Assembly (NCBI RefSeq): GCF_041435195.1 | Contig: NZ_CP108106.1 | Span: 8,848,377 to 8,912,376, forward strand | Source of the DNA: Streptomyces sp. NBC_00224 | Lineage (GTDB): Bacteria > Actinomycetota > Actinomycetes > Streptomycetales > Streptomycetaceae | Direction of reading: 5' to 3' | DNA: 64,000 bases | In this document: piece by piece, positions 1 through 64,000 of the stretch | Numbering within the stretch: position 1 is the stretch's first letter | Layout of the letters: each line of letters opens with the position of its first letter | Notes under the pieces: model-generated | Database searches by the model: none | What the model was told of the DNA's origin: nothing | The model's input: only the letters and a program-made list of their open reading frames with translations | Position numbers and translations under genes: made by a program

Positions 1-933
1 CCCGCCGAGGTGGTCAGTGACCCATGCCGGAGGAGTCCGGCCTTCCAGGACGTCGCGCACGTAGTCGGGGGCCTCCGCCCGCAGACCGCGGAGCGCGTGC
101 GCGAGGTAAGGCACGGAGAAGTGCCCGAAGTCGTTGGGGACGTTCTCGAAAAGGGCGCCGGTGACAGGAGCGGCGCGGTCCATGACCGCCGCACCGGCGA
201 ACTGGCCGTACCTGATCTGCTGAACCGGCCGGAGAAGCTCTTTTGCCACCCGGCGAGACCCCCGCTGCGGCTGCCGCAAAAAGCGGTCGAGGCCTTCGTC
301 CAGGCTGCGCACGAGAGGCACGATCGGCGCGTCCAGGTGGTCGGGGCTGGCGATGTCTTCGACAGGGGTCGCGTCGTGGAAGGCCATCACGCCCGCACTT
401 CTCCCGCCCAGACCGACTGCGGTCTCCGCCACCAGGGCAGAGACGATGGACACCCCGGCCCGGTCGCGTTCCTTGCAAAGAGCGTCATCATGGGTGCGAT
501 CGCAGTTCAGCGTCGACCTGTACTGCGAGTCACCGCAGTACAGGATGTAGGCCGCAGGGACCTGGAAGCGATTTGCCGCCCCGATCAGCTTGGAGAGCTG
601 CGTCCTGTTGTCGCCGGGCGTCTTGTAGGTGAAATCGATGCTCCAGCGCGTGCCGTGCACCTTCAAGATCTTTGCCTGGACGAGGAGCCCGTAGCAGGTG
701 CCGTCCCGGTCCACCCACCACCACAGCCAGTCGGCTCCGTTCTCCTTCTCCTGGCCAGCCGTCTCGACGAATTGGATGCGTGGGCTCGCGGTGGACAGCA
801 GCACCTGGGTTGCCGCCACCTCATGGAACATTCCGCCAGCGTCCAGCATGCGCGTCATCAGACGATCCGCCGCCGTCCGGCCCTGCCGGAGTGCCTCGTA
901 CGGGCTGGTCTCATGATCGGAAAAGTCGTTCAA
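1..933 (-). CDS. DUF6615-like protein, possible nuclease (partial)
   Basis: The reading frame opens at a TTG preceded by GAGAGGGG and runs off the left window edge after 311 codons, so the C-terminus is missing. No ATG or GTG lies between the TTG and the upstream in-frame stop. The N-terminal third has GADWLWWWVD followed about 20 residues later by LLVQAK. This GADWxWW...QAK pattern is what I know from DUF6615 proteins and resembles a PD-(D/E)xK nuclease core with Q in place of the second acid. The rest has no motif I recognise. It is transcribed away from the zinc-finger gene on its right. A defence or DNA-repair nuclease is an inference; the family assignment is from memory. Confidence 0.6.
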   Translation of the reverse strand, partial: MNDFSDHETSPYEALRQGRTAADRLMTRMLDAGGMFHEVAATQVLLSTASPRIQFVETAGQEKENGADWLWWWVDRDGTCYGLLVQAKILKVHGTRWSIDFTYKTPGDNRTQLSKLIGAANRFQVPAAYILYCGDSQYRSTLNCDRTHDDALCKERDRAGVSIVSALVAETAVGLGGRSAGVMAFHDATPVEDIASPDHLDAPIVPLVRSLDEGLDRFLRQPQRGSRRVAKELLRPVQQIRYGQFAGAAVMDRAAPVTGALFENVPNDFGHFSVPYLAHALRGLRAEAPDYVRDVLEGRTPPAWVTDHLGG

Positions 934-1136
934 CGCGACAGCCCCTCTCGGAGACTTGGGAATCGCACCTCCCCATCATCCTCCTCCGCCGCCGCCGCGG
1001 CCGCTGCTGGAGCGATCGTGAAGTTCGGAAGGCTCCAACGAAGGGAGGCCGGAGCGCCTCGGTATCGGCCGAGGCCCGATTGTCCGTGCATGTCGCTGCG
1101 TTCTGGCCGGACGGCAGCTTCGCATACTGGTACGCC

Positions 1137-1763
1137 ATGACGACGGAAACGACGGACGTGATCCGCAAGTGGGACGACATGGCCCCCACGGCGGTGCCGT
1201 GCCCGGACTGCGGCGCCGACGAAGGAGAGCCCTGCCCGGGCGGTGTCGTGCACATGAACCGGTGGGCACTGATCATGTCGCGCGTGGACCCAATCATCTT
1301 CAGCCAATTCCGCCCCAGGCTGACGGCGGAACATGCGGATGGGTCCCGGTGCCCGCGAACGGGGAAGGGTAAGCACGTTCAACGCCCGCTCGACTCACGC
1401 TGTCCAGGCCGTGCGTTCTACGTGACGCACTGCCCGAACTGCGGTTGGGCATGCCAGAAGCCGAAGCGCAAGGACGCCGAAAACGCCGCGCAGTTGCATG
1501 TGCGGTTCTGCGCCGACCAGGAGATCCGGGACCGTAGCCTGACGCCCGCGGAGCGCCAGGAACGGCAGCGCCGGAAACAGGAGCAAAGGCGCCGCGAGGC
1601 CCTGACCTTCCCGTGTCCGCAGTGCGGCGTGCAGGCAGGAGAGTTGTGCCTGAACCGCCGCAAGAAGTATCCGCAGCCCGATCCCCGGCTTGTACACCTC
1701 AAGCGCTACGGACGCCCGGCCGTTAGTGTCCGACCGACTGATACAACAGAGGTCTCCAATTAA
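1137..1763 (+). CDS. Protein with three zinc-finger-like CxxCG motifs
   Basis: A 208-residue protein. The motif CPDCGADEGEPC lies near residue 18. A middle CPNCGWAC followed by a histidine lies near residue 103, and CPQCGVQAGELC lies near residue 167, so three zinc-ribbon-like units are spaced along the chain. A basic, Glu/Arg/Gln-rich linker that could be a coiled coil precedes the last one. Repeats of this CPxCGAxxGxPC kind occur in actinobacterial phage and plasmid proteins thought to bind nucleic acid. The ATG at 1137 is chosen because the frame upstream is antisense to the neighbouring gene and lacks coding character. The short protein at 58.4 kb has the same CxxCGAPPGxxC motif. Confidence 0.7.
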   Translation: MTTETTDVIRKWDDMAPTAVPCPDCGADEGEPCPGGVVHMNRWALIMSRVDPIIFSQFRPRLTAEHADGSRCPRTGKGKHVQRPLDSRCPGRAFYVTHCPNCGWACQKPKRKDAENAAQLHVRFCADQEIRDRSLTPAERQERQRRKQEQRRREALTFPCPQCGVQAGELCLNRRKKYPQPDPRLVHLKRYGRPAVSVRPTDTTEVSN

Positions 1764-1835
1764 CCCTGGCCACGGGGTGGCTACCACGCAACTCGGCCCG
1801 TGGCAAGGCTCCCTGGCGCCGTTCGGCGTCGGCCG

Positions 1836-2042
1836 CTACCTGGTGGCGATCCAGAACCCGTCGTGCTGCTCACACAGCGGGTCTGGACAGAGCCAGGTGA
1901 CCAGGACGTCCGGGTCCAGATCAGGCTGCAGGCTCGGGAGTTCTGAGATGCGAGGATGGCTCATCGTCCGGCAGGCGGGGCAGGGGTGAGCGCGCAGGCG
2001 GCGCGCCTCGGACCGGGGGTACATCTGCTTCGGCTGGCTCAT
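1836..2042 (-). CDS. Small cysteine-rich protein
   Basis: A 68-residue protein with CPAC near residue 21 and CPDPLC near residue 56, a possible two-knuckle zinc site. The ATG at 2042 follows a weak GGGAA; a GTG three codons upstream (2051) is the alternative. It converges on the zinc-finger gene to its left. No family is recognised, but the Cys pairs and the tail LCEQHDGFW look like real coding sequence rather than a shadow. Confidence 0.5.
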   Translation of the reverse strand: MSQPKQMYPRSEARRLRAHPCPACRTMSHPRISELPSLQPDLDPDVLVTWLCPDPLCEQHDGFWIATR

Positions 2043-2169
2043 GTTTCCCACGCTGACACAGAACGTGCCCGTCCATTCCCCCGGCTCCGTTGTAGCAGTG
2101 CCCTCACGGTCACCACGAAGCCAACGAGGACTCAGTCAAAGACGCGTTCTAACCGTCGAGGGGAAGGCC

Positions 2170-2495
2170 ATGACAGGATTCGATGTTTTTCTCACCTGGC
2201 AGTTCCCTGCCGCGCTGATGGCGGCTGCGGCTGCGGGCGGGCTCGTGCGATGGCGGTCGGCGGGCATAGGGGTGATGAGCCCTGTGCTGGACTATTCCTG
2301 AACTCTGCGGGCGTGATTCTCGGCCTGGGCCTCCCCACCGTCGCGGCCTGGGCCGACGGAAGCCACTTTCCCTCTGCGTCGTCCGCATTCGGCTTTTTCG
2401 GCGGCGCCGCCGTGGGGGTCCTGGTGGGCGCGGCTGTCGTCATTCCACTGACCGCGCGCTGGGCATCCGGGGAGGATCCCGGCACGGAGGCGTGA
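2170..2495 (+). pseudogene. Small three-segment membrane protein, frame-broken
   Basis: The ATG at 2170 follows GAGGGGAAGGCC and opens a frame with one hydrophobic segment (FPAALMAAAAAGGLV) that stops at 2301. The frame one base back continues to 2495 with two more membrane segments (VILGLGLPTVAAWA and FGFFGGAAVGVLVGAAVV). The two halves make a sensible three-helix protein if the frame changes by -1 near 2290-2300. This is either a recent frameshift or a sequence error; two overlapping small proteins are less likely. The 3' end overlaps the secreted-protein gene on the other strand. Function unknown. Confidence 0.4.
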
Positions 2496-2673
2496 GATAC
2501 CGCGTGCCCGGCCCGGACCGCAGGTGCACCGGGCCCGTCGGGTAGTAGCCGCACGAGTGGAAATCCGCGGTGACCCGGGTAGCCGGCGGCCTGCCGGAGG
2601 TGGCGAGGGCGGCGGCCGGGCCCGCGAGAGCGGCGACTGCCGCAACGGCAGTGATGGTGATCAAGGTACGCAT
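2440..2673 (-). CDS. Secreted small protein, truncated SH3-like
   Basis: A 77-residue protein that starts with a typical signal peptide: positively charged MR, a hydrophobic stretch, and an AALA cleavage region near residue 24. The mature part contains GPVHLRSGPGTRY, the start of an SH3b-type repeat as seen in secreted Streptomyces proteins. The rest of that fold is missing and the tail (CRDPPRMPSARSVE) looks out of frame, so the gene appears cut short where it meets the convergent membrane-protein gene. It probably acts outside the cell, or is a remnant. Confidence 0.5.
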   Translation of the reverse strand: MRTLITITAVAAVAALAGPAAALATSGRPPATRVTADFHSCGYYPTGPVHLRSGPGTRYLTPPCRDPPRMPSARSVE

Positions 2674-2778
2674 GACTGCCCAACAGCCCTCATGATCTGG
2701 CTCCGAACATGATCCGAGAAACAGTGCCTAACAGTCTGCCGTTTGACGGCTGGGCAGCCTAGGGAACCAGGAGGCGTT

Positions 2779-3630
2779 CTACCGGCGGACGGCCGAGATC
2801 AGTCCGCCGGGGCGCTCCTCGCTCTGCGGCGGGGTGGTGATCGGGCGGCCGTAGGCGGCGGCGCGCTCGCGCAGGGTGTGGCTGGTGGCCTCCCAGCCGT
2901 GCCCGGCCAGCCAGTCCACCGGGTCGTCGGGCATCTCCGAGAGCCACATGGACGCCGCCGATCCCGGCTCGGCGTCCGCGCGGAAGCGCTCGATCACGCC
3001 GCGCGGGCTCAGCGTCAGCCCCATCCGGCTGCCCGGCGCCGAGTGCGCGCTGATCCGGGCCAGCAGCAGTTCCACCGCTTCCTCGGGGAGGTAGATCAGC
3101 AGTCCTTCGGCGATCCATACGGTCGGCACCGCAGGGTCGTGTCCTGCGGCGGCCAGCGCGGCTGCCCAGTCCTCGCGCAGATCCACCGCGACGGTGATCC
3201 GCTCGCAGCGTGCGACGGCCTGCTCCTGGCGCAGTATCGAAGCCTTGAAGTCGAGTGGGGCGGCGGTGTCGACCTCGAACAGCCGGGTGCCCTTGGGCCA
3301 GTCCATCCGGAAGGCCCGGCTGTCCATGCCGGCGCCGAGCAGCACGACCTGGCGGACCCCGGACGCACAGGCCTGCTGCAACAGGTCGTCGAGGAACTTC
3401 GTCCTGATGACGATGGAGTGCGACACGGCCAGTCGGCGCAGGTGCGCGGCCTCGTCGGGCAGCGGCGGCGAGGAGGGCCCCAGGCCGCCGGCGGTGGCGA
3501 AGGCCTGTGCCAGCGGGTCGCGGAACAGCGCGTTCTCCCGCTCGCTCTCCAAAGCCCGCACCCTGGCCACCCCCACCGCCGTGGCCCACACTCCCGACGG
3601 CTGCACCCGCTCCTGCTCATCAGTCACCAC
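2779..3630 (-). CDS. SAM-dependent methyltransferase (TIGR00027 type)
   Basis: A 283-residue protein of the length usual for this family of putative S-adenosylmethionine-dependent O-methyltransferases related to leucine carboxyl methyltransferases. The SAM-binding loop VVLLGAGMDSRAFR sits near residues 94-107. It is followed by the acidic LFEVDT near 117 and WIAEGLLIYL near 172, as expected for the family. The start at 3630 gives the usual short acidic N-terminus. The substrate is not known for most members. It stands alone, transcribed leftward, with no partner gene that would suggest a pathway. Confidence 0.85.
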   Translation of the reverse strand: MVTDEQERVQPSGVWATAVGVARVRALESERENALFRDPLAQAFATAGGLGPSSPPLPDEAAHLRRLAVSHSIVIRTKFLDDLLQQACASGVRQVVLLGAGMDSRAFRMDWPKGTRLFEVDTAAPLDFKASILRQEQAVARCERITVAVDLREDWAAALAAAGHDPAVPTVWIAEGLLIYLPEEAVELLLARISAHSAPGSRMGLTLSPRGVIERFRADAEPGSAASMWLSEMPDDPVDWLAGHGWEATSHTLRERAAAYGRPITTPPQSEERPGGLISAVRR

Positions 3631-3751
3631 GCCAGACTAGATGAGATTCCCAGGGGGCCTGATGAGTGGAGCCAGATTCATGCGCGGCCAACCAGTCATG
3701 CGCGCGGTGACCGGCTACGACCACCAAAACCACCATTAGGCGAAGACCAAC

Positions 3752-3944
3752 AGTCACCCCTGTGTACGCGACCACACGAAGTGGACCAGAGCCCGTTCTC
3801 GCGAACAAAGCCAGTACGTCACGGACTGGGTGGCCGACAAGATCCGCTGGGGGACTGAGCATCGACCCGACCGCGCAAGCCGCTCTGAGTGAGACGCTGG
3901 CGGGTTGTCCCGACGAGCAGATCAGCGTGGTCCGGGCCCGCTGA
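3752..3944 (+). pseudogene. Remnant of a DUF1524/HNH-type nuclease C-terminus
   Basis: One frame reads SQYVTDWVADKIRWG up to about 3852. The next frame then continues LSIDPTAQAALSETLAGCP to a stop at 3944. Joined by removing one G from the GGGG run at 3851-3854, this gives the WVADK-RWGLSIDPTA-ALxxxLAxCP ending I know from secreted Streptomyces HNH (DUF1524) proteins. The catalytic N-terminal part is absent. I treat it as a decayed 3' fragment. Confidence 0.35.
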
Positions 3945-4157
3945 CGTCCGTAGTTGACCCACCGTCTCCCTCTGGTGTGCCCAGGCTGCGGCGAGGGTAT
4001 CCAGTCGCACGGCCTTGCACCGAGGCGGTGGTCAGTGCCATCCGTTCTCCCCCGACAGACCGGCAGCGCCCGCGAGGAAGGCGGTGACTGCGGCTGAGCT
4101 GGGCAGCGGCGTGTGTGCGGCCGCCAATCTTGTGCTGGCAGCGGCCCAGCAAGGTGC

Positions 4158-4424
4158 CTACACCTCGTTGAAGCCACGCGAGGCGTCGTAGATGTCCGCC
4201 TCGATGACCACTATGTAAAAGGCGGTCACGACGTAGTTGACCATCACATGGTCTTCCCACAATGAGCGCGTCACAGAGTCGGTTGTGTAAGCAAGGTGAC
4301 TGGCAGCGGCTTCAGGCTCCGCTGCGATCCTGTCGACAAGACGTACCAACTTCTTGCGATCTTCGGCTGGCAGGTAGTCACGGAACCGCCCGGCCTGCTC
4401 AGTAAACTGCACGCGTCTCTTCAT
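4158..4424 (-). CDS. RelE/ParE-like toxin-type protein
   Basis: An 88-residue protein with the layout of RelE/ParE-superfamily toxins: a basic start (MKRRVQFTEQAG), an N-terminal helix rich in Lys, Leu and Asp (KKLVRLVDRI), then beta strands HVMVNYVVTAFYIVVIEAD. Members either cleave mRNA on the ribosome or poison gyrase. No antitoxin-sized gene adjoins it on the same strand, so it is an orphan or its partner is elsewhere. The assignment rests on size and secondary-structure pattern, not on conserved catalytic residues. Confidence 0.55.
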   Translation of the reverse strand: MKRRVQFTEQAGRFRDYLPAEDRKKLVRLVDRIAAEPEAAASHLAYTTDSVTRSLWEDHVMVNYVVTAFYIVVIEADIYDASRGFNEV

Positions 4425-4685
4425 CGAGGCAGAACTATAGGAACACCAAGCAGGGCTCTGCCAGGCATATCGGGACGATGATGTCGTCGCCGCAGCAGAC
4501 TGGGCGGGCTTTGGGCGGATACCTCGACCAGGGTGAGAGGGGAGTGGCTCCCATCGGTGACGTTCCAGTCCGAGCCTTGCCCGCCCACTGCCGTGCGTAC
4601 CGCATGCCGAAACCGCAGGCGCGCAGCGCGGTTCGGGAGCCTTTCCGGGGCCTGCTGCGCCCCCGCTGTTGCCCGGGCGGCTGCG

Positions 4686-5597
4686 TCACAACTCGGTCCA
4701 CGGCCGTGCTTTGCCCCCGGCGAGAGGCTTCCAGACGTTGCCGGTGGGGCCTGGGTTTTCGAGGTCGTCGAGGATGGCTGCGCCCATGGGTACCTGCCGG
4801 GCGAGTGCGGCGACGAGGGGGTGTTCGGCCGCCATGGCCTGCAGGTCGCTGATGCGGTTGCCGAGGACGGTACGGGAGGCCCCGGTCAGGACGAACAGGA
4901 TGCGGGGGAAGACGGGGTACCAGCGCAGCCATATCGGCCCCGGGGTGGGCTGGCGTGTGCGGGGCCGGCCGACGAGTTGCGGTTCGTACGTCCACAGGCG
5001 GGCGTATTCGATGAGTTTGGTGGCGAGGCGCTCGCTGCTCATGGTCGCCCGGTCGACTTCGATGAACGCGCGGAGCTGGGTGCGCTGGTGGTCTGTGGTG
5101 AGGGTGTAGTGCATGAGGGCGTCGGCGATGAGGCGCTCGCCGTCGCCGAGGGGGTGGGAGACCTCGGGGGTCCAGTCCCAGGGGCCGTGCTCGTCGCCGC
5201 GCTGTCGGGCGTCGGTGACGAAGGCGAGGTGGGTGCGCAGGACGGTGAGGGTGTGCGGGGTTTTGAGCGAGGCGGCTGTCGCCGTGGTGATGGGGTAGGG
5301 GGGCCGGCCGCGCAGGGCGGGGAAGTCGCGGGTGAGGCGGGCGCCTTCGCGGGTGAGGAACCACAGGCGGGACCGGTTGGAGGCGGGCAGCACCGCGGCA
5401 TCCACCAGGCCTTCGTGGCGCAGTTTGTTCAGCGGCGCGGAGAGGGTCTGCAGCCGTGCGTGGGGACGGAGGAGTTCATGGAGCTGAGAGGTGGTCGCGA
5501 TGCGGTGCTGGGCGAGCGCAGCCAGGAGCTGATGCGCCAGCGTCTCGCCGGGACTCGGCCGACCTCCAGTGGGCGGGGACTCGAAGGGGGTGCTCAC
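4686..5597 (-). CDS. Replication-relaxation family protein
   Basis: A 303-residue protein and the last gene of the leftward conjugation operon. Its GTG at 5597 overlaps the stop of the VirD4-like gene (GTGA). The N-terminal 100 residues form a winged-helix-like region (HQLLAALAQHRIATTSQLHELL, then FLTREG). The middle carries FIEVDRATMSSERLATKLIEYARL, the conserved block of the replication-relaxation family (PF13814) of actinobacterial plasmids and integrative elements. Members bind plasmid DNA and are thought to process it for replication or transfer, so this may be the relaxase-like factor of the operon; no other relaxase candidate was seen. Confidence 0.8.
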   Translation of the reverse strand: MSTPFESPPTGGRPSPGETLAHQLLAALAQHRIATTSQLHELLRPHARLQTLSAPLNKLRHEGLVDAAVLPASNRSRLWFLTREGARLTRDFPALRGRPPYPITTATAASLKTPHTLTVLRTHLAFVTDARQRGDEHGPWDWTPEVSHPLGDGERLIADALMHYTLTTDHQRTQLRAFIEVDRATMSSERLATKLIEYARLWTYEPQLVGRPRTRQPTPGPIWLRWYPVFPRILFVLTGASRTVLGNRISDLQAMAAEHPLVAALARQVPMGAAILDDLENPGPTGNVWKPLAGGKARPWTEL

Positions 5598-8224
5598 GGC
5601 TGATACCTCTTCTTCTTGCCCGGCCGGGTACGCGGGCCGGTCGCGGCGGCGTGGCGGGTGACGAAGCGGGTCACACGGGTCAGCTGCTTTTCGGCCCGGT
5701 CGGTGAGCTGCGGAAGGGGTGCGGCGCCCGCCGCGGCCTGGGCGGCGCGCTCCACTGCCGCCGCCTCGTGGGGGCGGGCGTAGTCGGCGAAGACGTCATC
5801 GAGGTGCGGGCCGGTGATGCGGACGGGGCCGACACGGCGGCCTTCGACGGTCAGTGACATGTAGTGCTCGAACCGGTCCAGAGAAGCGACGACTTCGGGG
5901 CTGGGGTGGTCGCCCCATTCGGCGGTGATCGGGGTGATGGCGGACTGCGAGCCCGCGGTCGAGGCCAGAGTCGAGGCGTTCTGCACCAGCGACAGCTTCA
6001 CCGGCATAGGAAGGCGGCCCAGGAGCTGGGTCATGCCGTGGACGTGAACGCGGTATTTGCGGAAGTCCTCGAACATCGCGGCGATCGTCTCGGGGGCCGC
6101 GCCGGTCAGCGTGATCAGTTCGTCGAAGTAGGAGCGGAACGGCACCCGCTGGTCTTCGGGGGTGTCGCGGCGCGAGCGGACGGCGCGCAACAGGTCGCGG
6201 GCGAGGAGCGCGGTGATGAGCCGGTCGGTGGGCCCGTTGCCGCCCGGGCACACCCACACGATCATCTTCGTGTCCATGGCGGCGCGGATGTTGTAGACGC
6301 CGGCGGGCTGTCCGAGGAAGGCGCGGGTCACCGGGTTCGCGGCGAGGCGGGCGATCGGGTTGAGGACCACGGCGAACGCGTCGGCGGGAAGCGTGGGGAA
6401 CACCGTGTGCCACCAGGAGCGGGTCTCCTCGTCCAGGCACCCCTCCACCGCCGTGAGGGCTGCGGCACGGAAGGCGGGGTCGGTGAGCAGGGAGCGGGTG
6501 TGGAAGATCGTGGCCTGGTCCTCGGGCTTCCCGGCGTGGCAGGCGGCCTCGTTGACGGCCACCAGCACCGCCAGTGCCGCGGTGAAGATGGTCAGTGCCC
6601 GCGGTGCTGTGGCATCGTCCCAGCCCAGCACGGACGCGTACGCGTCGGCGGTCGCTTCGACGACCTCGTGGGCGACCTGTCCCTGGTGCATGCCGATCGG
6701 GTTCCAGCAGCTGATCTGCGGAGTCGGCCCGTGTGCGTTGAGGTCGATGAGCGCGATCCGTTCCATCAGATGGTCGTGGGCCAAGAAGGGCAGCGCGCGC
6801 GGCCACGAGTCGCGGTGGGGGTCGACGAACATGAGTCCGCCGCCGGCGTGGGCCCAGCCGATGGCCTGGGCCAAGGCGCGTTCGGTCTTGCCGCCGCCTG
6901 CTTTGCCGACGCCGACCTCGAAGAGCGTCTCGCGCGCGTAGGTGGCGACCAGGCGACGGCGGCCGTCCGGCCCGCGGTAGATCCCCTGCAACAGCAGGTC
7001 GGGATTGCCGTGTGCGAAGGTCGGCAGGTCGCCGGCCAGTAGGGGCAGGCGGCAGTGCACGGTGGGAGGCTTGAGCAGACCGGTCAGTTCGTCCAGCTGG
7101 ACCCAGTTGGCGCGCGGCGGCTGGCAGTGCCCCAGATTCCAGCGGCGTTCGAAGGCGCGGCGGCTGGGCCAGCGGTCCGCGCCGATCCGCCAGGGACCCA
7201 CCCGCAGCCCGCGCATCGCCCACCGTGACCCGCCGCCGAACACATCCAGCGCCGCCTGGAGCTGAGCGAGCCGGGCCTCGGCCCGGCCTTTGGTGTGGGA
7301 GGCGCACATCACCAGCAACTGCACCCGCACCAGGTGGTCGTCGTCGGCGAGTTTGCCCAGCGCGTCGGCCGGATCGATGCGGCGGGGGACCGGCGGCATC
7401 ACCAGCCGCCGCCCGCCACCGCTGTTCTTTCCGGTCACCAGCTGCTGCACCTGCCAGGCCAGCGAGTCCTCGATCCCCAAGGCGTCCTGCCGTATCCACC
7501 GGGCGGCCCGCTGGGCCTCGCGCCGTTCCATGCGGCGCGCCTGCGTCATCAGTTGCAGACGTCGCGCGCGCAGCGACGTTTTGGGGGCGCGCTGGATGTC
7601 GAGCCGTATCTCGGCCAGGTCACCCAGGTCGGCCCGCAGGTCGGACACAGCATCGACGAGCGGCTGGAGCGGGTCGGGGGAGAGGGGTACTTCGCGCAGC
7701 GGCGCGGTGGGCCTGCCGCGCAGGATGAACTCCGCCCGCACCACATGGGTGCGCGGCTTGTCCGTCAGCGAGCCGGCCCTGTTCACTGTCACCCCGGGGC
7801 CGAACGGGGTGATCGACAACAGGCGTTCACCGCCTGCCGGTCCTTCGATCCGGTAGCGCAGCGGGCTGGAGCCGTCTGCGCGCAGCCGGATCTGCACCGT
7901 CTTTGAGCGCCGCGGCGCCCACCACGGCATGGAGGTCGAGGCCCGGGCGAGCTGGACACCCCGGCGGAAAATCTCCTCGATACCAGGATCGAAATGCCGC
8001 GACGGCACGAGCTCCAGCGCCATCCGCTGCGCCGAGGCCTTACGCGCCAGACGGCGCACCACCACCTCACCCGCCACCCACAGGCTGATGGCGGCCGCGG
8101 CCACCACCCACCAATAAGTGATCACCCAGCCCACGGCATGCACGACGCCCAGCACGAGCCCGAGGAACGGCGCGGACGCCGCCTCGCCTGCCGGTCCGGT
8201 CACGTACGGGGCCGCGGTATCCAC
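5594..8224 (-). CDS. VirD4/TraG-like conjugation ATPase
   Basis: An 876-residue protein. A long hydrophobic stretch at about residues 20-52 anchors it in the membrane. A P-loop (GKAGGGKT) lies near residue 445, followed closely by the acidic strand LMFVDPHRDSW. This is the layout of the coupling ATPases that bring DNA to a type IV secretion channel. The GTG start overlaps the upstream gene by 25 bases and its stop overlaps the start of the relaxation-protein gene, so expression is coupled. In this operon type two large ATPases are normal; this is the DNA-pump candidate and the 899-residue protein is the assembly ATPase. Confidence 0.8.
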   Translation of the reverse strand: MDTAAPYVTGPAGEAASAPFLGLVLGVVHAVGWVITYWWVVAAAAISLWVAGEVVVRRLARKASAQRMALELVPSRHFDPGIEEIFRRGVQLARASTSMPWWAPRRSKTVQIRLRADGSSPLRYRIEGPAGGERLLSITPFGPGVTVNRAGSLTDKPRTHVVRAEFILRGRPTAPLREVPLSPDPLQPLVDAVSDLRADLGDLAEIRLDIQRAPKTSLRARRLQLMTQARRMERREAQRAARWIRQDALGIEDSLAWQVQQLVTGKNSGGGRRLVMPPVPRRIDPADALGKLADDDHLVRVQLLVMCASHTKGRAEARLAQLQAALDVFGGGSRWAMRGLRVGPWRIGADRWPSRRAFERRWNLGHCQPPRANWVQLDELTGLLKPPTVHCRLPLLAGDLPTFAHGNPDLLLQGIYRGPDGRRRLVATYARETLFEVGVGKAGGGKTERALAQAIGWAHAGGGLMFVDPHRDSWPRALPFLAHDHLMERIALIDLNAHGPTPQISCWNPIGMHQGQVAHEVVEATADAYASVLGWDDATAPRALTIFTAALAVLVAVNEAACHAGKPEDQATIFHTRSLLTDPAFRAAALTAVEGCLDEETRSWWHTVFPTLPADAFAVVLNPIARLAANPVTRAFLGQPAGVYNIRAAMDTKMIVWVCPGGNGPTDRLITALLARDLLRAVRSRRDTPEDQRVPFRSYFDELITLTGAAPETIAAMFEDFRKYRVHVHGMTQLLGRLPMPVKLSLVQNASTLASTAGSQSAITPITAEWGDHPSPEVVASLDRFEHYMSLTVEGRRVGPVRITGPHLDDVFADYARPHEAAAVERAAQAAAGAAPLPQLTDRAEKQLTRVTRFVTRHAAATGPRTRPGKKKRYQP

Positions 8225-8847
8225 GTGATGCCCTCCTTCTTCGACAGGGTGCGGGCGAAGTGCCAGTCGGTGATGCGGCCTTCCGCGTAGGCGCCGCCCC
8301 GATCAGCGCCCGCCCACACCAGATGCACCACCGCCCGGTCAGCAGCCCCCTCCCGGCGGGCGACCGCGGCCTGGACGCGCCAACGCGCGGCAGAGAACGC
8401 CGGGGCCAGCGCCTGGCCCGAGGTGGGGAAGACGGTGGGCCACTGCGCGCGGCCGACGCCGGTGGCATCCGCCCGCAGTAGCGCGCGGCCGGCGTCGAGC
8501 AATACCCGCTCATCAGCGGGCGCAAGGTCGGCGGGCCAGGCCGCCTCCAGGCTCCGTTGAATGACCGCGTCGCCGCCCAGGCCGTCGCCGCGCGGGGGCA
8601 GAGCGGAGGTGGTGGCCGTGGGCGACGACTGGGGTGGCGTCGCGGCGCCAGACGTGTCGGGGGCCAGTGGGGTCGAGGGAGAAGCACTGTGGACCGGTGG
8701 CTGACGGGTGGTGGGGTGCTCGGTCGGCGCTGGCGTCGGGGATGAAGGCTCCTGCCGGTCGGGCACGCCCAGCAGGGCAACTCCGCCGACGGCCAACATG
8801 ACGGTGCTCAGCAACAGCAGACGTGGGGAGCGCGGTGTGGTGGTCAC
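8200..8847 (-). CDS. Membrane-anchored conjugation-operon protein
   Basis: A 215-residue protein with a single N-terminal hydrophobic segment (LLLLSTVMLAVGGVALLGV). A low-complexity Pro/Ser/Thr-rich linker (about residues 30-85) leads to a C-terminal domain of about 120 residues with no motif I recognise. The linker suits a domain held away from the membrane on the outer side. The GTG start overlaps the stop of the transglycosylase gene (GTGA), placing it firmly in the operon. Its role is inferred to be an accessory part of the transfer apparatus. Confidence 0.6.
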   Translation of the reverse strand: MTTTPRSPRLLLLSTVMLAVGGVALLGVPDRQEPSSPTPAPTEHPTTRQPPVHSASPSTPLAPDTSGAATPPQSSPTATTSALPPRGDGLGGDAVIQRSLEAAWPADLAPADERVLLDAGRALLRADATGVGRAQWPTVFPTSGQALAPAFSAARWRVQAAVARREGAADRAVVHLVWAGADRGGAYAEGRITDWHFARTLSKKEGITWIPRPRT

Positions 8848-9998
8848 AGCAGCCTGGCTCCCCCCGCGTAGCCGGACATGGCGGTGACGGCGTCGAGGCG
8901 CACGACAGTCCCTGGGCGGGCGGCGTTGACCATCTGCCCGCCGCCCACATAGATCCCGACGTGGTAGATCGTCGCGTCGCGCCCGGGAGCGTAGGCGTAG
9001 AAGGTCAGGTCCCCGGGGCGCAGAGCGCTGGTGCCGAGGCCGGCCGGGATCCGCTTTCCCACCCCAGCCTGTTCGGCTGCGGTGCGCGGCAGGCGCACCC
9101 CGGCCTTGGCGTACGCGTACGCGGTGAGCCCGGAGCAGTCGAAGCCCTTAATGCTGGTGCCGCTCTTGCCGCTGGGGGTGCAGCAGATCCCGTAGGTGGG
9201 GCCGCTGGCATCGCCGCCGCCCCAGGAGTACGGCACCCCCTTCTGGGCGAGGGCGGCCTGGATGACGGTGCGGACCGTGCCGGTCAAGTGGTTCGTCGCC
9301 GGGCCGGCGGCGGCCGCCGCCGTGTACTGGTCGATCCAGCCCAGCACCTCCGCCACGTACGCGGTGGAGTGGTTGTACTGCCAGATCGCCGCTTCGAGCT
9401 GTGAACGCTGCGCCAGATCACGGCCGTTCCCACAGAGGTAGAGAGCGGCGCCGAGGGCGGCGTCGTCCGCGTTGTGCGGATCGGCTATTCCGTCATCGTT
9501 GGCGTCCTTGCCTGTCGACTCCCAAGTGGAGGGCAGGAACTGGAAAGGACCGACCGCACGTTCACCTTGAGAGGTGCCGTCCCACTTGCCGCCGTCGGTG
9601 TCGGTAACTGTCGTGGTGTTGCCGCCCTGCCCGGAGCCGTTGAGCAAGACCCCATAGATCCGGGGGCGGATGTCGCCGTTGGCGGCGATGGTCCGGCCGA
9701 CGGCGTGGTTGGACTCGACCTTCGAGATCCCCGCCAGGACGGGCCAGCGCATCCCCCGGCACTTCGGTACGTACGCGCCGACGTGCTCGGCAGCGTTCTT
9801 GTAGGCGGTGAGCATCCGGGCCGGGATGTCCGCCGCGCTGCCGCCCTCAACGAGGCCACCGTCGTCCTGCGCCCGTGTTCTGAGCGTTACGTATGCGCTG
9901 ATCGCGTTGGATACGGGGGCCGCGCAGCACGTGGCGGCGAACACCAGCAGCGCCAGCAGGCATCTCCACCGCCGGACGCGGCGTCCAGAACGCGTCAT
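8844..9998 (-). CDS. Lytic transglycosylase / NlpC-P60 fusion
   Basis: A 384-residue two-domain cell-wall hydrolase. An N-terminal hydrophobic segment (residues 11-33) is followed by a transglycosylase-type domain at about 65-215 with ISKVESNHAVG (candidate catalytic Glu) and GPFQFLPSTW. An NlpC/P60 peptidase at about 245-384 carries the catalytic Cys in GFDCSGLT and the His in HVGIYVGGG. Such fusions (TcpG/VirB1-like) cut peptidoglycan locally so that the conjugation channel can cross the wall. ATGA overlap with the VirB6-like gene upstream and GTGA overlap downstream show tight coupling. Confidence 0.88.
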   Translation of the reverse strand: MTRSGRRVRRWRCLLALLVFAATCCAAPVSNAISAYVTLRTRAQDDGGLVEGGSAADIPARMLTAYKNAAEHVGAYVPKCRGMRWPVLAGISKVESNHAVGRTIAANGDIRPRIYGVLLNGSGQGGNTTTVTDTDGGKWDGTSQGERAVGPFQFLPSTWESTGKDANDDGIADPHNADDAALGAALYLCGNGRDLAQRSQLEAAIWQYNHSTAYVAEVLGWIDQYTAAAAAGPATNHLTGTVRTVIQAALAQKGVPYSWGGGDASGPTYGICCTPSGKSGTSIKGFDCSGLTAYAYAKAGVRLPRTAAEQAGVGKRIPAGLGTSALRPGDLTFYAYAPGRDATIYHVGIYVGGGQMVNAARPGTVVRLDAVTAMSGYAGGARLL

Positions 9999-12730
9999 TC
10001 TTGCTCGCCGCCCTTGTTCCGCCGGCGGGCCCGTTGCTGGCGCAGGCGTTCGGCTTCGGGGGCGGTCCTGCGCATCAACTCCTGCATCCGGGCCCGCGCC
10101 TCCTGGCGCGCCTGCCCGCGGGCGCTCCCGCCGCCGGGAAGCACGGCCTGGTGAAGATCGGGGCGAGCGCGGCGCCCAGGACCGTCCGGGTGCGACGGCT
10201 GTGCCGGGGGCGTGGTTGTAGAGGGGGCACCCGTTGCTTGGGCGGTCCGTCCGGCGGGGGCCGGAGGGCCCGCAGGACGTCCGGGGGACGCTGGCCGAGC
10301 CGGGGTTACCGGGCGGGAGGTGACTGTCGATGTGCCTGTGGTCGGTAGGCGGCGGCTGGGGAACGGGCCGGGGCCGCCGCGGTCGGTGTTCTCCCGCACG
10401 TCATGGGAGGCGTGCCGTGCGGTGTCGTGCCAGGCGCGGCCGTCCTCGCGCCAGGTGTTGCCCCACACCCGCACCTGCTGGCGGGCGTCGCGGGTGTAGC
10501 GCGAGGCGACGGTGTCGCCCGCGCGGGTCCGGCGGACGTTGGCCGGGAGCCCGACGGTCGCCCCGTAAGCGGTCCGGCCGCCACGGTGCAGGATGCGGTA
10601 ACCGCGGTAGCGGACCAGCCGGTTGTGTGCCCGGGTGGAGAGCAGGGTGCGGTCGGTGTGCTGGTCGTGCAGCACCGTGTCGCTGTTGCGGTCGATGATC
10701 TGGCCGTCGGCGTCGCGGTAGCGGTCCGGTGGCCCACCGGGCCGACGCGGACCGGTGCCGCCCGAGCCATCGCTCCCGCCACCCGACGGTCCGCCACCGT
10801 TGGTGTCCGTGTCGGCGGTGGGTTTGCGCCACTTGGCCAGCTGCTCCTTGTCCGGCCGTCGTCCGATCAGCAGCCAGTGCCCGCCCCTGACGCCGAGCCG
10901 CGCCCCGAGCCCGCCGATTGCGGCGGCCGCGGTGAGGGGGGCGAGTCCGCGTCCGACTTCGGCACTGGCGTCGGCCAGCATCGCGCCGGTGTCCACCGGC
11001 ATCCCCGTCCCGTCGGCCAGGGAGCTCAGCGCGCCCAGCAGGCGCTGGCGGGTGCCGAGCATCCCGTACCGGCCGCCGGTGCCGGTGAACAGGCGCAGCC
11101 CACCGCCGTATCCGCCCAGCGCTGCGGGGGAGTTCATGGCGAGCGCGGCCCCGAGTTCGGAGGTGTCGCCCGGCAGGTGGGTGCCGCCGATCTTGGCGTA
11201 GCGCATCCGCATCGCCATCCGCCGCCCGAACGAGCTGATGCCGCCAAGCAGGCGGCGGTGCCCGGCCGTACCGGCGATGGCCAGGACGTCGATGAGCAGG
11301 ATCCGCTCCACCATCAGGTCCGGGCCGTTCGTGACGGTGGCATCTATGGCGATCCCGAAGAACGGGATGAACGCGCAGATCCCGACCACCGCGACGATCG
11401 CGATGCCCCACAGGGACAGCCACTTCCACACCGACTGCCGGGCCGGTCCCGGGAGCATGCCCGCGACGAAGGTGATGCCGCCGGCGGCCGCGGCCGCCAC
11501 GCACACGCCCTGCGTGCCCAGCAGCACGACCGCGGAGGACAGGAGCATGCCGCAGATGAACAGTGCGGCGACCAGGAGGAGCCCGGCGCCGCCGACCCGC
11601 CACCAGGTGGGCCGTTCCGCGTAGGCGGCGCAGGCCTTGCCGACCGGCCCCGTCTTCTTGAGATCCGTGAGGAAGGCGGCGAACTCCTGGTCGTCCTCGC
11701 CCAGCACCGGATGGGGCGAATCGAGTAGGTCACCGGCCGCGGTCAGGGACGGCAGGACGTCGCGGCGGTCGGGTGCCGCGCCGCCTTGTCCGGCCAGGCA
11801 GTACTGCTTGGCGGGGCCCTTGATCAGGCTGCACGGCCCGCCCGGCACATCGTCCCTGGGCTTGTAGCCGCCGGTGACCCACTTCAGATGCACCGCATAC
11901 GCGGCACGGTCGGATGCCTTGCCGGGGTCGAGGATGCGCCCGTACTGCAGCAGCATGAAGGGCTTGACGATCAGAGCGTTGGTGAGCGAGTCCTGGAGCG
12001 GGCGGGCCACCGCCACGGCAGCGGCAGGCTCGTGCCCTGGTTGGGCGAGGCAGGTTCGTTCGCCGTTGCCCGTCATGGCATCGCAGGGGCCGCGGCTGGC
12101 GAGCTTGCCGCCCCAGTCATAGGCGCCGACGCTCTGCTGGGCGACCTCGGCACCGACCTGCTGGGCCTGCCCCAGCGGCCCGGACTCGGCGAGCAGGGTG
12201 TCGGGGCGGATGAGCGCAGAGGCGGCGATCGCCCCGATCAGCAGGGTGAGGAAGATTTCCCCCAGCCCCCGGCCGACCCGGCCGCGCACCAGCATGAAGG
12301 CGGCGAAGACGAATGCCCACGCCAGCAGCAGCCCCTTCAACCCCAGGGTGTCGACCACGACGTTGTCGTAGGTGTCGGCCGCCTTCTGCGCGGGGCGGGT
12401 GAGGATCTTGAGCAGCGGGAAGCGGAAGGCCACCTCGACTGCCCATCCGGCGAGGCCGACCAGCAGCCGGACCAGGGTGAACAGACCGGACAGGGCGAAG
12501 GCGAGGGCCTGGCTCTTGAAGGCGACGATGGAGCCGCCGGAGGCGTTCAGCTCGTACCCGTCGATCGGCACCCCCTCGGACGAGGCGATGTTCAGCGGCG
12601 CGAGCAGATCCCCGGTCTCAGCATTGCTGCTGGCGGCGTAGACGACCTGGGTGTTCACCACGACGAACACCCAGGTGAGCAGCACGACGAAGCCGAGTGA
12701 ACGCCACGTCGCACGGTGGGGACGCAGCAT
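9995..12730 (-). CDS. VirB6/TrbL-like polytopic conjugation protein
   Basis: A 911-residue protein. It has a cleavable signal-like start (about residues 12-33, ending VYAASS), then hydrophobic segments around 75-110, 135-180 and a cluster near 385-490. After about residue 600 it is a long hydrophilic tail, rich in Gly, Arg, Pro and Thr. This is the organisation of the multi-pass channel component of Gram-positive type IV systems. A Cys-containing loop between the first and second membrane clusters (GPCDAM, GERTCLAQ, GPCSL) may be disulphide-bonded outside the cell. The ATG follows the stop of the 101-aa gene by one base. Confidence 0.7.
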   Translation of the reverse strand: MLRPHRATWRSLGFVVLLTWVFVVVNTQVVYAASSNAETGDLLAPLNIASSEGVPIDGYELNASGGSIVAFKSQALAFALSGLFTLVRLLVGLAGWAVEVAFRFPLLKILTRPAQKAADTYDNVVVDTLGLKGLLLAWAFVFAAFMLVRGRVGRGLGEIFLTLLIGAIAASALIRPDTLLAESGPLGQAQQVGAEVAQQSVGAYDWGGKLASRGPCDAMTGNGERTCLAQPGHEPAAAVAVARPLQDSLTNALIVKPFMLLQYGRILDPGKASDRAAYAVHLKWVTGGYKPRDDVPGGPCSLIKGPAKQYCLAGQGGAAPDRRDVLPSLTAAGDLLDSPHPVLGEDDQEFAAFLTDLKKTGPVGKACAAYAERPTWWRVGGAGLLLVAALFICGMLLSSAVVLLGTQGVCVAAAAAGGITFVAGMLPGPARQSVWKWLSLWGIAIVAVVGICAFIPFFGIAIDATVTNGPDLMVERILLIDVLAIAGTAGHRRLLGGISSFGRRMAMRMRYAKIGGTHLPGDTSELGAALAMNSPAALGGYGGGLRLFTGTGGRYGMLGTRQRLLGALSSLADGTGMPVDTGAMLADASAEVGRGLAPLTAAAAIGGLGARLGVRGGHWLLIGRRPDKEQLAKWRKPTADTDTNGGGPSGGGSDGSGGTGPRRPGGPPDRYRDADGQIIDRNSDTVLHDQHTDRTLLSTRAHNRLVRYRGYRILHRGGRTAYGATVGLPANVRRTRAGDTVASRYTRDARQQVRVWGNTWREDGRAWHDTARHASHDVRENTDRGGPGPFPSRRLPTTGTSTVTSRPVTPARPASPGRPAGPPAPAGRTAQATGAPSTTTPPAQPSHPDGPGRRARPDLHQAVLPGGGSARGQARQEARARMQELMRRTAPEAERLRQQRARRRNKGGEQE

Positions 12731-12731
12731 C

Positions 12732-13037
12732 TCAGCCCCGCCCCGGCCCAGGCAGGCACCCCACCTGCCACACCACCAGGCCGATCACACCCACACCCGC
12801 CACACCCACACCGGCCGAGTCCAACGCGTCGGCCAGGCCGACGTTCACCGCACACGGGCCTTGCTGAACAAGATCCGGGGCGGGGTCAAAGGCCCGCCCG
12901 GTGCGGGGCCACCATCCCGCTGGCACGCCCCCTGCGACCGTGAGGGCGATGACACCACAGGCGATGGTGATCAGAGCGAAGGCCACACTCGCGGCCACTG
13001 CGCCCTCCCGGATGCGGCTCCAGGGCGACGCGATCAT
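12732..13037 (-). CDS. Small two-helix membrane protein
   Basis: A 101-residue protein with two hydrophobic segments (VAASVAFALITIACGVIAL and AGVGVAGVGVIGLVVW) separated by a 30-residue outer loop with one Cys. Its ATG overlaps the stop of the VirB4-like gene and its stop is next to the start of the VirB6-like gene. No family is recognised; position and topology suggest a structural part of the transfer complex. Confidence 0.6.
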   Translation of the reverse strand: MIASPWSRIREGAVAASVAFALITIACGVIALTVAGGVPAGWWPRTGRAFDPAPDLVQQGPCAVNVGLADALDSAGVGVAGVGVIGLVVWQVGCLPGPGRG

Positions 13038-15733
13038 TGGAAGGCCGCCTTCGGATGGGGGCCGGTCGCCTGGGGGTCGGGTGGCTGCGGCGTTGACGGC
13101 GCGGCAGGCCCCGGGCGGTGGTCGCCGGGTGTGGTGGTGATGGAGGAGGTGATGCGGGCGATGCGGGGAATGACGGCTTTGACGCGGCCGGTGTTCTGCC
13201 TTGGGCAGGCCAGCAGGAACTCGCCTTCGCGGCCCTGATGGCCGACGGGGGACAGGCCGGTGGTGACCAGCCGCAGCAGCGCATCGTCGTTGGGGTCGAG
13301 CCCAACGAACTCGAGGCCCCGGCGGGCCCGCTCGCGATCCGCGGTGCGGGCGAGAGCCCGGTAGGCCATCAGGCCACGGTCGGGGCCCAGTTCGAGGGCG
13401 TCGTGGGAGGCGCCGAGCAGGCCGGCGCCGTGTTTGCGGCCGTCGTGGAGGATCTCGTGCACCAGGGCGGTGCCTTCGGCGGAGGAGGTGAGCCAGTACA
13501 GCTCGTCCAGCACCACCGCGGTGAACCGATCAGGGTCCGCGAACGCGGTCTGGCGGGCGAGGGCTGCGATCAGGTAGAGCACCGCGCGGCCGATCAGCGC
13601 CTCCAGCGGCTGCTGGTGCAGAACCTCGGGCTTGTCGAACGCCGCCTTGGGGGGAAGCGTCAGACCGGCCGTAGTGATCACGATCATGTCGGTGGTGCTG
13701 GACGCGTCCAGGCGCACCGGCGCCAACGTCGGATCGAAGACCATCCGCGCCAGCGGGTTGGTGGCGACGACCCGGATCAGCCCGGCGAGCGTGGCGGCCG
13801 CGTCCTGCCGCTTACCGGACCCCGTGGTGGCCATCTGTTCCAGGACGCCCACGACCTGCTGCATGCAGGGGGTGTCGCTGGCGGCGGCCTGCTCGACGGC
13901 GTGGTGGAGGACTTCACCGCTGGTGCTCATGGGACCGATGCCGAGCTGGAGAGTGAGGTAGGACAAGGCGTAGTGGCGGCCCTCGGGCCCGCCGAAGATC
14001 CGCAGCGGGTCGATGGACACCTCTGCTTCGGCGGCGTCGATGATCTGGGCACGGCCGTCGGTGGCGGTGCGCGCGAAGGTAGCCCACTCGCGTACGGGGG
14101 TGCGGTCGATGCAGATGGCGCAGCCACCGCGCGCCCACACCGCCTCCGCGATCAGTTTCTGCAGCACGGACTTGCCCGCGCCCAGGTCCCCGACGATGCC
14201 CATCGAGGCGGACGCGTCGACCTTGGGCGCATCCGCCACATTGATCATGACGGGGCGGGTGGTGCCGCAGTCCAGGTCGATGCCGAGGAACATCCCGTTC
14301 GGGTCGCCGACCTCGCTCACAGTGAGGGCCCCGTTCAAGGCCCAGTCCTCCGAGACCTGGTGCTGGGTGAACTCCCGTACCAGGCCCGGCCGGGCGGTGC
14401 CCGGCAGGCCGAGCGTGAACAGGGCTTCTTGCAGGCCGGCTGGGCGCACGGCCCGGTAGTCGGCACCCCCGAGCAGGGCAGCCAGGGCTCGCGCGCGGGC
14501 GTCGCAGACGGCGGCGGTGGGCCCCCACACGCTCAGCACGGTGACCGACTGCACCTCCACCTCGACCGACGTGCGGGACAGACGCGCATCGAGCTCACCC
14601 AGGTCGCGGGCCGCATCCGGCAGGGAAGCGGGCATGCCGGTCGGGCGGACGTCGTACTGCTCGGCCTGGTCGATCAACTCCGTCTTCTTACGGCGCACCT
14701 GCTGACGCGCCTTCTCCGCGGACACGAGCGTGAGGTCGACGGTGTAGTCGATAGGGAAGTCGAGGCTCTCCAGCTGGGCGAACAGATCCGCGGCACCCTG
14801 GCTGACCGCGGGCGGGCACTCGGCCAGCGCGAGGTGCGCCTGATAGCCCACCCCCGTCTCGGACTCGACCTGCAGCCACCGCCGCCTCAGCGGCGAACTC
14901 GTCTTCAGCCGCCACCAGGACCCACGGCCAGAGCGGGTGACCTGGCCGCCCGCGTTCGTGAGCTTGCTGGCGTCGTCGAGCACCGGGTCGATGCCGCCCT
15001 CGTGCAGGCGGACCTGGCCAAGGTCGGCATAACTGGGCGACCGCAGCACGCCATCGCGGATCTGCCCGTTGCACAGATCGCTGCTCTCGGCCTCGGCCAG
15101 CAGCGGCTCCGGCAGGCCGCGGTGCAGGGCGTGCTGGATCATCCACACGACCTCCGCCGGACGGGCCGGACGCAACGCGATCCCACCGGCGAGCGCTGAC
15201 TCCACCCGGGAGGCCTGCTCGCGATACGCCATCACCTCGCGCCGCGCCACCGGCACCGGGCGCAGGCCCAGCTTCGGAGAAATCTCCGCCCACACCGCGC
15301 CCAGCTGCGCCGACACCTGCAGCCGGGCGGCGTCGGTGCGCAGGGGCACGGCCAGCCACAGGGTGCGGCGGTGCATCTCCTCCTGGTCCAGCAGGTCCAG
15401 CGTGGCCTCGATGGTCTCCACCCACGGATGCGGCCCGGCATCGGGGCCTTGCCCGGAGGGTTCGATGCCCTCGATCATCTTGTGGGCGACCTCCCCCGGG
15501 TCCACCTGAGCGCACAGCCCGAACAGACGCGGGCTGCCGGACAGCGAGCGGACCAAGTGGGTGACGTGGGCCAGCTGTTCGTCGCGGACCGCGGCGGGAA
15601 CGTAGGTGCCCTGGACGCTCTCGGCGTGCTGGCCTTGCGTGTCGGGACCGGGGCGCAGGCGGTAGAGGGCCCAGACGCTGCCCTGTGTCGACCACACCAG
15701 GTGCCCGGCGATGTGACGGATCGGCACCCTCAC
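13034..15733 (-). CDS. VirB4-like conjugation ATPase
   Basis: An 899-residue protein. The P-loop GDLGAGKS lies near residue 516 and the Walker B strand AVVLDELYWL near 742, with the long N-terminal domain typical of VirB4/TcpF-type ATPases that energise assembly of the channel. I start at the GTG at 15733, which overlaps the stop of the preceding gene (GTGA); the frame is open upstream but there reads as a shadow of that gene. A second GTG two codons later (15727) is equally possible. Confidence 0.82.
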   Translation of the reverse strand: MRVPIRHIAGHLVWSTQGSVWALYRLRPGPDTQGQHAESVQGTYVPAAVRDEQLAHVTHLVRSLSGSPRLFGLCAQVDPGEVAHKMIEGIEPSGQGPDAGPHPWVETIEATLDLLDQEEMHRRTLWLAVPLRTDAARLQVSAQLGAVWAEISPKLGLRPVPVARREVMAYREQASRVESALAGGIALRPARPAEVVWMIQHALHRGLPEPLLAEAESSDLCNGQIRDGVLRSPSYADLGQVRLHEGGIDPVLDDASKLTNAGGQVTRSGRGSWWRLKTSSPLRRRWLQVESETGVGYQAHLALAECPPAVSQGAADLFAQLESLDFPIDYTVDLTLVSAEKARQQVRRKKTELIDQAEQYDVRPTGMPASLPDAARDLGELDARLSRTSVEVEVQSVTVLSVWGPTAAVCDARARALAALLGGADYRAVRPAGLQEALFTLGLPGTARPGLVREFTQHQVSEDWALNGALTVSEVGDPNGMFLGIDLDCGTTRPVMINVADAPKVDASASMGIVGDLGAGKSVLQKLIAEAVWARGGCAICIDRTPVREWATFARTATDGRAQIIDAAEAEVSIDPLRIFGGPEGRHYALSYLTLQLGIGPMSTSGEVLHHAVEQAAASDTPCMQQVVGVLEQMATTGSGKRQDAAATLAGLIRVVATNPLARMVFDPTLAPVRLDASSTTDMIVITTAGLTLPPKAAFDKPEVLHQQPLEALIGRAVLYLIAALARQTAFADPDRFTAVVLDELYWLTSSAEGTALVHEILHDGRKHGAGLLGASHDALELGPDRGLMAYRALARTADRERARRGLEFVGLDPNDDALLRLVTTGLSPVGHQGREGEFLLACPRQNTGRVKAVIPRIARITSSITTTPGDHRPGPAAPSTPQPPDPQATGPHPKAAFQ

Positions 15734-16308
15734 CGCACACCCCCGCTCTCGGAGAGTGCGAGCAACTGCTGCACAGCCGACACCGGCCGCACCGGAGCTG
15801 GAGAACCCGCAGAAGCGGTCCGGACCGGAGAGTGGGGCGAAGACGGAGGTTGTGCGGACCTGCTCCGGCGGGGCGCCCGCGCGGACGGCGGAGCCGCCCC
15901 CAGCGACGCGGCCGATGCGACCGGGGCGCACCCGGCCTCGATGCTGAAGCCGCCGAGCAGCGCTCGTGGCACGCGGTCGCGGGCGGCCCGCCCGCCGATC
16001 CGCCCGCCCCGCGGCTGCCAGCCGAGCAGCATCCATCCCACGGCGGCCTGGAGCGGGGCGCGCCCCCTCATCTTCGGCCGGCGTACGGTCCAGACGGCCA
16101 GGACCCAGGCCGCAATCGGCACCGGCCCCATCCACGACCACCAGCTGATGGTCTTGACCAGGAGCAGGCCGCCGCCGACGGCGACCGTGATCTGCGCCGG
16201 GGTGTACGGCCCGAGGGGGATTCGCCAGTCGGCGACCTTGCCCAGCACCCAGGGGTGGCGGCGTGCCGTGGTGTAGAAGCGACCCACCCGCCCGGCGGTC
16301 GCGCTCAC
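15730..16308 (-). CDS. TcpE/PrgI-like conjugation membrane protein
   Basis: A 192-residue protein starting at GTG 16308, which overlaps the stop of the 113-aa gene. The N-terminal 80 residues hold WRIPLGPYTPAQ and two hydrophobic segments (ITVAVGGGLLLV and IAAWVLAVWTV). This matches the short TcpE/PrgI proteins that sit directly before the VirB4-like gene in Gram-positive transfer operons. The C-terminal half is Ala/Pro/Ser/Arg-rich and probably flexible. The family call rests on topology and gene order. Confidence 0.6.
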   Translation of the reverse strand: MSATAGRVGRFYTTARRHPWVLGKVADWRIPLGPYTPAQITVAVGGGLLLVKTISWWSWMGPVPIAAWVLAVWTVRRPKMRGRAPLQAAVGWMLLGWQPRGGRIGGRAARDRVPRALLGGFSIEAGCAPVASAASLGAAPPSARAPRRSRSAQPPSSPHSPVRTASAGSPAPVRPVSAVQQLLALSESGGVR

Positions 16309-16646
16309 AACGAGCCTCCGTCGCTCGGCGCATGTGCGCGGGACGCTGTGGGGTCGACCTGTTGGACGAGGCCGGGGAAGGGGGCGCCCTTGGAGGGGTT
16401 GTTCACCTCGTCCTCGAACATCTTCGCCAGGCTGTCGCGCGAGTTGTACAGCCCGAGCGCGATGATCATCAGCAGCAGGGCGCCGATCCCGGCCTTGAGA
16501 CTGAATTTCTGGATCATGATGACGACCACCAGGCAGACCAGGCCGGCCTGCAGGCCCTTGGTCGCCCACTCCTTGAACATGTTGATCCAGCTGTCACCGA
16601 GATCGTTGAGCTCTCCCGCGAGCATCAGACTGTGCACCGTGTTCAC
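16305..16646 (-). CDS. Small conjugation membrane protein (VirB2/TcpD-like)
   Basis: A 113-residue protein with two adjoining hydrophobic segments (LQAGLVCLVVVIMIQKF and GIGALLLMIIALGLY) and a soluble tail. Its GTG start and its stop both overlap the neighbouring genes by GTGA. Size, topology and place between the TcpC-like and TcpE-like genes fit the small membrane subunit of Gram-positive transfer channels. There is no pilin-specific motif, so the VirB2 comparison is only positional. Confidence 0.6.
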   Translation of the reverse strand: MNTVHSLMLAGELNDLGDSWINMFKEWATKGLQAGLVCLVVVIMIQKFSLKAGIGALLLMIIALGLYNSRDSLAKMFEDEVNNPSKGAPFPGLVQQVDPTASRAHAPSDGGSL

Positions 16647-17581
16647 CGGGCACCCCCGTCCTGGGCGGTCCCGGAGTCCAATGCCGTGATCTCCCAGCGG
16701 CCAGAGCGGGCCTTGAGGGCCAGTTCGTACGCCAGCGGCCAGCGGCCGACGCGGTCGCGGGCCTCCACCGCCGCCAGGACCCGGACCGTGGTGCCGTCCG
16801 CCGGAACACGCTCAGCTGCCGCTACCGTCTCGGCGGCGGATATCCGCTGCACCGTTGCCCCTTGGAACGGGGCAGGGGAGACAGCGCTCAACTTCACGCC
16901 CGGTGCGAGGTAACGCTCGACCTCGCCGGCCCCGGTGAGGTAGGCGCCGAGGAACTGCCCGATGGCGGAAGTCAGATCACCGGCCGGGACTGACACGCCG
17001 TACGGCGACTTCGCCATCGCGGCCCGGCCCGGTCCGGCCACCACACCCGGCGCACCGGTCACGGCGAACGAGGAGCCTGAGGCATCGGCGGCAACCGGGA
17101 CCGCGTAGTAGCGCACCGTGCCGTCGGCGTACTGCGCGGCCACCGTCACCGACCACATGCCCCTGGCGCGCTGCGCACTGCGCAGCGCGGTCACCGACGC
17201 GGGCGCCGACTGCGCACCCGCCGACTCGGGCAAGTCGACGCCGGGCGCCATGGACTGCGCAAGCCGCGCCTGTGCACTCGACGGATCACTCGTCGTGCTG
17301 CGCAGCCACGCGCCGACGAACAGCTGCGCAAAGCCCGCTGGGGCCGCGTAAGCGGCGGTCGTCGTGCTGCGCGACGGCGCGGGGCTCGCCGGGGTGGCCG
17401 TCTTCACCGTGGGTGCGCTGGAGGCGACGGCGACCGCCAGGGCGACGGGACCGGAGGCTATAACGCCCCACAGGGCGAGGCGCGAGAGGCGGACACGCCG
17501 CCGCATCGCCTCCAGCCGCGCGCCCCCCGCCATCGGAGCAGCAGCCGCGCTCAGCGGGGCCTGCTGCATGCCAGAGGACAT
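16643..17581 (-). CDS. TcpC-like conjugation protein, first gene of operon
   Basis: A 312-residue protein with a short cytoplasmic N-terminus, one membrane segment at about residues 32-54 (LALWGVIASGPVALAVAVA) and an outer domain of about 250 residues. That domain appears to hold two related halves: FAQLFVGAWL...APGVDL and IGQFLGAYLTG...APGVKL. This bipartite NTF2-like arrangement is known for TcpC (PF12642), the bitopic core of Gram-positive conjugation channels. The ATG lies 13 bases left of an inverted repeat and next to the palindrome-rich region, so the operon promoter and its control sites should be immediately upstream. Confidence 0.72.
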   Translation of the reverse strand: MSSGMQQAPLSAAAAPMAGGARLEAMRRRVRLSRLALWGVIASGPVALAVAVASSAPTVKTATPASPAPSRSTTTAAYAAPAGFAQLFVGAWLRSTTSDPSSAQARLAQSMAPGVDLPESAGAQSAPASVTALRSAQRARGMWSVTVAAQYADGTVRYYAVPVAADASGSSFAVTGAPGVVAGPGRAAMAKSPYGVSVPAGDLTSAIGQFLGAYLTGAGEVERYLAPGVKLSAVSPAPFQGATVQRISAAETVAAAERVPADGTTVRVLAAVEARDRVGRWPLAYELALKARSGRWEITALDSGTAQDGGAR

Positions 17582-17593
17582 GTTCGAACTCCC

Positions 17594-17619
17594 AGGTCAG
17601 AATGGGTGATTACTGACCT
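17594..17619. promoter_or_regulatory. Inverted repeat AGGTCAG upstream of transfer operon
   Basis: AGGTCAG (17594-17600) and CTGACCT (17613-17619) form a perfect 7-base inverted repeat with a 12-base spacer, 13 bases before the TcpC-like start. The position suits a repressor or activator site. The same AGGTCAG heptamer recurs just upstream of the -35 boxes of some of the promoters at 55-60 kb, hinting at a common regulator. Confidence 0.4.
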
Positions 17620-17633
17620 CGAGAAAACCTGCC

Positions 17634-17945
17634 GACCCCCACCACACCACCCACCACCAGACCCCCACCACAGTCACGAACAGGACACAAAAGCCGTGGT
17701 GGGGCTCATGGGGGCCCACCCATGCCCCCACCACGCCGCGCGGGCTTCGTCCGGCGGGGGCAACAAGTGCTGTGGCGGCAGTGATGCGAGAAGAGAGCCG
17801 TGCGCAGTTGCTGGGCGGACCGTGGCTCCGACTGCGCATTCGGTCACACGTGCCAAGCGCCGTCGCCGTTGCGCAGTCCGGATGGGGCCGAGCCTCACAG
17901 GGGCGTGGTGGGGGTCATGGTGGGGCGCACCATGACCCCCACCAC
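17634..17945. repeat. Cluster of GACCCCCACCAC elements and palindromes
   Basis: The 12-mer GACCCCCACCAC or a one-base variant occurs at 17634-17645, 17660-17671, 17724-17734 and 17934-17945. It occurs in reverse orientation at 17696-17707 and 17905-17916. The last pair forms a perfect palindrome with 18-base arms and a 5-base centre at 17905-17945. The pair at 17696-17734 forms an imperfect one. The interval contains no convincing gene. It could be an operator array for the leftward transfer operon, an iteron-type origin, or a transfer origin (clt/oriT). Confidence 0.7.
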
Positions 17946-18003
17946 GGCAGATGGTCGGCTCTGGCCGGTCTGCGTTGCGCCGTCGCTGCCGCGTCCTGGC
18001 TGC

Positions 18004-18339
18004 GCAGACCTCCACAGGCTCAGGAGTACCACGGTAGACAGCACCGACCGCGCCCACCTGATCGACTGGTCATGGGCAGCGGTCGGGCCGCCGTGGGTGG
18101 ATGGCGCGCTGTGGGCCATGCGGCTCATCTCCGACGGCGGCCACAGCCCCGAACAAGCTCGCCACCAGGCCCAGCGCATCCCGGCGTTCGCCGCCGCCTC
18201 ACCCCAGGCCGCGCATCTCCTGGCCGACGCCGAAGCCCGCCGCTGGCAGGATCTCAACGACGACGGCGTGCCCGGTGTCGAGTCGGTCACCGAAGGCTCC
18301 CGGCTCTGGGCTGACTTCTGGGCTTCGGCGCAGGGGTGA
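18004..18339 (+). pseudogene. 3' fragment of an APH-family phosphotransferase
   Basis: From about 18004 to the stop at 18339 the frame reads as the C-terminal third of an aminoglycoside-phosphotransferase-fold protein. VDSTDRAHLIDWSWAAVGPPW holds the metal-binding Asp of the IDW motif, and it is followed by the usual ALWAMRLI helix. The nucleotide-binding lobe and HxDxxxxN loop are missing; upstream in the same frame lies the palindrome cluster, which is not coding. The fragment was probably cut when the transfer module or the intron-bearing segment arrived. Confidence 0.5.
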
Positions 18340-18824
18340 AGGCGCCGGCCGGATTCCGCAGGAGCGTCGCTCGGGAGGCATGGATGTTCGAGGACTGGTC
18401 GAACTCCTGGGCCGTGTATCGGAAGTGAATCTTGCACGTAGGGTGTCGGCATGGTGCGTCCTGAAAGCTCCATCAGACCTGCGGGTGCGAGTCCCGCCCG
18501 GGTAGGCACCGGAGCGCCCGGTAGCAGGCCCCAGCTCGTCGGAGAGATCCGGCGGGCCGAGCGGGGTGTCAAGAGCCTCTTCGGAGGGAGCAAGAACACG
18601 GGCCGCAGCGTCAAGCGAATCCTGCAGCCTCGTCACACTCACGATGGAGAAGCCGAGCCGCTCATGTCACGGCGAAGGCCATGTCCGGCGGGCCCTGTTC
18701 CGGGGTCAGCCCGTCGGGTTCTCCCGGGGTAAGGGGAGTGGCACGTGTTCATGGCCTGGTGGGGAACAGGAGAGACCCGTCTGTGCGCGCCCGTCGTCAG
18801 GGCAGAGACCGGAGATATAAGCCG

Positions 18825-19839
18825 ATGGTGAAGTTCTCCGGAGTGCAGCGGGAGTCCGAGGGGGTCGTAGTACCGCCGATCGGCGTGCAACATAACGCGC
18901 CGGGAGGGAAGGGCCCTCACTTTGATCGCGCTGGCGAAGAGGGTAAGCGCAAGGGCATGACCGGGACCGCCCGGTCCAACCACCCCGACGACGGGCACCC
19001 GCAGTGTGCACGAGGACCCGTCCGAGACAACGTGCGAGAACTTCAACGCAAGCTATGGGCTGCTGCAAAGCAGTCTCCGGGCAGACGCTTCCATGCCTTG
19101 TTCGACCGTATCCACCGGGGTGACGTCCTGTGGCGGGCATGGGTGCGTGTGCGTGAGAACCGTGGGGCCGCCGGGGTGGATCGGGTAACCCTGGAGGAAG
19201 TGGAGCGATACGGAGTACACCGGTTCCTCGACGAACTCCGTGACGCCCTGCAAAACGGCTCCTATCGCCCCGCGCCGGCCAGGCGCGTGGAGATCCCCAA
19301 ACCCGATGGAGGCAGGCGCCCCCAAGGCGGCGCTGGAGACGGCCCGCGAGATCTTAAGCGGTCTCGGACTGCAACTGCATCCGGACAAGACCCAGGTGAT
19401 CGATCTCAGGGAGGGCCGGGAAGGTTTCGACTTCCTCGGATGTCATTTTCGCGCCCGCATGTCGGGAAAGCTGTGGGAGCAGAAGCGTGTTCGGCGCTAC
19501 TACCTGCACCGATGGCCGTCCCAGCGGGCGATGAAACGCATCCGGGAGAAGGTCCGGGACCGAACCGGCCGCAACCGATGCGGGACGGACATCCGTGACG
19601 TGATCGCGGACATCAACCCCGTCCTGCGCGGCTGGGGCGGCTACTTCCGGACCGGCAACGCAGCCACCAAGTTCCGCCAGGTTGACGCCTACGTGGAGAA
19701 GCGGCTTCTCGGCCTGATGGTCAAGAAGAGAGGTCGCAACCTCCGCGCCGGACAGATCAGGCAATGGACTGGGGACTGGTTCCGCGGGCATGGGCTGTAC
19801 CGCCTTCGCGGCACGGTCCGATACCCGAAGACCGCGTAA
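18825..19839 (+). pseudogene. ltrA: Group II intron reverse transcriptase/maturase, internal deletion
   Basis: The N-terminal part (ATG 18825) reads through the RT-0/RT-1 region (RRFHALFDRIHRGDVLWRAW, NRGAAGVD, IPKPDGGRRP) up to about 19322. The reading then continues in another frame from PKAALETAREILSGLGLQL to the stop at 19839. In full-length relatives about 140-150 residues separate these points, containing the remaining polymerase motifs and YADD; all of this is gone. The RT-7 region, thumb and X (maturase) domain are intact (LHPDKTQVIDL, GFDFLGCHF, INPVLRGWGGYF). The deletion also shifts the frame, so no single protein is made. Confidence 0.85.
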
Positions 19840-19861
19840 CACAACCAAGAAGATCATCGGT

Positions 19862-19895
19862 AAGCCGTGTGCGGGAAAACCGCACGCACGGATTG
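19862..19895 (+). ncRNA. Group II intron domain V hairpin
   Basis: A 34-base hairpin of the canonical domain V form: GCCGTGTGCGG pairs with CGCACGCACGG around a GAAAA-type terminal loop, preceded by AA and followed by ATTG. Domain V is the catalytic heart of the ribozyme. The helix is undamaged, so the ribozyme may still splice although its protein is broken. Confidence 0.75.
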
Positions 19896-19947
19896 AAAGG
19901 GGACGGAGGAAACGGGCCCGCAAGGAGCACCGCGCCTCCAACTACCA

Positions 19948-20379
19948 ATGTCGCTGAGCCACATAGCCCTCTCGTCCGGACGCTCAATCGAGCTCACCGA
20001 GCTGGGCATGTCCTCGACGTACGGAGGGTTGCTGGAGGGCTACCCGTGCAAGCCCATCAATGACATGAAGGTCAGAGGCCTCCAGTGGCAGGCTGAGCGG
20101 GCGTTTCCCTCCACACCGGTCCATCTGGTTGCCCCCTCCCGCGAGTACCCGGACGAGACCGCCAGGGCCTTCGGCCCCGTTGAGGTACTGCCTTCCGTGG
20201 CCTGCATCGGGGCCTTCCGCTCGACAGCGGTCGCCCCTGAACTCGACCCGGTGCTGCACCGTTCCGCTCTCACCATGGTCTGGTTCCAGTCCAGCTTGGA
20301 GGTTCCGTCGGGCGAGGACGCCGACCTTGTGCTGCGCAGCATTCGCTGGGAGGAGCTGGCGCAGGACTACGAGCTCTAG
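19948..20379 (+). CDS. Conserved hypothetical protein downstream of intron
   Basis: A 143-residue protein with no motif I can name. It has the even composition and ending (EELAQDYEL) of a real Streptomyces protein, and conserved-looking blocks GLLEGYPC and VHLVAPSREYP. The ATG comes 3-6 bases after the 3' end of the group II intron. Its own ribosome site and promoter therefore lie upstream of the intron (GTAGGG near 18440), and normal translation probably depends on splicing. Confidence 0.7.
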   Translation: MSLSHIALSSGRSIELTELGMSSTYGGLLEGYPCKPINDMKVRGLQWQAERAFPSTPVHLVAPSREYPDETARAFGPVEVLPSVACIGAFRSTAVAPELDPVLHRSALTMVWFQSSLEVPSGEDADLVLRSIRWEELAQDYEL

Positions 20380-20503
20380 CGACGGGTGCCAATCCATGGT
20401 CAGCCGCTGGCCAGGCTCGCGGTCATGGCCTGAACGTGGTCTGTCCCGAGCAGTCGCCTGCCAATATGGTGACGGGCCTTGTAGGTCGGCATGGGGAGTT
20501 GCT

Positions 20504-20632
20504 GTGGGCGATCACGAGAAGCCGGACGACGGTCAGGGCGACAAGCTGCCGGGGCAGCCGTGGACCCCGCCGCAAGAGCCGCCCACCACGGATGGTGGTG
20601 CCCCGGGTGGCGGCGGGAAACACGGCAAGTGA
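20504..20632 (+). CDS. 42-aa Asp/Gly/Pro-rich peptide, possible RiPP precursor
   Basis: A GTG start five bases after GGGGAG gives a 42-residue peptide. It is acidic at first (GDHEKPDDGQGDK), Pro-rich in the middle and Gly-rich at the end (GGGGKHGK). Its stop overlaps the GTG of the methyltransferase gene, so the two are translated together. It contains two Asp-Gly pairs, the sites most prone to succinimide/isoaspartate chemistry, which is what PIMT-type enzymes act on. This makes it a candidate substrate of its neighbour. No leader or known precursor family is recognised. Confidence 0.6.
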   Translation: MGDHEKPDDGQGDKLPGQPWTPPQEPPTTDGGAPGGGGKHGK

Positions 20633-21810
20633 GCTGGCGGGAGCTGGTTGCACGCCTCGCCGGGGATGGTGCGCTGTCGCCAGGATGGCGACCGGTGTTC
20701 GAGGAACTGCCGCGGGAGGGGTTCCTGCCCGATGTGGTGTGGCAGCACCACGTGGCCACGGGCACGGTCACGGCGGTCGACCGGAGCGTGGAGCCGGCAC
20801 GGTGGACTGCTGCGGCCGACTCCGCTGACCCGCTGGTGACGCAGTGGGACGACGGCACACACCAGGGGCTGGAGCAGGGGAGGACGGCGTCGTCATCGGC
20901 GTCCGCCCCCTCCGTCGTCGCCGCGATGCTGAAGGATCTCGATGTGCGGCCCGGCCAGCGAGTCCTGGAGGTCGGTACCGGCACGGGCTGGAATGCCGCA
21001 CTCCTGGCGCAACGGCTCGGCGCCGGGGCGGTGACCACGATTGAGGTGGACCCGGCTCTCGCCGACATGGCCCGCATGTCGTTGGAGCGGCATGGTCTGG
21101 GTGGGGTGAGCGTGGTGCGCGGGGACGGCTTTGCCGGATACCGGCCCGGGGCACCGTATGACCGGATCGTCGCCACCTGCGGTGTACGGACCGTCCCGGC
21201 CGCCTGGCTGGAGCAGTGCCGGCCGGGCGGGCGGATCGTGGTGCCCTGGGGCACCCCCTTCACCCGCCTGGAGGCCACCGCCCAGCTAACCCTCTCCCAG
21301 GACGGCCAGAGCGCGAGCGGGCTGTTCACCGGCCTGGTGCAGTTCATGAGCCTGCGAGCCCAGCGCCAGACCGAACCCGCCTACGGGGACTATGTCACCG
21401 CCGAATCCCGGGAGAAGGCAGAACAGAGCACCACCACGCTCACGCTGAACGAGAGCTTCGGAGCAGAGTGGGACATCGGCCGGTTCGTCCTCGGCCTCCT
21501 CATCCCCTCCTGCACGGTCCTCTTCGACTCACCGCAAGACGGCCGCCGTCCGGTATGGCTGTGCGGACTCGGCGCGGACCGGTCGTGGGCCTGTGTCCTC
21601 TTCCGCGACGACGGCGACGAAGCACCGTCCACGGTCTACCAGTACGGCGACCGCCGGCTGTGGGATGAGGCCGAGCGCGCTCATGCCTGGTGGCGCGACC
21701 ACGGCGAGCCGGGCCTCGGCCAGCTCGGCCTGACCGTTGACTGCCACGGCCAGCACACGTGGCTGCGAGCCCCGAGTGAGCCTCTGCCCGCCTTCGCTGG
21801 CCGTCCCTGA
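20629..21810 (+). CDS. PIMT-like protein methyltransferase
   Basis: A 393-residue protein that starts SWREL, as in the long protein-L-isoaspartate methyltransferase homologues of peptide-modifying clusters. The PIMT core is clear: VLEVGTGTGWNAALLAQRLG (SAM site, about residues 109-128), TIEVDP near 135, DGFAGYRPGAPYDRIVATCG near 170, and GGRIVVPWG. A C-terminal extension of about 170 residues is longer than housekeeping PIMT and typical of enzymes that act on ribosomal peptides (lanthipeptide and graspetide systems). The coupled 42-aa peptide upstream is the obvious candidate substrate. No ATP-grasp or lanthionine synthetase gene is next to it. Confidence 0.8.
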   Translation: MSWRELVARLAGDGALSPGWRPVFEELPREGFLPDVVWQHHVATGTVTAVDRSVEPARWTAAADSADPLVTQWDDGTHQGLEQGRTASSSASAPSVVAAMLKDLDVRPGQRVLEVGTGTGWNAALLAQRLGAGAVTTIEVDPALADMARMSLERHGLGGVSVVRGDGFAGYRPGAPYDRIVATCGVRTVPAAWLEQCRPGGRIVVPWGTPFTRLEATAQLTLSQDGQSASGLFTGLVQFMSLRAQRQTEPAYGDYVTAESREKAEQSTTTLTLNESFGAEWDIGRFVLGLLIPSCTVLFDSPQDGRRPVWLCGLGADRSWACVLFRDDGDEAPSTVYQYGDRRLWDEAERAHAWWRDHGEPGLGQLGLTVDCHGQHTWLRAPSEPLPAFAGRP

Positions 21811-21851
21811 CCGGGGACGGCGGCTAGAAGAGGCTGTGTGTCACGCTCTGC

Positions 21852-21871
21852 TTGACCTGTGGGGAGGTCAA
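21852..21871. terminator. Possible bidirectional terminator hairpin
   Basis: TTGACCT and AGGTCAA pair around GTGGGG between two convergent genes. The 7-base stem is weak for a terminator and there is no U run, so this is only a position-based suggestion. Confidence 0.25.
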
Positions 21872-21885
21872 CTGGCCGCGGCCTG

Positions 21886-22275
21886 TCAGAGCGAAAACGC
21901 GGACTGCAGCTCGTCGAGGGTCGGAGGTCCCGGATCGCGAACGGGCTGGCCTACGTCGGATGACCAACTGGGACGCCACCCTTCGACGAAATTCGTGAAG
22001 TCGTTCCGCAGATACCGGGCATCGGTCGGCTTCAGCCGGATCTGTTGACGGCTGTCAGCCCACCAGATTTCGAAATCGGCAACGGTGCCTTCCACCGGCC
22101 ATGCCTCGCTCTCCTCCGGTAGCAGCAAGACGTCGACGAAGCCTCCGACGCTCAGGCCGATATCCACGAAGATCCCGATCGCACCAGGTCGGGGAACCTT
22201 CACCACCGTTCCCTCGAAGACCTGTCCGAAGCGCAGGTTCTTCCGAATCCGAGCCCACTCGTCATCTGTCACCAC
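21886..22275 (-). CDS. S1-domain RNA-binding protein
   Basis: A 129-residue protein. Residues 15-75 form an S1 OB-fold: FGQVFEGTVVKVPRPGAIGIFVDIGLSVGGFVDVLLLP shows the G-VxG-V and FVDIG-xxGFV pattern of S1 domains. The tail is variable. Small single-S1 proteins of this type are common in Streptomyces near DNA-modifying or immunity-like genes; the role here is unknown. Start GTG 22275, with a second GTG one codon on. Confidence 0.7.
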   Translation of the reverse strand: MVTDDEWARIRKNLRFGQVFEGTVVKVPRPGAIGIFVDIGLSVGGFVDVLLLPEESEAWPVEGTVADFEIWWADSRQQIRLKPTDARYLRNDFTNFVEGWRPSWSSDVGQPVRDPGPPTLDELQSAFSL

Positions 22276-22620
22276 GAACGAATCATCGCACCCCTGGCGC
22301 TTCCTGATCTGTTCGCGCCTGACTATGACCAGCGACCTAAGGCCGCTCGTCAGCGGCTTCGGCCGGAGGACTGACCGAGCGGTCTGGACTCCTCACCTGG
22401 CCGCAGCCGGTTCCGGCTTGTATAAGGTCCCGTCGCGGAGCATCGCGAAGGGGACGTCGGCATTGCGGAGCCACGAGAAAGGTAACTCGGGGGGCGCAGC
22501 CTCCCGTGCCGCGTGTCCCTTCGGCCTTTGACCCGTTGTATGCGACGGCGCGACCATCTGGCGCGTCACCGCGTGCGGCACGGCGAGCTTGCGTCGCATC
22601 AACGAACCGGAAGGCCTGCG

Positions 22621-23349
22621 ATGACCGAGCAGCCCTGCGCCGAAGGTGATCACCTCCGTACCGTCGCGATGGGACTCGTGGCGGCCTTCGAGAGTCTGGG
22701 GGCCGAGCACCAGGCCCTGACGGCAGAGGAGAAGGAGACCACCGCCAAAGAGCGCCAGGGCACCGTGCGCCGCATGGTCCAGTCCATCACGGACGCGAGC
22801 CGCACGCTGGTCCACGCGGTCAACCTGCTGGCCCAGGTCCACGGAATGCGGGCCCTGGGCATCGGCAATCAGATGGCGAAGGACGCGGATGGCCGTGCCT
22901 ACAGCCCCCTCTTCGCCCTCGGCAACCCCGACGAGTTGCTCTACGAGACGGCCTCCTGCGTCCAAGTCGTCGCACGGCGCCTGAGCGAGGCGTACCAGCC
23001 GACGAAGAAGTACCCGAGCCTGGCCACCGCCAGGAAGCCGCAGGAGATGAAAACAGTCCTGTCGAGCCTGCGTACAGCGCTCACCGGTCTGTGCGTCGAA
23101 CTGACTGCCCGCAACCTGACGCAGGACGCTGCCGAATCCGATGAACCGACTGACCCTGACCTGACGGAGGGCATTGTCGAATTCGATGAGTGCATCGCCT
23201 TCCTCGATGAGCTGGAGAGCCGGACGTGCGTCGTCCTGCCGGCCCAGGCGGCCGGGCCCACAGCCGACGACGTGACCGCGGCGATCCTCGCCAGTCCGGA
23301 CATCGCCCGTGCGGCTGCCGCCGCGCTGGAGCGCGCAAGCGCCCGATGA
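22621..23349 (+). CDS. Hypothetical soluble protein
   Basis: A 242-residue protein of mainly helical character (long Leu/Ala/Glu/Arg stretches, for example VRRMVQSITDASRTLVHAVNLLAQ) and an acidic C-terminal third. The ATG at 22621 follows GGAAGG and is preferred to the longer open frame, whose upstream part is very Arg-rich and unlike protein. No motif or membrane segment is seen. It is a single-gene unit between two convergent genes. Confidence 0.6.
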   Translation: MTEQPCAEGDHLRTVAMGLVAAFESLGAEHQALTAEEKETTAKERQGTVRRMVQSITDASRTLVHAVNLLAQVHGMRALGIGNQMAKDADGRAYSPLFALGNPDELLYETASCVQVVARRLSEAYQPTKKYPSLATARKPQEMKTVLSSLRTALTGLCVELTARNLTQDAAESDEPTDPDLTEGIVEFDECIAFLDELESRTCVVLPAQAAGPTADDVTAAILASPDIARAAAAALERASAR

Positions 23350-23857
23350 CCTAATGCCTCGCCAGCAGTGGCGCCATGTCGCTGCTGGCGGGTGCCGGAG
23401 CTCGTGCGGATTCCATGAGGTCGCGGAACTTCTTCTCGGATCCGCAAAGGTGGGCGGCTGGCTCATCCCGTACGTGCCCCACTCGTCTGCATAACGCCAG
23501 ATATCCGGCAGGCGCGGACACCTGGGGGGCACTCGCCTGACAGGCCTGACGCACGTTCGGCATCCGAGATCAAAGAGGCCGGTGTGGGCACCGGACGCCG
23601 GGTGCGGGCGACGGGGGAACGTCCGCACCCGGCACACCCCACGCTAGCCGGGCCACGGCGGTGAGCTGAGCGGAAGCACGGCCCACTGACTGAAATCCAC
23701 CGTCAGCGAGGGGGATGGCCGGTCCGCAGCAGCCGGGGCTGCTGCGGGGCGTGGTGGCGAGCCGCGCCGTGCCGGCCATCGTGCGGCATCCGGCCCGCAA
23801 GGGACCAACGGCCCGTAACCGGGTGCCGCGTCTAGGGGGGAGTGGGCACAGATGTGC
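23350..23857. other. Gene-free stretch between convergent genes
   Basis: About 500 bases with no reading frame of coding character on either strand. The only clear structure is a strong hairpin at 23597-23633, described separately. Confidence 0.5.
23597..23633. terminator. Strong hairpin between convergent genes
   Basis: GCCGGGTGCGG (23597-23607) pairs perfectly with CCGCACCCGGC (23623-23633), an 11-base GC-rich stem with a 15-base loop. It lies between the ends of two convergent genes. High-GC actinobacteria often use such stems without a U run, so a bidirectional terminator is likely. Confidence 0.5.
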
Positions 23858-24562
23858 TCACTGCTGGGTTCTGCCCCGTCGCTGGGCGTCCTGCGCGAGG
23901 AGCCGCTTGCGTTTCCACTGACGGCGCCCGCCCTTGTCGGTGATCGCGTCGGGGGTTTCCAGCAGGGGCAGGTTGCCCTGGGAGAGGCTGCTGGAGAAGG
24001 AGTTGACGCTCTTGAATCCCAGCAGTGCCGCGGCTTGCGTCGCTCCCAGGAGCTCGTTGGGGTCGCCGTCGCGGGGGACGTCGGGCAGTGCGGGTGCGGT
24101 GCGCTGGGCGCCGGTGCGCTTGCCGCGGCCGGGCCGGGTGGCCATCCAGTCCAGGAGGGTCTGCACGCGCCACCACTGTCGGAGGTAGGGGTGTTCGGGG
24201 GTGCCGAGTTCTTCGACGACGTCCGGGTCGGGGAAGTAGCCGGGGTGGTCGCGGACGAAGGTGGTGACCTGGTTGGGGTTCTTGTAGCCCAGGAACCTTG
24301 AGGAATCGGCGGCGTTCAGCAGGTCCTGCGGGTCATGGGCGGGCGGGGTGTGCTTGCGCAGTCGTGCCTGCGGCCGCTTGGTGAACCAGTCGGTGACCTG
24401 TGCGTGGTCCCAAAGGCGGGCGCGCCCGCGCATGCCGGCGATCTCGGGGAAGCCGTTTTCAGCGCGGTCGTTGTAGAGGCTGCTGATCCGTGCGGGGGTG
24501 AGGCCCTGTTCGGCCGCGATCTCGGCAGCGTCGGCCAGGCGAGGCGCGCGGCGCGAGGTCAT
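23858..24562 (-). CDS. Putative DNA-binding protein with repeated HTH-like units
   Basis: A 234-residue protein with ATG 24562 after GGAAG. Three similar stretches resemble MerR/excisionase-type winged helices: ADAAEIAAEQGLTPARISSLYND (about 8-30), DLLNAADSSRFLGYKNPNQVTTFV (about 80-103) and ELLGATQAAALLGFKSVNSF (about 172-191). Each fits the substrate-reading helix of a DNA-binding domain, so the protein may be a plasmid regulator. The C-terminus is very basic (GRRQWKRKRLLAQ). Target sites are unknown. Confidence 0.6.
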   Translation of the reverse strand: MTSRRAPRLADAAEIAAEQGLTPARISSLYNDRAENGFPEIAGMRGRARLWDHAQVTDWFTKRPQARLRKHTPPAHDPQDLLNAADSSRFLGYKNPNQVTTFVRDHPGYFPDPDVVEELGTPEHPYLRQWWRVQTLLDWMATRPGRGKRTGAQRTAPALPDVPRDGDPNELLGATQAAALLGFKSVNSFSSSLSQGNLPLLETPDAITDKGGRRQWKRKRLLAQDAQRRGRTQQ

Positions 24563-24685
24563 GGCACGGCTTCCGTCCGGTCGGAGGCGGGCCGGCCCGT
24601 CCGGCTCACAACTCACATAATGGCAGGAGTGAAGGTGGGGGTCCAGTGCGCTGCCCAGGTTTTCCCAGGCAGCCTCGGGAGGGCG

Positions 24686-25027
24686 CTATGGCTCGGGGAT
24701 CAGGCACACACCGCGGCGGGCCGCGTCTTCGGCCATCTGCGTATAGGCCAGGGCCGCCGGCGTCATCGCCCACTCGGCCAGGGCGAGCAGCAGGATCAGC
24801 TCGTCGCGGTCCTGGTCCGCGTCGCACGGCATGCCAGCCGCCGTCGCGGTTGCCAGCAGATCACGGCCGGGCGTCTTGGCGAAGCGGGCCGTCAAGCGGT
24901 CGCGCAGGTCGGCGAAGCCCTGCTCGTACAGCCCGCTCGCTTCGCGCAGGAGCAGCTCCAGGTCCTCGCCGTGGCGGGCCGGTGCGGCTGCGGCGAGGTC
25001 GAGAATGCGCTGCGTGGTCGTCGTCAT
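24686..25027 (-). CDS. Hypothetical helical protein
   Basis: A 113-residue protein, mostly helical, starting MTTTTQRILDLAAAAPARHG. No motif is recognised. It lies 17 bases after the PP-loop gene, so the two are probably co-transcribed. The upstream ribosome site is weak (AAAGG, distant), which suggests coupling or a low expression level. Confidence 0.55.
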   Translation of the reverse strand: MTTTTQRILDLAAAAPARHGEDLELLLREASGLYEQGFADLRDRLTARFAKTPGRDLLATATAAGMPCDADQDRDELILLLALAEWAMTPAALAYTQMAEDAARRGVCLIPEP

Positions 25028-25044
25028 CGACAGCAGTATGCCTT

Positions 25045-26103
25045 TCACCCCGGAGTGCGGGGGATTGCGGGAGGTCGCCTGGGGGAGCAGCCGTCGCATG
25101 GCGTGTGCTGGGTGTGCCGGGCCAGGTCGGGCTGTTTGCGGGGCGTGCTGTTGAGTGCGGTGCGGACCTGCTGCTGGAGGGAGGTGAACTCTGGTCCGTC
25201 GTCCGGGCAGACGACGCCGGGTTCGGGGGCCTCGCAGGTTCGGGCGTGGCGGATGAGGTCGGTGATGCGCCAGTCGGGCCGGAAGCTGTCCCCCCGTGCT
25301 TGCTCGACTTCGGCGTACAGGTCGGCCAGCCGCGGCCGCCGGGCGACAGCCAGCAGCACGTCGCGGCGGGCAGCGAAGACGCAGAGTGAGCAGGAGCAGC
25401 GGGAGGTGCCGGACCAGTCGCCCGCGCCGGGCACCGAGTCGTAGGTCCAGCTATAGGGCACGTTCGCGTCGCTGTGCCAGGCCTTGACCGCGGCGGTCGG
25501 CCAGTCCTTGATGGGCAGCCACTCGTCCACGACGCGTGCGCCGTTGGCCTGCACGGTGCGCCAGGCCGCACGCTTCCTTCGGTCGGGCCCCTCGTCGCTG
25601 CGCAGCCCCATGACCTTGAGAATCCGCACCGGTCGGCCGAGCTCGCGCCGCAGGCGGCGGACGATCGGTGTCCAGGCGCTGGAGACCACGCTCTCCTTGG
25701 CGCTCTTGCGGCAGTACGGGCTGCCCAGGCGTGGGAAGCGCCCGTACGCCGCGATCTCGGTCAGCAGTGCGCGCGGCATCCGCGTGCCGTCGGGGCCGGC
25801 CATCGTGCGGGTGACCTCCAGGTGCCGGTCGGGAGGTAGCCCGAAGGCGGCGCTGTGCAGGGCGGCGAGCTCGGACACGCCCGGGTAGCGGGTGCCGTCG
25901 AAGACGACGGGGGGCCATTCCAGGGCGCCGAGGCTGGAGTGGTAGGAGATCACCCGGGTTTCCACCCCGGCGGCCTGGGCGGCGTCCATGAACACGGCCA
26001 TCATGGCCGCGCTGTCCTTGCCGCCGGACAGCTGGGGAGCGAGCAGGTCATAGGACGAGAGATCGGGTGTGCTGGAGGGGTGGTTGACGGGGCGCGCAGG
26101 CAT
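25045..26103 (-). CDS. PAPS-reductase-like PP-loop ATPase
   Basis: A 352-residue protein. The PP-loop APQLSGGKDSAAMM (about residues 22-35) marks it as an adenine-nucleotide alpha-hydrolase of the PAPS reductase family. Distal cysteines (PYCRKSAKE near 125, CSCSLCVFAARRD near 235, CDGC near the end) could bind a metal or Fe-S cluster. ATG 26103 follows GGAG at five bases and is preferred to the longer frame. Plasmid and phage members of this family take part in sulphur transfer or DNA modification (DndC-like) as well as unknown reactions; no dnd partner genes are present. A second, divergent member lies at 48.5-49.7 kb. Confidence 0.78.
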   Translation of the reverse strand: MPARPVNHPSSTPDLSSYDLLAPQLSGGKDSAAMMAVFMDAAQAAGVETRVISYHSSLGALEWPPVVFDGTRYPGVSELAALHSAAFGLPPDRHLEVTRTMAGPDGTRMPRALLTEIAAYGRFPRLGSPYCRKSAKESVVSSAWTPIVRRLRRELGRPVRILKVMGLRSDEGPDRRKRAAWRTVQANGARVVDEWLPIKDWPTAAVKAWHSDANVPYSWTYDSVPGAGDWSGTSRCSCSLCVFAARRDVLLAVARRPRLADLYAEVEQARGDSFRPDWRITDLIRHARTCEAPEPGVVCPDDGPEFTSLQQQVRTALNSTPRKQPDLARHTQHTPCDGCSPRRPPAIPRTPG

Positions 26104-26159
26104 GTCGGCTCCATGGTGGCCATGGGTGGCTGGTGAGAGGGGAGGGGAAGGGCGGCGGC

Positions 26160-26288
26160 TCACATTGCTGGTGGTTGGGAGTCGGCCCGCTTGGGGTACG
26201 GCCGCACGACGGGCAGACCGATGCCGATCTCCTCCCGTTCGCGGCGGGCCCGGCCGAGCCGGAACACGAAGCGGTGTTCTGTGGACAT
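26160..26288 (-). CDS. 42-aa basic protein
   Basis: A short frame from ATG 26288 to 26160 with the sequence character of a small folded or disordered basic protein (FRLGRARREREEIGI). It precedes the PP-loop gene by 57 bases on the same strand and may lead that operon. Unknown function. Confidence 0.4.
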   Translation of the reverse strand: MSTEHRFVFRLGRARREREEIGIGLPVVRPYPKRADSQPPAM

Positions 26289-26330
26289 ACGCTGTGTTGC
26301 CTCATGTCGTGTTGCGGCTGAGGGAGTCAA

Positions 26331-26496
26331 GTGGCGTACGAATGGGGGCTTTTCTGGGTTGGTGACGGGGGCGATCCTGTCGGAGGCCGACCCGTCCCTG
26401 GCTGGGAGGACTTGGAGGCGCGGGAGCGGGTGCTCGGGCTGCGCGAGCGGCAGCCGATCCTCGTCTCGCCGGATGGCCGGGTGGATCCTCGACTTA
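26331..26496 (+). pseudogene. 5' fragment of integrase gene split by IS
   Basis: GTG 26331 opens a frame (start AYEWGLFWVGDG, then ILVSPDGRVDPRL) that is cut by an IS5-like element after the target triplet TTA at 26494-26496. Removing the element plus one TTA restores one 470-codon frame with the recombinase sequence that resumes at 27383. The fragment alone has no function. Confidence 0.7.
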
Positions 26497-26558
26497 CTGG
26501 CCCTAACAAAAGGCCGTTGATCATGTGACTGTTGGCTTGTCGGCTCGTTGGTTTGGTC

Positions 26559-27011
26559 ATGGTGAACCGTCGGTCGCGGCCGTGGGTGGTGTCGGACGAA
26601 CTGTGGTCGCTCGTCGAGCCGTTGCTGCCCGTGCCAGGTCCCAAGCAGGTCGAGGGCAGGCCTCGGGTGCCGGACCGGCAGGCGTTGTGCGGGATCCTTT
26701 TCGTCCTGCACACCGGGATCCAGTGGGAGTACCTGCCCCAGGAGCTGGGTTTCGGTTCGGGCATGACCTGCTGGCGGCGCCTGGCCGCGTGGAACGAGGC
26801 TGGTGTCTGGGACCGTCTGCACGCAGTACTGCTGCGGGAGTTGCGGTCGAAGAACCAGCTGGACTGGTCGCGGGCGGTGATCGATTCCTCCCATGTCCGG
26901 GCGGCTCGGCGGGGCCCAAAAGCGGTCCCAGCCCGGTCGACCGGGCACGGCCGGGCAGTAAACACCACCTCATCGTCGACGGCCAGGGCATCCCGCTCGC
27001 GGTCTCGCTGA
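26559..27011 (+). CDS. IS5-like transposase OrfA
   Basis: The frame starts at ATG 26559 and encodes the N-terminal half of an IS427-type transposase: VVSDELWSLVEPLLP, CGILFVLHTGIQWEYLPQELG, WSRAVIDSSHVRA with the first catalytic Asp. After ARRGPK (about 26918) the frame loses coding character. The sense continues in the -1 frame, so this product is normally fused to OrfB by -1 slippage at CCCAAAAG. Confidence 0.8.
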   Translation: MVNRRSRPWVVSDELWSLVEPLLPVPGPKQVEGRPRVPDRQALCGILFVLHTGIQWEYLPQELGFGSGMTCWRRLAAWNEAGVWDRLHAVLLRELRSKNQLDWSRAVIDSSHVRAARRGPKAVPARSTGHGRAVNTTSSSTARASRSRSR

Positions 27012-27376
27012 CCGGTGGAAATCGCAACGATGTCACGCAGTTGCTGCCCCTGCTCGACAAGATCCCGTCTGTGGCCGGCACGGTCGGACGTCCCCGGCAC
27101 CGGCCCGACATGCTGTTCGCCGACCGCGGCTACGACCACGACAAGTACCGTCGTCTGCTGTGGGCACGCGGCATCCGGCCCGTGATCGCCAGACGAGGTG
27201 AGCCGCACGGCAGCGGCCTGGGTGTTTTCCGCTGGGTCGTTGAGCGCACGATCTCCTGGCTGCACGGCTACCGCCGCCTACGGATCCGCTGGGAACGCCG
27301 CGACGACATCCACGAAGCCTTCCTCAGCCTCGCCGCCTGCCTGATCACCCACCGCCACGTCCAACGCCTTTGTTAG
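26915..27376 (+). CDS. IS5-like transposase OrfB (frameshift part)
   Basis: The -1 frame from the CCCAAAAG slip site to 27376 encodes the catalytic core: GSKHHLIVDGQGIPLAVSLTGGN (about 25 residues in), DRGYDHDKYR with the second Asp, and FRWVVERTISWLHGYRRLRIRWER with the catalytic Glu. There is no good start codon, so it is made as an OrfAB fusion of about 272 residues. Confidence 0.8.
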   Translation, partial: PKSGPSPVDRARPGSKHHLIVDGQGIPLAVSLTGGNRNDVTQLLPLLDKIPSVAGTVGRPRHRPDMLFADRGYDHDKYRRLLWARGIRPVIARRGEPHGSGLGVFRWVVERTISWLHGYRRLRIRWERRDDIHEAFLSLAACLITHRHVQRLC

Positions 27377-28632
27377 CACCTCTTAGTGAGTGCCTGCGCC
27401 GCTCGGCGTTCTCGGCCAAGGCGCAGGGAACGCAGGTCACGTACGCCCCGCTTTACCGGCTGTTCTTCACGTTCCTGTGGCAGCGCGGGCTGGACTGGGA
27501 CGAGGCGTCGGAGGATGACGTCGAGGACTGGGAGGACTGGCGTCGACGAGGGGCGGCGAATCCGGCGCCGGTCGACGGCGGCACGTGGGCGAAGGAGCAG
27601 GCGGCGTTGAAGCTGCTGTACGGCATCGCGGCCCAGCGCGGTCTCGTTCCGTCGAACCCGGTGACGCTCGCCTCGCCGTCGGACGTGAAGACCTCGGACG
27701 TGAAGTGGTTGTCGCCTCGGGCCTTTCGGCTGTGGCGCAACGTCGGGCTCGGTGGCATGCTGCCGGACGGCCTGGAGGACGAGGCGTGGCGCGGTCGGTC
27801 GGCTGGCCGGGATACGGCGTACGCCGACCTGATGTACTCCAGCGGCCTGCGGCGCCGCGAGGGAGGCACCGTGCTGCTCTGCGAGCTCCCGGCGCTTGGG
27901 CGACGGAACTACTACGCGGGGCGGGTGGGCCAGGCCGTGGCCAAGCGGGCCGGCTACACCTTCTACGTCGGTCATCCGGCGCTTCAGCGTGTCGAGGGCT
28001 ACCGGGTGAGCACGCGCGCCTTGGCGGTGGCCCGCGCCCGGCGGCGTGGCGTCTACGACCGGTTGCCCGGCCTGCGCATCATCCAGGGGGTCAGCCGGGC
28101 GGGCCGTGTGCAGTGGAAGGGGCGGGACGGGCGTGCGGGCGAGAGCGCGCTGGGGCGGCTGACGGCCGCTGAGCGGATGCGGTTGTTCGTCGAGGGTGAG
28201 GACGGCTTGGAGCCGGCGATGCTGTGGCTGACCGAGAGCGGGCTGCCGCTGCGGTACACGAGTTGGACGAAGGTCTTCGAGCGGGCGAGCGACCGGTGCG
28301 CGGCCGCGGGGCTCGACGTTTTCGCGACGCCGAAGATGCTGCGGCACTCCATGGCTCTGCGGACGCTGATCGCGCTGCACAACGCGCTGGACCGTCGGCT
28401 CGGGCTGACGCCCGCCGAGCGCCTGCACTACGAGGAGGTGTACGGGCAGGTCTGGCTGATGGTCAAGGACATGCTCGGGCACCGCAGCGAGCAGGTGACG
28501 CGGGACGTGTACCTGGAGCCGGTGCGTGGGCTGCAGCTGGAGTCGCTGCTCGGCGACGACGACAATCCCGTGAACGCGGAGAGGATCGCGGAGCTGGCGG
28601 CCCGTACGGGTCTGATCTTGGACGTGGCGTGA
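27370..28632 (+). CDS. Tyrosine recombinase (first of integrase trio), 5' end lost to IS
   Basis: Native sequence begins at 27383. Translation from the TTG inside the IS end (27370) would give a 420-residue product lacking the first 55 residues. The catalytic domain is complete. SSGLRRREG holds the first Arg, PKMLRHSMALR has the box II Arg and His (with Lys where HxLRH usually has its first His), and MLGHRSEQVTRDVYLEP contains the nucleophile Tyr. An N-terminal SAM-like core-binding domain precedes it. The gene overlaps the next one by GTGA. Members of such trios act together in Tn554-like and RIT elements. Confidence 0.75.
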   Translation: MLAPLSECLRRSAFSAKAQGTQVTYAPLYRLFFTFLWQRGLDWDEASEDDVEDWEDWRRRGAANPAPVDGGTWAKEQAALKLLYGIAAQRGLVPSNPVTLASPSDVKTSDVKWLSPRAFRLWRNVGLGGMLPDGLEDEAWRGRSAGRDTAYADLMYSSGLRRREGGTVLLCELPALGRRNYYAGRVGQAVAKRAGYTFYVGHPALQRVEGYRVSTRALAVARARRRGVYDRLPGLRIIQGVSRAGRVQWKGRDGRAGESALGRLTAAERMRLFVEGEDGLEPAMLWLTESGLPLRYTSWTKVFERASDRCAAAGLDVFATPKMLRHSMALRTLIALHNALDRRLGLTPAERLHYEEVYGQVWLMVKDMLGHRSEQVTRDVYLEPVRGLQLESLLGDDDNPVNAERIAELAARTGLILDVA

Positions 28633-30428
28633 GCGGGCGGGGGCGCCGGGCGGCGCTGCCGCCGACGGACTACCGCAAGGCGCCGGTGCTGGATGCGGAC
28701 GGCCTGGTCATCCGCCCCGTCAGCGGTGCCGGGAAGCCGCTGGGTGTGTGGGACTTCCGGGACAGCCCCGGCCCCGTCGACTTCCGGCAGGCGCTGGTGG
28801 CCGGGCTGGCCGGGCAGGGACGGGGCTGGGGCAGCCAGGACACCTACCAGACGAACGCCAGCACGCTGAGGCTGCTGTTCAAGGACGCGGCGGCGGCCGA
28901 GCCACCCGTCGCCGCGACCAGTCAGATCACGGTCGAGTGGTGGAAGCAGTGGACCGGTGACATCCACGTCCGCCGGGTCTTGGCCGCGGTCGTCCGGCGG
29001 GCGCCCGGGGTGCCAGAGGCGACCCGGGTGTTCCTGCAGACGCCGCGGCGCCGGCCGCCGGCCCGGCGAGGACGGCCGCGCAAGCAGGCGCACACCAGGG
29101 AGGAACTGCGCCGGATCAGGGACGCGGCCGCCGCGACGGTACGTGCAGGGCGGTTGCGGATCGCGGCGAACACCGCGGTCCTCCAGCGGTGGCGGGCCGG
29201 GGCGATCGAGCGCTGGGACGGCGACTGGCCCCTCGGGGAGGTGCTGGACGTGCTGGCCCGCACCGGCGACCTTCCGCGCTACCCCAACAGTGCCGACCGC
29301 GCGGTGACCGCGTACGCGGATCGCGCGTGCGGCTTCGAGGGCAACGCCGCCTCGCTGAGCCGACTCTTTCCGACGCCGGCGGAGATCGGGGCGGCGGCCG
29401 TGCTGCTGATCGCGCACGGGGCGTGGAACCAGTCGGTGCTCAAGAAGATGGATGTGCCTACTTGGTGGCCGAACGCGGACCGCGAAGACCCCGCCGTGCA
29501 CCAGGTCGACACGGATAAGGCCCGGCGCGGACGGCGCCGGCACGCGAGCAACATGCTCGTCGACGTCGGGGAGGGGTCCAGCGGCCGGGCCCTGCGGCAC
29601 GTGTTGGAGCTGACCGCGCCGGCCCGGGTCACCCTGGAGGCGCTGGGCCGGCCCGCGACGAAGCTGCTGGTCGGCCACCGCGGCTTGGGTGGAGCTGAGA
29701 ATCTGCGGGACCACGAGGTCGGCAAGGCCCTGGAGGGCGCGATCCGGCGCTGGCAGCAGCAGGTCCGCGACGGCGGCGTCGACCTGCCCGCTCGGGTGCA
29801 CGCCCAGGCGCTGCGCCACAGCGCGCAGGCGCACCACGGCCGTGCCCGCAACAACACCCAGGCCACCCACGAGCGGGATTACCAGCTGGAGGACGAGGAC
29901 GTCCGTACCGCCTCGCGCGGCGCGGTGGAGCTCGGACTGGCCCAGGCTCTGGCCTCCGCCCGGCAGACGGTCGCCATGCGCCTGGTCGAGGAGGTCGACG
30001 CCGCTGGCGAGGTGAGCGCCGAGCTCGTGGCCAAGGAGGCCGGGATCGACCTGGAGGTGGCGCGCCGGATCCTGGCCGGCCGGCTGCGCACCCCGGTCGC
30101 CTCATGCGCGGACTTCCTCAACTCCGACCACACCACGGCCGGGATGCCGTGCGCGGTGTCGTTCCTGCTGTGTTTCGCCTGCCGCAACGCGGTGGCCACC
30201 GGCCGCGACCTGCCCCGCATCGCCTACCTGCACCAGGCGCTGGAGTCCCTGCGCTCGGCCGTGACGCCGACGGTGTGGGCCGCGGACTGGGCGACACACC
30301 ACGCGCGGATTGGCGACTTCCTCACCACCTACACCACCACCGACGCGCGGCCCCAGCTGGTCGCCGCCGTGGCCGACAGCGAGCGGGAGCTGATCCACGC
30401 GATGCTGGAACGGAGGCTCGACCCGTGA
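28629..30428 (+). CDS. Second recombinase-operon protein
   Basis: A 599-residue protein from GTG 28629, overlapping the stop of the first recombinase and the start of the third. The middle contains QALRHSAQAHHGRARNNTQATHERDYQL, a degenerate box II region with a possible Tyr, so it looks like a divergent tyrosine recombinase. A clear box I Arg was not identified. Toward the C-terminus, VASCADFLNSDHTTAGMPC...CFACRNAV has four cysteines and may bind zinc. Its place between two recombinases matches the middle gene of Tn554/RIT-type operons. Confidence 0.6.
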   Translation: MSGRGRRAALPPTDYRKAPVLDADGLVIRPVSGAGKPLGVWDFRDSPGPVDFRQALVAGLAGQGRGWGSQDTYQTNASTLRLLFKDAAAAEPPVAATSQITVEWWKQWTGDIHVRRVLAAVVRRAPGVPEATRVFLQTPRRRPPARRGRPRKQAHTREELRRIRDAAAATVRAGRLRIAANTAVLQRWRAGAIERWDGDWPLGEVLDVLARTGDLPRYPNSADRAVTAYADRACGFEGNAASLSRLFPTPAEIGAAAVLLIAHGAWNQSVLKKMDVPTWWPNADREDPAVHQVDTDKARRGRRRHASNMLVDVGEGSSGRALRHVLELTAPARVTLEALGRPATKLLVGHRGLGGAENLRDHEVGKALEGAIRRWQQQVRDGGVDLPARVHAQALRHSAQAHHGRARNNTQATHERDYQLEDEDVRTASRGAVELGLAQALASARQTVAMRLVEEVDAAGEVSAELVAKEAGIDLEVARRILAGRLRTPVASCADFLNSDHTTAGMPCAVSFLLCFACRNAVATGRDLPRIAYLHQALESLRSAVTPTVWAADWATHHARIGDFLTTYTTTDARPQLVAAVADSERELIHAMLERRLDP

Positions 30429-32611
30429 ACGCTTCCTCGCCCCTGCCCGCTGGCCCGGAGGTCGTCGACCCGGCCCCGGACGCCTTCGTCTTGCCGTTCA
30501 ACCGGCTGCGGCCCGGCTTCGACCCCGAGCAGCTGCCGCGCTTTCGCGATCTGGCCTGGCGCCTGGCGCTGATCAGCCCCAGGGAGTCGAACCGCTCACT
30601 GGTCATCGACTGGAGCCGCTGCCCCGCCGGGCTGCGGCCCGGCGTGATGCGCGCGGCCTTCGCCGAGCTGAACGTCCCAACCCCGGCGGTGCTGCTCCAG
30701 CAGCGGGCCTCGCGCTCCACCACCCAACCGGGCACCCTGCGCCACAACTTCCAGATCTGGATCCGTCTCGCCTCCTGGCTCGACGGGCGCGGCATCACCG
30801 AACTCGCACAGGTCACGACCGGCGACCTGGAGGCCTACGCCGAGCAGCTGCGCCCGCTCGGCCGCCGGTGGCGCACCGACGCCAAGGCCCTTTGGGTGAT
30901 CTCACGGCTATGGGCATACGCCCCCTACCTGCCCGAGAGCGACCGCCTGGTCATGCCGCCTTGGGAGGACCCGGGCGCGGTCATGTCCGACTTCCTCGGC
31001 ACCAATGACGACACCCCGGACGGCGAGAACAGCGTCGCGATCGTGCACCCGGCAGTCATGGCCCCACTGCTGGTGTGGGCGCTTCGCACGGTCCTGGACC
31101 TGGCACCGGACATCCTGACCGCCGCCCGCGAGCACCGTCGGCTGCTCGCCGCCATTCCCGCCCGCGCCCCGCTCGGCGGCACCGAGACCACGGTGGCCTA
31201 CCTGCGCGGCCTGCTCGCGGCCAGCGAGAAGCTGCCCTCCAGCGGTGCGCCCGGCGCCACCGCCGTACGCGCCCGCTACGGCGGTGCGTTGCCACCGATG
31301 GCCAACACCTTCCTGGCCGGCACCCTCGGCGTGACCACCTCCCAGGTCGCGCGCGCCCGCGGCATCCTGTCCGGCGAGCTGACCCCGAACGACTTCGGCC
31401 CCGCACCGCGCCTCGACGTTCAGCTCGCCGCCCGGATCGGCGCAGTCCCGTGGCGAGAGGCGATCGGCTTCGATGACGTGGACGTGCTGGTGCTGCACCT
31501 GTCCACCGCCGCCCTGATCTGCTGCGCTTACCTTTCCGGCATGCGGCCCGAGGAAGTCTTGGCCCTGCGCCGGGGCTGCTGCACGCGCGTGGAGCGCGAT
31601 GACGGCACCGTACGGTTCGAGGTCCGCGGCCGGCACTTCAAGGGCGTGCTGGACGAGGACGGCAACGCGATCGGCGAAGGCGAAGTGCGAGCGGACCCGT
31701 GGATCGTGCTGGAGCCCGTCGCGCGCGCCATCGCCGTCGTCGAGGAACTCGAAGACGGCGAGCAGCTGTTCACCCGCACCCTCTACCGGTACGCCAAGGG
31801 CACCTGCATGCCCCGCACCGGCCTGTCCTCCGACACAGCCGTGGAACGGATCCGAGCCTTCACCGCCTGGGCCAACCAGCTCGCCGCCGCCCACGACCGC
31901 CCCCACGAGCTGATCCCGGACGACCCGGACGGCGCCGTCGCCCTGCGCCGCTTCCGCCGCACCATCGCCTGGTTCATCTACCGCCAGCCCGGTGGCCGGA
32001 TTGCGCTCGCGGTGCAGTACGGGCACGCGGCCACCGCCATGTCGGAGTCCTACGCCGGCCGCTCGAAGGCCGACATGCTCGAGGTACTGGACCAGGAGAA
32101 GGGTCTGGCCCTGGCCGAGACCCTCACCGAGGCCAGCGAACGCCTCGCCGCCGGCGAGAAGGTCAGCGGCCCGGCCGCCGACCGCTACCGCGCTGCGGCC
32201 GCCGAGTTCTCCGACTGCTACGCCGGGACCTACCTCGGACGACGCGAACTGCGCGCGCTGGTCGCCAACCCCCGCCTCCAGGTCTACGAGGACCCGAAGG
32301 CGTTCCTGACCTGCAACCACGACGCGTTCACCGCGCTGTGCAACCCCGACCGCGACCGGGCGGGCGACGGCGGTCGCAGCACCCCCGACCACTCCCGCTG
32401 CCACCCGGCGTGCGCAAACATCAGCCGCACCGACAGCCAAATCACCGCCCTGCGCACCGAGGTCGCGCGGATCGACGCGGACGCCGACGCTGGCCTCGAC
32501 CCCTACCCCATCGCCGCCCGCGAACAGCAGCGCAAGGATCACCTCACCGCCATCATCCGCCGCCACGACGCGCAGCAGCCCGCCGGCAACCACGCCCAGG
32601 AGCGACGATGA
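30425..32611 (+). CDS. Large tyrosine recombinase (third of integrase trio)
   Basis: A 728-residue protein from GTG 30425. Box I is SGMRPEEVLALRRG (about 370-383). Box II is RRFRRTIAWFIYRQPGG followed by VQYGHAATAMSESYAGR (about 500-540), giving Arg, the box II histidines and the nucleophile Tyr. The last 150 residues include CYAGTYLGRREL and a Cys-bearing segment (FLTCNHDAFTALC, HPACANI). It overlaps both neighbours by one or four bases, so the four genes form a coupled operon. Confidence 0.75.
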   Translation: MNASSPLPAGPEVVDPAPDAFVLPFNRLRPGFDPEQLPRFRDLAWRLALISPRESNRSLVIDWSRCPAGLRPGVMRAAFAELNVPTPAVLLQQRASRSTTQPGTLRHNFQIWIRLASWLDGRGITELAQVTTGDLEAYAEQLRPLGRRWRTDAKALWVISRLWAYAPYLPESDRLVMPPWEDPGAVMSDFLGTNDDTPDGENSVAIVHPAVMAPLLVWALRTVLDLAPDILTAAREHRRLLAAIPARAPLGGTETTVAYLRGLLAASEKLPSSGAPGATAVRARYGGALPPMANTFLAGTLGVTTSQVARARGILSGELTPNDFGPAPRLDVQLAARIGAVPWREAIGFDDVDVLVLHLSTAALICCAYLSGMRPEEVLALRRGCCTRVERDDGTVRFEVRGRHFKGVLDEDGNAIGEGEVRADPWIVLEPVARAIAVVEELEDGEQLFTRTLYRYAKGTCMPRTGLSSDTAVERIRAFTAWANQLAAAHDRPHELIPDDPDGAVALRRFRRTIAWFIYRQPGGRIALAVQYGHAATAMSESYAGRSKADMLEVLDQEKGLALAETLTEASERLAAGEKVSGPAADRYRAAAAEFSDCYAGTYLGRRELRALVANPRLQVYEDPKAFLTCNHDAFTALCNPDRDRAGDGGRSTPDHSRCHPACANISRTDSQITALRTEVARIDADADAGLDPYPIAAREQQRKDHLTAIIRRHDAQQPAGNHAQERR

Positions 32612-33135
32612 ACACCCCCACCGCTGCCGCCCCCGGACCGCACGACGGCGCGGCGCTGGCCCAGCTCGTCGGCGAGGCCCTCACCCACGTCCAAGGCCAC
32701 GCCGACACCGAGGACGCCGCAGAGGCGCAGGCCATCACCGACGCCATGGTGCGCCTGCTGATCGGCGCCCCGCTGCATTCCGACGGCAAACTGACCATCG
32801 TCTCCCTGGCCATCGAGGCCGGACTGCGCCGCAACAAGCTCACCCACAAGCACACCGGCCTCAAGGACCTGTTCTACGCCCTGGTCAAGGCCCGCACCCC
32901 CGTCCCCGAAGCGCTGCCCGACTCGGCGCGAGCCCGCGCGGCCAAGCAGGAACAGGACCTGGCCCGCGTCCGCGCCGAACGCGACGATCTGCGCGGACAG
33001 ACGCAGCTCCTGGTTCGGATCGTCCACGTCCTGGAGATCGAGAACAGCAAGCTCAAGGAGACCAACGCGGCCCTGGAACAGCAGGTGGCCGCCCAGGCCT
33101 CGGTCCCCGATCTCAGCCGGCGGCGTCGTCCCTGA
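32608..33135 (+). CDS. TnpC/DUF6262-like coiled-coil accessory protein
   Basis: A 175-residue protein from ATG 32608, overlapping the previous stop. The N-terminal part includes VSLAIEAGLRRNKLTHKHTGL, a short helix-turn-helix-like block. The C-terminal half is a predicted coiled coil (KQEQDLARVRAERDDLRGQ, then heptads rich in Leu and Glu). Proteins of this build (TnpC of Tn554, DUF6262) end such recombinase operons and set orientation and efficiency of insertion. Confidence 0.68.
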   Translation: MNTPTAAAPGPHDGAALAQLVGEALTHVQGHADTEDAAEAQAITDAMVRLLIGAPLHSDGKLTIVSLAIEAGLRRNKLTHKHTGLKDLFYALVKARTPVPEALPDSARARAAKQEQDLARVRAERDDLRGQTQLLVRIVHVLEIENSKLKETNAALEQQVAAQASVPDLSRRRRP

Positions 33136-33436
33136 CCTTGGCGTCAATCGACGGCGGGTGCCGTGCTGTGCCGTCGCCTCGGTGGCCAAGACCAGAGCGG
33201 GCATTACCCCAGCAACGCGGTGGCCGGCAGCACGACGACCTGCCACCCCGCCGCGTTACCGCACCCCCTCGTTGTCTGTCCGCCGCCCCAGCTCGAGCCT
33301 TCTAGGCCAACGCAACCGATATGTCGCCATGTGATGTTAGGACCTCAGTACCTCCGCATCGGCTCAACCCGTTCGCCGTTACTCAGGCACCTACGAGCGT
33401 TACGCTGTGCCGTCGGCCAACGAGGTGGGGGCAACG
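33136..33436. other. Gene-free interval before biosynthetic island
   Basis: About 300 bases with no frame of coding character. It should contain the right end of the integrase element and the promoter of the glycosyltransferase gene, but no repeat or promoter consensus stood out to me. Confidence 0.4.
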
Positions 33437-34357
33437 ATGGAGCGACCGTTGGTGAGCTTGCTAATCAGCTCGCGCAATCGCCCACGGCTCCTGTACGACG
33501 CAGTTCGATCGGTGCTTGATGGCTCGACCCTGCCGGACGAGATCGTCGTGGTCGATCAAAGCGACGCACCGAACGAGGCCCTGAAAAGCTTGCAGACGCC
33601 GGACACAGTCGTGTTCCGCTACATCACGTCGGACACGAGAGGAATCAGCAGGAGCCGCAACCTGGCTTTCGGATACGCCTCCCATCCGGTCATCGTCGTC
33701 ATCGACGACGACTGCCTCGTGGCGAAGGACTGGCTGGAGGTGATCGTGCGAGCACTACTCCAGGCCGGCCCCAGAGCGGTGGTGACGGGCCGAGTCCTCG
33801 CCGGAGCGGCGGAGGAGCAGGGTGCTTTCGCGCCCTCGCTGCATACCGATGACCAAGCGGCCGAGTTCACCGGCCGGATCACCATCGATCCGCTGGCAAC
33901 CTTCAACTTCGCCTTGTACGCGGAGACTTTCACCGAGATCGGGCCCTTCGACTCCCGGATCGGCCCCGGCACCCGGTTCCCGTCCTCGGAGGACAACGAC
34001 TACGGCTATCGCCTGTTGCTGGCGGGGTACTCCATCGTGTTTGAGCCGGCGGCGCTCGTCCACCACCGTGCCTGGCGGACCGAGCGGAACTACCTGGCTG
34101 TCCGCTTCGCCTACGGCCGGGGCCAAGGCGGCTATTACGGTAAGTACCTCGCCCGCGGGGACTGGTTCATGCTGCGGAAACTCGTCCATGCGCTCAAGCG
34201 CCGGGCCAGTCGCATGCGCCAGGGTGGTCGCCTCGGCGTTCTCGGCGAACTCGCCTGGATCGCCGGCTGGAGCGTCGGCACGGCGGACTGGCTGCTACGG
34301 CCCTCTCGTCTGGACGAACGCCACTCGCGCTCAGCGGACGGATCCCGGGGGTGGTAG
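33437..34357 (+). CDS. Family 2 glycosyltransferase
   Basis: A 306-residue protein starting at ATG 33437 after GAGGTGGGGG. The GT-A fold is clear: VSLLISSRNRPRLLYDAVRSVL (nucleotide-binding strand and helix), EIVVVDQSD, VIVVIDDDCLVAKDW (DxD-type metal site near residue 93) and PSSEDNDYGYRLLLAGYSIVF (the ED acceptor-side base). It transfers an activated sugar to an unknown acceptor. It opens the biosynthetic island and overlaps the dehydratase-like gene by 7 bases. Confidence 0.85.
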   Translation: MERPLVSLLISSRNRPRLLYDAVRSVLDGSTLPDEIVVVDQSDAPNEALKSLQTPDTVVFRYITSDTRGISRSRNLAFGYASHPVIVVIDDDCLVAKDWLEVIVRALLQAGPRAVVTGRVLAGAAEEQGAFAPSLHTDDQAAEFTGRITIDPLATFNFALYAETFTEIGPFDSRIGPGTRFPSSEDNDYGYRLLLAGYSIVFEPAALVHHRAWRTERNYLAVRFAYGRGQGGYYGKYLARGDWFMLRKLVHALKRRASRMRQGGRLGVLGELAWIAGWSVGTADWLLRPSRLDERHSRSADGSRGW

Positions 34358-35457
34358 GCGATCCGGAGGCATTGCGCGGACGCACCGTCCTTATCACCGG
34401 GCACTCCGGCTTCATCGGATCGTGGCTTTGCTCCCTGTTGGTCGCGTGCGGGGCCGATGTGGTCGGCTACTCCCTGTCCGAGGACCCCGCCAGCGCCACG
34501 CGCGCCCAGTGGCTCACGCTTCTAGGAGTGACCGATGTCCGGGGTGATGTCCGCGACCTCGCCTCGGTCGTCGCGGCGGCCCGCGTCTTCGAGCCCGACG
34601 TTGTGGTCCACTTGGCTGCTCAGCCCCTTCTCGGCCGCGGGTTCACGGAACCGCACCTGACATTCGACGTGAACCTCAACGGATCGCTGTCCGTCCTTGA
34701 GACCGTCCGCCTGGGCGCCGTTCGGGCCCTGGTGCATGTCACCTCCGACAAGTGCTATGCGCCCGCTGGTGCGGGCGCGCCGCCCCTCACCGAGGGGTCA
34801 CGGCTCGGCGGAGCAGGGCCGTATCCGGCGTCGAAGTGGATGGCTGAGGCACTGTTCAACGAGTTTCGCGCGCTGGTCCCGGCAGATTCGTCGATCGCGT
34901 CGGTGCGGCTGGGGAACGTTATCGGCGGCGGCGACGAAGCGGACCGGCTCGTGCCGAACGCGCTGCGGGCGTTTCGTTCGGGGACGGCATTCCGCCTACG
35001 CGACCCGGCGGCTGAACGACCTTTCCAGCATGTGCTCGACGTCGTGTGGGGGCTGGCCACGCTTGCGTCCCGTCTTCTCTTCCGCCAAATCGACAGTGGC
35101 CGCGCGCTGAACTTCGCTCCCCCGAGCATGGCGAGCTCGGCGGGTGAACTCGTTGCCGAACTGGCCCGCGAGTGGGGTCCCGGCGCTCTCGTGAGTGACG
35201 GCCGAGACGAGGTCGATTTCCCTGAAGAGCCGGTTCTGAGGCTTGACGGAGGGCGTGCCGCGAGATCGCTGCGCTGGGAGCACCGTCTCGACCTCACCAA
35301 TGCTGCCTCCTGGACCGTGGCCTGGGCGAGGATGACCGACAGCGAGGTCCCTCCGTCCGACGCTACCGCCTGTCAGGTAGTCGACTTCCTCGCGGCGAGC
35401 ACACGGGCAGGGTCGAGGGAACATGATGGTGACTCCGTCGGTGCTGGCGAGCGGTGA
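34351..35457 (+). CDS. CDP-glucose 4,6-dehydratase-like SDR (RfbG type)
   Basis: A 368-residue extended short-chain dehydrogenase. The NAD loop GHSGFIGSWL (about 17-26), DVRDL, VVVHLAAQPLLGRGF, VHVTSDKCYA and the catalytic YPASK near residue 157 follow the RfbG pattern rather than that of dTDP-glucose dehydratases. The expected reaction is NDP-sugar 4,6-dehydration, the entry to deoxysugars, but the nucleotide specificity is not provable here. GTG 34351 overlaps the glycosyltransferase end. Confidence 0.78.
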   Translation: MVGDPEALRGRTVLITGHSGFIGSWLCSLLVACGADVVGYSLSEDPASATRAQWLTLLGVTDVRGDVRDLASVVAAARVFEPDVVVHLAAQPLLGRGFTEPHLTFDVNLNGSLSVLETVRLGAVRALVHVTSDKCYAPAGAGAPPLTEGSRLGGAGPYPASKWMAEALFNEFRALVPADSSIASVRLGNVIGGGDEADRLVPNALRAFRSGTAFRLRDPAAERPFQHVLDVVWGLATLASRLLFRQIDSGRALNFAPPSMASSAGELVAELAREWGPGALVSDGRDEVDFPEEPVLRLDGGRAARSLRWEHRLDLTNAASWTVAWARMTDSEVPPSDATACQVVDFLAASTRAGSREHDGDSVGAGER

Positions 35458-35640
35458 GGCGTAGAGGGATGCCCGCACGGCTCGCGCCGCGAGGCGGGCT
35501 GTTTTGCACAGTGCTATTTGGGTGAGTTGATGATGCTGGCTCACCGTGCGGCGGTCGGCAGTCCGGCGTCAGGACTCGTCAGGGGCTGGGCGACCGGGAT
35601 AGGAGGGGCGTTCCTGGCGTCTGCGCACTCGAGGTGGTCT

Positions 35641-36636
35641 TCACCGGGCCGCATCGAGGATCAGCGGGAGGAGCCGGTCGGTCACCGACTGCCTGTCCCG
35701 TTCGGTCAGCAGCGCGTGGTTCAGCAGCATCGCCGCCCTGGCGGCGGTGAGGAGGGCTAGTTGCCGGGAGTCGCGTACGGGCCAGGGACGGACGCTGCGG
35801 TAACCAGCCCCGTATGCCTCAACCAGGGCGGTGTAGTCCGTTCGTTCACGGCCGTAGAACAGGGTGATCGCGACATCGAGCACCGGGGGACCCACCATCA
35901 CGTCCTCGAAGTCGAGCAGTCTCAGCTCGCCTGGGCCGGTGGACAGCACGTTCCACATTTCGATGTTGCCGTGGAGGAACATGCGGTCGGGAGCACGGGT
36001 GAGTCGGCCCAGCTCGGCATCGGCCTCCCCGACCACGGATTCGACCACTCTCGCGTGCCGAGCCGGGACGAACTCGGCGTAGCGGGGATCCGTGATCACG
36101 AGCTGCGTGCCCGCGTAGTACATGGTTCGGTCCCACACCAGCGGCTTGAGGCCCGGGGCGGACTGCCAGCTGGCCGCGAATTCGTGGAGTTGTGCGGTCA
36201 TCCGGCCAAGCTCGCAGTAGTTGAGCTGGGTCAGGTCGGCGGCGAGCGGTCGCCCGTCCGCCCAGAAGAACAGGCTGCACTCGACGGGCGTCCCGTCGCG
36301 GTTCGCGACGGTGCGGGTGTTCCGGTCGAACTCCTCGGCGTAGGGCTCCAGAACCCGCACCTCGGTGCCTCGTCGGACAGCGCTCAGCCAAGCCAACTCG
36401 GTCCTGCTGTCGACGCTCGGCCCCCTCCGCAGGCGGAGCGCGAGCGCGGGGCCTGCGGCCGACACCAGCCGGGCCGTCACATTTGAATGCCTGACCAACT
36501 CTGCGACGGTGTAGCCATCCAGATTGAATGCGGCGATGGCTGCACGGGCAAGGGAGTTCGCGTGCGCCGCCTCGGAAGCGTCGAGCGCCCTGATGCCAAT
36601 GCGCTGAGGCGGAACGTAGATGTCGCGTGCTGCCAT
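35641..36636 (-). CDS. APH-fold kinase-like protein with HGN loop
   Basis: A 331-residue protein of the aminoglycoside phosphotransferase/homoserine-kinase-like fold. The nucleotide lobe precedes FFWADGRPLAADL. The catalytic loop reads FLHGNIEMWNVL near residue 227, where the usual HGD has Asn in place of the catalytic Asp. The metal Asp is kept in LLDFEDVMVGPP. Either it is catalytically weak, or it works as a carrier or binding protein. In the island it would be placed to phosphorylate, or protect from, a sugar or cyclitol product. It diverges from the SIS gene across 213 bases. Confidence 0.72.
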   Translation of the reverse strand: MAARDIYVPPQRIGIRALDASEAAHANSLARAAIAAFNLDGYTVAELVRHSNVTARLVSAAGPALALRLRRGPSVDSRTELAWLSAVRRGTEVRVLEPYAEEFDRNTRTVANRDGTPVECSLFFWADGRPLAADLTQLNYCELGRMTAQLHEFAASWQSAPGLKPLVWDRTMYYAGTQLVITDPRYAEFVPARHARVVESVVGEADAELGRLTRAPDRMFLHGNIEMWNVLSTGPGELRLLDFEDVMVGPPVLDVAITLFYGRERTDYTALVEAYGAGYRSVRPWPVRDSRQLALLTAARAAMLLNHALLTERDRQSVTDRLLPLILDAAR

Positions 36637-36849
36637 CTCGCGTCCTCCTCCGTAGCACCCGGGACCGGAAGGTCTCCTCCGCGCCGTTTACGAGAAGCTC
36701 CGCCAACCCTACGCGGCGGCTGTGTGATCGGTCTTGATGTTCGGTCAGTTCAAGGACTCCCGCCCGCGAATCTGATCAGTGGTTAACATGGCTGTCTCCG
36801 GTCCTGCGGTGTCTGGGACGACCGGGATGGGGGCCAGGGGGCAGCGCTT

Positions 36850-37440
36850 GTGAGTTTCGCGGCGAAATACATCAATGCGTGGCTGCGTGTGGCGGAGACT
36901 GTCGACGTCACGGCGGTCGAGCGGGCCGTGGAGGTGCTGGCCGAGGCCAGGGAGCGCGACGCGACAGTATGGACGGTGGGCAACGGCGGTTGTGGCGCTC
37001 TTGCCTCGCATCTGGCGATCGGACTGACGTTGAACACACGGCGCTCGGGGGGCAGGCCGTTCCGGGCGGTGTGCCTGAGCGCGGACGCCGCCGCGCTCAG
37101 CGCAGCCGTCAACGATTTCGGCTCCCGTGAGGCCCTCAGGGCGTTGCTTGAATGCAACGGGCGTGCTGGCGACGTCCTGTGCGCGTTCACGGTGTCCGGT
37201 GAGAGCGCTAACGTCAACCAGGCGATCGCCGCAGCCGGGGCAGCCGGTATGCCGGTCGTTGCCCTCGTGGGGACTCCGGGGAGCACCGCCGCCCGGCTGG
37301 CGGACCATCCGGTCCTGCTCGGATCGGCTGAACCCGGCATCGCGGAAGACGTGGCCTCGGCTGTTATGCACGCCATGTACTGCTCCTTCATGTACGAGGG
37401 ATCGTCGAGCCTGCCCGAGGGGTTCATCAGTGCCCACTGA
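36850..37440 (+). CDS. SIS-domain sugar isomerase (GmhA-like)
   Basis: A 196-residue SIS protein of the phosphoheptose-isomerase type: VWTVGNGGCGALASHLAIGL (residues 41-60), AVCLSADAAALSAAVNDFG and FTVSGESANVNQAI match GmhA phosphate-binding and active-site blocks. GmhA usually has Glu in the HFAAEL-like segment; here the segment is HLAIGL, so the catalytic acid may be elsewhere. The late His is present in VMHAMY. It could supply a heptose or ketose phosphate to the cyclase of the island. Confidence 0.78.
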   Translation: MSFAAKYINAWLRVAETVDVTAVERAVEVLAEARERDATVWTVGNGGCGALASHLAIGLTLNTRRSGGRPFRAVCLSADAAALSAAVNDFGSREALRALLECNGRAGDVLCAFTVSGESANVNQAIAAAGAAGMPVVALVGTPGSTAARLADHPVLLGSAEPGIAEDVASAVMHAMYCSFMYEGSSSLPEGFISAH

Positions 37441-38182
37441 GCGGGGCGTCCTGGTCGTGACTGGCGGCAGCCGCGGCATCGGCGCGGAGACCGTCCGTCG
37501 CGCGGTGGCGAGCGGCTGGGACGTCTGCTTCAGCTACGTCGAGGCGGAGGACCGAGCCGACGCCCTAGTGGTCGAAGTGCGCGAGTCCGGTGGGCGGGCG
37601 GTCGCCGTGCGGGCGGACATCGCGCAGGAGCCCGACGTCCTGGCGCTCTTCCGCGCGGCGGACGTTCTCGGTCCCGTTCGCGGCCTGGTCGCGAATGCGG
37701 CCGTTGTCGCCCCGCCGTCGCGGCTGCGGGATTTTACTGCGGAGCGGGTTCGGCGCGTTCTGGACGTGAACGTGCTCGGCACTATTCTGTGTTGCCGTGA
37801 GGCCGTACGCAGGATGTCTACAGCGGACGGTCACGCCGGGGGCTCCATCGTGCTGGTTTCCTCAGCGGCCAGCCGCATCGGTTCTGCCGGCGAGTACGTC
37901 GACTACGCGGCCAGCAAAGGCGCCGTGGACAGTCTCGTGACTGGCCTCTCCCGCGAGGTCGCGGCCGAGGGGATTCGGGTGAACGCGGTCCGGCCGGGCA
38001 CGACATTGACGGAGATCCATGAGCGCAACGGGCAGTCGGCACGAGTCCGCGCTATGGAGCCACTGATCCCGCTGCGCCGCGCCGCAGCGCCGTACGAGGT
38101 CGCGGAGGCGGTGCTGTGGCTGCTCAGCGACGCCGCCTCGTACTGCGTCGGCTCGGTTCTGGACGTGGCTGGCGGACGCTGA
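37430..38182 (+). CDS. Classical short-chain dehydrogenase
   Basis: A 250-residue SDR. VVTGGSRGIGAE (NAD(P) loop, residues 8-19), NAAVV, and the catalytic VSSAASRIG...YVDYAASKG (Ser, Tyr, Lys) are all present, and the C-terminus has the usual LLSDAASYCVGSVLDVAGG. GTG 37430 lies inside the end of the SIS gene (11-base overlap), so the two are coupled. Likely oxidises or reduces a sugar or cyclitol hydroxyl; the substrate is not evident. Confidence 0.85.
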   Translation: MPTERGVLVVTGGSRGIGAETVRRAVASGWDVCFSYVEAEDRADALVVEVRESGGRAVAVRADIAQEPDVLALFRAADVLGPVRGLVANAAVVAPPSRLRDFTAERVRRVLDVNVLGTILCCREAVRRMSTADGHAGGSIVLVSSAASRIGSAGEYVDYAASKGAVDSLVTGLSREVAAEGIRVNAVRPGTTLTEIHERNGQSARVRAMEPLIPLRRAAAPYEVAEAVLWLLSDAASYCVGSVLDVAGGR

Positions 38183-38197
38183 GCGCCTGCCCAGCAG

Positions 38198-39247
38198 TCA
38201 CCCTGCCGGGCAGGACCGAGGCAGCAGCATCCCTTTGATCACAGCTCCTTCGGCCTGGAGTCCAAAGCCGGTCGCCCAGTCGTCCAGAGTTCCCTCCCAG
38301 CCGACAATCCGCTCGACCACCTCGCCGGCGCCGTCCGCCAGCAGCGCCAGCACCCGCTCCCACACGGTCCATGTATGCGAAAAGCTCCCGCGAAGGGTGA
38401 GTTGCTTGGCCACGAGCGAATCGAGCGAGTATGCATAGGGTTGCGGCCCCCACCCCACCTTCGTCACCTGGCCCAAGGGCCGTGCCAGTTCCAGAGCGGT
38501 ACGGAGCGCCTCGCTGGCCCCGGCAGCATCGATGACAGCGTCGGCTCCGGCCCGACCGCGGCGCTCCAGGGCAGCGCGCGCCTCCTCGACGGACGCGGCG
38601 AACCGTATCGGCCCCATCGCCTGCATCGTCGGGGCTCTCCAGGCGTCTCCAGGCAGCCCCACCACGACCACGGGGCCGGCCCCACCGAGGGTGGCGAGCC
38701 ACGCGCTGAGCAGCCCGATAGTGCCAGCCCCGACGACGGCAACGGCATCACCGGGACGGATCTCCGTGCGGACACAGGTCGCCTGATAGGCCACGCATAC
38801 CGGCTCGGTCAGAGCCCCCTGCTTGAAGGAGACATTGTCCGGAAGCCGGTGCAGGCACCGCTCGGGAACGACCACCCGTTCGGCCATGCCTCCGTCCGCC
38901 CGTGCGCCGAAACCGCGACGGTTCGGATCGAGGTTGTACACACCGGTCCGGGCCCATTCGGACGCGGCGTCTATCTCGGCGGCCGTCTCGGAGACGACGC
39001 GGTCGCCCACCGCGAACGAAGTCACTCCGGCCCCTGCCTCGACGACCACTCCGGAGAACTCGTGGCCGAGGGTGACCGGGTAGGTCATGTCCCAGGAGAC
39101 GTCGCCCTGCTGGATGTGGATCTCGCTCCCGCAGATGCCGACCGCTTCCACCCGCACGATGACGTGCCCGGGTCGGCAGGCCACCTCCTCGACATCCAGC
39201 AGAGCCACCCGGTCGGGCCCGGGCGCTGTGGCGACCACGGCCTTCAC
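38198..39247 (-). CDS. Zinc-type alcohol/polyol dehydrogenase (MDR)
   Basis: A 349-residue medium-chain dehydrogenase with the catalytic zinc ligands GICGSEIH and GHEFSGVV and the NAD loop VVGAGTIGLLSA near residue 172. The lobe that normally carries four structural-zinc cysteines (CxxCxxC) has none (around EIDAASEWARTGVYNL), so the structural zinc is lost. Polyol and aminocyclitol dehydrogenases of similar build oxidise ring hydroxyls before transamination. The GTG overlaps the aminotransferase stop (GTGA), which supports consecutive steps. Confidence 0.85.
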   Translation of the reverse strand: MKAVVATAPGPDRVALLDVEEVACRPGHVIVRVEAVGICGSEIHIQQGDVSWDMTYPVTLGHEFSGVVVEAGAGVTSFAVGDRVVSETAAEIDAASEWARTGVYNLDPNRRGFGARADGGMAERVVVPERCLHRLPDNVSFKQGALTEPVCVAYQATCVRTEIRPGDAVAVVGAGTIGLLSAWLATLGGAGPVVVVGLPGDAWRAPTMQAMGPIRFAASVEEARAALERRGRAGADAVIDAAGASEALRTALELARPLGQVTKVGWGPQPYAYSLDSLVAKQLTLRGSFSHTWTVWERVLALLADGAGEVVERIVGWEGTLDDWATGFGLQAEGAVIKGMLLPRSCPAG

Positions 39248-40569
39248 AGGTCGTCTCCCCTCATGTCGGTGAATTCGGCGGCGACGGCGAGTACGGCGCC
39301 GGCGGCGCGTGCGAGGTCCTCCGCGGAGTGCTCCGTCGAGACGTACCAGAGCCCCCGCGCCGGAACGAACACGCCCTTGTCGAGCAGACGGGCTGCGAAC
39401 CTGCCGTAGGCCTGCGCGTCGGACAGGAGGCGGTCGCCGTGCTCGCGCACCGGTTGCTCCGCGACAAAGCCGAAGCCGGCGCCGACCGTGTGGTTGAACT
39501 GGACAGGTAGTCCATGCTCGGAGTTGGCTCGCTCGAACGCTCCGGCGATCACCTTCATCGCGGACTCCAGCCTCGGGTAGACCTCTTCACGGTGCTCGCG
39601 CAGGTGATTGATGCCAGCGAATCCAGCCGCGGCGGCGAGCGGGCTGCCGTTGAAGTTGCCCATGTGCGCAACGGTACCTGTAGCGACCACCGACATGACG
39701 TCTCGGGACCCGCACACGGCACTGATCGGGAACCCGGAGCCGAGGGCCTTGCCCAGGACCGTCAGGTCCGGTACGACCCCGAGGAGTTCCTGCGCCCCGC
39801 CCAGCGCCACTCGAAAACCGGTAATTACCTCATCGAAGATCAGCAGAGCGCCGGCCTCCCGGGTCAGCTGCCGAACCTCTTCCAGGTATCCGGGCTCGGG
39901 CGCGAAACAGCCGCCGTTGATGTTAAGGGGCTCCATGATGACGGCGGCCACGTCGTCGGCCAGCGCGGCGGCGAGTGCCCTGGTGTCGTTCCACGGGCAG
40001 ATCGTCACCTGCTGCGCGGCAAGGGGATCCTGTCCGGCGGTTCCCGGGCCGTCCCCTTGCAGTCCCGGAATGGCGATATGCATGGAGTCGAGCCATCCGT
40101 GGTAGTGACCGCGGAACTTGACGACTCTGCTCCGCCCCGTCGCCGCCCGGGCGACGCGCAGCGCCGCCTGGACCGCCTCCGTGCCTGTGTTGCTGAAGAT
40201 CACGAGTTCTGCCGACGGCACGACCTCGCAGAGGAGTTCAGCAAACGGCGCCTCGTGCTGGTTTCCCGCGCCGAACCCGATACCGCGGTTCAGCTGGCTT
40301 CGTACCGCGTCTTTGACCACGTCCGGGGACTGGCCGAGGAGCATAGGGCCGAAGGAGAGCGTGAAGTCCACGTATTCGTTTCCGTCGACGTCCCAGATGC
40401 GGCTGCCCGCGCCCCGGCTGGCGGTGATGGGCACAGGGGCCTGTGTCGCCTTCATGGCCGACGAAACGCCCCGGGCCAGTGAACGCCTGGTCCGGGCGTA
40501 GGAGGCGTGAGAAGTGGCGTAACGGTCCACGGGCACTCCGTTTCGGCGGCTGCCGGCGGTACCGGTCAT
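39244..40569 (-). CDS. Class III aminotransferase (glutamate-semialdehyde-mutase-like)
   Basis: A 441-residue PLP enzyme of the glutamate-1-semialdehyde aminomutase subgroup: SNTGTEAVQAALRVAR (cofactor phosphate site), RGHYHGW, LLIFDEVITGFR (PLP ring Asp) and LGKALGSGFPISAVCG (Schiff-base Lys). Such enzymes either transaminate ketones or move an amino group within a substrate. Together with the dehydrogenase (4-base overlap) and the cyclase (12 bases upstream) it would place an amino group on a cyclitol or keto sugar. Confidence 0.88.
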   Translation of the reverse strand: MTGTAGSRRNGVPVDRYATSHASYARTRRSLARGVSSAMKATQAPVPITASRGAGSRIWDVDGNEYVDFTLSFGPMLLGQSPDVVKDAVRSQLNRGIGFGAGNQHEAPFAELLCEVVPSAELVIFSNTGTEAVQAALRVARAATGRSRVVKFRGHYHGWLDSMHIAIPGLQGDGPGTAGQDPLAAQQVTICPWNDTRALAAALADDVAAVIMEPLNINGGCFAPEPGYLEEVRQLTREAGALLIFDEVITGFRVALGGAQELLGVVPDLTVLGKALGSGFPISAVCGSRDVMSVVATGTVAHMGNFNGSPLAAAAGFAGINHLREHREEVYPRLESAMKVIAGAFERANSEHGLPVQFNHTVGAGFGFVAEQPVREHGDRLLSDAQAYGRFAARLLDKGVFVPARGLWYVSTEHSAEDLARAAGAVLAVAAEFTDMRGDDL

Positions 40570-40581
40570 GGCCCGCTCGGC

Positions 40582-41649
40582 TCACCAAGTGTCAAGGACG
40601 TGTTCGAGGAACCGTTCGAGGTGCCCGTCCAGCCGCGCGCTCACCCTGACCGGCCGCCCCAGGTCCTCCAGGAGGATCAGCTCGGCTTCATCGCCCACTC
40701 GCTTCTTGTCCTGCGCCATGCCGCTCACGATCTGGGAGGCGCTGACCTCCCGGAGTTCGCTCCCGTCCACCAGGCCGCGGATGATCAGGCCGATTCGTGC
40801 GCGGACCTCCGGGGCCAGGATGCCGAGCTTCTCGGCGTAGGCGTTCGCGCACTCCATGCCGTAGGCCACCGCGATCCCGTGGGGAATGTGGCCCTTCGAT
40901 GCGTATTCGATCCCGTGGCCGAAAGTGTGCCCGAAGTTAAGGTTCCTGCGGAGTCCGGTGTCGAATTCATCGGTTTCGACGAAGTCCTTCTTGACCGTCA
41001 TGGCCCGCCTGGCCAGGGCGGACATGTCCGCTGTGCTGAGCCGCTCCCAACCCCCGGACAGTTCCGCCTCGAAGGCCGCCCATACCGTGTCGCCTCCTAG
41101 AGCGGCGTAGTGGAGCATCTCGCCAATGCCGGACTGGACATCGCGCGGCGCCAGAGTGCCCAGGAACGCGTCGTCGACAATGACCTCGGCCGGCGGGTGG
41201 AAGGTGCCGAGCTGATTCTTGTAACCCCGGTGATTGATCGACGACTTGCTGCCGATACAGCTGTCGCCCTGGGCCAGGAGAGTGGTCGGCACGAACACCC
41301 AACGGGCGCCGCGGTGGACGATGGAGGCTGCGAACGCGGCGGCGTCCTGAACCGTTCCACCGCCGATCACGTAAAGCGTGCCGCCGCGGTCGAAGCCGGA
41401 ATCGAGAAGCCACGTCACGACCAGCAGGGCGCCTTCGAGTGACTTGAGGTCTTCCTCGGCCACGACCGGCAGCGTGGGGGCGGTAGACGCGAGTGTTCCA
41501 ACTTCCGGGTGTCCTGCCAGCACGGTGGCGTCGACTACGAGCCGGTCCGATGCGGACAGCCCCGTCGGAAGGGCACGCTTCAGCGAGATCCATCGAACTT
41601 CATACGCACCGCGATACGACCAGACAGTGAATGCCTGCCCCTGGTCCAC
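40582..41649 (-). CDS. 3-Dehydroquinate-synthase-like sugar-phosphate cyclase
   Basis: A 355-residue protein of the AroB/DOI-synthase/EEVS superfamily. NAD and metal motifs are clear: YVIGGGTVQDAAAFAAS, VPTTLLAQGDSCIGSKSSIN, GYKNQLGTFHPP (substrate Lys-Asn), LRRNLNFGHTFGHGIEY (zinc His) and PHGIAVAYGME. DKKRVGDEAEL keeps the Lys typical of dehydroquinate synthase. GSKSSINHRGYKN differs from the usual GGKtgiN..KN, so it may use another sugar phosphate. Start GTG 41649 (or TTG 41652) follows GGGGAGG and gives the family length; longer upstream frame rejected. It is the first gene of a three-gene leftward operon. Confidence 0.82.
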   Translation of the reverse strand: MDQGQAFTVWSYRGAYEVRWISLKRALPTGLSASDRLVVDATVLAGHPEVGTLASTAPTLPVVAEEDLKSLEGALLVVTWLLDSGFDRGGTLYVIGGGTVQDAAAFAASIVHRGARWVFVPTTLLAQGDSCIGSKSSINHRGYKNQLGTFHPPAEVIVDDAFLGTLAPRDVQSGIGEMLHYAALGGDTVWAAFEAELSGGWERLSTADMSALARRAMTVKKDFVETDEFDTGLRRNLNFGHTFGHGIEYASKGHIPHGIAVAYGMECANAYAEKLGILAPEVRARIGLIIRGLVDGSELREVSASQIVSGMAQDKKRVGDEAELILLEDLGRPVRVSARLDGHLERFLEHVLDTW

Positions 41650-42306
41650 CAAAGCCCAACTCCTCCCCGGCGCCTGAGTAGACGCAGCGTATAGCTGCGA
41701 ATGTCGGCAGGAAAGGGTGCCTCGGGCGGCAGCCATCGGCCGCAACCCTCTCATCCTGATACCGTCACAGGCCAGGCGGCAACACGCAGCAACTGTCCGC
41801 AGAAACGGTGAACACCGCGGTGCCGGACCCTGCGGGCACCGGTTGCGGCCAGCGCCTCGTGCAGCCACGCGGTCGGGTCCCCGCCAGGCCGCAGCTGCGA
41901 AGCCCAGCGCGGTGAGCTTGGCGGCCGTGTACTGGTGGCCCTGCTCCTGGCGGCGGATCTTCTGTGCCGTCCGGCCGGAAGCGCGCCGGTTTCCGGAATC
42001 CTGAACGTTGGTAAGCCGAAACCTGCGTGCCTGTTGATGGCTCGGCGGTCCCACGTGCGGGTTCCGGCTTAGCTGACGGGACATGGTGAGCGAACCCCGG
42101 TTCTGCCAGGAGGAATGGGAAGACCACGGCTGATCTGAAATACACATCCCGCCTGGGACTTCGACTTCGACGACGGCGACGAACTTACCCGGCGACTGCC
42201 ATGACTGGCCGCTCTGTACGATCACCGAATGCAGGGAAGTGATCCGCCTGTCCTGTGCCGAGATCAGCAGGTGGTGTCCTGTCCGGATAGTTGAGGGAGC
42301 TGACGG
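41650..42306. other. Gene-free interval right of the cyclase operon
   Basis: About 650 bases without a frame of coding character on either strand. The promoters for the leftward cyclase operon and for the rightward 172-aa protein must lie here. No repeat or structured element was found. Confidence 0.4.
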
Positions 42307-42825
42307 GTGTCCGCTTTTGGCTTCTACGCTCACGTCGCCGTTTGCGGTGAGGTCCTGGGAGTTGGCCTCGGTGCCGACCCGGAAGCCTGGGAGGCCGCCC
42401 TGGGGGCGAGATGCCTTGATGTTCCCGGTGGTGGCCTACTGCGGCGGGACTACGGGCTCGTGGAAATTAACTTTTCGCCGGACCAGCCAGGGTGGCAAGG
42501 GCAGATGTCGTGCTTCGGCTTCGGCGTGAAGATCCAACGGCTGCTGTACGACCAGTCCCCGAACACCGTGCCGTCCCCGCTCTCGCGGGAGTACGGGGAA
42601 TTCGCACCCAGAGTCCCCTTCAAGGAACTGCAGGCCGCCATCCTGGCCCTGGGCCACACGATCGAACTCGACAAGCACAACACGTCGAGTGACATGGACT
42701 GCTACCGCGTATCCGGGTCCGCCGCCCGCATCCACGTGGTCGCCGACCCTGACCCGTACGGGTCAGGCGACCCAGATCCAGACGGACACCAGAGGGGCGA
42801 CGTCTGGTCCATCGACGTGTGGTGA
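42307..42825 (+). CDS. Hypothetical protein, possible immunity-type
   Basis: A 172-residue soluble protein starting at GTG 42307 after GAGGGAG. It is rich in aromatic and acidic residues (YGLVEINFSPDQPGW, IELDKHNTSSDMDCY) and ends SIDVW. Size and composition resemble the stand-alone immunity-like proteins scattered through Streptomyces genomes, but no motif proves this. No toxin gene adjoins it. Confidence 0.6.
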   Translation: MSAFGFYAHVAVCGEVLGVGLGADPEAWEAALGARCLDVPGGGLLRRDYGLVEINFSPDQPGWQGQMSCFGFGVKIQRLLYDQSPNTVPSPLSREYGEFAPRVPFKELQAAILALGHTIELDKHNTSSDMDCYRVSGSAARIHVVADPDPYGSGDPDPDGHQRGDVWSIDVW

Positions 42826-42976
42826 CCGGCCGGCACCCTCTCGGTAGCGTCCGCGATATCCCTTCGCTACGAGGAGTGCCGGGCAACGATCACCTGCGCG
42901 GCGGGCAATGATTTGAAGAGCGCGTGCCACCCGGCTGATCAGCCACACTCAAGCCCCCCGTGCCGCATCCAACTGG

Positions 42977-43630
42977 CTAGCCCGCAGGCCAGTGTGGGTT
43001 AGGCATGCCGTCATCGCGCATGTGCGCCCGCTGCCAGATCCCGTTCCAGTTGAACGGGGTCTCCGGGACGAACCGGTGCCGCTGCCCGCACGGACATGGC
43101 GCCAGCACCCACGCGCACCCCCGGCACAGTTCCACCCAGCCGTGCCCGGTCGAGTTCGACATCAGCGGTCTCTCGTCGCCGCATGCTGGGCAGCCGGGGA
43201 GATCGGCGCCGTCCAGAATCGCGTTCTGTCGCCGGACGTACTCGGGCAGCCGCAGCGACGGATGGCGAAACGGGTCTTCGTACCAGGCGCGGTTCGGGGC
43301 CTCCCACCAGCTCCGCAGCCACCACGGTCGCGGGGTCACTACAGCCCGGCGCCCGGCCCGCTTCTCCGCCCGGCGTTGCGCTGCGTACTTCTCCGCCCGC
43401 GCGAGCCACAGCACCCGCGCCTCATACAGTTCCTCCACCGCACGCACCAGCGCGTCCGGGTCCGCCTCCAGCCGCCGAGGGATCGCGGCGCTGAGCGTGA
43501 GGTGGTGGTAGGTCGCCCGGAAGCCGTACGGAGCAAAGAGGGTGATGCAGGTCCGCAGCGCACTGTGCCGGCGGCGGAGGGGAAGGCAGGCGTCGTGCAC
43601 GCGCGCTCGGTGGGTCAGGAAACTGGTCAT
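42977..43630 (-). CDS. Hypothetical protein with zinc-knuckle-like cysteines
   Basis: A 217-residue protein. The N-terminal half is basic and helical (LYEARVLWLARAEKYAAQRRA). The C-terminal part has CPAC, CRGC and CPCG within 45 residues, interspersed with His, a likely zinc site. The start codon at 43630 overlaps the stop of the 204-aa gene upstream (ATGA), so the pair is co-expressed. A nucleic-acid role is plausible but unproved. Confidence 0.6.
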   Translation of the reverse strand: MTSFLTHRARVHDACLPLRRRHSALRTCITLFAPYGFRATYHHLTLSAAIPRRLEADPDALVRAVEELYEARVLWLARAEKYAAQRRAEKRAGRRAVVTPRPWWLRSWWEAPNRAWYEDPFRHPSLRLPEYVRRQNAILDGADLPGCPACGDERPLMSNSTGHGWVELCRGCAWVLAPCPCGQRHRFVPETPFNWNGIWQRAHMRDDGMPNPHWPAG

Positions 43631-44241
43631 TGTGGGGGCGCCAGGTCCAGTGCCCGTGCCAGGGCGGCAGTGACGGCGGCAGCGTGTGCCGGCAGGTGTT
43701 GTTCAGCCCAGGTTCCGGCAAGGCTGAGGAAGTCCTGCAAATCCTGCTGGGCGCCCGAGACGAGCCTGCGTACCTGGTCTACTGACAGTTCGATCACTGG
43801 GCTGCCGTCCGTCCCGTGGGCGTCGAGTGTCGGCCGGACGATGTCGCCAACGCGTTCGGCCACCGAGGACGGATCGTGACCGAAGGAGGAGCAGCCGGTG
43901 CCGTCGAGCACCTCCAGCCAATCCCGCCAGGTCTCCAGGCCGTTGCAGCAGCCCGGCTCGACGAAGACGGTGGCGTTGTCGGTCACCCGGAACCCTCCGG
44001 CGGCGAACAGATCAGGCATGGTGAGCAGTCCGTGCAGGAATGTGCCGAGCGGGTCGGTCGGGCACGGCCCGTGCTCCTCCTCCGGCTCGAAGTCATTGCA
44101 GTCGGCGATTCGCATGACGGCCGTGCCGACCTCCGCCGGAGTCAGCTTCCCGTCCAGTACGAGGTAGCCGTAGAAGTCGCGCTCACCAACCGGCCAAAGC
44201 GCGAAGTCGTCGGCAGTAAGGATCTCCAGAACGGGTTGCAT
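43627..44241 (-). CDS. Hypothetical protein paired with zinc-knuckle protein
   Basis: A 204-residue acidic protein (ATG 44241; GTG 44250 is an alternative). Notable blocks are DFYGYLVLDGKLTPAEVG and CCNGLETWRDWLEVLDG. It resembles conserved Streptomyces proteins of unknown role that I cannot name. Its stop overlaps the start of the next gene, indicating a two-gene operon that ends 186 bases left of an insertion sequence. Confidence 0.6.
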   Translation of the reverse strand: MQPVLEILTADDFALWPVGERDFYGYLVLDGKLTPAEVGTAVMRIADCNDFEPEEEHGPCPTDPLGTFLHGLLTMPDLFAAGGFRVTDNATVFVEPGCCNGLETWRDWLEVLDGTGCSSFGHDPSSVAERVGDIVRPTLDAHGTDGSPVIELSVDQVRRLVSGAQQDLQDFLSLAGTWAEQHLPAHAAAVTAALARALDLAPPQ

Positions 44242-44329
44242 CACGATCACATGGGGATGATGCCGGATCCGCTGCTACACCCGCCACGGGCTTTAGCGGT
44301 ATCGGGCTCAGGGTGGGCCCGCTACCTGG

Positions 44330-44438
44330 GTAGTTTCGCGGTGCGCTTCCGGCAGGCGGTGCTGACATAGCGCATGGCGGTCTGCATCGGTGATGCTGAA
44401 CAGGCGCATCAGCCGGAGCGAGTCCGCGCATTCGGCCC
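44330..44438 (-). pseudogene. Possible C-terminal remnant of a recombinase
   Basis: On the minus strand one frame reads SLRLMRLFSITDA and the next reads AMRYVSTACRKRTAKLPR to a stop near 44330. Joined, they resemble the MRLFGI...AMRYV...HPERTAKLP ending of some Streptomyces integrases. The upstream part would have been removed or displaced by the insertion at 44442. Weak evidence. Confidence 0.28.
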
Positions 44439-44441
44439 TTA

Positions 44442-45969
44442 GCTTCGCTTTTATCCCTGCGCCGTGGGCCTGCATGGTTGGTTGGGTGATGTGTGGGACA
44501 TGGAACGGCCATCGCGGGACTCTCCAGGTAGGTGAAGACCAGGGGAGGACGCGATGGCCGTCGCTGTCAGTGTGCTCGGGCCCGGGATGTCCCGCCAGGG
44601 GCAAGCCAACCTGATGCGCTTTCGTAGGAGTTGGTATGCCTGTCTGGTCCGGCGCGCGGATGCGTTGTTTGAGCTGACGGACGCTCTACTGGCGGCCGGG
44701 CCGGTCGTCTCGCTGCCGTATCTGTCGCTGGACGGGCTGCACCGACGTGGTCACGGCAGCACCTACGCCGCCTTGGCCCAGGGCCGAGTGGATCCCGAAG
44801 CGGCACGTGAGTTGCTGGCCGACTCGCTGCCTGGTGTGTCGTGTCCGGTGTTCGCGGTGGATGTGAGTGTGTGGGTCCGCAGTGATGCCGAGTGCTCGCC
44901 CGGCCGCGGTTACTACTACCACCCCTCCAGGCACTCGGCGGGCCAGCCGATCGTGGCAGGCTGGGCCTATTCCTGGCTGGCCGGCCTGGAGCTGAGCACG
45001 AACTCGTGGAGCGCTCCGGTCGATGCCCGGCGCCTGCTCCCGGGCGAGAACCCCAGCACCATCGCCGCCCGCCAGATCCGCGGCCTGCTGCAACGGCGTC
45101 CCGAACTGGGCGCTCGGAGCCCGCTGTTCGTCTTCGATGGCGGGTACGACTCCGTCCGCCTCGCGCTCGACCTCACCGGCAGTCCGGCTCAGATCCTGGT
45201 CCGGGTCCGCTCCGACCGGTGCTTCTACGCCGACCCGCCACCCCGCAGGACGACGGTCGCGGGGCGGCCGCGGCGCCACGGCGCGAAGTTCACCTGTGCC
45301 GATCCCGCCACCTGGCCGACCCCGGACTCCGTCCACTCATGTGCGGACGAGCAGTACGGCGTGGTCACCGTGCAGCTCTGGCACCGCCTGCACGCCAAGA
45401 CCCAGCAGCATGACGGGCATGGCAGCCGTGGCCCTCGCCCTGTCGTCCCGGGCACCGTGGTCCGCCTCAGCGTCGACCGGCTGCCCGGCCGGGCCAGGGC
45501 ACCGAAGACGTTGTGGCTGTGGTGGGCGGGACCCTCCGGCCAGGTTCCCGATCCGGATTTGCTCTGGCGGGCCTATACCCGCCGCTTCGACATCGAGCAC
45601 ACCTTCCGCTTCGCCCGCCAGACACTGAACTGGACCCTGCCCCGCCCGCGCACCCCGGAACAGGCCGACCGATGGACCTGGATCGTGCTCGTCGCCTACA
45701 CCCAACTCCGCCTCGCCCGCCCCCTGGTCACCGACCACCGCCTGCCCTGGGAGAAACCACTGCCATCAAATCGGCTCACACCTGGCCGGGTCCGTCGACG
45801 ATTTCGTCATGTTCAGGCAGCAGTGGGAACACTGACCAACCCACCACAACCCTGCGGACGTTCCACCGGCCGACCACCAGGCAGCCGACGAGGCCCCGCA
45901 CCCCGCCATCCAGCAGTCAAAACAACCGCATGACCTACGATCCACCACTCTCAGGGATAAAAGCGAAGC
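44442..45969 (+). mobile_element. Insertion sequence with 18-bp perfect terminal repeats
   Basis: A 1528-base element bounded by GCTTCGCTTTTATCCCTG and its exact complement, with TTA (or TTAG) directly repeated at 44439-44441 and 45970-45972. One transposase gene fills it. The right-hand TTA is also the left target copy of the IS5-like element that follows, so the second element inserted exactly at the edge of this one. Confidence 0.85.
44554..45933 (+). CDS. DDE transposase
   Basis: A 459-residue transposase, ATG 44554 after GGGGAGG. Candidate catalytic acids: VFAVDVSVWVRSD (first Asp, about residue 110), LFVFDGGYDS (second Asp, about 195) and YTRRFDIEHTFRF (Glu, about 345). Target choice (YTAR-compatible TTAG) and motif spacing would suit an IS701-related group, but I cannot fix the family. 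It is intact and probably active. Confidence 0.82.
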   Translation: MAVAVSVLGPGMSRQGQANLMRFRRSWYACLVRRADALFELTDALLAAGPVVSLPYLSLDGLHRRGHGSTYAALAQGRVDPEAARELLADSLPGVSCPVFAVDVSVWVRSDAECSPGRGYYYHPSRHSAGQPIVAGWAYSWLAGLELSTNSWSAPVDARRLLPGENPSTIAARQIRGLLQRRPELGARSPLFVFDGGYDSVRLALDLTGSPAQILVRVRSDRCFYADPPPRRTTVAGRPRRHGAKFTCADPATWPTPDSVHSCADEQYGVVTVQLWHRLHAKTQQHDGHGSRGPRPVVPGTVVRLSVDRLPGRARAPKTLWLWWAGPSGQVPDPDLLWRAYTRRFDIEHTFRFARQTLNWTLPRPRTPEQADRWTWIVLVAYTQLRLARPLVTDHRLPWEKPLPSNRLTPGRVRRRFRHVQAAVGTLTNPPQPCGRSTGRPPGSRRGPAPRHPAVKTTA

Positions 45970-46033
45970 TTAGAGGCCCTAACAGAAGTTGTTGATCATG
46001 TGACTTTTGGTTCGGATGGTCGTTGGTCTGGCC

Positions 46034-46486
46034 GTGGGGAAACGTCAGTCGCGGCCTTGGATCGTGTCGGATGAACTGTGGTCGCTCATTGAGCCGTTGC
46101 TTCCGGGTCCGGCGCCGAAACAGGTGGAGGGACGCCCCCGGGTACCGGACCGGCAGGCACTCTGCGGGATCCTGTTCGTGCTGCATACCGGGATCCAGTG
46201 GGAGTACCTGCCGCAGGAGCTGGGGTTCGGATCCGGTATGACCTGCTGGCGGCGCCTGGCAGCGTGGAACGATGCCGGCGTCTGGGACCAACTGCACTTG
46301 GTGCTGCTGAAGAAGCTGCGGGTCGCGAAGAAGCTGGACTGGTCGAGGGCGGTGATCGACTCCTCCCACGTCAGGGCAGCTCGACGGGGCCCAAAAGCGG
46401 TCCCAGCCCGGTCGACCGAGCACGTCCGGGCAGCAAACACCACCTCATCGTCGACGGCCAGGGCATCCCACTCGCCGTCTCGCTGA
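46034..46486 (+). CDS. IS5-like transposase OrfA (copy 2)
   Basis: GTG 46034 aligns with the ATG of copy 1. The product carries IVSDELWSLIEPLLPG, GILFVLHTGIQWEYLPQELG and WSRAVIDSSHVRA. Coding character stops at the CCCAAAAG slip site (46389-46396), after which the -1 frame continues the enzyme. Confidence 0.78.
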   Translation: MGKRQSRPWIVSDELWSLIEPLLPGPAPKQVEGRPRVPDRQALCGILFVLHTGIQWEYLPQELGFGSGMTCWRRLAAWNDAGVWDQLHLVLLKKLRVAKKLDWSRAVIDSSHVRAARRGPKAVPARSTEHVRAANTTSSSTARASHSPSR

Positions 46487-46851
46487 CCGGCGGCAACCGC
46501 AACGACATCACCCAGCTGATACCCCTGCTGAAGAAGATCCCGTCTGTTGCCGGCCTCGTCGGACGGCCACGCAACCGCCCCGACAGCCTGCTCGGCGACC
46601 GCGGCTACGACCACGACAAATACCGCCGTCTCGTCTGGGCAATGGGTGTCAAACCGGTGATCGCCCGCCGCGGCGTCCCGCACGGATCCGGCCTCGGAGT
46701 CCACCGGTGGGTTGTGGAACGGACCATCGCCTGGCTCCACGGCTTCCGCCGACTACGCATCCGCTGGGAACGACGCGACGACATCCACGAAGCCTTCCTC
46801 GGACTCGCCACCTGCCTCATCACCCACCGCCACGTCCAACGCCTTTGTTAG
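46390..46851 (+). CDS. IS5-like transposase OrfB (copy 2, frameshift part)
   Basis: The -1 frame after the slip site encodes HHLIVDGQGIPLAVSLTGGN, GDRGYDHDKYRRLVW and VHRWVVERTIAWLHGFRRL, that is, the second Asp and the Glu of the catalytic triad. It is expressed as an OrfAB fusion through -1 frameshifting, as in copy 1. Confidence 0.78.
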   Translation, partial: PKSGPSPVDRARPGSKHHLIVDGQGIPLAVSLTGGNRNDITQLIPLLKKIPSVAGLVGRPRNRPDSLLGDRGYDHDKYRRLVWAMGVKPVIARRGVPHGSGLGVHRWVVERTIAWLHGFRRLRIRWERRDDIHEAFLGLATCLITHRHVQRLC

Positions 46852-46860
46852 GACCTCTTA

Positions 46861-47032
46861 GCCTGCTCCAGTTCGGCGATGACCTCGACGTGGTAGTCGC
46901 GGCGGTCGAAGCCCCCTCTCGTACGTGCCGCCACGAATGCCTGCCCCGGTGCCAGCGCTGGCACCAAGACGACGCCGGTGCTGCCTCCGGCGCGTTCGCG
47001 ATGGGCAGCGGTTCCTGCGCGGGCCGCCTCAA
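46861..47032 (-). pseudogene. Short frame cut by insertion sequence
   Basis: Immediately after the methyltransferase stop a minus-strand frame reads VLVPALAPGQAFVAARTRGG and then FDRRDYHVEVIAELEQA before running into the IS5-like end at 46857. The sequence looks protein-like but no standard start codon precedes it clearly, and its C-terminus is replaced by three codons from the IS. Probably the 5' part of a small gene truncated by the insertion. Confidence 0.3.
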
Positions 47033-48427
47033 TTACGCCGCCTCCTGCACAGGCTGGCTGTGCGGGGCCGCTGCCCCTGCCACGGTGTCCTGGCCCGTCA
47101 GGGCCTCGACGACCATGCCGACCAGGTCCCGGCCCGCGTTGGAGGTGACGGCGTTGCCGATCATCTCGACCTGCTGCTCGCGCCGTCCGAGGAAGACGAA
47201 GGTGTCGGGGAACTCCATCGCCCGTGCTGCCTCCCGGGCCCGGATCATCCGGTACCGGCACTCCTCCAGGCTGGTGGCGTAGCCGATCAGCCCGTGGCGG
47301 TCGTGGGTGGTGAGGGTGGGCATCGGCTGGGTCACGGGCTGCGCCGTGCTGTTGCCGTAGTACGGCAGGAGCTCGTGGGAGGCCGGATCGGCGTAGACGA
47401 CGCCGTGGTTGATGCCACCGGCGGTCAGCGTGGACATTGGCTCGCTGGCCCGGCGGTGCGTGGAGCCGCCGCCGTGCAGCTCGACCATGTACGGCTCGAT
47501 GAAGGCACCTGGGCCGTGCACCCGCTGGTACCTGTCCCACCCTGCGCTGATCTTCCGCATGGTGTTGGGCGCCAGAGGCCTGAGCCGCTCCCCGAGCATC
47601 TGGGCGGGAAGGGTGAGGTCCAGGGCCTCGATCGCGCCGCGCACGGGCGGTTCGACCACCTGGTTGCGGCAGGTGACGTGGGGACAGCGGTAGAGATACT
47701 GGCCCGTCTTGACGCCGTAGACGCCCCAGGGGCGCTCCGGGCTGCACACCCGCGTCCGTTTGAAGGACTGCATCAGATGGACACGGCCGTGCGCGGGGCA
47801 GATCCCGTAGGGGCGCAACCACTTGTCGAAGTCGGGCGCGCGGTCGCCCTGGCGCCAGAAGACGACATACATCCGCGGGCGGCGGGAGCGGGAGCCGGGA
47901 CCGGCGGCCTGGGCATGGGCGGAGTCCAGGTAGACGATCCGGTACAGGTACGGGCCCCACAGGGCGACGCTGCGCACCCAGGTGTCGAACGCGAACCCCG
48001 GAGCATCTGCGGGTCCCCACCAGCGGGCGTCGGGCACGTTCTCGACGATGATCGCCCGGTAGCGGTGGTGCTCGGCGAAGCGGGCGACGTCGTGCATGGT
48101 GGCCCGTGAGCGGATGGCGGCTTCGTCCGTGCCGTCGGTGGCGAACAGCCCGTCGTTGAACTCCCCGTAGCAGCGCTTTTTGCCCCGGGCCCGGGTGTGG
48201 TGGGTGCATTCCGGTGACGCCCACAGGATGTCGGTGCGCGGGTACTTGGCCGGGACGACCTGGGAAATGTCGGCGCAGTCGTGGTCGGTGTGCGGATGGT
48301 TGTGCTGGTGGGTGTCGATGGCGTGCCGGGCATGGTTGGCCGCCATCCGCACGCGGACGCCGTCAATCAGCTCGGCCCCGAGAGTGGAGCCACCGGCGCC
48401 GCAGAACAAGTCGGTCACGGTGATCAC
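47033..48427 (-). CDS. C5-cytosine DNA methyltransferase
   Basis: A 464-residue enzyme. Motif I is VTDLFCGAGGSTLGAE at the N-terminus. Motif IV is ILWASPECTHH with the nucleophile Cys in SPEC rather than PPC. Motif VI is AIIVENV. A target-recognition stretch lies between about 190 and 370, and motif X-like EQQVEMIGNAVTSNAG is near the end. I prefer GTG 48427 (AGCAGGAAC upstream, and motif I begins at once) to TTG 48448. No restriction enzyme gene is adjacent, so it is probably a solitary methylase protecting or marking the plasmid. Confidence 0.85.
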   Translation of the reverse strand: MITVTDLFCGAGGSTLGAELIDGVRVRMAANHARHAIDTHQHNHPHTDHDCADISQVVPAKYPRTDILWASPECTHHTRARGKKRCYGEFNDGLFATDGTDEAAIRSRATMHDVARFAEHHRYRAIIVENVPDARWWGPADAPGFAFDTWVRSVALWGPYLYRIVYLDSAHAQAAGPGSRSRRPRMYVVFWRQGDRAPDFDKWLRPYGICPAHGRVHLMQSFKRTRVCSPERPWGVYGVKTGQYLYRCPHVTCRNQVVEPPVRGAIEALDLTLPAQMLGERLRPLAPNTMRKISAGWDRYQRVHGPGAFIEPYMVELHGGGSTHRRASEPMSTLTAGGINHGVVYADPASHELLPYYGNSTAQPVTQPMPTLTTHDRHGLIGYATSLEECRYRMIRAREAARAMEFPDTFVFLGRREQQVEMIGNAVTSNAGRDLVGMVVEALTGQDTVAGAAAPHSQPVQEAA

Positions 48428-48467
48428 GTCGAAGTTCCTGCTCTTCAAAGAGAGGTGGATGGCTGCG

Positions 48468-49691
48468 TCAGGGCAGCTGGAGCTGCGCGCCGGAGCCCGA
48501 AAGCAGGGCGTCCCACGCCTTGTCGAAGCCGCCGTCCTGCTTGTCGATCACGTGGGCCGGGGCGGTGCAGAACAGTTCCTCGGCCATCGGCCAGCCGTCT
48601 TGGCGGGGGCGGACCCAGGCCCGGGCGCGCCCGTAGAGCCGGTCGTGCTCGACGTCGACGCGGTGCCGCTGGGAGAGGGAGGTCAGTCGCCGGGCGAGTA
48701 GCTGGGGGTGGCCGAGGTCGACGCGTTCGGTGGAGCGCATCACGGGGCGGCGTCGGCCGTCGGCGGTCAGCAGGAACAGGCGGCGCACGTGGTAGAGCGC
48801 CCAGGGCGTGTCGAGTTCGCGTGCGAAGGCCTCCAGGCAGGCCCGGTCCCGTAGCTGGGAGGGGTCCAGCATGTCCAGGAGGCTGCCGGTCCTGCCGTAG
48901 AGCGTGGCGTTGGGGTTGAGGCTCATCGCGGTGTACTCCAGGCGCAGCACCTGTCCGGCGATGTCCGGGTGGGTGCGCATGCGCTCCAGGTGGGCGGGCA
49001 GCGCGCCCATGGAGACGGGGAAGCAGCAGAAGGTGCAGTACGACTTGGGCCAGTGGACGCCGAACCGCAGGTGGAGGTAGTCCTCGACCTCGCGCCTGCC
49101 CCAGCCCCATTCGATGAGCGGGAACACCCCGGTGCGGCCCGGGATCTTCGAGTGAGTGGTGTCATTCAAGAGGCGGCCCGGCTCGTCGGCGTTGAAGCCC
49201 AGGATCTGCCGGAAGGGGCGGCCGCCGAAGACCCGGCCGAGCCACAGGTCACCGACCTCGCCCTTGGCCCGGAGGCTGCACTTGCGCGCCCCGGCCTGCT
49301 GGGGAACGGTGCCGACGGACTCCATCTCCTCCCACAGCGTCCACGCTCCACGGGCGTGGAGCTGCTCAGGGTGGCGGCAGTCGTCCAGCACGGTGATCCC
49401 GTCCGCCTTGAGATGTCTGTTGCGGGCCAGCTGGACGAACCGCACGCGGTGCTGGCGCAGCAGTGGGAGCATGAACTCCGTACACAGCAGCCGGGTTTCG
49501 GGCCACTCGCTGCCCGTGGCCATGTAGAGGACGGCGGTGCGCTGGAGGTCGATGCCGTGGGCGGCGGGGTCGGTGAGCATGCGGGCGAGGTAGGCGGTGG
49601 AGTCGGCGCCGAGCCCCCAGTTGATGACGGTGTCCAGGTCGTCGTCGGCGGTCAGGCCGGGCAGGAAGAGGCTGTACGCGGTGCTTGGCAT
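48468..49691 (-). CDS. PAPS-reductase-like PP-loop protein, divergent
   Basis: A 407-residue protein, ATG 49691 after AAGGAG. The PP-loop is altered: VINWGLGADSTAYLARML replaces the usual SGGxDS core (Gly-Ala-Asp-Ser). Further blocks are LYMATGSEWPET, ARKCSLRAKGEVGDLW and SYCTFCCFPVSMGAL, whose cysteines could bind a metal cluster. Similar proteins occur in actinobacterial plasmids and phages with unknown roles. It sits 41 bases upstream of the DNA methyltransferase on the same strand, so a DNA-modification link is possible but not shown. Confidence 0.7.
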   Translation of the reverse strand: MPSTAYSLFLPGLTADDDLDTVINWGLGADSTAYLARMLTDPAAHGIDLQRTAVLYMATGSEWPETRLLCTEFMLPLLRQHRVRFVQLARNRHLKADGITVLDDCRHPEQLHARGAWTLWEEMESVGTVPQQAGARKCSLRAKGEVGDLWLGRVFGGRPFRQILGFNADEPGRLLNDTTHSKIPGRTGVFPLIEWGWGRREVEDYLHLRFGVHWPKSYCTFCCFPVSMGALPAHLERMRTHPDIAGQVLRLEYTAMSLNPNATLYGRTGSLLDMLDPSQLRDRACLEAFARELDTPWALYHVRRLFLLTADGRRRPVMRSTERVDLGHPQLLARRLTSLSQRHRVDVEHDRLYGRARAWVRPRQDGWPMAEELFCTAPAHVIDKQDGGFDKAWDALLSGSGAQLQLP

Positions 49692-49699
49692 GGCACGGG

Positions 49700-50087
49700 C
49701 TCCTTCGCGGCCGGGCCGGGCCGGGTCTGGGCGGGGATGATGAGCAGCAGGCGTTGAAGTAGTCCGCTCCGTGCGGGGATACGGCGGGCAGGGTCAGGTC
49801 GCCGTCGGCGACGTCACCGGCGCGGGCCATCCGCGCGAGCGCGGGATCCGGAGCAGCGGGGCGTGGTCTTCGTCGTCGGTGTGGGCGGTGACGACGGCGT
49901 CGAAGAACTCGACGTACTCGGCGTGCTGAGGCGTGGCGGGTTCCTCTCTGCCTGCCCGGGCTTGGGCCGCCGTGCAGGGGAGGGCTGTTGACGAGGGAGG
50001 CAGGGCGGCCGCAGGGGTGCGTGCCCTGGACGGCGTGCCGCGAGGCACTGCGGTCCGTGTGCACATGCTGGGTGGCGGGCGCGGCAC
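49700..50087 (-). pseudogene. Frame-broken small acidic protein
   Basis: One minus-strand frame holds TPQHAEYVEFFDAVVTAHTDDEDHAPLL. Near 49840 the sense jumps to the next frame, ALARMARAGDVADGDLTLPAVSPHGADYFNAC, close to the start of the PP-loop gene. The two halves read as one protein of about 100 residues. A single-base change or an error near 49840-49850 breaks it. The start codon is uncertain. Confidence 0.4.
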
Positions 50088-50135
50088 GCAGAGGCCAGTC
50101 AGGGCCGGCGGTCAGCTCAGCGCGGGAGAGCGCTG

Positions 50136-50676
50136 TCAGATGTCGACGTGGGGGGGGGGGGGGGGGGGGGGAAGTGCCGTTGTCCGTCGCGGTGGTGGTG
50201 CTGCACCAGCCGGAAGACCGCTGCTGCTCCCACCAGGCGGGAGGGCGGCCCGGCTGGCTGAGCGCAGCGGGAGCAGCCCGTGGCGGTGCGGGTCGGGGCG
50301 CTTCGGGTGCGGTGATGGGGGCGGCGGCGGCCGGGCTGGGCAGGCTGGTTTCGGTGTAGGCGATGCGCTGGCGGAGGCTGATGCCGAGGTCGTCGAGGCT
50401 GAGGTGGATGGAGTTGTCCTTGGTCGCGGTGATGCGGCCTGTGGCCAGGACGGTGACTCCGCGGGTGAGGGATTCGGTGGCGTTGCGGGCGAGGTTCCGC
50501 CATGCGGTGCAGATGTAGGTGATCGGGTTCCCGTCCCGCCACGTCTGCGTGGCGGGGTCCCACTGCCGTGAGGTCTGGGCCAGCTGGAAGCGGCAGACGG
50601 CGAGGCCGGATGCGGTGAAGCGGCATTCGACGTCGCTGGTGACGGTGCCGGACACGTGCGTGGTCGGCGGGGACAT
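50136..50676 (-). CDS. ssb: Single-stranded DNA-binding protein
   Basis: ATG 50676 follows GGAGGTG. Residues 1-105 are an SSB OB-fold: SGTVTSDVECRFTASGLAVC, WRDGNPITYICTAWRNLARN, GVTVLATGRI and LSLDDLGISLRQ. A Pro/Ala-rich linker follows and runs into a tract of 22 C on this strand. As written, the frame after the tract has no sensible ending and would run to 49366. With one base fewer it would stop at 50136 with the tail HVDI, so I give that end. Plasmid SSBs coat incoming single strands during transfer. It is the first gene behind promoter P1. Confidence 0.75.
50150..50171. repeat. 22-base homopolymeric G tract inside ssb
   Basis: Twenty-two consecutive G (C on the coding strand of ssb), encoding the polyproline run near the SSB C-terminus. 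The tract length decides between three different C-termini, so it is either a slippage-prone switch or a sequencing artefact. Confidence 0.85.
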
Positions 50677-50696
50677 GCGGGAACACCTCCGATACC

Positions 50697-50735
50697 AAAT
50701 AATTGTGTGAGTTGGGATGGGGTCAATCCCCCTTG
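50697..50735 (-). promoter_or_regulatory. Promoter P1 upstream of ssb
   Basis: On the minus strand TTGACC is followed after 16 bases by AATTAT, preceded by CACAC. A GGGG..CCCC inverted repeat covers the -35. It is the most divergent of seven similar promoters. The start codon of ssb lies about 22 bases downstream, so the leader is very short. Confidence 0.6.
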
Positions 50736-50767
50736 GCCGGCCCTCCTCGCCGGACCAGCCGCCGCAG

Positions 50768-51520
50768 TCATCGCCGCAACCGTGGTGGAACTGCGTGTGT
50801 CGGCGCGGCACCGCCGCAGAACACGGTGGAGTCCCCGACCTCGACCAGCAGGGCAACCGTGCCGCTGGGCTGGACGATCAACTCGTCAGCGGCATCGAGA
50901 TGCACCGAGACCCGCATAGCACGGCGGTCCGCGTCCAGGTACGCGAAGACCAGGACTTTGGCGACCTCAAGGCAGGGCAGGCCCTCGTCGGCGCGGTCCG
51001 TCATCGGGTGGAAGACGGCCGCACTGTTGGCCTCGGCACACATCTCTTCGCCCGGGAAGCGGAAGCCGTCGGGGCCGGAGACAGCCGGTAGCGGCAGTTC
51101 GATGTCGTCGGCGTACAACGAGTAGCGCTCATCTGCTCGTTGTGCCCGCGGCCCGTAGTGCAGGCGGACGGCCGCACGGTCGCTGATCGGCGGGCAGTGC
51201 GGGATGCGGTCGTCCCCGGCCACGTTGTCCCAGTTGCTGCGCACACGCTGCGCCAGGCAGGCCAGCGCGGAGTTCTCGTCGGCCCACAGCGTCACCTCCT
51301 GCCCGTTCCGGTCCTCGCGGTGCGGCGCCCAGGCGCTGCCGACGATGGTGCGCGACGGCGCGGGCGGGCTGGTGAAGTCGAACCCCGCCAGCCACGCGTC
51401 GAGGATGCCGACGGTGTCGGCGCCGGGCCACTCGCCCGCGCGCTCGTGGAGCGCGGTCATCTGCTCGTGCAGGTCGATGACGGCCGCGCCCTCGGGCGTG
51501 GCCGGGTCAGGCGTGATCAT
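50768..51520 (-). CDS. Hypothetical plasmid protein
   Basis: A 250-residue acidic protein starting MITPDPATPEG, with an AAAGGAG ribosome site. Blocks such as GILDAWLAGFDFTSPP and DRAAVRLHYGPRAQRADERYS suggest a folded domain, but no family is recognised. It is separated by 41 bases from the upstream 204-aa gene and lies upstream of P1. Confidence 0.6.
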   Translation of the reverse strand: MITPDPATPEGAAVIDLHEQMTALHERAGEWPGADTVGILDAWLAGFDFTSPPAPSRTIVGSAWAPHREDRNGQEVTLWADENSALACLAQRVRSNWDNVAGDDRIPHCPPISDRAAVRLHYGPRAQRADERYSLYADDIELPLPAVSGPDGFRFPGEEMCAEANSAAVFHPMTDRADEGLPCLEVAKVLVFAYLDADRRAMRVSVHLDAADELIVQPSGTVALLVEVGDSTVFCGGAAPTHAVPPRLRR

Positions 51521-51561
51521 GGAAAGGCTCCTTTGGGAAGGGATGGTCAGGGAGGGAAGGG

Positions 51562-52176
51562 TCACGGTGTGCCGTCCAGGAGGTCGTGCACCAGCGCCAT
51601 CAGACGCTCCTGTTCGGCCGTGAGCGGGGCGGTGCGCAGGACGCGGGTGCGCAGGACGGGTACGTCGAGGCTGATGCCCGAGGGCGCGTCGATCTGGCCG
51701 GGCGGGAAGACCAGGCGGTAGGTGTGGGTGTGGATCATCCAGGCCTCGTAGCGGTCGGCCGGTTGGCCGTTGCGGGCGGCGTCGCCGTGGTCGGGGGCGA
51801 GGGAGGGGCAGGGGCAGGCCGGATCGGTGCAGGGCCGTCCGGCCGCGTGGCTGGCCAGGACGGGACGCTGGCGGTAGCGGGTGGCGGTGCCGTTGAGCAT
51901 GGGGCAGTGCGCGGCGGTGTACGGAAGGCACTCGGGGTGCAGCGCGGGTTCCGGGCAATGGCCCTGGGCCACGTCGGCGGGGCGCACGATCACGAAGCAC
52001 CGCTCGTTGAGTGACTGGCCACAGATCTGGCACAGGCAGTGCAGGAAGGCGGCACGGGCCCGCTCGGCGTCGAGACTCCCGAACGCCGCGTGGCCGTTAT
52101 GGATCAGGGACACCCAGGGCACGACCAGCCCGCCGGCCAGCGGTCGACGTGCACAGCGTTGGGGGACCGGTGGCAT
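51562..52176 (-). CDS. Hypothetical Cys/His-rich protein
   Basis: A 204-residue protein, ATG 52176 after GAAGGAG. Residues 45-125 contain CLCQICGQSLNERC, CPEPALHPECLPY, HCPMLN and CTDPACPCP. These pairs of Cys and His could form two zinc sites. The C-terminus (PLTAEQERLMALVHDLLDG) is a helix. It is part of the run of leftward small genes that follows parB. Confidence 0.6.
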   Translation of the reverse strand: MPPVPQRCARRPLAGGLVVPWVSLIHNGHAAFGSLDAERARAAFLHCLCQICGQSLNERCFVIVRPADVAQGHCPEPALHPECLPYTAAHCPMLNGTATRYRQRPVLASHAAGRPCTDPACPCPSLAPDHGDAARNGQPADRYEAWMIHTHTYRLVFPPGQIDAPSGISLDVPVLRTRVLRTAPLTAEQERLMALVHDLLDGTP

Positions 52177-52232
52177 CACTGGCTCCTTCGAATCGCGGGG
52201 ATGGGGTTGCGCGCCTGGCCCGTGGCGTCGCT

Positions 52233-52652
52233 TCAACTGCTCTGTGGTGGGGGAGGGGTGGTGAGCAGGGTGTCCCAGTGGGCGTGGCGGAAGTCGGTGG
52301 CGGTGTGCAGGCGCAGGTGCAGCCAGCCGAGAGGTTGTCCGGCGTGCAGGACGGCTTCGGCGGCGATGGCGGCGGCCCGGGGATAGGCGGTGGCGTCGTC
52401 GGGGTCGGTGGCGGCCAGGATCAGGCCGGGGCGGTGGGGCATGTGGCGGAGCAAGAAGTGGGGGTAGCTGCGATCGTCCAGGATGACGAGGGGGGCTTTG
52501 TGGTAGGCCTCGCGGGTGAACACGGCGGACGGTGAGTGGTGCAGGGGGACGGGGCAGGGCAGCAGGCCGATGGGGTCGTGGTCGAGTCGGTCGCTGATGA
52601 TCAGCACCGGCTGGCGGGGCGGGTCCGGGGCAGCGTGTGCGGGAGCGGACAT
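52233..52652 (-). CDS. Hypothetical protein
   Basis: A 139-residue protein. VLIISDRLDHDPIGLLPC near the start and PLVILDDRSYPHFLLRHMP suggest an alpha/beta fold with two acidic strand ends. The family is not recognised. It shares the leftward run, 57 bases before the next gene. Confidence 0.55.
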   Translation of the reverse strand: MSAPAHAAPDPPRQPVLIISDRLDHDPIGLLPCPVPLHHSPSAVFTREAYHKAPLVILDDRSYPHFLLRHMPHRPGLILAATDPDDATAYPRAAAIAAEAVLHAGQPLGWLHLRLHTATDFRHAHWDTLLTTPPPPQSS

Positions 52653-52724
52653 GGCAGGTGACCCGTCGATTTTGTGAGAGGGCGGGACAGCCGGGCGGGC
52701 TGCCCCGCCGCGTGCGGGGGTCGG

Positions 52725-53054
52725 TCAGCCGAGCGGGAAGAGCACGAGGGCCCGCACGGCGCTGTCGGGGACGGTGGGGAACAGCTCGCGCAGTTCCGGG
52801 TCCTTGGCCAGCTGCTCGGGCAGGCGGAAGACGTCGCCGACCAGGCCGCTCAGGGTCGGCGCGTACCGGGAGTGGCTGTAGCTGGCCAACGGCGAGAAAG
52901 TGTTGCCCTCGGCGTCGCCGGAGAGCACCACGAGCGTGCTGCCGGGCAGGCGGCGCCAGTCGTTGCGGAGCAGCTGGCGCAGCACGGCCAGGGTGAGGGG
53001 TTGGTCGCGGGCGTCGGCGTCCACCGGGGATGCCGCCTGCGGGGAGTCGCTCAT
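52725..53054 (-). CDS. Hypothetical small protein
   Basis: A 109-residue protein. LTLAVLRQLLRNDWRRLPGSTLVVLSGDAEGN and LSGLVGDVFRLPEQLAKDPELREL point to a compact alpha/beta domain. No motif is known to me. The same operon as its neighbours is likely, given spacing of about 70-105 bases. Confidence 0.55.
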   Translation of the reverse strand: MSDSPQAASPVDADARDQPLTLAVLRQLLRNDWRRLPGSTLVVLSGDAEGNTFSPLASYSHSRYAPTLSGLVGDVFRLPEQLAKDPELRELFPTVPDSAVRALVLFPLG

Positions 53055-53159
53055 GGCTGCCTCTTTCGGGCGCGGGCCGGGTGGCGGGGACGCCCGGCTG
53101 GGGAGTGGGGACGGGGTGGCGCCTGCGTCGCGCCGGGCGGCGCGACGCAGGCCCGGGGG

Positions 53160-53534
53160 TCAGCTCTCGGTCAGTTCCAGACAGGAGAGCGGGACGCCGC
53201 TGCCGGGCAGACGGAAGCGCCGGACGTTCTCGGGGACGCGGTAGTGGCTGTTGCGCGGGTCGGCGCGCAGTTGCCGGGTGGATTCCTCGTCGAGCAGGAA
53301 ACCGGCCCGGGTGCCGGTGCGGTTGCGTTCCTGCACGGTGCCCGTCTTGCCGCGCAGCAGCTTGGAGCGCAGTGCGGGGGTGATGCGGGCGCGGCGCCCC
53401 GACTGGATGCGGGCGAAGGCGGCCTTGTCGATGGCGCGGAGTCGCTGTGCGGCGGCTTCCTGGACTTGTGCGACGGCTGCGGCGTCGGGCAGCTGTCCGA
53501 TGAAGGTACGGACGTCGTCGATCGTGGGGGGCAT
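53160..53534 (-). CDS. Hypothetical basic protein downstream of parB
   Basis: A 124-residue basic protein, ATG 53534 after GAGAGG. The centre (RIQSGRRARITPALRSKLLRG) is strongly basic and may bind nucleic acid; the end (FRLPGSGVPLSCLELTES) is neutral. It follows parB by 89 bases and is probably co-transcribed with it. Confidence 0.55.
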   Translation of the reverse strand: MPPTIDDVRTFIGQLPDAAAVAQVQEAAAQRLRAIDKAAFARIQSGRRARITPALRSKLLRGKTGTVQERNRTGTRAGFLLDEESTRQLRADPRNSHYRVPENVRRFRLPGSGVPLSCLELTES

Positions 53535-53623
53535 GCTGGTTCGCCTCTCTGTGCGGAGGTGGACGACCGGCCGGGCACGGGCCGTGCCCGGCCGCAGGGG
53601 TGGTGAGGGGGAGGGGCGGATGG

Positions 53624-55096
53624 TCAGGCGGCGGCGGTCCGGTGGCTGGTGAGGGCCTGCTGCTCGACCTCGGAGAGCTGGTAGCTGCCGTTGTCGGCCT
53701 GACCGAGGGATTCCAGGAGCAGCAGGTAGCGGGCCTGGGGTGCGGTGAGGGACGACCATGCCTTGGGCTCGCGGATGTCGTACTCGCACGCCGCCGCGAC
53801 GTGGGCGAACACAGCGTTCACCAGGCGTGCCTTGGGCAGGTGCACCGCCGTCTCGGCGAGGTCGGCCTTGGGCTCCTTGACTCCCAGGAAGCGTGCGACG
53901 GTCTCGGTCTCCCGTTTGTCGGCCCAGGAGCTGTAGAAGCCGGGGAGGGTGAGCAGGATGTTCTGGGCGAACACCCGGGCCGCGTCCGGCAGGGCCTTCA
54001 TGCGCACGAGCCGGGTGATGAACTGCTGACGCGGCCCGGCGGCGGCCTTCCACGCCCGGTTGCACGAGATGACCCTGCGGCGTTCCTCGGCCTTGTGCTC
54101 GTCCGCCTCGGTCCGGGGTTTCTTGGGCTGCGGGCGGACTTTGTGGCCGTAGGCGGCCGGGTCGGCGCAGTGCCACACGGGCCGGTGCTCGTCGTCCAGG
54201 CGGGCGCTGTGGCCGGGGCAGTTGCGGTGGTTGTCCTCGGTGAGCGGGTTGCCCAGCCCGGTGGTGAGCTCCGCCAGGGGGCGCGAGGGGTCTTTCTCGT
54301 AGGACGGCACCCGGCCCAGCAGCGGGATGTTGGCCTCCTTGAGCTCCTCCTCGGCCTTGGCGCGGGTCTGGGCGTCGGCCTGCTCGGCGCGCAGCAGCGC
54401 CACCTCCTGGTCCCAGTGGCCGCGACCGCCGCCCCCCTCGTCCTGGTCGCGCTGGAGTGCCCGCATCAGCCGGTTCTCCGCGCCGCGCACGGGTTCGACC
54501 TCGGCGAGCTGGGCGGTCTGCTCCAGGTCCATGCCTGCGGCCGCCGTACGGCGCAGGGTCGCGTCGTTGAGTGCTTGGGCGACCTTGGCCTGCCGGACGG
54601 CGTTACGGCTGACGCGCAGGGCCTTGGTGGCCCGGCGCTGGTCCACCTCGCTCATGTCGATCAGGGAGAGTTCCTGGGCCCGCAGGGTGTCACGCTCGCT
54701 CATGCCCTCGCGGTGGTCGTTCTCCACCAGGGACAGGAACCGCGTCCAGCCGTCGCGGCCGACCAGGTCCTCGCGTACGTAGGCCCTGATGGGGCGGGCG
54801 GGGCGGGTGTCCTGTGCGGCGGTCGCATTGGCGGCCTGCGCGGCCTGGGCGCGCCGCCAGCCCTTGAAGACGCTGTAGGTCCCGTCGGGCCGGGGCCGGA
54901 CGCTGACGGGCTCTTCCACGCCGAGTTCCTTGACCGAGGCGATGAGCTTGTCGTCCGGCTCGGTGTCGGTCTCGCGCGCGTTGCACTCGTCACGCACCAG
55001 CAGCGCCGGGTCGAGGAGGACGAACTGCCGGACGTCTTCCTCGTGTTCGACGTGCTCTTTGGTGGGGTTGGTGGGGGTCAGGACGGCGGTAGCCAT
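53624..55096 (-). CDS. parB: ParB-like partition protein
   Basis: A 490-residue protein. The ParB N-terminal nuclease/CTPase-type domain spans about 30-135 (LIASVKELGVEEPVSVRPR, FKGWRRAQAA, FLSLVENDHREGMSERD). The helix-turn-helix follows (DMSEVDQRRATKALRVSRNAVRQA, about 145-170). A coiled-coil stretch, a Cys/His pair (CPGHS...WHCADP) and a long C-terminal domain make it larger than chromosomal ParB, as is usual for plasmid forms. No parA is seen in the window. Promoter P2 lies 64 bases upstream. It should bind centromere-like sites to keep the plasmid stable, or act as a regulator. Confidence 0.75.
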   Translation of the reverse strand: MATAVLTPTNPTKEHVEHEEDVRQFVLLDPALLVRDECNARETDTEPDDKLIASVKELGVEEPVSVRPRPDGTYSVFKGWRRAQAAQAANATAAQDTRPARPIRAYVREDLVGRDGWTRFLSLVENDHREGMSERDTLRAQELSLIDMSEVDQRRATKALRVSRNAVRQAKVAQALNDATLRRTAAAGMDLEQTAQLAEVEPVRGAENRLMRALQRDQDEGGGGRGHWDQEVALLRAEQADAQTRAKAEEELKEANIPLLGRVPSYEKDPSRPLAELTTGLGNPLTEDNHRNCPGHSARLDDEHRPVWHCADPAAYGHKVRPQPKKPRTEADEHKAEERRRVISCNRAWKAAAGPRQQFITRLVRMKALPDAARVFAQNILLTLPGFYSSWADKRETETVARFLGVKEPKADLAETAVHLPKARLVNAVFAHVAAACEYDIREPKAWSSLTAPQARYLLLLESLGQADNGSYQLSEVEQQALTSHRTAAA

Positions 55097-55157
55097 GGGG
55101 TGCTCCTTCTGCGTGCCGCGTCGGCGTATCGGCGGGGGTCAACCCGCATCACTAATA

Positions 55158-55203
55158 AAATAATAGTGTGAGAGTCTGAAAGGGGTAGATACCCGCTGAC
55201 CTG
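55158..55203 (-). promoter_or_regulatory. Promoter P2 upstream of parB
   Basis: Minus strand: TACCCC, 16 bases, TATTAT, with CACAC just before the -10. An inverted repeat GGGT-ATCT-ACCC overlaps the -35 and AGGTCAG lies just upstream. The repeat sits four bases further out than in the other copies. Confidence 0.65.
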
Positions 55204-55236
55204 CGGGGATCCCGCATTTGCCTGCCGCCCTCGGAC

Positions 55237-55515
55237 TCAACTGCCGGGAGTGTGGAGCGTGTTCGGGCGCGGGGTGCGGGCGGTCTCCTCGGGTGCCGGG
55301 CTCGGGTGCCGACTGCGGCGGTGGGCGGCGCGGGTCTCGGCCTCCAAGCCGGGGCGCTGCCGGGCGGCCGAAGGCAGCAGCGCGTACCGCACGTCCATGG
55401 CCCGGGTGAGAATGCCCAGTTGCTGGCCGGACAGCACCCGCGGGCCCCGTCCGTCGGCGCCCGTGGTGGCCGGCAAGTCTTCAGCCGCCGGGACCTCCTC
55501 GGCGCGCTGGTGCAC
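55237..55515 (-). CDS. Hypothetical small protein
   Basis: A 92-residue protein from GTG 55515. The centre, VLSGQQLGILTRAMDVRYALLPSA, looks structured; the ends are Pro/Arg-rich. No ribosome site is obvious before the GTG, so the start may be wrong. It lies downstream of the 163-aa gene on the same strand. Confidence 0.4.
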   Translation of the reverse strand: MHQRAEEVPAAEDLPATTGADGRGPRVLSGQQLGILTRAMDVRYALLPSAARQRPGLEAETRAAHRRSRHPSPAPEETARTPRPNTLHTPGS

Positions 55516-55581
55516 CGGCCGGGTAGGGGAACCGGCAAGGCGCGGCGTGCGGGCGCATGAAGCGCCCGCACGGACCGGCGG

Positions 55582-56073
55582 TCAGGGTTTGAGGTGGGTG
55601 ACCAGCCGGGCGGGCAGGTAGACGTGCAGGACGTCCTCGTGTCCGGGCGGGTCCAGGGCCGCCAGCCGTCTGAGCGCCTCAGCCAACTCCGCATCGGCGT
55701 CCGCCTCTTCGGCCAGGGACTCCCCGCCCGCCGGTACGAACGTCACCGTGGTCGTGCTGTGCGTGAGGTCGGGGGCCTCGTCGGTGCTGGCGAATGCCGC
55801 GATGCGCGGGCTCCAGCCGACGCACATGCCTTCCGGCGTGCGCTGCTCCGTCGCTGTGATGTAGGCGGCGATCACTGGGCGGCCCTGATCGGGCTGCTGG
55901 GCAGCGAGCGCCATGACGCGGTCGACCACGACCTGCCGCCACCCCTCCTCGGCGGCGAAGAGGGCTTCGACGATCAGCGCGTCCAGAGCCCTGGGTGAGA
56001 GGCGGCGCAGCGCGTCGCGCATGGGCGGCTCGGCCGGTGCGGTCAGGAGTTCGTCCAGTTCTGCGGGCTTCAC
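55582..56073 (-). CDS. Hypothetical acidic protein
   Basis: A 163-residue protein led by ATG 56073, 75 bases after promoter P3. It is Ala/Glu-rich and mainly helical (LSPRALDALIVEALFAAEEGWRQVVVDRVMALA). The C-terminal part has LHVYLPARLVTHLKP. No family is recognised. Confidence 0.55.
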   Translation of the reverse strand: MKPAELDELLTAPAEPPMRDALRRLSPRALDALIVEALFAAEEGWRQVVVDRVMALAAQQPDQGRPVIAAYITATEQRTPEGMCVGWSPRIAAFASTDEAPDLTHSTTTVTFVPAGGESLAEEADADAELAEALRRLAALDPPGHEDVLHVYLPARLVTHLKP

Positions 56074-56147
56074 GGGCGGTGTCCTTCCTGGGGTGCGGCC
56101 GCGGCGGACGGTCCTGCCGTCCGTGCGCCCGCACCCTCACTACATAA

Positions 56148-56190
56148 AATAATAGTGTGTATTTTGGGGGTGTGAACCCACCTCTGAGCT
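56148..56190 (-). promoter_or_regulatory. Promoter P3
   Basis: Minus strand: TTCACA, 16 bases, TATTAT with ACAC before the -10, a near-consensus vegetative promoter. GGTGGGTT/ACACCC forms an inverted repeat over the -35. Confidence 0.7.
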
Positions 56191-56194
56191 GCCG

Positions 56195-56881
56195 CTATTC
56201 GCGGTCCGGATAGGGCGGGAGAGGGAAGCTGCGCCGGGGGTCGATCCGTGCGCACCGCTCGCAGTAGGCGGTGATGCGGTTGGCGGTGCACTCGCCCCAC
56301 CGGCACTCGAAGGCCTCGCGCGGCCCGCACAGCAGACACCGCCGCAGCACGATACCGTGCAGCTCGCACGGCTCCCAGCACGCCCGCTCGGGCAGGGCTT
56401 TGAGCGCAGGGCGCTCACGCTCCAGACGGGCAAGGTCGGCGACCGGGAAGGACACGTCCGCGTCGCGCACCCAGCGGGGCGACAACTGGCCGAAGCGCTC
56501 GGGTGTGGTGGAGAACGGCTGGCAGGCAGGACTGAACACCATGGCCAGATGACCGTCGCGGACGAGCGCTTCCAGGCGGCGGTGGCTGGACTCCCGCGTC
56601 AGGGACAGCATTTCGTCCCGGCGCAGGCTCCAGGCATACCCGTACCGGCGCAGAATCCGCCGCTCGGCGGCCGCCGGACCGCTCTGAGCCATGTCGAGCG
56701 CCTCCACGGCCGCGACGGCGGCCGTCGGACTGGAAGCCACCTCCCGCGCAGCGGCCTCCGCTGCCGGGCGGGTGGCGTGGCTGCTGAGCGCGTACCCGTG
56801 CAGCGTGTCCACGACCTCGTGGACTCCCCCGTGCTCCGCCACGGTGTACCTCACGGGCGGCTGGGCTCGGCGTCGGGGCAT
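56195..56881 (-). CDS. Hypothetical protein with C-terminal cysteine cluster
   Basis: A 228-residue protein, ATG 56881 after GAGGGAG. Residues 75-105 (RRILRRYGYAWSLRRDEML, SSHRRLEALVRDGHL) resemble a winged-helix DNA-binding domain. The last 60 residues contain CWEPCELHG, CLLCG, CRWGEC and CERC, enough ligands for two zinc ions. A plasmid DNA-binding protein is a reasonable inference. Confidence 0.6.
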   Translation of the reverse strand: MPRRRAQPPVRYTVAEHGGVHEVVDTLHGYALSSHATRPAAEAAAREVASSPTAAVAAVEALDMAQSGPAAAERRILRRYGYAWSLRRDEMLSLTRESSHRRLEALVRDGHLAMVFSPACQPFSTTPERFGQLSPRWVRDADVSFPVADLARLERERPALKALPERACWEPCELHGIVLRRCLLCGPREAFECRWGECTANRITAYCERCARIDPRRSFPLPPYPDRE

Positions 56882-57192
56882 GGCGGCACTCCCTCTGCGG
56901 CAACAGGGCGGACAAGCGGGGTGTGCGGCCCGGCCTCGCCGTGGTGCGGTCCTCGGCGGGCGGGCAGTGGCGTGTAGGAGGAGTAGACGAAGTGGCCCAG
57001 CGCGCGCAGCGCGCCGGCGGTGCGCTCCACGGCCTCGGGGCCGTCGCCGGTTGGCCGGGCGTACGCCTCGATCTCGCCGTTCCAGACGAATCCCTCGCCG
57101 GTCAGCATCGCCACGGTGTCGGGCGTGAGGTCATCGGGACATCGGGGGGCTGCGACGAGTCCGTGCGCGGGGTCGGGTACCACGAGGAACAC
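56851..57192 (-). CDS. Hypothetical small protein
   Basis: A 113-residue protein from GTG 57192 that overlaps the next gene by 31 bases. The core, VAMLTGEGFVWNGEIEAYARP followed by LRALGHFVYSSY, looks like a small alpha/beta domain; similar short proteins are common on Streptomyces plasmids. The tail is Pro/Gly-rich. Confidence 0.55.
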   Translation of the reverse strand: MFLVVPDPAHGLVAAPRCPDDLTPDTVAMLTGEGFVWNGEIEAYARPTGDGPEAVERTAGALRALGHFVYSSYTPLPARRGPHHGEAGPHTPLVRPVAAEGVPPCPDAEPSRP

Positions 57193-57257
57193 AGGAGTCT
57201 CCTTCCGTAGCGGGGCTGCCTGAAGAGAGCAGCCCCACGGCGCGGGCCGACTGCTGG

Positions 57258-57605
57258 TCAGTCGGTGGTCACGGTGAGGGTGTCGTCGGCTTCCAGGACG
57301 GCGAGGGCGGCACGGATCGCGGCACGCGTCTGCGGGCTCGGCACCGAGTAGGGGAAGGCCAGGGCGTGCACGGCGGTGTCCAGTTCACCGTCGGGCATCG
57401 GCAGCGTGACGCCGCTGCGATAGAGGGTGAGAGCGGTCGCGGTGGCGACGCGGCTGCGGTTGTAGGCCACGGCCTCCCCGGCGCAGACACCGGTGCCCAG
57501 TGCTTCGCGGGCGGTGGGCGGGAGCGCGGTGACTCCGGCACCGAAGGGACGGACGGGCAGGCGCAGGTGGGACGGCCGCACCAGGCGGCGCAGTACGCGG
57601 AGCAT
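57258..57605 (-). CDS. Hypothetical small protein
   Basis: A 115-residue protein, ATG 57605 after GGGAG, first gene behind promoter P4. It begins with a very basic, Arg/Leu-rich 30 residues, then AREALGTGVCAGEAVAYNRSRVATATALTLY. No family is recognised. An adjacent 66-base spacing suggests an operon with the 113- and 228-aa genes. Confidence 0.5.
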   Translation of the reverse strand: MLRVLRRLVRPSHLRLPVRPFGAGVTALPPTAREALGTGVCAGEAVAYNRSRVATATALTLYRSGVTLPMPDGELDTAVHALAFPYSVPSPQTRAAIRAALAVLEADDTLTVTTD

Positions 57606-57741
57606 GGCAACTCCCGGGCTCGAAGCGGGCGGAGAGGACGGGCGACGGAGCGCTCGCGATTCGGCGGTCTGTGCATGCCCGCGTCGCATGAGGGCGGCGG
57701 CAGCCCTGCGGCGCAGGGGGATGAACGCCCCCTCGCAACAG

Positions 57742-58406
57742 TTATAATAGTGTGTTCTCTGGTGTGGGGAACCCGCCACTGACCTGGCGGTCTCGCGCCC
57801 GTACGGCTGCGGCGAACGCCGCCAGCATGGGGACCATGCAGTCGGGGCGGCCGGACGCGTCGACGCCCACCTCCTTGCCCGAGGGCCCGATGACGACCAA
57901 GACGCTGTCCAGCAAGGCGGGACCGCTGTGCCCGGGCGGGCGGAACGCGTGCTCCCAGAGGATCTTGGTGCTCCGATGCCGCTCGGTGACCCCGGCGCCG
58001 GGAAGTGCACCGGCCACGGCGTCAGCGACGGTACGCCGGGCATCGCTCTCCGCTGCCTGAGAGCGGCGAGTTCCCCGGCGCGCTCAACGGCCTGCGTGTG
58101 CAGCGGGTAGAGCCGCCGGGTGATCTCGTGCGCCACATGACGGGCGCTGCTGGCCGTGACCCCGATCGACGGCGGACTCACCTGGGACCCGTCCGGCAGG
58201 GCCGCAGAGATCGTCAGGCGGCCGGGCTGCCGGTTGCTCTGGCGCAAACTCAGGGCGCGGCCGTCGCCGTCGACGATGAGGCGGACCAGACCCCTTCCCG
58301 GTACCGGCGGCGGGGCTGTGCGGCAATGCGTGCCCAACTCCCGCGCCACCTCGTCGGCGAACGCGTCAAACTGTGACTGGGTGGTCAGGTTCTGCGGCGA
58401 GGCCAC
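57742..58406 (-). pseudogene. Frame-broken hypothetical protein
   Basis: GTG 58406 (after GGAG) opens a frame (FDAFADEVARELGTHC, RGLVRLIVDGDGRALSLRQ, HVAHEITRRLYPLHT) that reads well to about 58060. From there the sense lies in the -1 frame (ESDARRTVADAVAGALPG, LLDSVLVVIGPSGKEVGVD, MLAAFAAAVRA) to a stop at 57742. The halves make one protein of about 220 residues. The break near CTCTCAGGC is not a classical slip site, so mutation or sequence error is more likely than programmed shifting. The final codons run into promoter P4. Confidence 0.5.
57743..57790 (-). promoter_or_regulatory. Promoter P4
   Basis: Minus strand: TTCCCC, 16 bases, TATTAT with ACACAC before the -10. GGCGGGTT lies at the -35 and AGGTCAG just upstream. 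It overlaps the 3' end of the frame-broken gene. Confidence 0.65.
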
Positions 58407-58410
58407 GACG

Positions 58411-58614
58411 TCACTCCTTCGGTCGGGGTGGAGGGGGATCGGCGCGCGCGGGTGCGGCCGCGTTCTGGCCCCGACGCTCGGCGTCGCGGCGGAAGTCCTC
58501 GGCGGTGTAACCGGTGCTGCACCGTGGTTTGCACAACTGGCCGGGCGGCGCGCCGCATGTCTCGCACCAATCATCGAAGTCCTCTGGGCGCCAGGGGCGC
58601 AGTGCGCCCGTCAT
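58411..58614 (-). CDS. Small zinc-finger protein
   Basis: A 67-residue protein, ATG 58614 overlapping the stop of the 97-aa gene. It contains WCETCGAPPGQLCKPRC, the CxxCGAxxGxxC knuckle also found three times in the protein at 1137-1763, followed by a polar tail (GYTAEDFRRDAERRG). Likely binds one zinc; the role is unknown. Confidence 0.6.
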   Translation of the reverse strand: MTGALRPWRPEDFDDWCETCGAPPGQLCKPRCSTGYTAEDFRRDAERRGQNAAAPARADPPPPRPKE

Positions 58615-58904
58615 GCGGGCAAGTAGCGGATGTGCTCGGCGACGGCCCGGGCGGAACTGACGGGGCTGGAGTGGCTGTTCTCGGCGCATCGCGCCTGCCA
58701 CAGGCTCGCTGGCTTCGACGGGGTGATCTGGTTGCTGGTGGCCGGGCTGATGGTCCAGCGGCGGCCGTGGGGGTCGGTGGCGGTGTAGGTCAGGAACTCG
58801 GGGCGGTCCTGGTGGCCGTTGTCCTGCCAGGACAGGCCGGCGGACGTGAGAGCGCGGCCGAGCTGGGCGCAGCGTTCGGGGGTGATGTGGCCGAAGGTGG
58901 CCAT
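58611..58904 (-). CDS. Hypothetical small protein
   Basis: A 97-residue protein, ATG 58904 after AAGGGA. A beta-rich start (FLTYTATDPHGRRWTISPAT) leads to a helical end (ARAVAEHIRYLPA). No motif recognised. It overlaps the zinc-finger gene by ATGA. Confidence 0.55.
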   Translation of the reverse strand: MATFGHITPERCAQLGRALTSAGLSWQDNGHQDRPEFLTYTATDPHGRRWTISPATSNQITPSKPASLWQARCAENSHSSPVSSARAVAEHIRYLPA

Positions 58905-58950
58905 GGCAAGTCCCTTCTGCACCAGCGGGGTGGGGCGGACGGATGGCTGG

Positions 58951-59193
58951 TCAGGGGCGGCCGGAGGGCCGGGGCTTGTGGTAGCGGTACAGGAAGCGCG
59001 CGGCCCATTCCCTGCTGGCGAAACCAGGGATTCCGCCGCCGTTGCCCGGATGGCTGGCGGGGTACTCGGCAACCCACTTGCATGCGGCGGGATCTCGCCA
59101 GACGACTCCATAACTGGTGCTGCGGTCGTGGCGGTCGAGGACCCGGTACCCGAACGAACCGGGATTGGCGGTGAACATGAACTCCTCGATCAT
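58951..59193 (-). CDS. Hypothetical small protein
   Basis: An 80-residue protein, ATG 59193 after AAAGGA, first gene behind promoter P5. Aromatic-rich strands (FGYRVLDRHDRSTSYGVVWRD) and REWAARFLYRYHK suggest a small beta-alpha domain. Function unknown. Confidence 0.55.
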   Translation of the reverse strand: MIEEFMFTANPGSFGYRVLDRHDRSTSYGVVWRDPAACKWVAEYPASHPGNGGGIPGFASREWAARFLYRYHKPRPSGRP

Positions 59194-59266
59194 CACGGTC
59201 CTTTCGGTCGTTTCCGGGGTGCCGGAGGGGGCGGTGCGTGGGAGGGACACCCCCTCCCATAACACT

Positions 59267-59312
59267 CATAATAGTGTGGTCATGGGTGGTGTGAACCCGC
59301 CTTTGACCTGGG
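59267..59312 (-). promoter_or_regulatory. Promoter P5
   Basis: Minus strand: TTCACA, 16 bases, TATTAT with CACAC before the -10. GGCGGGTT..ACCACCC forms an inverted repeat over the -35, and AGGTCAAAGG lies upstream. Confidence 0.7.
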
Positions 59313-59330
59313 GTTTGAGGGAGGCACGGT

Positions 59331-59687
59331 TCAGCGCCGGAGTGGAGAAGAGCCAGGAGTGAGGCGGGCGGGCGGTGGTTGGTGGTCGCGGTAGTCGGCC
59401 ACCTTCACGTAGCCGCCCGGCATCGTGTCCAGGCGCAGTTGGTCGGGTCCCCAGTTCTCGACCACGTCCGGCGGAAGGTTCTCGATGTCTTCCGCCTCAA
59501 CCTGGCAAGCCCAGCCTGTCAGCTCTGCGCCGAACAGCCGCTGCCATTCCAGCAGGACCGGAAAGAGCTGCCCGACGTCGTCGACCAGAGCGACCGCACG
59601 GGACTCGTGCGGGTTGGGACACTCGGCGAAGGCGGGGGCGCCGGGGCGGCAGCGCTCACCCAAGGTCATCAGCCAGCGCATGATCAC
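59331..59687 (-). CDS. Hypothetical small protein
   Basis: A 118-residue protein from the GTG at 59687 (ATG at 59681 also possible). The middle (ALVDDVGQLFPVLLEWQRLFGAELTGWACQV) is helical and acidic. Its start overlaps the stop of the 37-aa gene, so it belongs to the same operon. Confidence 0.55.
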   Translation of the reverse strand: MIMRWLMTLGERCRPGAPAFAECPNPHESRAVALVDDVGQLFPVLLEWQRLFGAELTGWACQVEAEDIENLPPDVVENWGPDQLRLDTMPGGYVKVADYRDHQPPPARLTPGSSPLRR

Positions 59688-59797
59688 ACCGACTCCCGCG
59701 ATTCGGGGCGTGCCTGGGCTCGCCGACGGCGGATGCCGTCGCGCTGCTCGGTGCGCGTGCGGTAGCCGTACACGGTGATGGTGGGCCTGTCAGCCAC
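59684..59797 (-). CDS. 37-aa basic protein
   Basis: GTG 59797 stands five bases after GAGGAGG, a strong ribosome site, and the frame encodes VADRPTITVYGYRTRTEQRDG followed by an Arg-rich tail. Both ends overlap neighbouring genes by a few bases. Very short but well placed for translation; role unknown. Confidence 0.5.
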   Translation of the reverse strand: MADRPTITVYGYRTRTEQRDGIRRRRAQARPESRESV

Positions 59798-60293
59798 GGT
59801 CCTCCTCCTCTTCTGAGGCGGTGAACTGGGGCAAGAGCGGTGCGTCGTAGACCTCTCGCCACACGGCGGGAGCGCCGGGGCAGGGGATGACGGCTTTTTT
59901 GAGCTCGGCCGTGTCGATGGGGTGCAGCCACCCGTTCTCGATGGTCCAGCCGCACGCAAGGGGGCGGGGGTCAGCGGCGGTGGTGGCCACCAGGACGGCG
60001 CTGCGGACGGTGCTGCCCTCCAGCGCGAACACGAGCAGGATGCGCAGGGCGTAGAAGGCTTCGTCGTCCAGCACCGCAAGGCGCACCGGGATGTCATCGG
60101 TGCAGAGATTGCCGATGGACAGGTCGACGTGACCCCGCAGGAACGCCCCGTCAGTTCGTTCGGCCACGAGACTGATTTGGTGTTCGCCGTCACCCAGGGC
60201 CAGAACCAGAGCGGCGAGCGCGGTCAGGGACCGTTCCATTGCGGCCGCCGCGGCGGCGTCGTCGGGACGGGTGAGTTCCGGGCGTGCGGGCAT
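59790..60293 (-). CDS. Hypothetical protein
   Basis: A 167-residue protein, ATG 60293 after AAGGAGG. SLTALAALVLALGDGEHQISLV, FLRGHVDLSIGNLCTDDIPVRLAVLDDEAFYALRILLVF and ACGWTIENGWLHPID give an alternating beta/alpha pattern. The end is acidic (SEEEEDRG). No family is recognised. It lies 291 bases from the DUF932-like gene; a hairpin cluster fills part of that gap. Confidence 0.55.
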   Translation of the reverse strand: MPARPELTRPDDAAAAAAMERSLTALAALVLALGDGEHQISLVAERTDGAFLRGHVDLSIGNLCTDDIPVRLAVLDDEAFYALRILLVFALEGSTVRSAVLVATTAADPRPLACGWTIENGWLHPIDTAELKKAVIPCPGAPAVWREVYDAPLLPQFTASEEEEDRG

Positions 60294-60380
60294 GCTGGTC
60301 CTCCTTGTGAAGGGACGGGCGGTGAGCACCGGGGGCGGTGGGCCGCGCCCGTGGGGCGGTGGAGTCTTCCGGGCGCGCGC

Positions 60381-60472
60381 TCTGCTCCGCAGACGGGTTG
60401 CGCTGCCGCTACGCGGCAGGGGACGGGGGCGCGCTCCGCGCTCTCAGGAAGGGGCGGGGAGCGCTCCGCGCT
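60381..60472. repeat. Mini-hairpin cluster with GNA loops on minus strand
   Basis: Four short perfect hairpins: TCTGC-TCC-GCAGA (60381-60393), CTGCCGC-TAC-GCGGCAG (60403-60419), GCGC-TCC-GCGC (60431-60441) and AGCGC-TCC-GCGCT (60460-60472). On the minus strand, which is the coding strand here, the loops read GGA, GTA, GGA and GGA. This is the same three-base GNA loop rule as in the array at the right end of the window, but in opposite orientation. They lie between two leftward genes. Confidence 0.65.
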
Positions 60473-60584
60473 GGGCGCCGGCCGGTGCCCGCCCGGACGC
60501 CTGGGGCGCCCCGACCGGTGCGGGGCGGACTATAGGCCCGTGCGGGCCGGGCTGGGGGAGGTGCCCGGCCCGCACGGGGGTCTG

Positions 60585-61763
60585 TCAGCCGTGGGCGGCG
60601 GCCGCCGTGAGCGCGGGCAGTGCGAGCGCTTCCAGGGCGGCTGCCTGGTCGGCGTCGGTAAGGGTCTGTGCGGTCGACGTGATGGCCTGCATCACGCCCC
60701 CGGCCGTGACCTGACCGCCCCGGATGAAGTGGGCAAGGATCCTGTCCTTGGCCTCAGCACCGATGCTGAGCGACTTGGTGACGTGCTCGATCGTCTTCGT
60801 CGGCTCGGCCAGCGGTTTCCCGGCCGCATCCTCCATTCCCCGGACCTTGGCCTCGACGTACTCCCGCGACAGGAAGGTGCGCACGGCGTCGGCGGTCTTG
60901 GATGTGATCAGTTCCAGCGTCTTGCGCTGAGTCTGGCCGGACCAGGACACGACGCCTTCGTCCTGCTTGCCTCCCAGGTGCACGGCGCGCATCACGTCCT
61001 GCGTCATGGTCAGACCGTTGCGGCATACCTGGATCACCGCGCGCGGCGTGATGGTGTACGCCCCGGAACCGACCTCACTGTTGGTGATCACGAAACCGGC
61101 CGAGACCACCGGCAGCTGGTCACCACTGCGCTCGTCGAACGGGGAGCGGTAGCCGCGCAGCAACTCGCGGGCCTGGACGGCGACCGCTTCGGACTCGACG
61201 CGCACGTACATGCGCCGGTCCGTCAGATCGCAGCCGGTGATGCGGGTCGGGTGGCCGGACTGCTGGACCCCGTCCAGCGCGGCGAGCAGCATGTCGAGGT
61301 TGTCCATCCGCTTGTAGCTGTCGGACAGCAGCGCGCGGGCCACTCCCTCACTGGGCGCCATGCCGGGGCCATTGTCGCCCCGGAACGCACGGAGCATGTA
61401 ACGGCGGTCCGGCTCCTCACGCAGCCACGTGTTCACGTTCTCGTCCAGCAGCGGGACGTTCTCGGTACGCATGCGGCGCAGGTAGGCGAGCGGGATGCGG
61501 AGCTTGTCCGCGATCCCCTCGTCCGCCACGGCGGTGGGCCGGTAGATCCCGTCGACGTCCGTCACACCGTCCTCGGTGATCAGGGACTCGATGCCGTCGA
61601 CGTGAACGTTGCCCTCACGGAACCGCAGCGCGGACCCGGACACGATCACGTCCAGCTTGCGCCGGTTCTGGTCCTCCAGGATCCGGACCAGATCGCCCGT
61701 GTCGGCGTTGCGGGCGCCCATGGGAGCCACGCTCATAGCGCGCTCGGCGAACTGCTGAGTCAT
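60585..61763 (-). CDS. DUF932-like plasmid/phage protein
   Basis: A 392-residue protein, ATG 61763, 70 bases after promoter P6. The order LRIPLAYLRRM, SDSYKRMDNLDMLLAAL, GFVITNSEVGSGAYTITPRAVIQVCRNGL and the C-terminal helical region match DUF932 (phage/plasmid TIGR03299-like) proteins. Their function is not established; they are frequent in conjugative elements of actinobacteria and proteobacteria. Assignment is from remembered sequence features. Confidence 0.7.
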   Translation of the reverse strand: MTQQFAERAMSVAPMGARNADTGDLVRILEDQNRRKLDVIVSGSALRFREGNVHVDGIESLITEDGVTDVDGIYRPTAVADEGIADKLRIPLAYLRRMRTENVPLLDENVNTWLREEPDRRYMLRAFRGDNGPGMAPSEGVARALLSDSYKRMDNLDMLLAALDGVQQSGHPTRITGCDLTDRRMYVRVESEAVAVQARELLRGYRSPFDERSGDQLPVVSAGFVITNSEVGSGAYTITPRAVIQVCRNGLTMTQDVMRAVHLGGKQDEGVVSWSGQTQRKTLELITSKTADAVRTFLSREYVEAKVRGMEDAAGKPLAEPTKTIEHVTKSLSIGAEAKDRILAHFIRGGQVTAGGVMQAITSTAQTLTDADQAAALEALALPALTAAAAHG

Positions 61764-61831
61764 GCGGTGTTCTCCCCTTCGTGTTGGCTTCTGCGGTGCG
61801 GGGCCCGGGGTCACCGGCCCCCGCACAAATC

Positions 61832-61880
61832 CAATAATAGTGTGTTGCAGGGGTGGGTAAACCCACCCCTGACCAGCACA
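61832..61880 (-). promoter_or_regulatory. Promoter P6
   Basis: Minus strand: TTTACC, 16 bases, TATTAT with ACACAC before the -10. The -35 lies inside a perfect palindrome with 10-base arms (AGGGGTGGGT/ACCCACCCCT), the best operator-like copy of the set. Confidence 0.75.
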
Positions 61881-61881
61881 C

Positions 61882-62406
61882 TCAGACCGGGATGCGGTGA
61901 ACGGGCAATGGCGTCAAGCTCGAACGACGCACCGACCCCACCACCGGCACGGGCACACCCCCGAGTACATCGACCTCCTCGCACAGGTCGTACCGCAACT
62001 CCGGCACACCTCCGTACGGGTCTGCGTACGTGTGGATCGCGCACACCCAGTACGTGCCGTGACAACGCCTCACGCTGCCGTGATAGTCCACCTGCTGCCA
62101 CAGCGTGGGCCCTTCGGACTGCCGAACACCCACCCGCCCCGACCTCAGCCGCCGGAAGGCACGCCGTACGCTCTCCTGGTCGACCGGGACACCCGCCACT
62201 GCCGGGGCGGTGTGCCCCGTACGCACTGCCGACGCCCAACCGAGCACGAAAAGCGGCAGGATCGCGTCGAACTGCTCCAACGGCACCCGCAGCGTCCCCG
62301 GAACACCCCGGCTGCGCGCCCACTCCCGTAGTGCGTGCTCAGCCTGCTCGGCCTCGTCCTGCGTCACCGGCTCGCCGGTGCGGTCGATCACCTGGCTCTC
62401 TTCCAT
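61882..62406 (-). CDS. Hypothetical protein
   Basis: A 174-residue protein, ATG 62406 after GAGGGA. The N-terminal 60 residues are helical and acidic (QDEAEQAEHALREWARSRG). The C-terminal part is beta-rich with repeated aromatic pairs (WQQVDYHGSV, GTYWVCAIHTYADPYGG). No family is recognised. Confidence 0.55.
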   Translation of the reverse strand: MEESQVIDRTGEPVTQDEAEQAEHALREWARSRGVPGTLRVPLEQFDAILPLFVLGWASAVRTGHTAPAVAGVPVDQESVRRAFRRLRSGRVGVRQSEGPTLWQQVDYHGSVRRCHGTYWVCAIHTYADPYGGVPELRYDLCEEVDVLGGVPVPVVGSVRRSSLTPLPVHRIPV

Positions 62407-62483
62407 GATCCCTCTTCCCTCCAACAGGGAGCCCGGAAAGGCGAAATCGTTCCGGGCCCCACTCCGCCGTGGTGGCTGACCGG

Positions 62484-62849
62484 TCAGAAGATGGAGACGA
62501 TGAACTCCGACCAGTGGTAATGCTCGAAGAACGCCAGCGGAACCAGCGCGAAGATCCCCGCCAACAGGTAGTCGTCGACCTTGGACCACGTCCGGTAGGC
62601 CGCGTGCCCCATGCTCTTGCGCCACGTGATGTCCACCGCGATCTCACACCCCAGAGCACTCGGATGGAACTCACGATGGATCCGCCCCAACTTCCCCCCA
62701 GGGCGCGACACGTGGACGTGGTGGGTCCCATCGGCCCGCTGAGAGATCCGCTCGAACTTCCACGCCTGTCCGGCCGCCGCCCCCGCCTGTCCACGAAGGG
62801 TCCGGCCCGCCGGGATTTCCTCGCCGGTCACACACGACACGAGCTTCAT
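62484..62849 (-). CDS. Hypothetical protein with C-terminal hydrophobic end
   Basis: A 121-residue protein from ATG 62849. It begins MKLVSCVTGEEIPAGRTLRG, continues as a beta-rich domain (HHVHVSRPGGKLGRIHREFHP), and ends with two hydrophobic stretches (DDYLLAGIFALVPLAFF and FIVSIF) that could touch the membrane. Unknown function. Confidence 0.55.
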   Translation of the reverse strand: MKLVSCVTGEEIPAGRTLRGQAGAAAGQAWKFERISQRADGTHHVHVSRPGGKLGRIHREFHPSALGCEIAVDITWRKSMGHAAYRTWSKVDDYLLAGIFALVPLAFFEHYHWSEFIVSIF

Positions 62850-62937
62850 GATCAGTCCCCTTTCCGATCACGGTGCGTGGAGCCCCCCGGGGCTCGAACA
62901 GCAAGGTCTTCCAAACCCCGGGGGAGAATGCTTGCGC

Positions 62938-63309
62938 CTACTTCAGGAACCCGCGAGAGGTGAGGAATTCAGCCGTAATGTGCGCGACCCCACGCGGCTT
63001 GTAGATCTGCGGGAACCGCCGCATCTCCACTTCGGTGCGCCCAATGGCGTCGGGCTCCGGCAGCTGGTGAACGAGCCGGTAGGGACGGTCGCCGGTCGGC
63101 ATTTCGAGCACGACCGCACCCGCCGTGGTTTCGAACCGAATTCCGGTGTAATTCGCGTCGGCGTTGTGCACGATGCTCGCTCCTGCCCGCTGGCAGATCA
63201 GGGGCAGGAAGTTCGCGATCGTGCGGGCCTGAATGGCCGGGCCGGTCATCGGAGCATCCGTACCGCCCTTCACCCGGCGGACGATTCCGTCAGAGATCTT
63301 GATCTCCAC
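62938..63309 (-). CDS. Hypothetical protein, first of the right-end block
   Basis: A 123-residue protein from GTG 63309 after AAGGGGAAG, 58 bases from promoter P7. VEIKISDGIVRRVKGG, QARTIANFLPLICQRAGA and TGIRFETTAGAVVLEMP describe a small alpha/beta fold. No family is recognised. It is the outermost gene of the leftward block. Confidence 0.55.
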   Translation of the reverse strand: MEIKISDGIVRRVKGGTDAPMTGPAIQARTIANFLPLICQRAGASIVHNADANYTGIRFETTAGAVVLEMPTGDRPYRLVHQLPEPDAIGRTEVEMRRFPQIYKPRGVAHITAEFLTSRGFLK

Positions 63310-63364
63310 GTCTTCCCCTTCGATGGACTTCTGCGGCCCAGGGGGTCGCCTCCCCCAGGACTTC

Positions 63365-63405
63365 ATATAATAGTGTGTCTTGCTTCTTGGGGACCCCCCT
63401 GCGTA
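63365..63405 (-). promoter_or_regulatory. Promoter P7
   Basis: Minus strand: GTCCCC, 16 bases, TATTAT with ACACAC before the -10. GGGG-T-CCCC forms a short palindrome over the -35. It is the last promoter of the series and lies about 470 bases from the hairpin array. Confidence 0.6.
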
Positions 63406-63682
63406 ATCCCCTGCGCTATCCCCTGAACGATCTCCTGACCTCGCCAGACCACCCACCTACGATTGCCCCAGGTCAGAAGCCCATTCACCCGTGGTTGGGG
63501 TGCTGACATCCCCTCTGCTGCCGCTCTCCCTGCCCGAATGAGAGAAAAGGGTGGGGCGGGCATGGGCTGCGCGGCGGCCTCGGGGATCGGGGCGGGCTTC
63601 GTGGGTTTGCGCGTCGGCAGAGCCTCCGCGCGGCCGTTGGCGTGGCCCACAGGGCCACGGGAGGGGGCATGGAGGTAGCCGC

Positions 63683-63769
63683 TTGAGCGGGCGAATCCTC
63701 ACACGAGGCAGTTTGGTTGACCAAATAGAAGAGGCAGAACGGGATATCAGAACAGCAAAGCAGATCTGA
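63683..63769 (+). CDS. Possible 28-aa peptide
   Basis: TTG 63683 stands a few bases after GGAGGT and opens a frame ending GSLVDQIEEAERDIRTAKQI. Codons such as ATA and AGA are rare in Streptomyces, and the DNA is more AT-rich than its surroundings, so this may be chance. Confidence 0.2.
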   Translation: MSGRILTRGSLVDQIEEAERDIRTAKQI

Positions 63770-63800
63770 ATCACACGTTTTTGACGGATCATCAAAAACG
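63712..63800. repeat. AT-rich segment with two inverted repeats
   Basis: TTTGGT-TG-ACCAAA (63712-63725) and CGTTTTTGA/TCAAAAACG (63776-63800, 7-base spacer) are perfect inverted repeats. They lie in a segment noticeably richer in A and T than the rest of the window, just inside the GNA hairpin array. Such AT-rich dyads are common at replication origins and regulator sites. Confidence 0.5.
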
Positions 63801-63848
63801 CAGAGGGAGCCGGAAAACGGCCCGCCCCTAACCCCCCAGCCAGACAAA

Positions 63849-63982
63849 GGAATTCGCGGAGCGAATTCCGCAGGCCGAATTGCGGAGCAATTCGTGCCGC
63901 TGCCAACGGAGTTGGCAGCAATTCCGGCGAAGCCGGAATTAGCCGCGCGGAGCGCGGCATCTTTCCCGCCGCGTAGCGGCGG
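63849..63982. repeat. Six consecutive hairpins with GNA loops (telomere-like)
   Basis: Perfect stem-loops follow one another almost without gaps. 63849-63869: 9-base stem, loop GGA. 63876-63894: 8 bases, GGA. 63899-63919: 9 bases, GGA. 63920-63940: 9 bases, GAA. 63942-63958: 7 bases, GGA. 63966-63982: 7 bases, GTA. All stems differ in sequence, so structure, not sequence, is conserved. DNA hairpins closed by GNA triloops are unusually stable. Rows of them are known from the 3' ends of Streptomyces linear chromosomes and plasmids. The window ends 18 bases later, so whether this is the replicon end cannot be seen. Confidence 0.85.
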
Positions 63983-64000
63983 CGCGTCGTGTCTGCGTAG

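Follow-up and report, generated by a model that had tools for sequence, protein, structure and literature searches.

A Sg2247-class telomere at the right end of the Streptomyces sp. NBC_00224 chromosome, with TapL-TpgL as a candidate pair for copying such ends

That the palindromes of Streptomyces telomeres obey a GNA loop rule, with closure by a sheared G-A pair, is already known, and the Tap/Tpg mechanism has been described (PMC7205883, PMC4513846, in the parts available to us). Telomeres of Sg2247 type, found in S. griseus 2247, S. rimosus ATCC 10970, S. albidoflavus J1074 and pSCAT, usually have the loops GGA, GAA and GTA; pSCAT and pSHJG1 are both listed under this type (PMC8743542). In the accessible text of that paper the end-patching system of the class ‘remains elusive’, and a passage of PMC3937824 has the telomere proteins of S. 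albus J1074 as ‘yet to be identified’. Our search of the open-access literature, preprints excluded, found no protein pair named for the class. In a Streptomyces population, telomeres and their proteins were seen to be swapped between replicons (excerpts of PMC7205883).

The window, by which we mean the whole 64,000-nt stretch of Streptomyces sp. NBC_00224 DNA analysed (C1:8848377-8912376), ends in a row of hairpins that the first-pass annotation had proposed as a linear-plasmid telomere. C1 is a linear chromosome of 8,912,376 bp, and with these window coordinates base 64000 is its final nucleotide. An assembly end at this point and an inverted copy at the other end had been set as a check beforehand, and both were found: the contig stops exactly at base 64000, and the first 64,002 bp of C1 are the window inverted, at 99.995% identity. 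Counting inwards, the first mismatch of this terminal inverted repeat falls on base 12; identity persists at 80 kb and at some 120-122 kb, and at 200 kb the repeat is gone. The contig end together with the inverted copy therefore makes the array a chromosome telomere, which for practical purposes is certain; the annotation was right about a telomere but not about its replicon, and a plasmid telomere is ruled out, contig C1 being the chromosome. Neither finding that the annotation had named as contrary evidence turned up: no circular assembly with coding sequence running on past the array, and not the many internal copies, those in this genome being few and partial. A phage origin of the terminal segment was likewise rejected, the telomere having no match among 50,697 phage records.

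The other replicons of the strain carry related sequence at both ends (C2, 220,250 bp) or at the right end only (C3, 49,574 bp). At its left, C3 ends in an array of CRISPR repeats rather than in a telomere, and its rightmost 1.7 kb matches the right end of C2 at 96.7% identity; this contig may be incomplete. Within the chromosome, besides the inverted pseudo-telomere of Table 1, we noted another short internal telomere-like fragment at C1:8513100-8513134. The terminal repeat also contains two copies of a 0.9-kb stretch, about 83% alike, at 26499-27386 and 45975-46861 of the window, and genes for a C5 cytosine methylase (47033-48427), a PAPS-reductase-like protein (48468-49691) and a ParB-like protein (53624-55096), which have the look of plasmid or phage cargo close to the end of the chromosome.

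Table 1. Coordinates of the telomere, its surroundings and the candidate protein genes (window positions unless prefixed with a contig)
Feature	Position	Strand	Remarks
Subtelomeric gene block, with gaps	59749..63631	.	common to linear plasmids ending in other telomere types
Internal telomere-like fragment (pseudo-telomere), inverted	60385..60441	-	79% to terminus; equals C1:8908761-8908817
Flanking inverted repeat	63641..63659		
Flanking inverted repeat, not conserved in class	63776..63800	+	9-nt arms, 7-nt spacer
Telomere module	63781..64000	+	common to right ends of C2 and C3 (77%)
Hairpin VI (innermost of six)	63849..63869	+	9-bp stem, GGA loop; both-side changes in 4/9 pairs
Hairpin V	63876..63894	+	8-bp stem, GGA loop; both-side changes in 3/8 pairs
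Hairpin IV	63899..63919	+	9-bp stem, GGA loop; both-side changes in 4/9 pairs
Hairpin III	63920..63940	+	9-bp stem, GAA loop; both-side changes in 7/9 pairs
Hairpin II	63942..63958	+	7-bp stem, GGA loop; both-side changes in 4/7 pairs, 100% paired
Hairpin I, most conserved	63966..63982	+	7-bp stem, GTA loop; both-side changes in 1/7 pairs, 100% paired
Truncated terminal (seventh) hairpin	63991..64000	+	5' arm GTCTGC, loop GTA, one G of 3' arm
TapL (P0004)	C2:64101-65702		533 aa; Tap-like
TpgL (P0005)	C2:65704-66273		189 aa; Tpg-sized, directly after TapL

Six perfect GNA-triloop hairpins had been claimed in the first pass, and all six are present and perfect within the 134 nt of 63849-63982. 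Such an array is far above chance expectation: when the last 152 nt were shuffled 2000 times with dinucleotides preserved, triloop stems of at least 6 pairs numbered none in 1733 cases, one in 248, two in 18 and three in a single case. The fold z-score of these 152 nt was -8.3 (200 shuffles, DNA parameters). Stems of this kind occur 51 times window-wide, nine of them with a GNA loop, which is the loop of all six in the array against three of 45 elsewhere. Judging from related ends, the stem of the seventh hairpin is cut off by the assembly end. Both of the inverted repeats that the annotation had cited as flanking support exist; as a class feature, however, they were rejected, arms of at least 9 nt being found in just two of 15 related ends, the window included.

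Conservation of the fold was examined in an alignment of 12 of 14 ends, the left end of C2 and G205 being left out because both disturb the alignment at hairpin III. Pairing was kept in 93.7% of alignment cells (75.5% for hairpin III, where there are alignment gaps), and changes on both sides were seen at 23 of the 49 stem pairs, a count reached by none of 500 shuffles and to be compared with 2 to 8 in slid controls. The covariation score was 0.270 vs. 0.117 in shuffles; 22 of the 500 attained the observed value in one of the five covariation measures, that for further pair types. These compensatory changes support the view that the stems are kept for single-strand folding, in agreement with the selection on the folded (3') strand that had been proposed from the hairpins of the window. 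A loop census of triloops with stems of at least 5 in the 14 related ends gave 55 GGA, 14 GTA, 6 GAA and 3 others, with no GCA.

Searched against a plasmid collection, the telomere matched 48 records, in 10 of which the match spanned 80% or more of its 152 nt; pSCAT was 78.4% identical over all 152 nt and pSHJG1 94.3% over 35 nt. By this similarity we assign the NBC_00224 chromosome end to the published Sg2247 class as a new member; it is not the new type that a divergent telomere would have been, given its match to pSCAT. We give a probability of roughly 85% to the reading that the array is the right telomere of the chromosome, of Sg2247 class, with the TapL-TpgL pair described below as the end-copying pair of the class.

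A 92.6-kb S. melanogenes plasmid with an Sg2247-class telomere has three adjacent genes, of 110, 512 and 189 aa, annotated as XRE, helix-turn-helix and transcriptional regulator, and the same gene order is found on C2 of NBC_00224. Our terminal-protein search of the NBC_00224 genome covered Tap, Tpg, TapL and TpgL. The search for tap/tpg-like genes that the first-pass annotation had called for yielded a TapL-TpgL pair, whose only copy found in the genome is on plasmid C2. The model of archetypal tpg (NF047541), which passes its cut-off in 283 of the 392 genus genomes, had no match in the NBC_00224 genome, and we rejected archetypal Tap/Tpg as the system of this strain, Tpg being absent. Public records file both genes of the pair as ‘transcriptional regulator’ or ‘helix-turn-helix’ proteins, so that TapL-TpgL would be missed by annotation.

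The Tap model NF047542 matches TapL below its 600-bit cut-off (75.7 bits for the S. melanogenes copy). The N-terminal HTH of TapL is 45% identical to that of archetypal Tap over 86 columns. Similarity of the C-terminal half to Tap is weak: in a set of ten Tap sequences (from 12 fetched loci, two of which gave no Tap frame) eight were over the inclusion threshold, and pairwise scores exceeded 100 shuffles for eight of the ten; this half aligns collinearly with Tap, with a D-x-N-x-A motif and D, N and K residues in common. A family-B-polymerase-like palm in TapL was considered and set aside, there being no family or solved-structure match and an AlphaFold mean pLDDT of 53; the model is poor as a whole and best at residues 21-80, which are the HTH. 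Between HTH and C-terminal half lies a Cys/His cluster (P0004 residues 112-147) in which C123, C126, H140 and C146 are invariant; locally well modelled, it is possibly a zinc-binding module. TpgL aligns with Tpg, whose Thr114 is the nucleotide-accepting (priming) residue, in the HTH region only (best E 1.2e-5 among 12 sequences; hhalign probability 7.5%). TapL lay directly upstream of TpgL in 28 of the 38 loci examined.

Two further occurrences may be recorded here. In genome G350, both C1 and C2 have a TpgL-like frame beginning 30 nt inside their ends (bases 30-557 and mirror copies). According to the accessible part of PMC7205883, an RLB1-9 plasmid, called pRLB1-9.1 there, lacks any Tap/Tpg homologue, whereas the record of linear pRLB1-9.2 (L147) holds TapL, 64.5% to P0002, and then a TpgL-sized gene; inspection of that record's end by eye showed no hairpin row, and this end was therefore left out of the comparisons.

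Telomere DNA was matched in 57 of the 392 genus genomes (42 at E ≤ 1e-6) and TpgL in 164, strongly in 87. Among the 42 telomere genomes TpgL was present in 41 and strong in 36. With 164 and 87 of 392 as the reference, Fisher tests gave P = 3e-16 and 7e-21, values that overstate independence because the genomes are related. The main control is the contrast with archetypal Tpg, whose strong matches (E < 1e-26, standing in for the cut-off) were found in 10 of the 42 telomere genomes vs. 273 of the 350 others. An exact scan of the genome collection for the terminal motif gave 46 stretches, all titled Streptomyces, of which 39 were used for co-occurrence, the other seven being, by title, second stretches of the same organisms. 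TpgL was found in 39 of these 39 motif genomes, at no less than 61% identity in 38 and at 52% in one, and TapL also in 39 of 39; the motif genomes overlap in species with the 392, and the genus-wide base rate is for TpgL only. All ten plasmid records whose match spans 80% or more of the telomere have TpgL on the same record, and among the matches listed at least eight of the ten have TapL. For plasmid records with any telomere match, at least 35 of 48 carry TapL or TpgL among the matches listed, the carrier lists holding 60 of 153 and 60 of 263 records and 13 of the 48 being in neither listed set. Two genomes break the pattern: in G240 a telomere match (E 3e-7) stands without TpgL, and G259 combines a strong telomere (4e-37) with weak TpgL (7e-31) and strong archetypal Tpg. 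The record of pSHJG1, a published class member, was examined alone, and no TapL was found on it.

The principal alternative is that the Sg2247-class telomere is patched by other proteins, for instance relatives of S. griseus GtpB-GtpA, and that TapL-TpgL merely travels with the same plasmids. It draws on the 45 of 87 genomes in which strong TpgL is found without a detected telomere, and on a TpgL branch, about 47% identical, that is frequent in S. griseus-group strains; a search with a member of this branch gave strains of that group, among which S. griseus 13350, the source of GtpA, was not identified. Ten closed genomes of the former kind were inspected: three have related G[GAT]A ends (G208, G353 and G109), one ends in GCA hairpins (G151), two end in CTTG hairpins (G386 and G193) and four show no hairpin row at their ends. 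Set against it are the linkage, on the same record for ten of ten plasmids and at the level of the genome in 39 of 39 motif genomes, and the retention in TapL of Tap's HTH and of C-terminal residues collinear with Tap, a conservation not required of a passenger. We judge this alternative unlikely, and retain TapL-TpgL as the pair that probably copies Sg2247-class ends, on the basis of correlation and distant homology.

Further alternatives concern the end itself. In 45 of the 46 motif stretches the terminal motif lies no more than 110 nt from the stretch end; ten of the 46 stop at one identical base, 15 nt past the motif, and none stops 16 to 26 nt past it. Some tails past the motif are longer, and at least two of these are presumably sequencing adapters by their look. 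The motif block was the contig's last in 25 of 25 stretches checked; most other stretches start a block, and for these a contig-first position was inferred. At the complete end of a relative (L030) the last base is paired in the terminal hairpin of the fold. The window stops 3 nt past the motif, and its assembled end should therefore be 12 nt short of the natural terminus, which is predicted from related ends to finish in GAGCAGACCGCGCGC and to complete the cut seventh hairpin. Near 970-1000 of a Streptomyces sennicomposti contig (L102), two telomeres of Sg2247 class stand head to head inside the contig, which reflects either a replicon fusion or an assembly artefact.

That the array is an archetypal Streptomyces telomere whose end has worn off is very improbable. 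The general plan of packed palindromes with GNA loops is the same, but the loops here are GGA, GAA and GTA where archetypal ends have mostly GCA, the terminus GAGCAGACCGCGCGC takes the place of the archetypal 13-nt palindrome I, whose absence had been correctly noticed in the first pass, and the genome is without archetypal Tpg. We give next to no credence to an internal element at a contig break (an integron-like site, or the transfer origin or single-strand initiation site raised as alternatives by the annotation), despite the few partial internal copies, because the motif sits at replicon ends: the array forms the very end of a closed contig whose opposite end carries it inverted, and 45 of 46 independent motif occurrences are at a stretch end, ten at one identical base.

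For the Sg2247-class telomere with TapL-TpgL we propose the following mechanism, carried over, apart from the naming of the two proteins, from established work on how Streptomyces ends are replicated. Replication forks would leave the 3' strand overhanging by some 300 nt, and the overhang would fold into the hairpin row, its GNA loops closing by a sheared G-A pair. A telomere-associated protein would bind the folded strand and hold a terminal protein at the 3' end; synthesis would start on the terminal protein, which would stay on the 5' end as a cap. TapL and TpgL, distantly Tap-like and Tpg-like and encoded in one operon, are the candidates for these two roles in the class. Linearity of the chromosome would then depend on C2, because the only TapL-TpgL copy found is on that plasmid. 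In its widest form, to which we lean with less confidence, the proposal would have TapL-TpgL as the missing Sg2247 end-patching system, spread by linear plasmids, with a single plasmid operon keeping an 8.9-Mb chromosome linear and telomeres being interchangeable modules of about 150-370 nt, comparable in length to the 3' overhang, set onto one subtelomeric block. A co-distributed candidate pair makes the stated open question on Sg2247 end proteins testable and, if the proposal is true, predicts which strains lose chromosome linearity on plasmid curing; a case of such loss is that of S. clavuligerus pSCL4 (PMC8743545, as far as its accessible text goes).

The subtelomeric block, in whose partly scanned gene content we found a DUF932-type gene (60585-61826), matches the subterminal DNA of three linear plasmids piecewise, at 73-88% identity. 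The S. anthocyanicus plasmid CP109573 ends in archetypal-like GCA-loop hairpins, and CP108988 and CP107763 end in CTTG-loop hairpins; therefore three types of telomere are found on one block, each in a different strain or strains. Similarity to C2 and C3 starts only at 63781, and the junction of block and telomere module in the window falls between 63631 and 63781. We regard a block capped by different telomeres as a sign of telomere exchange; that the pattern reflects exchange within the overhang is speculation.

These features may be set against those of the described systems, as far as the accessible parts of the cited papers allow. With the exchange of PMC7205883 our case would share the swapping of telomeres and proteins between replicons, and differs in the finding of a single subtelomeric block under three types of telomere. 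With the archetypal telomere it would share a 3' overhang and palindromes closed by G-A sheared loops (PMC4513846, PMC3572947), and differs in stem sequences and terminal motif. Like archetypal Tap/Tpg, the candidate pair has tap-then-tpg operon order, a second protein close in size to the Tpg of about 185 aa and the N-terminal HTH of Tap (PMC4513846, PMC3572947); unlike it, the pair occurs in a genome without archetypal Tpg, and the likeness of TpgL to Tpg is confined to the HTH. In being a non-archetypal Tap/Tpg-like pair for GNA-loop telomeres, TapL-TpgL would resemble GtpB-GtpA of S. griseus 13350 (PMC7205883). The closest relation is to the Sg2247-type ends, which fit as many as eight stem-loops into 150 nt, with GGA, GAA and GTA loops and greatest conservation at the 3' end, as here; the differences are a new strain and replicon, an assembled end 12 nt short and, relative to the literature on the class, a candidate protein pair that can now be named.
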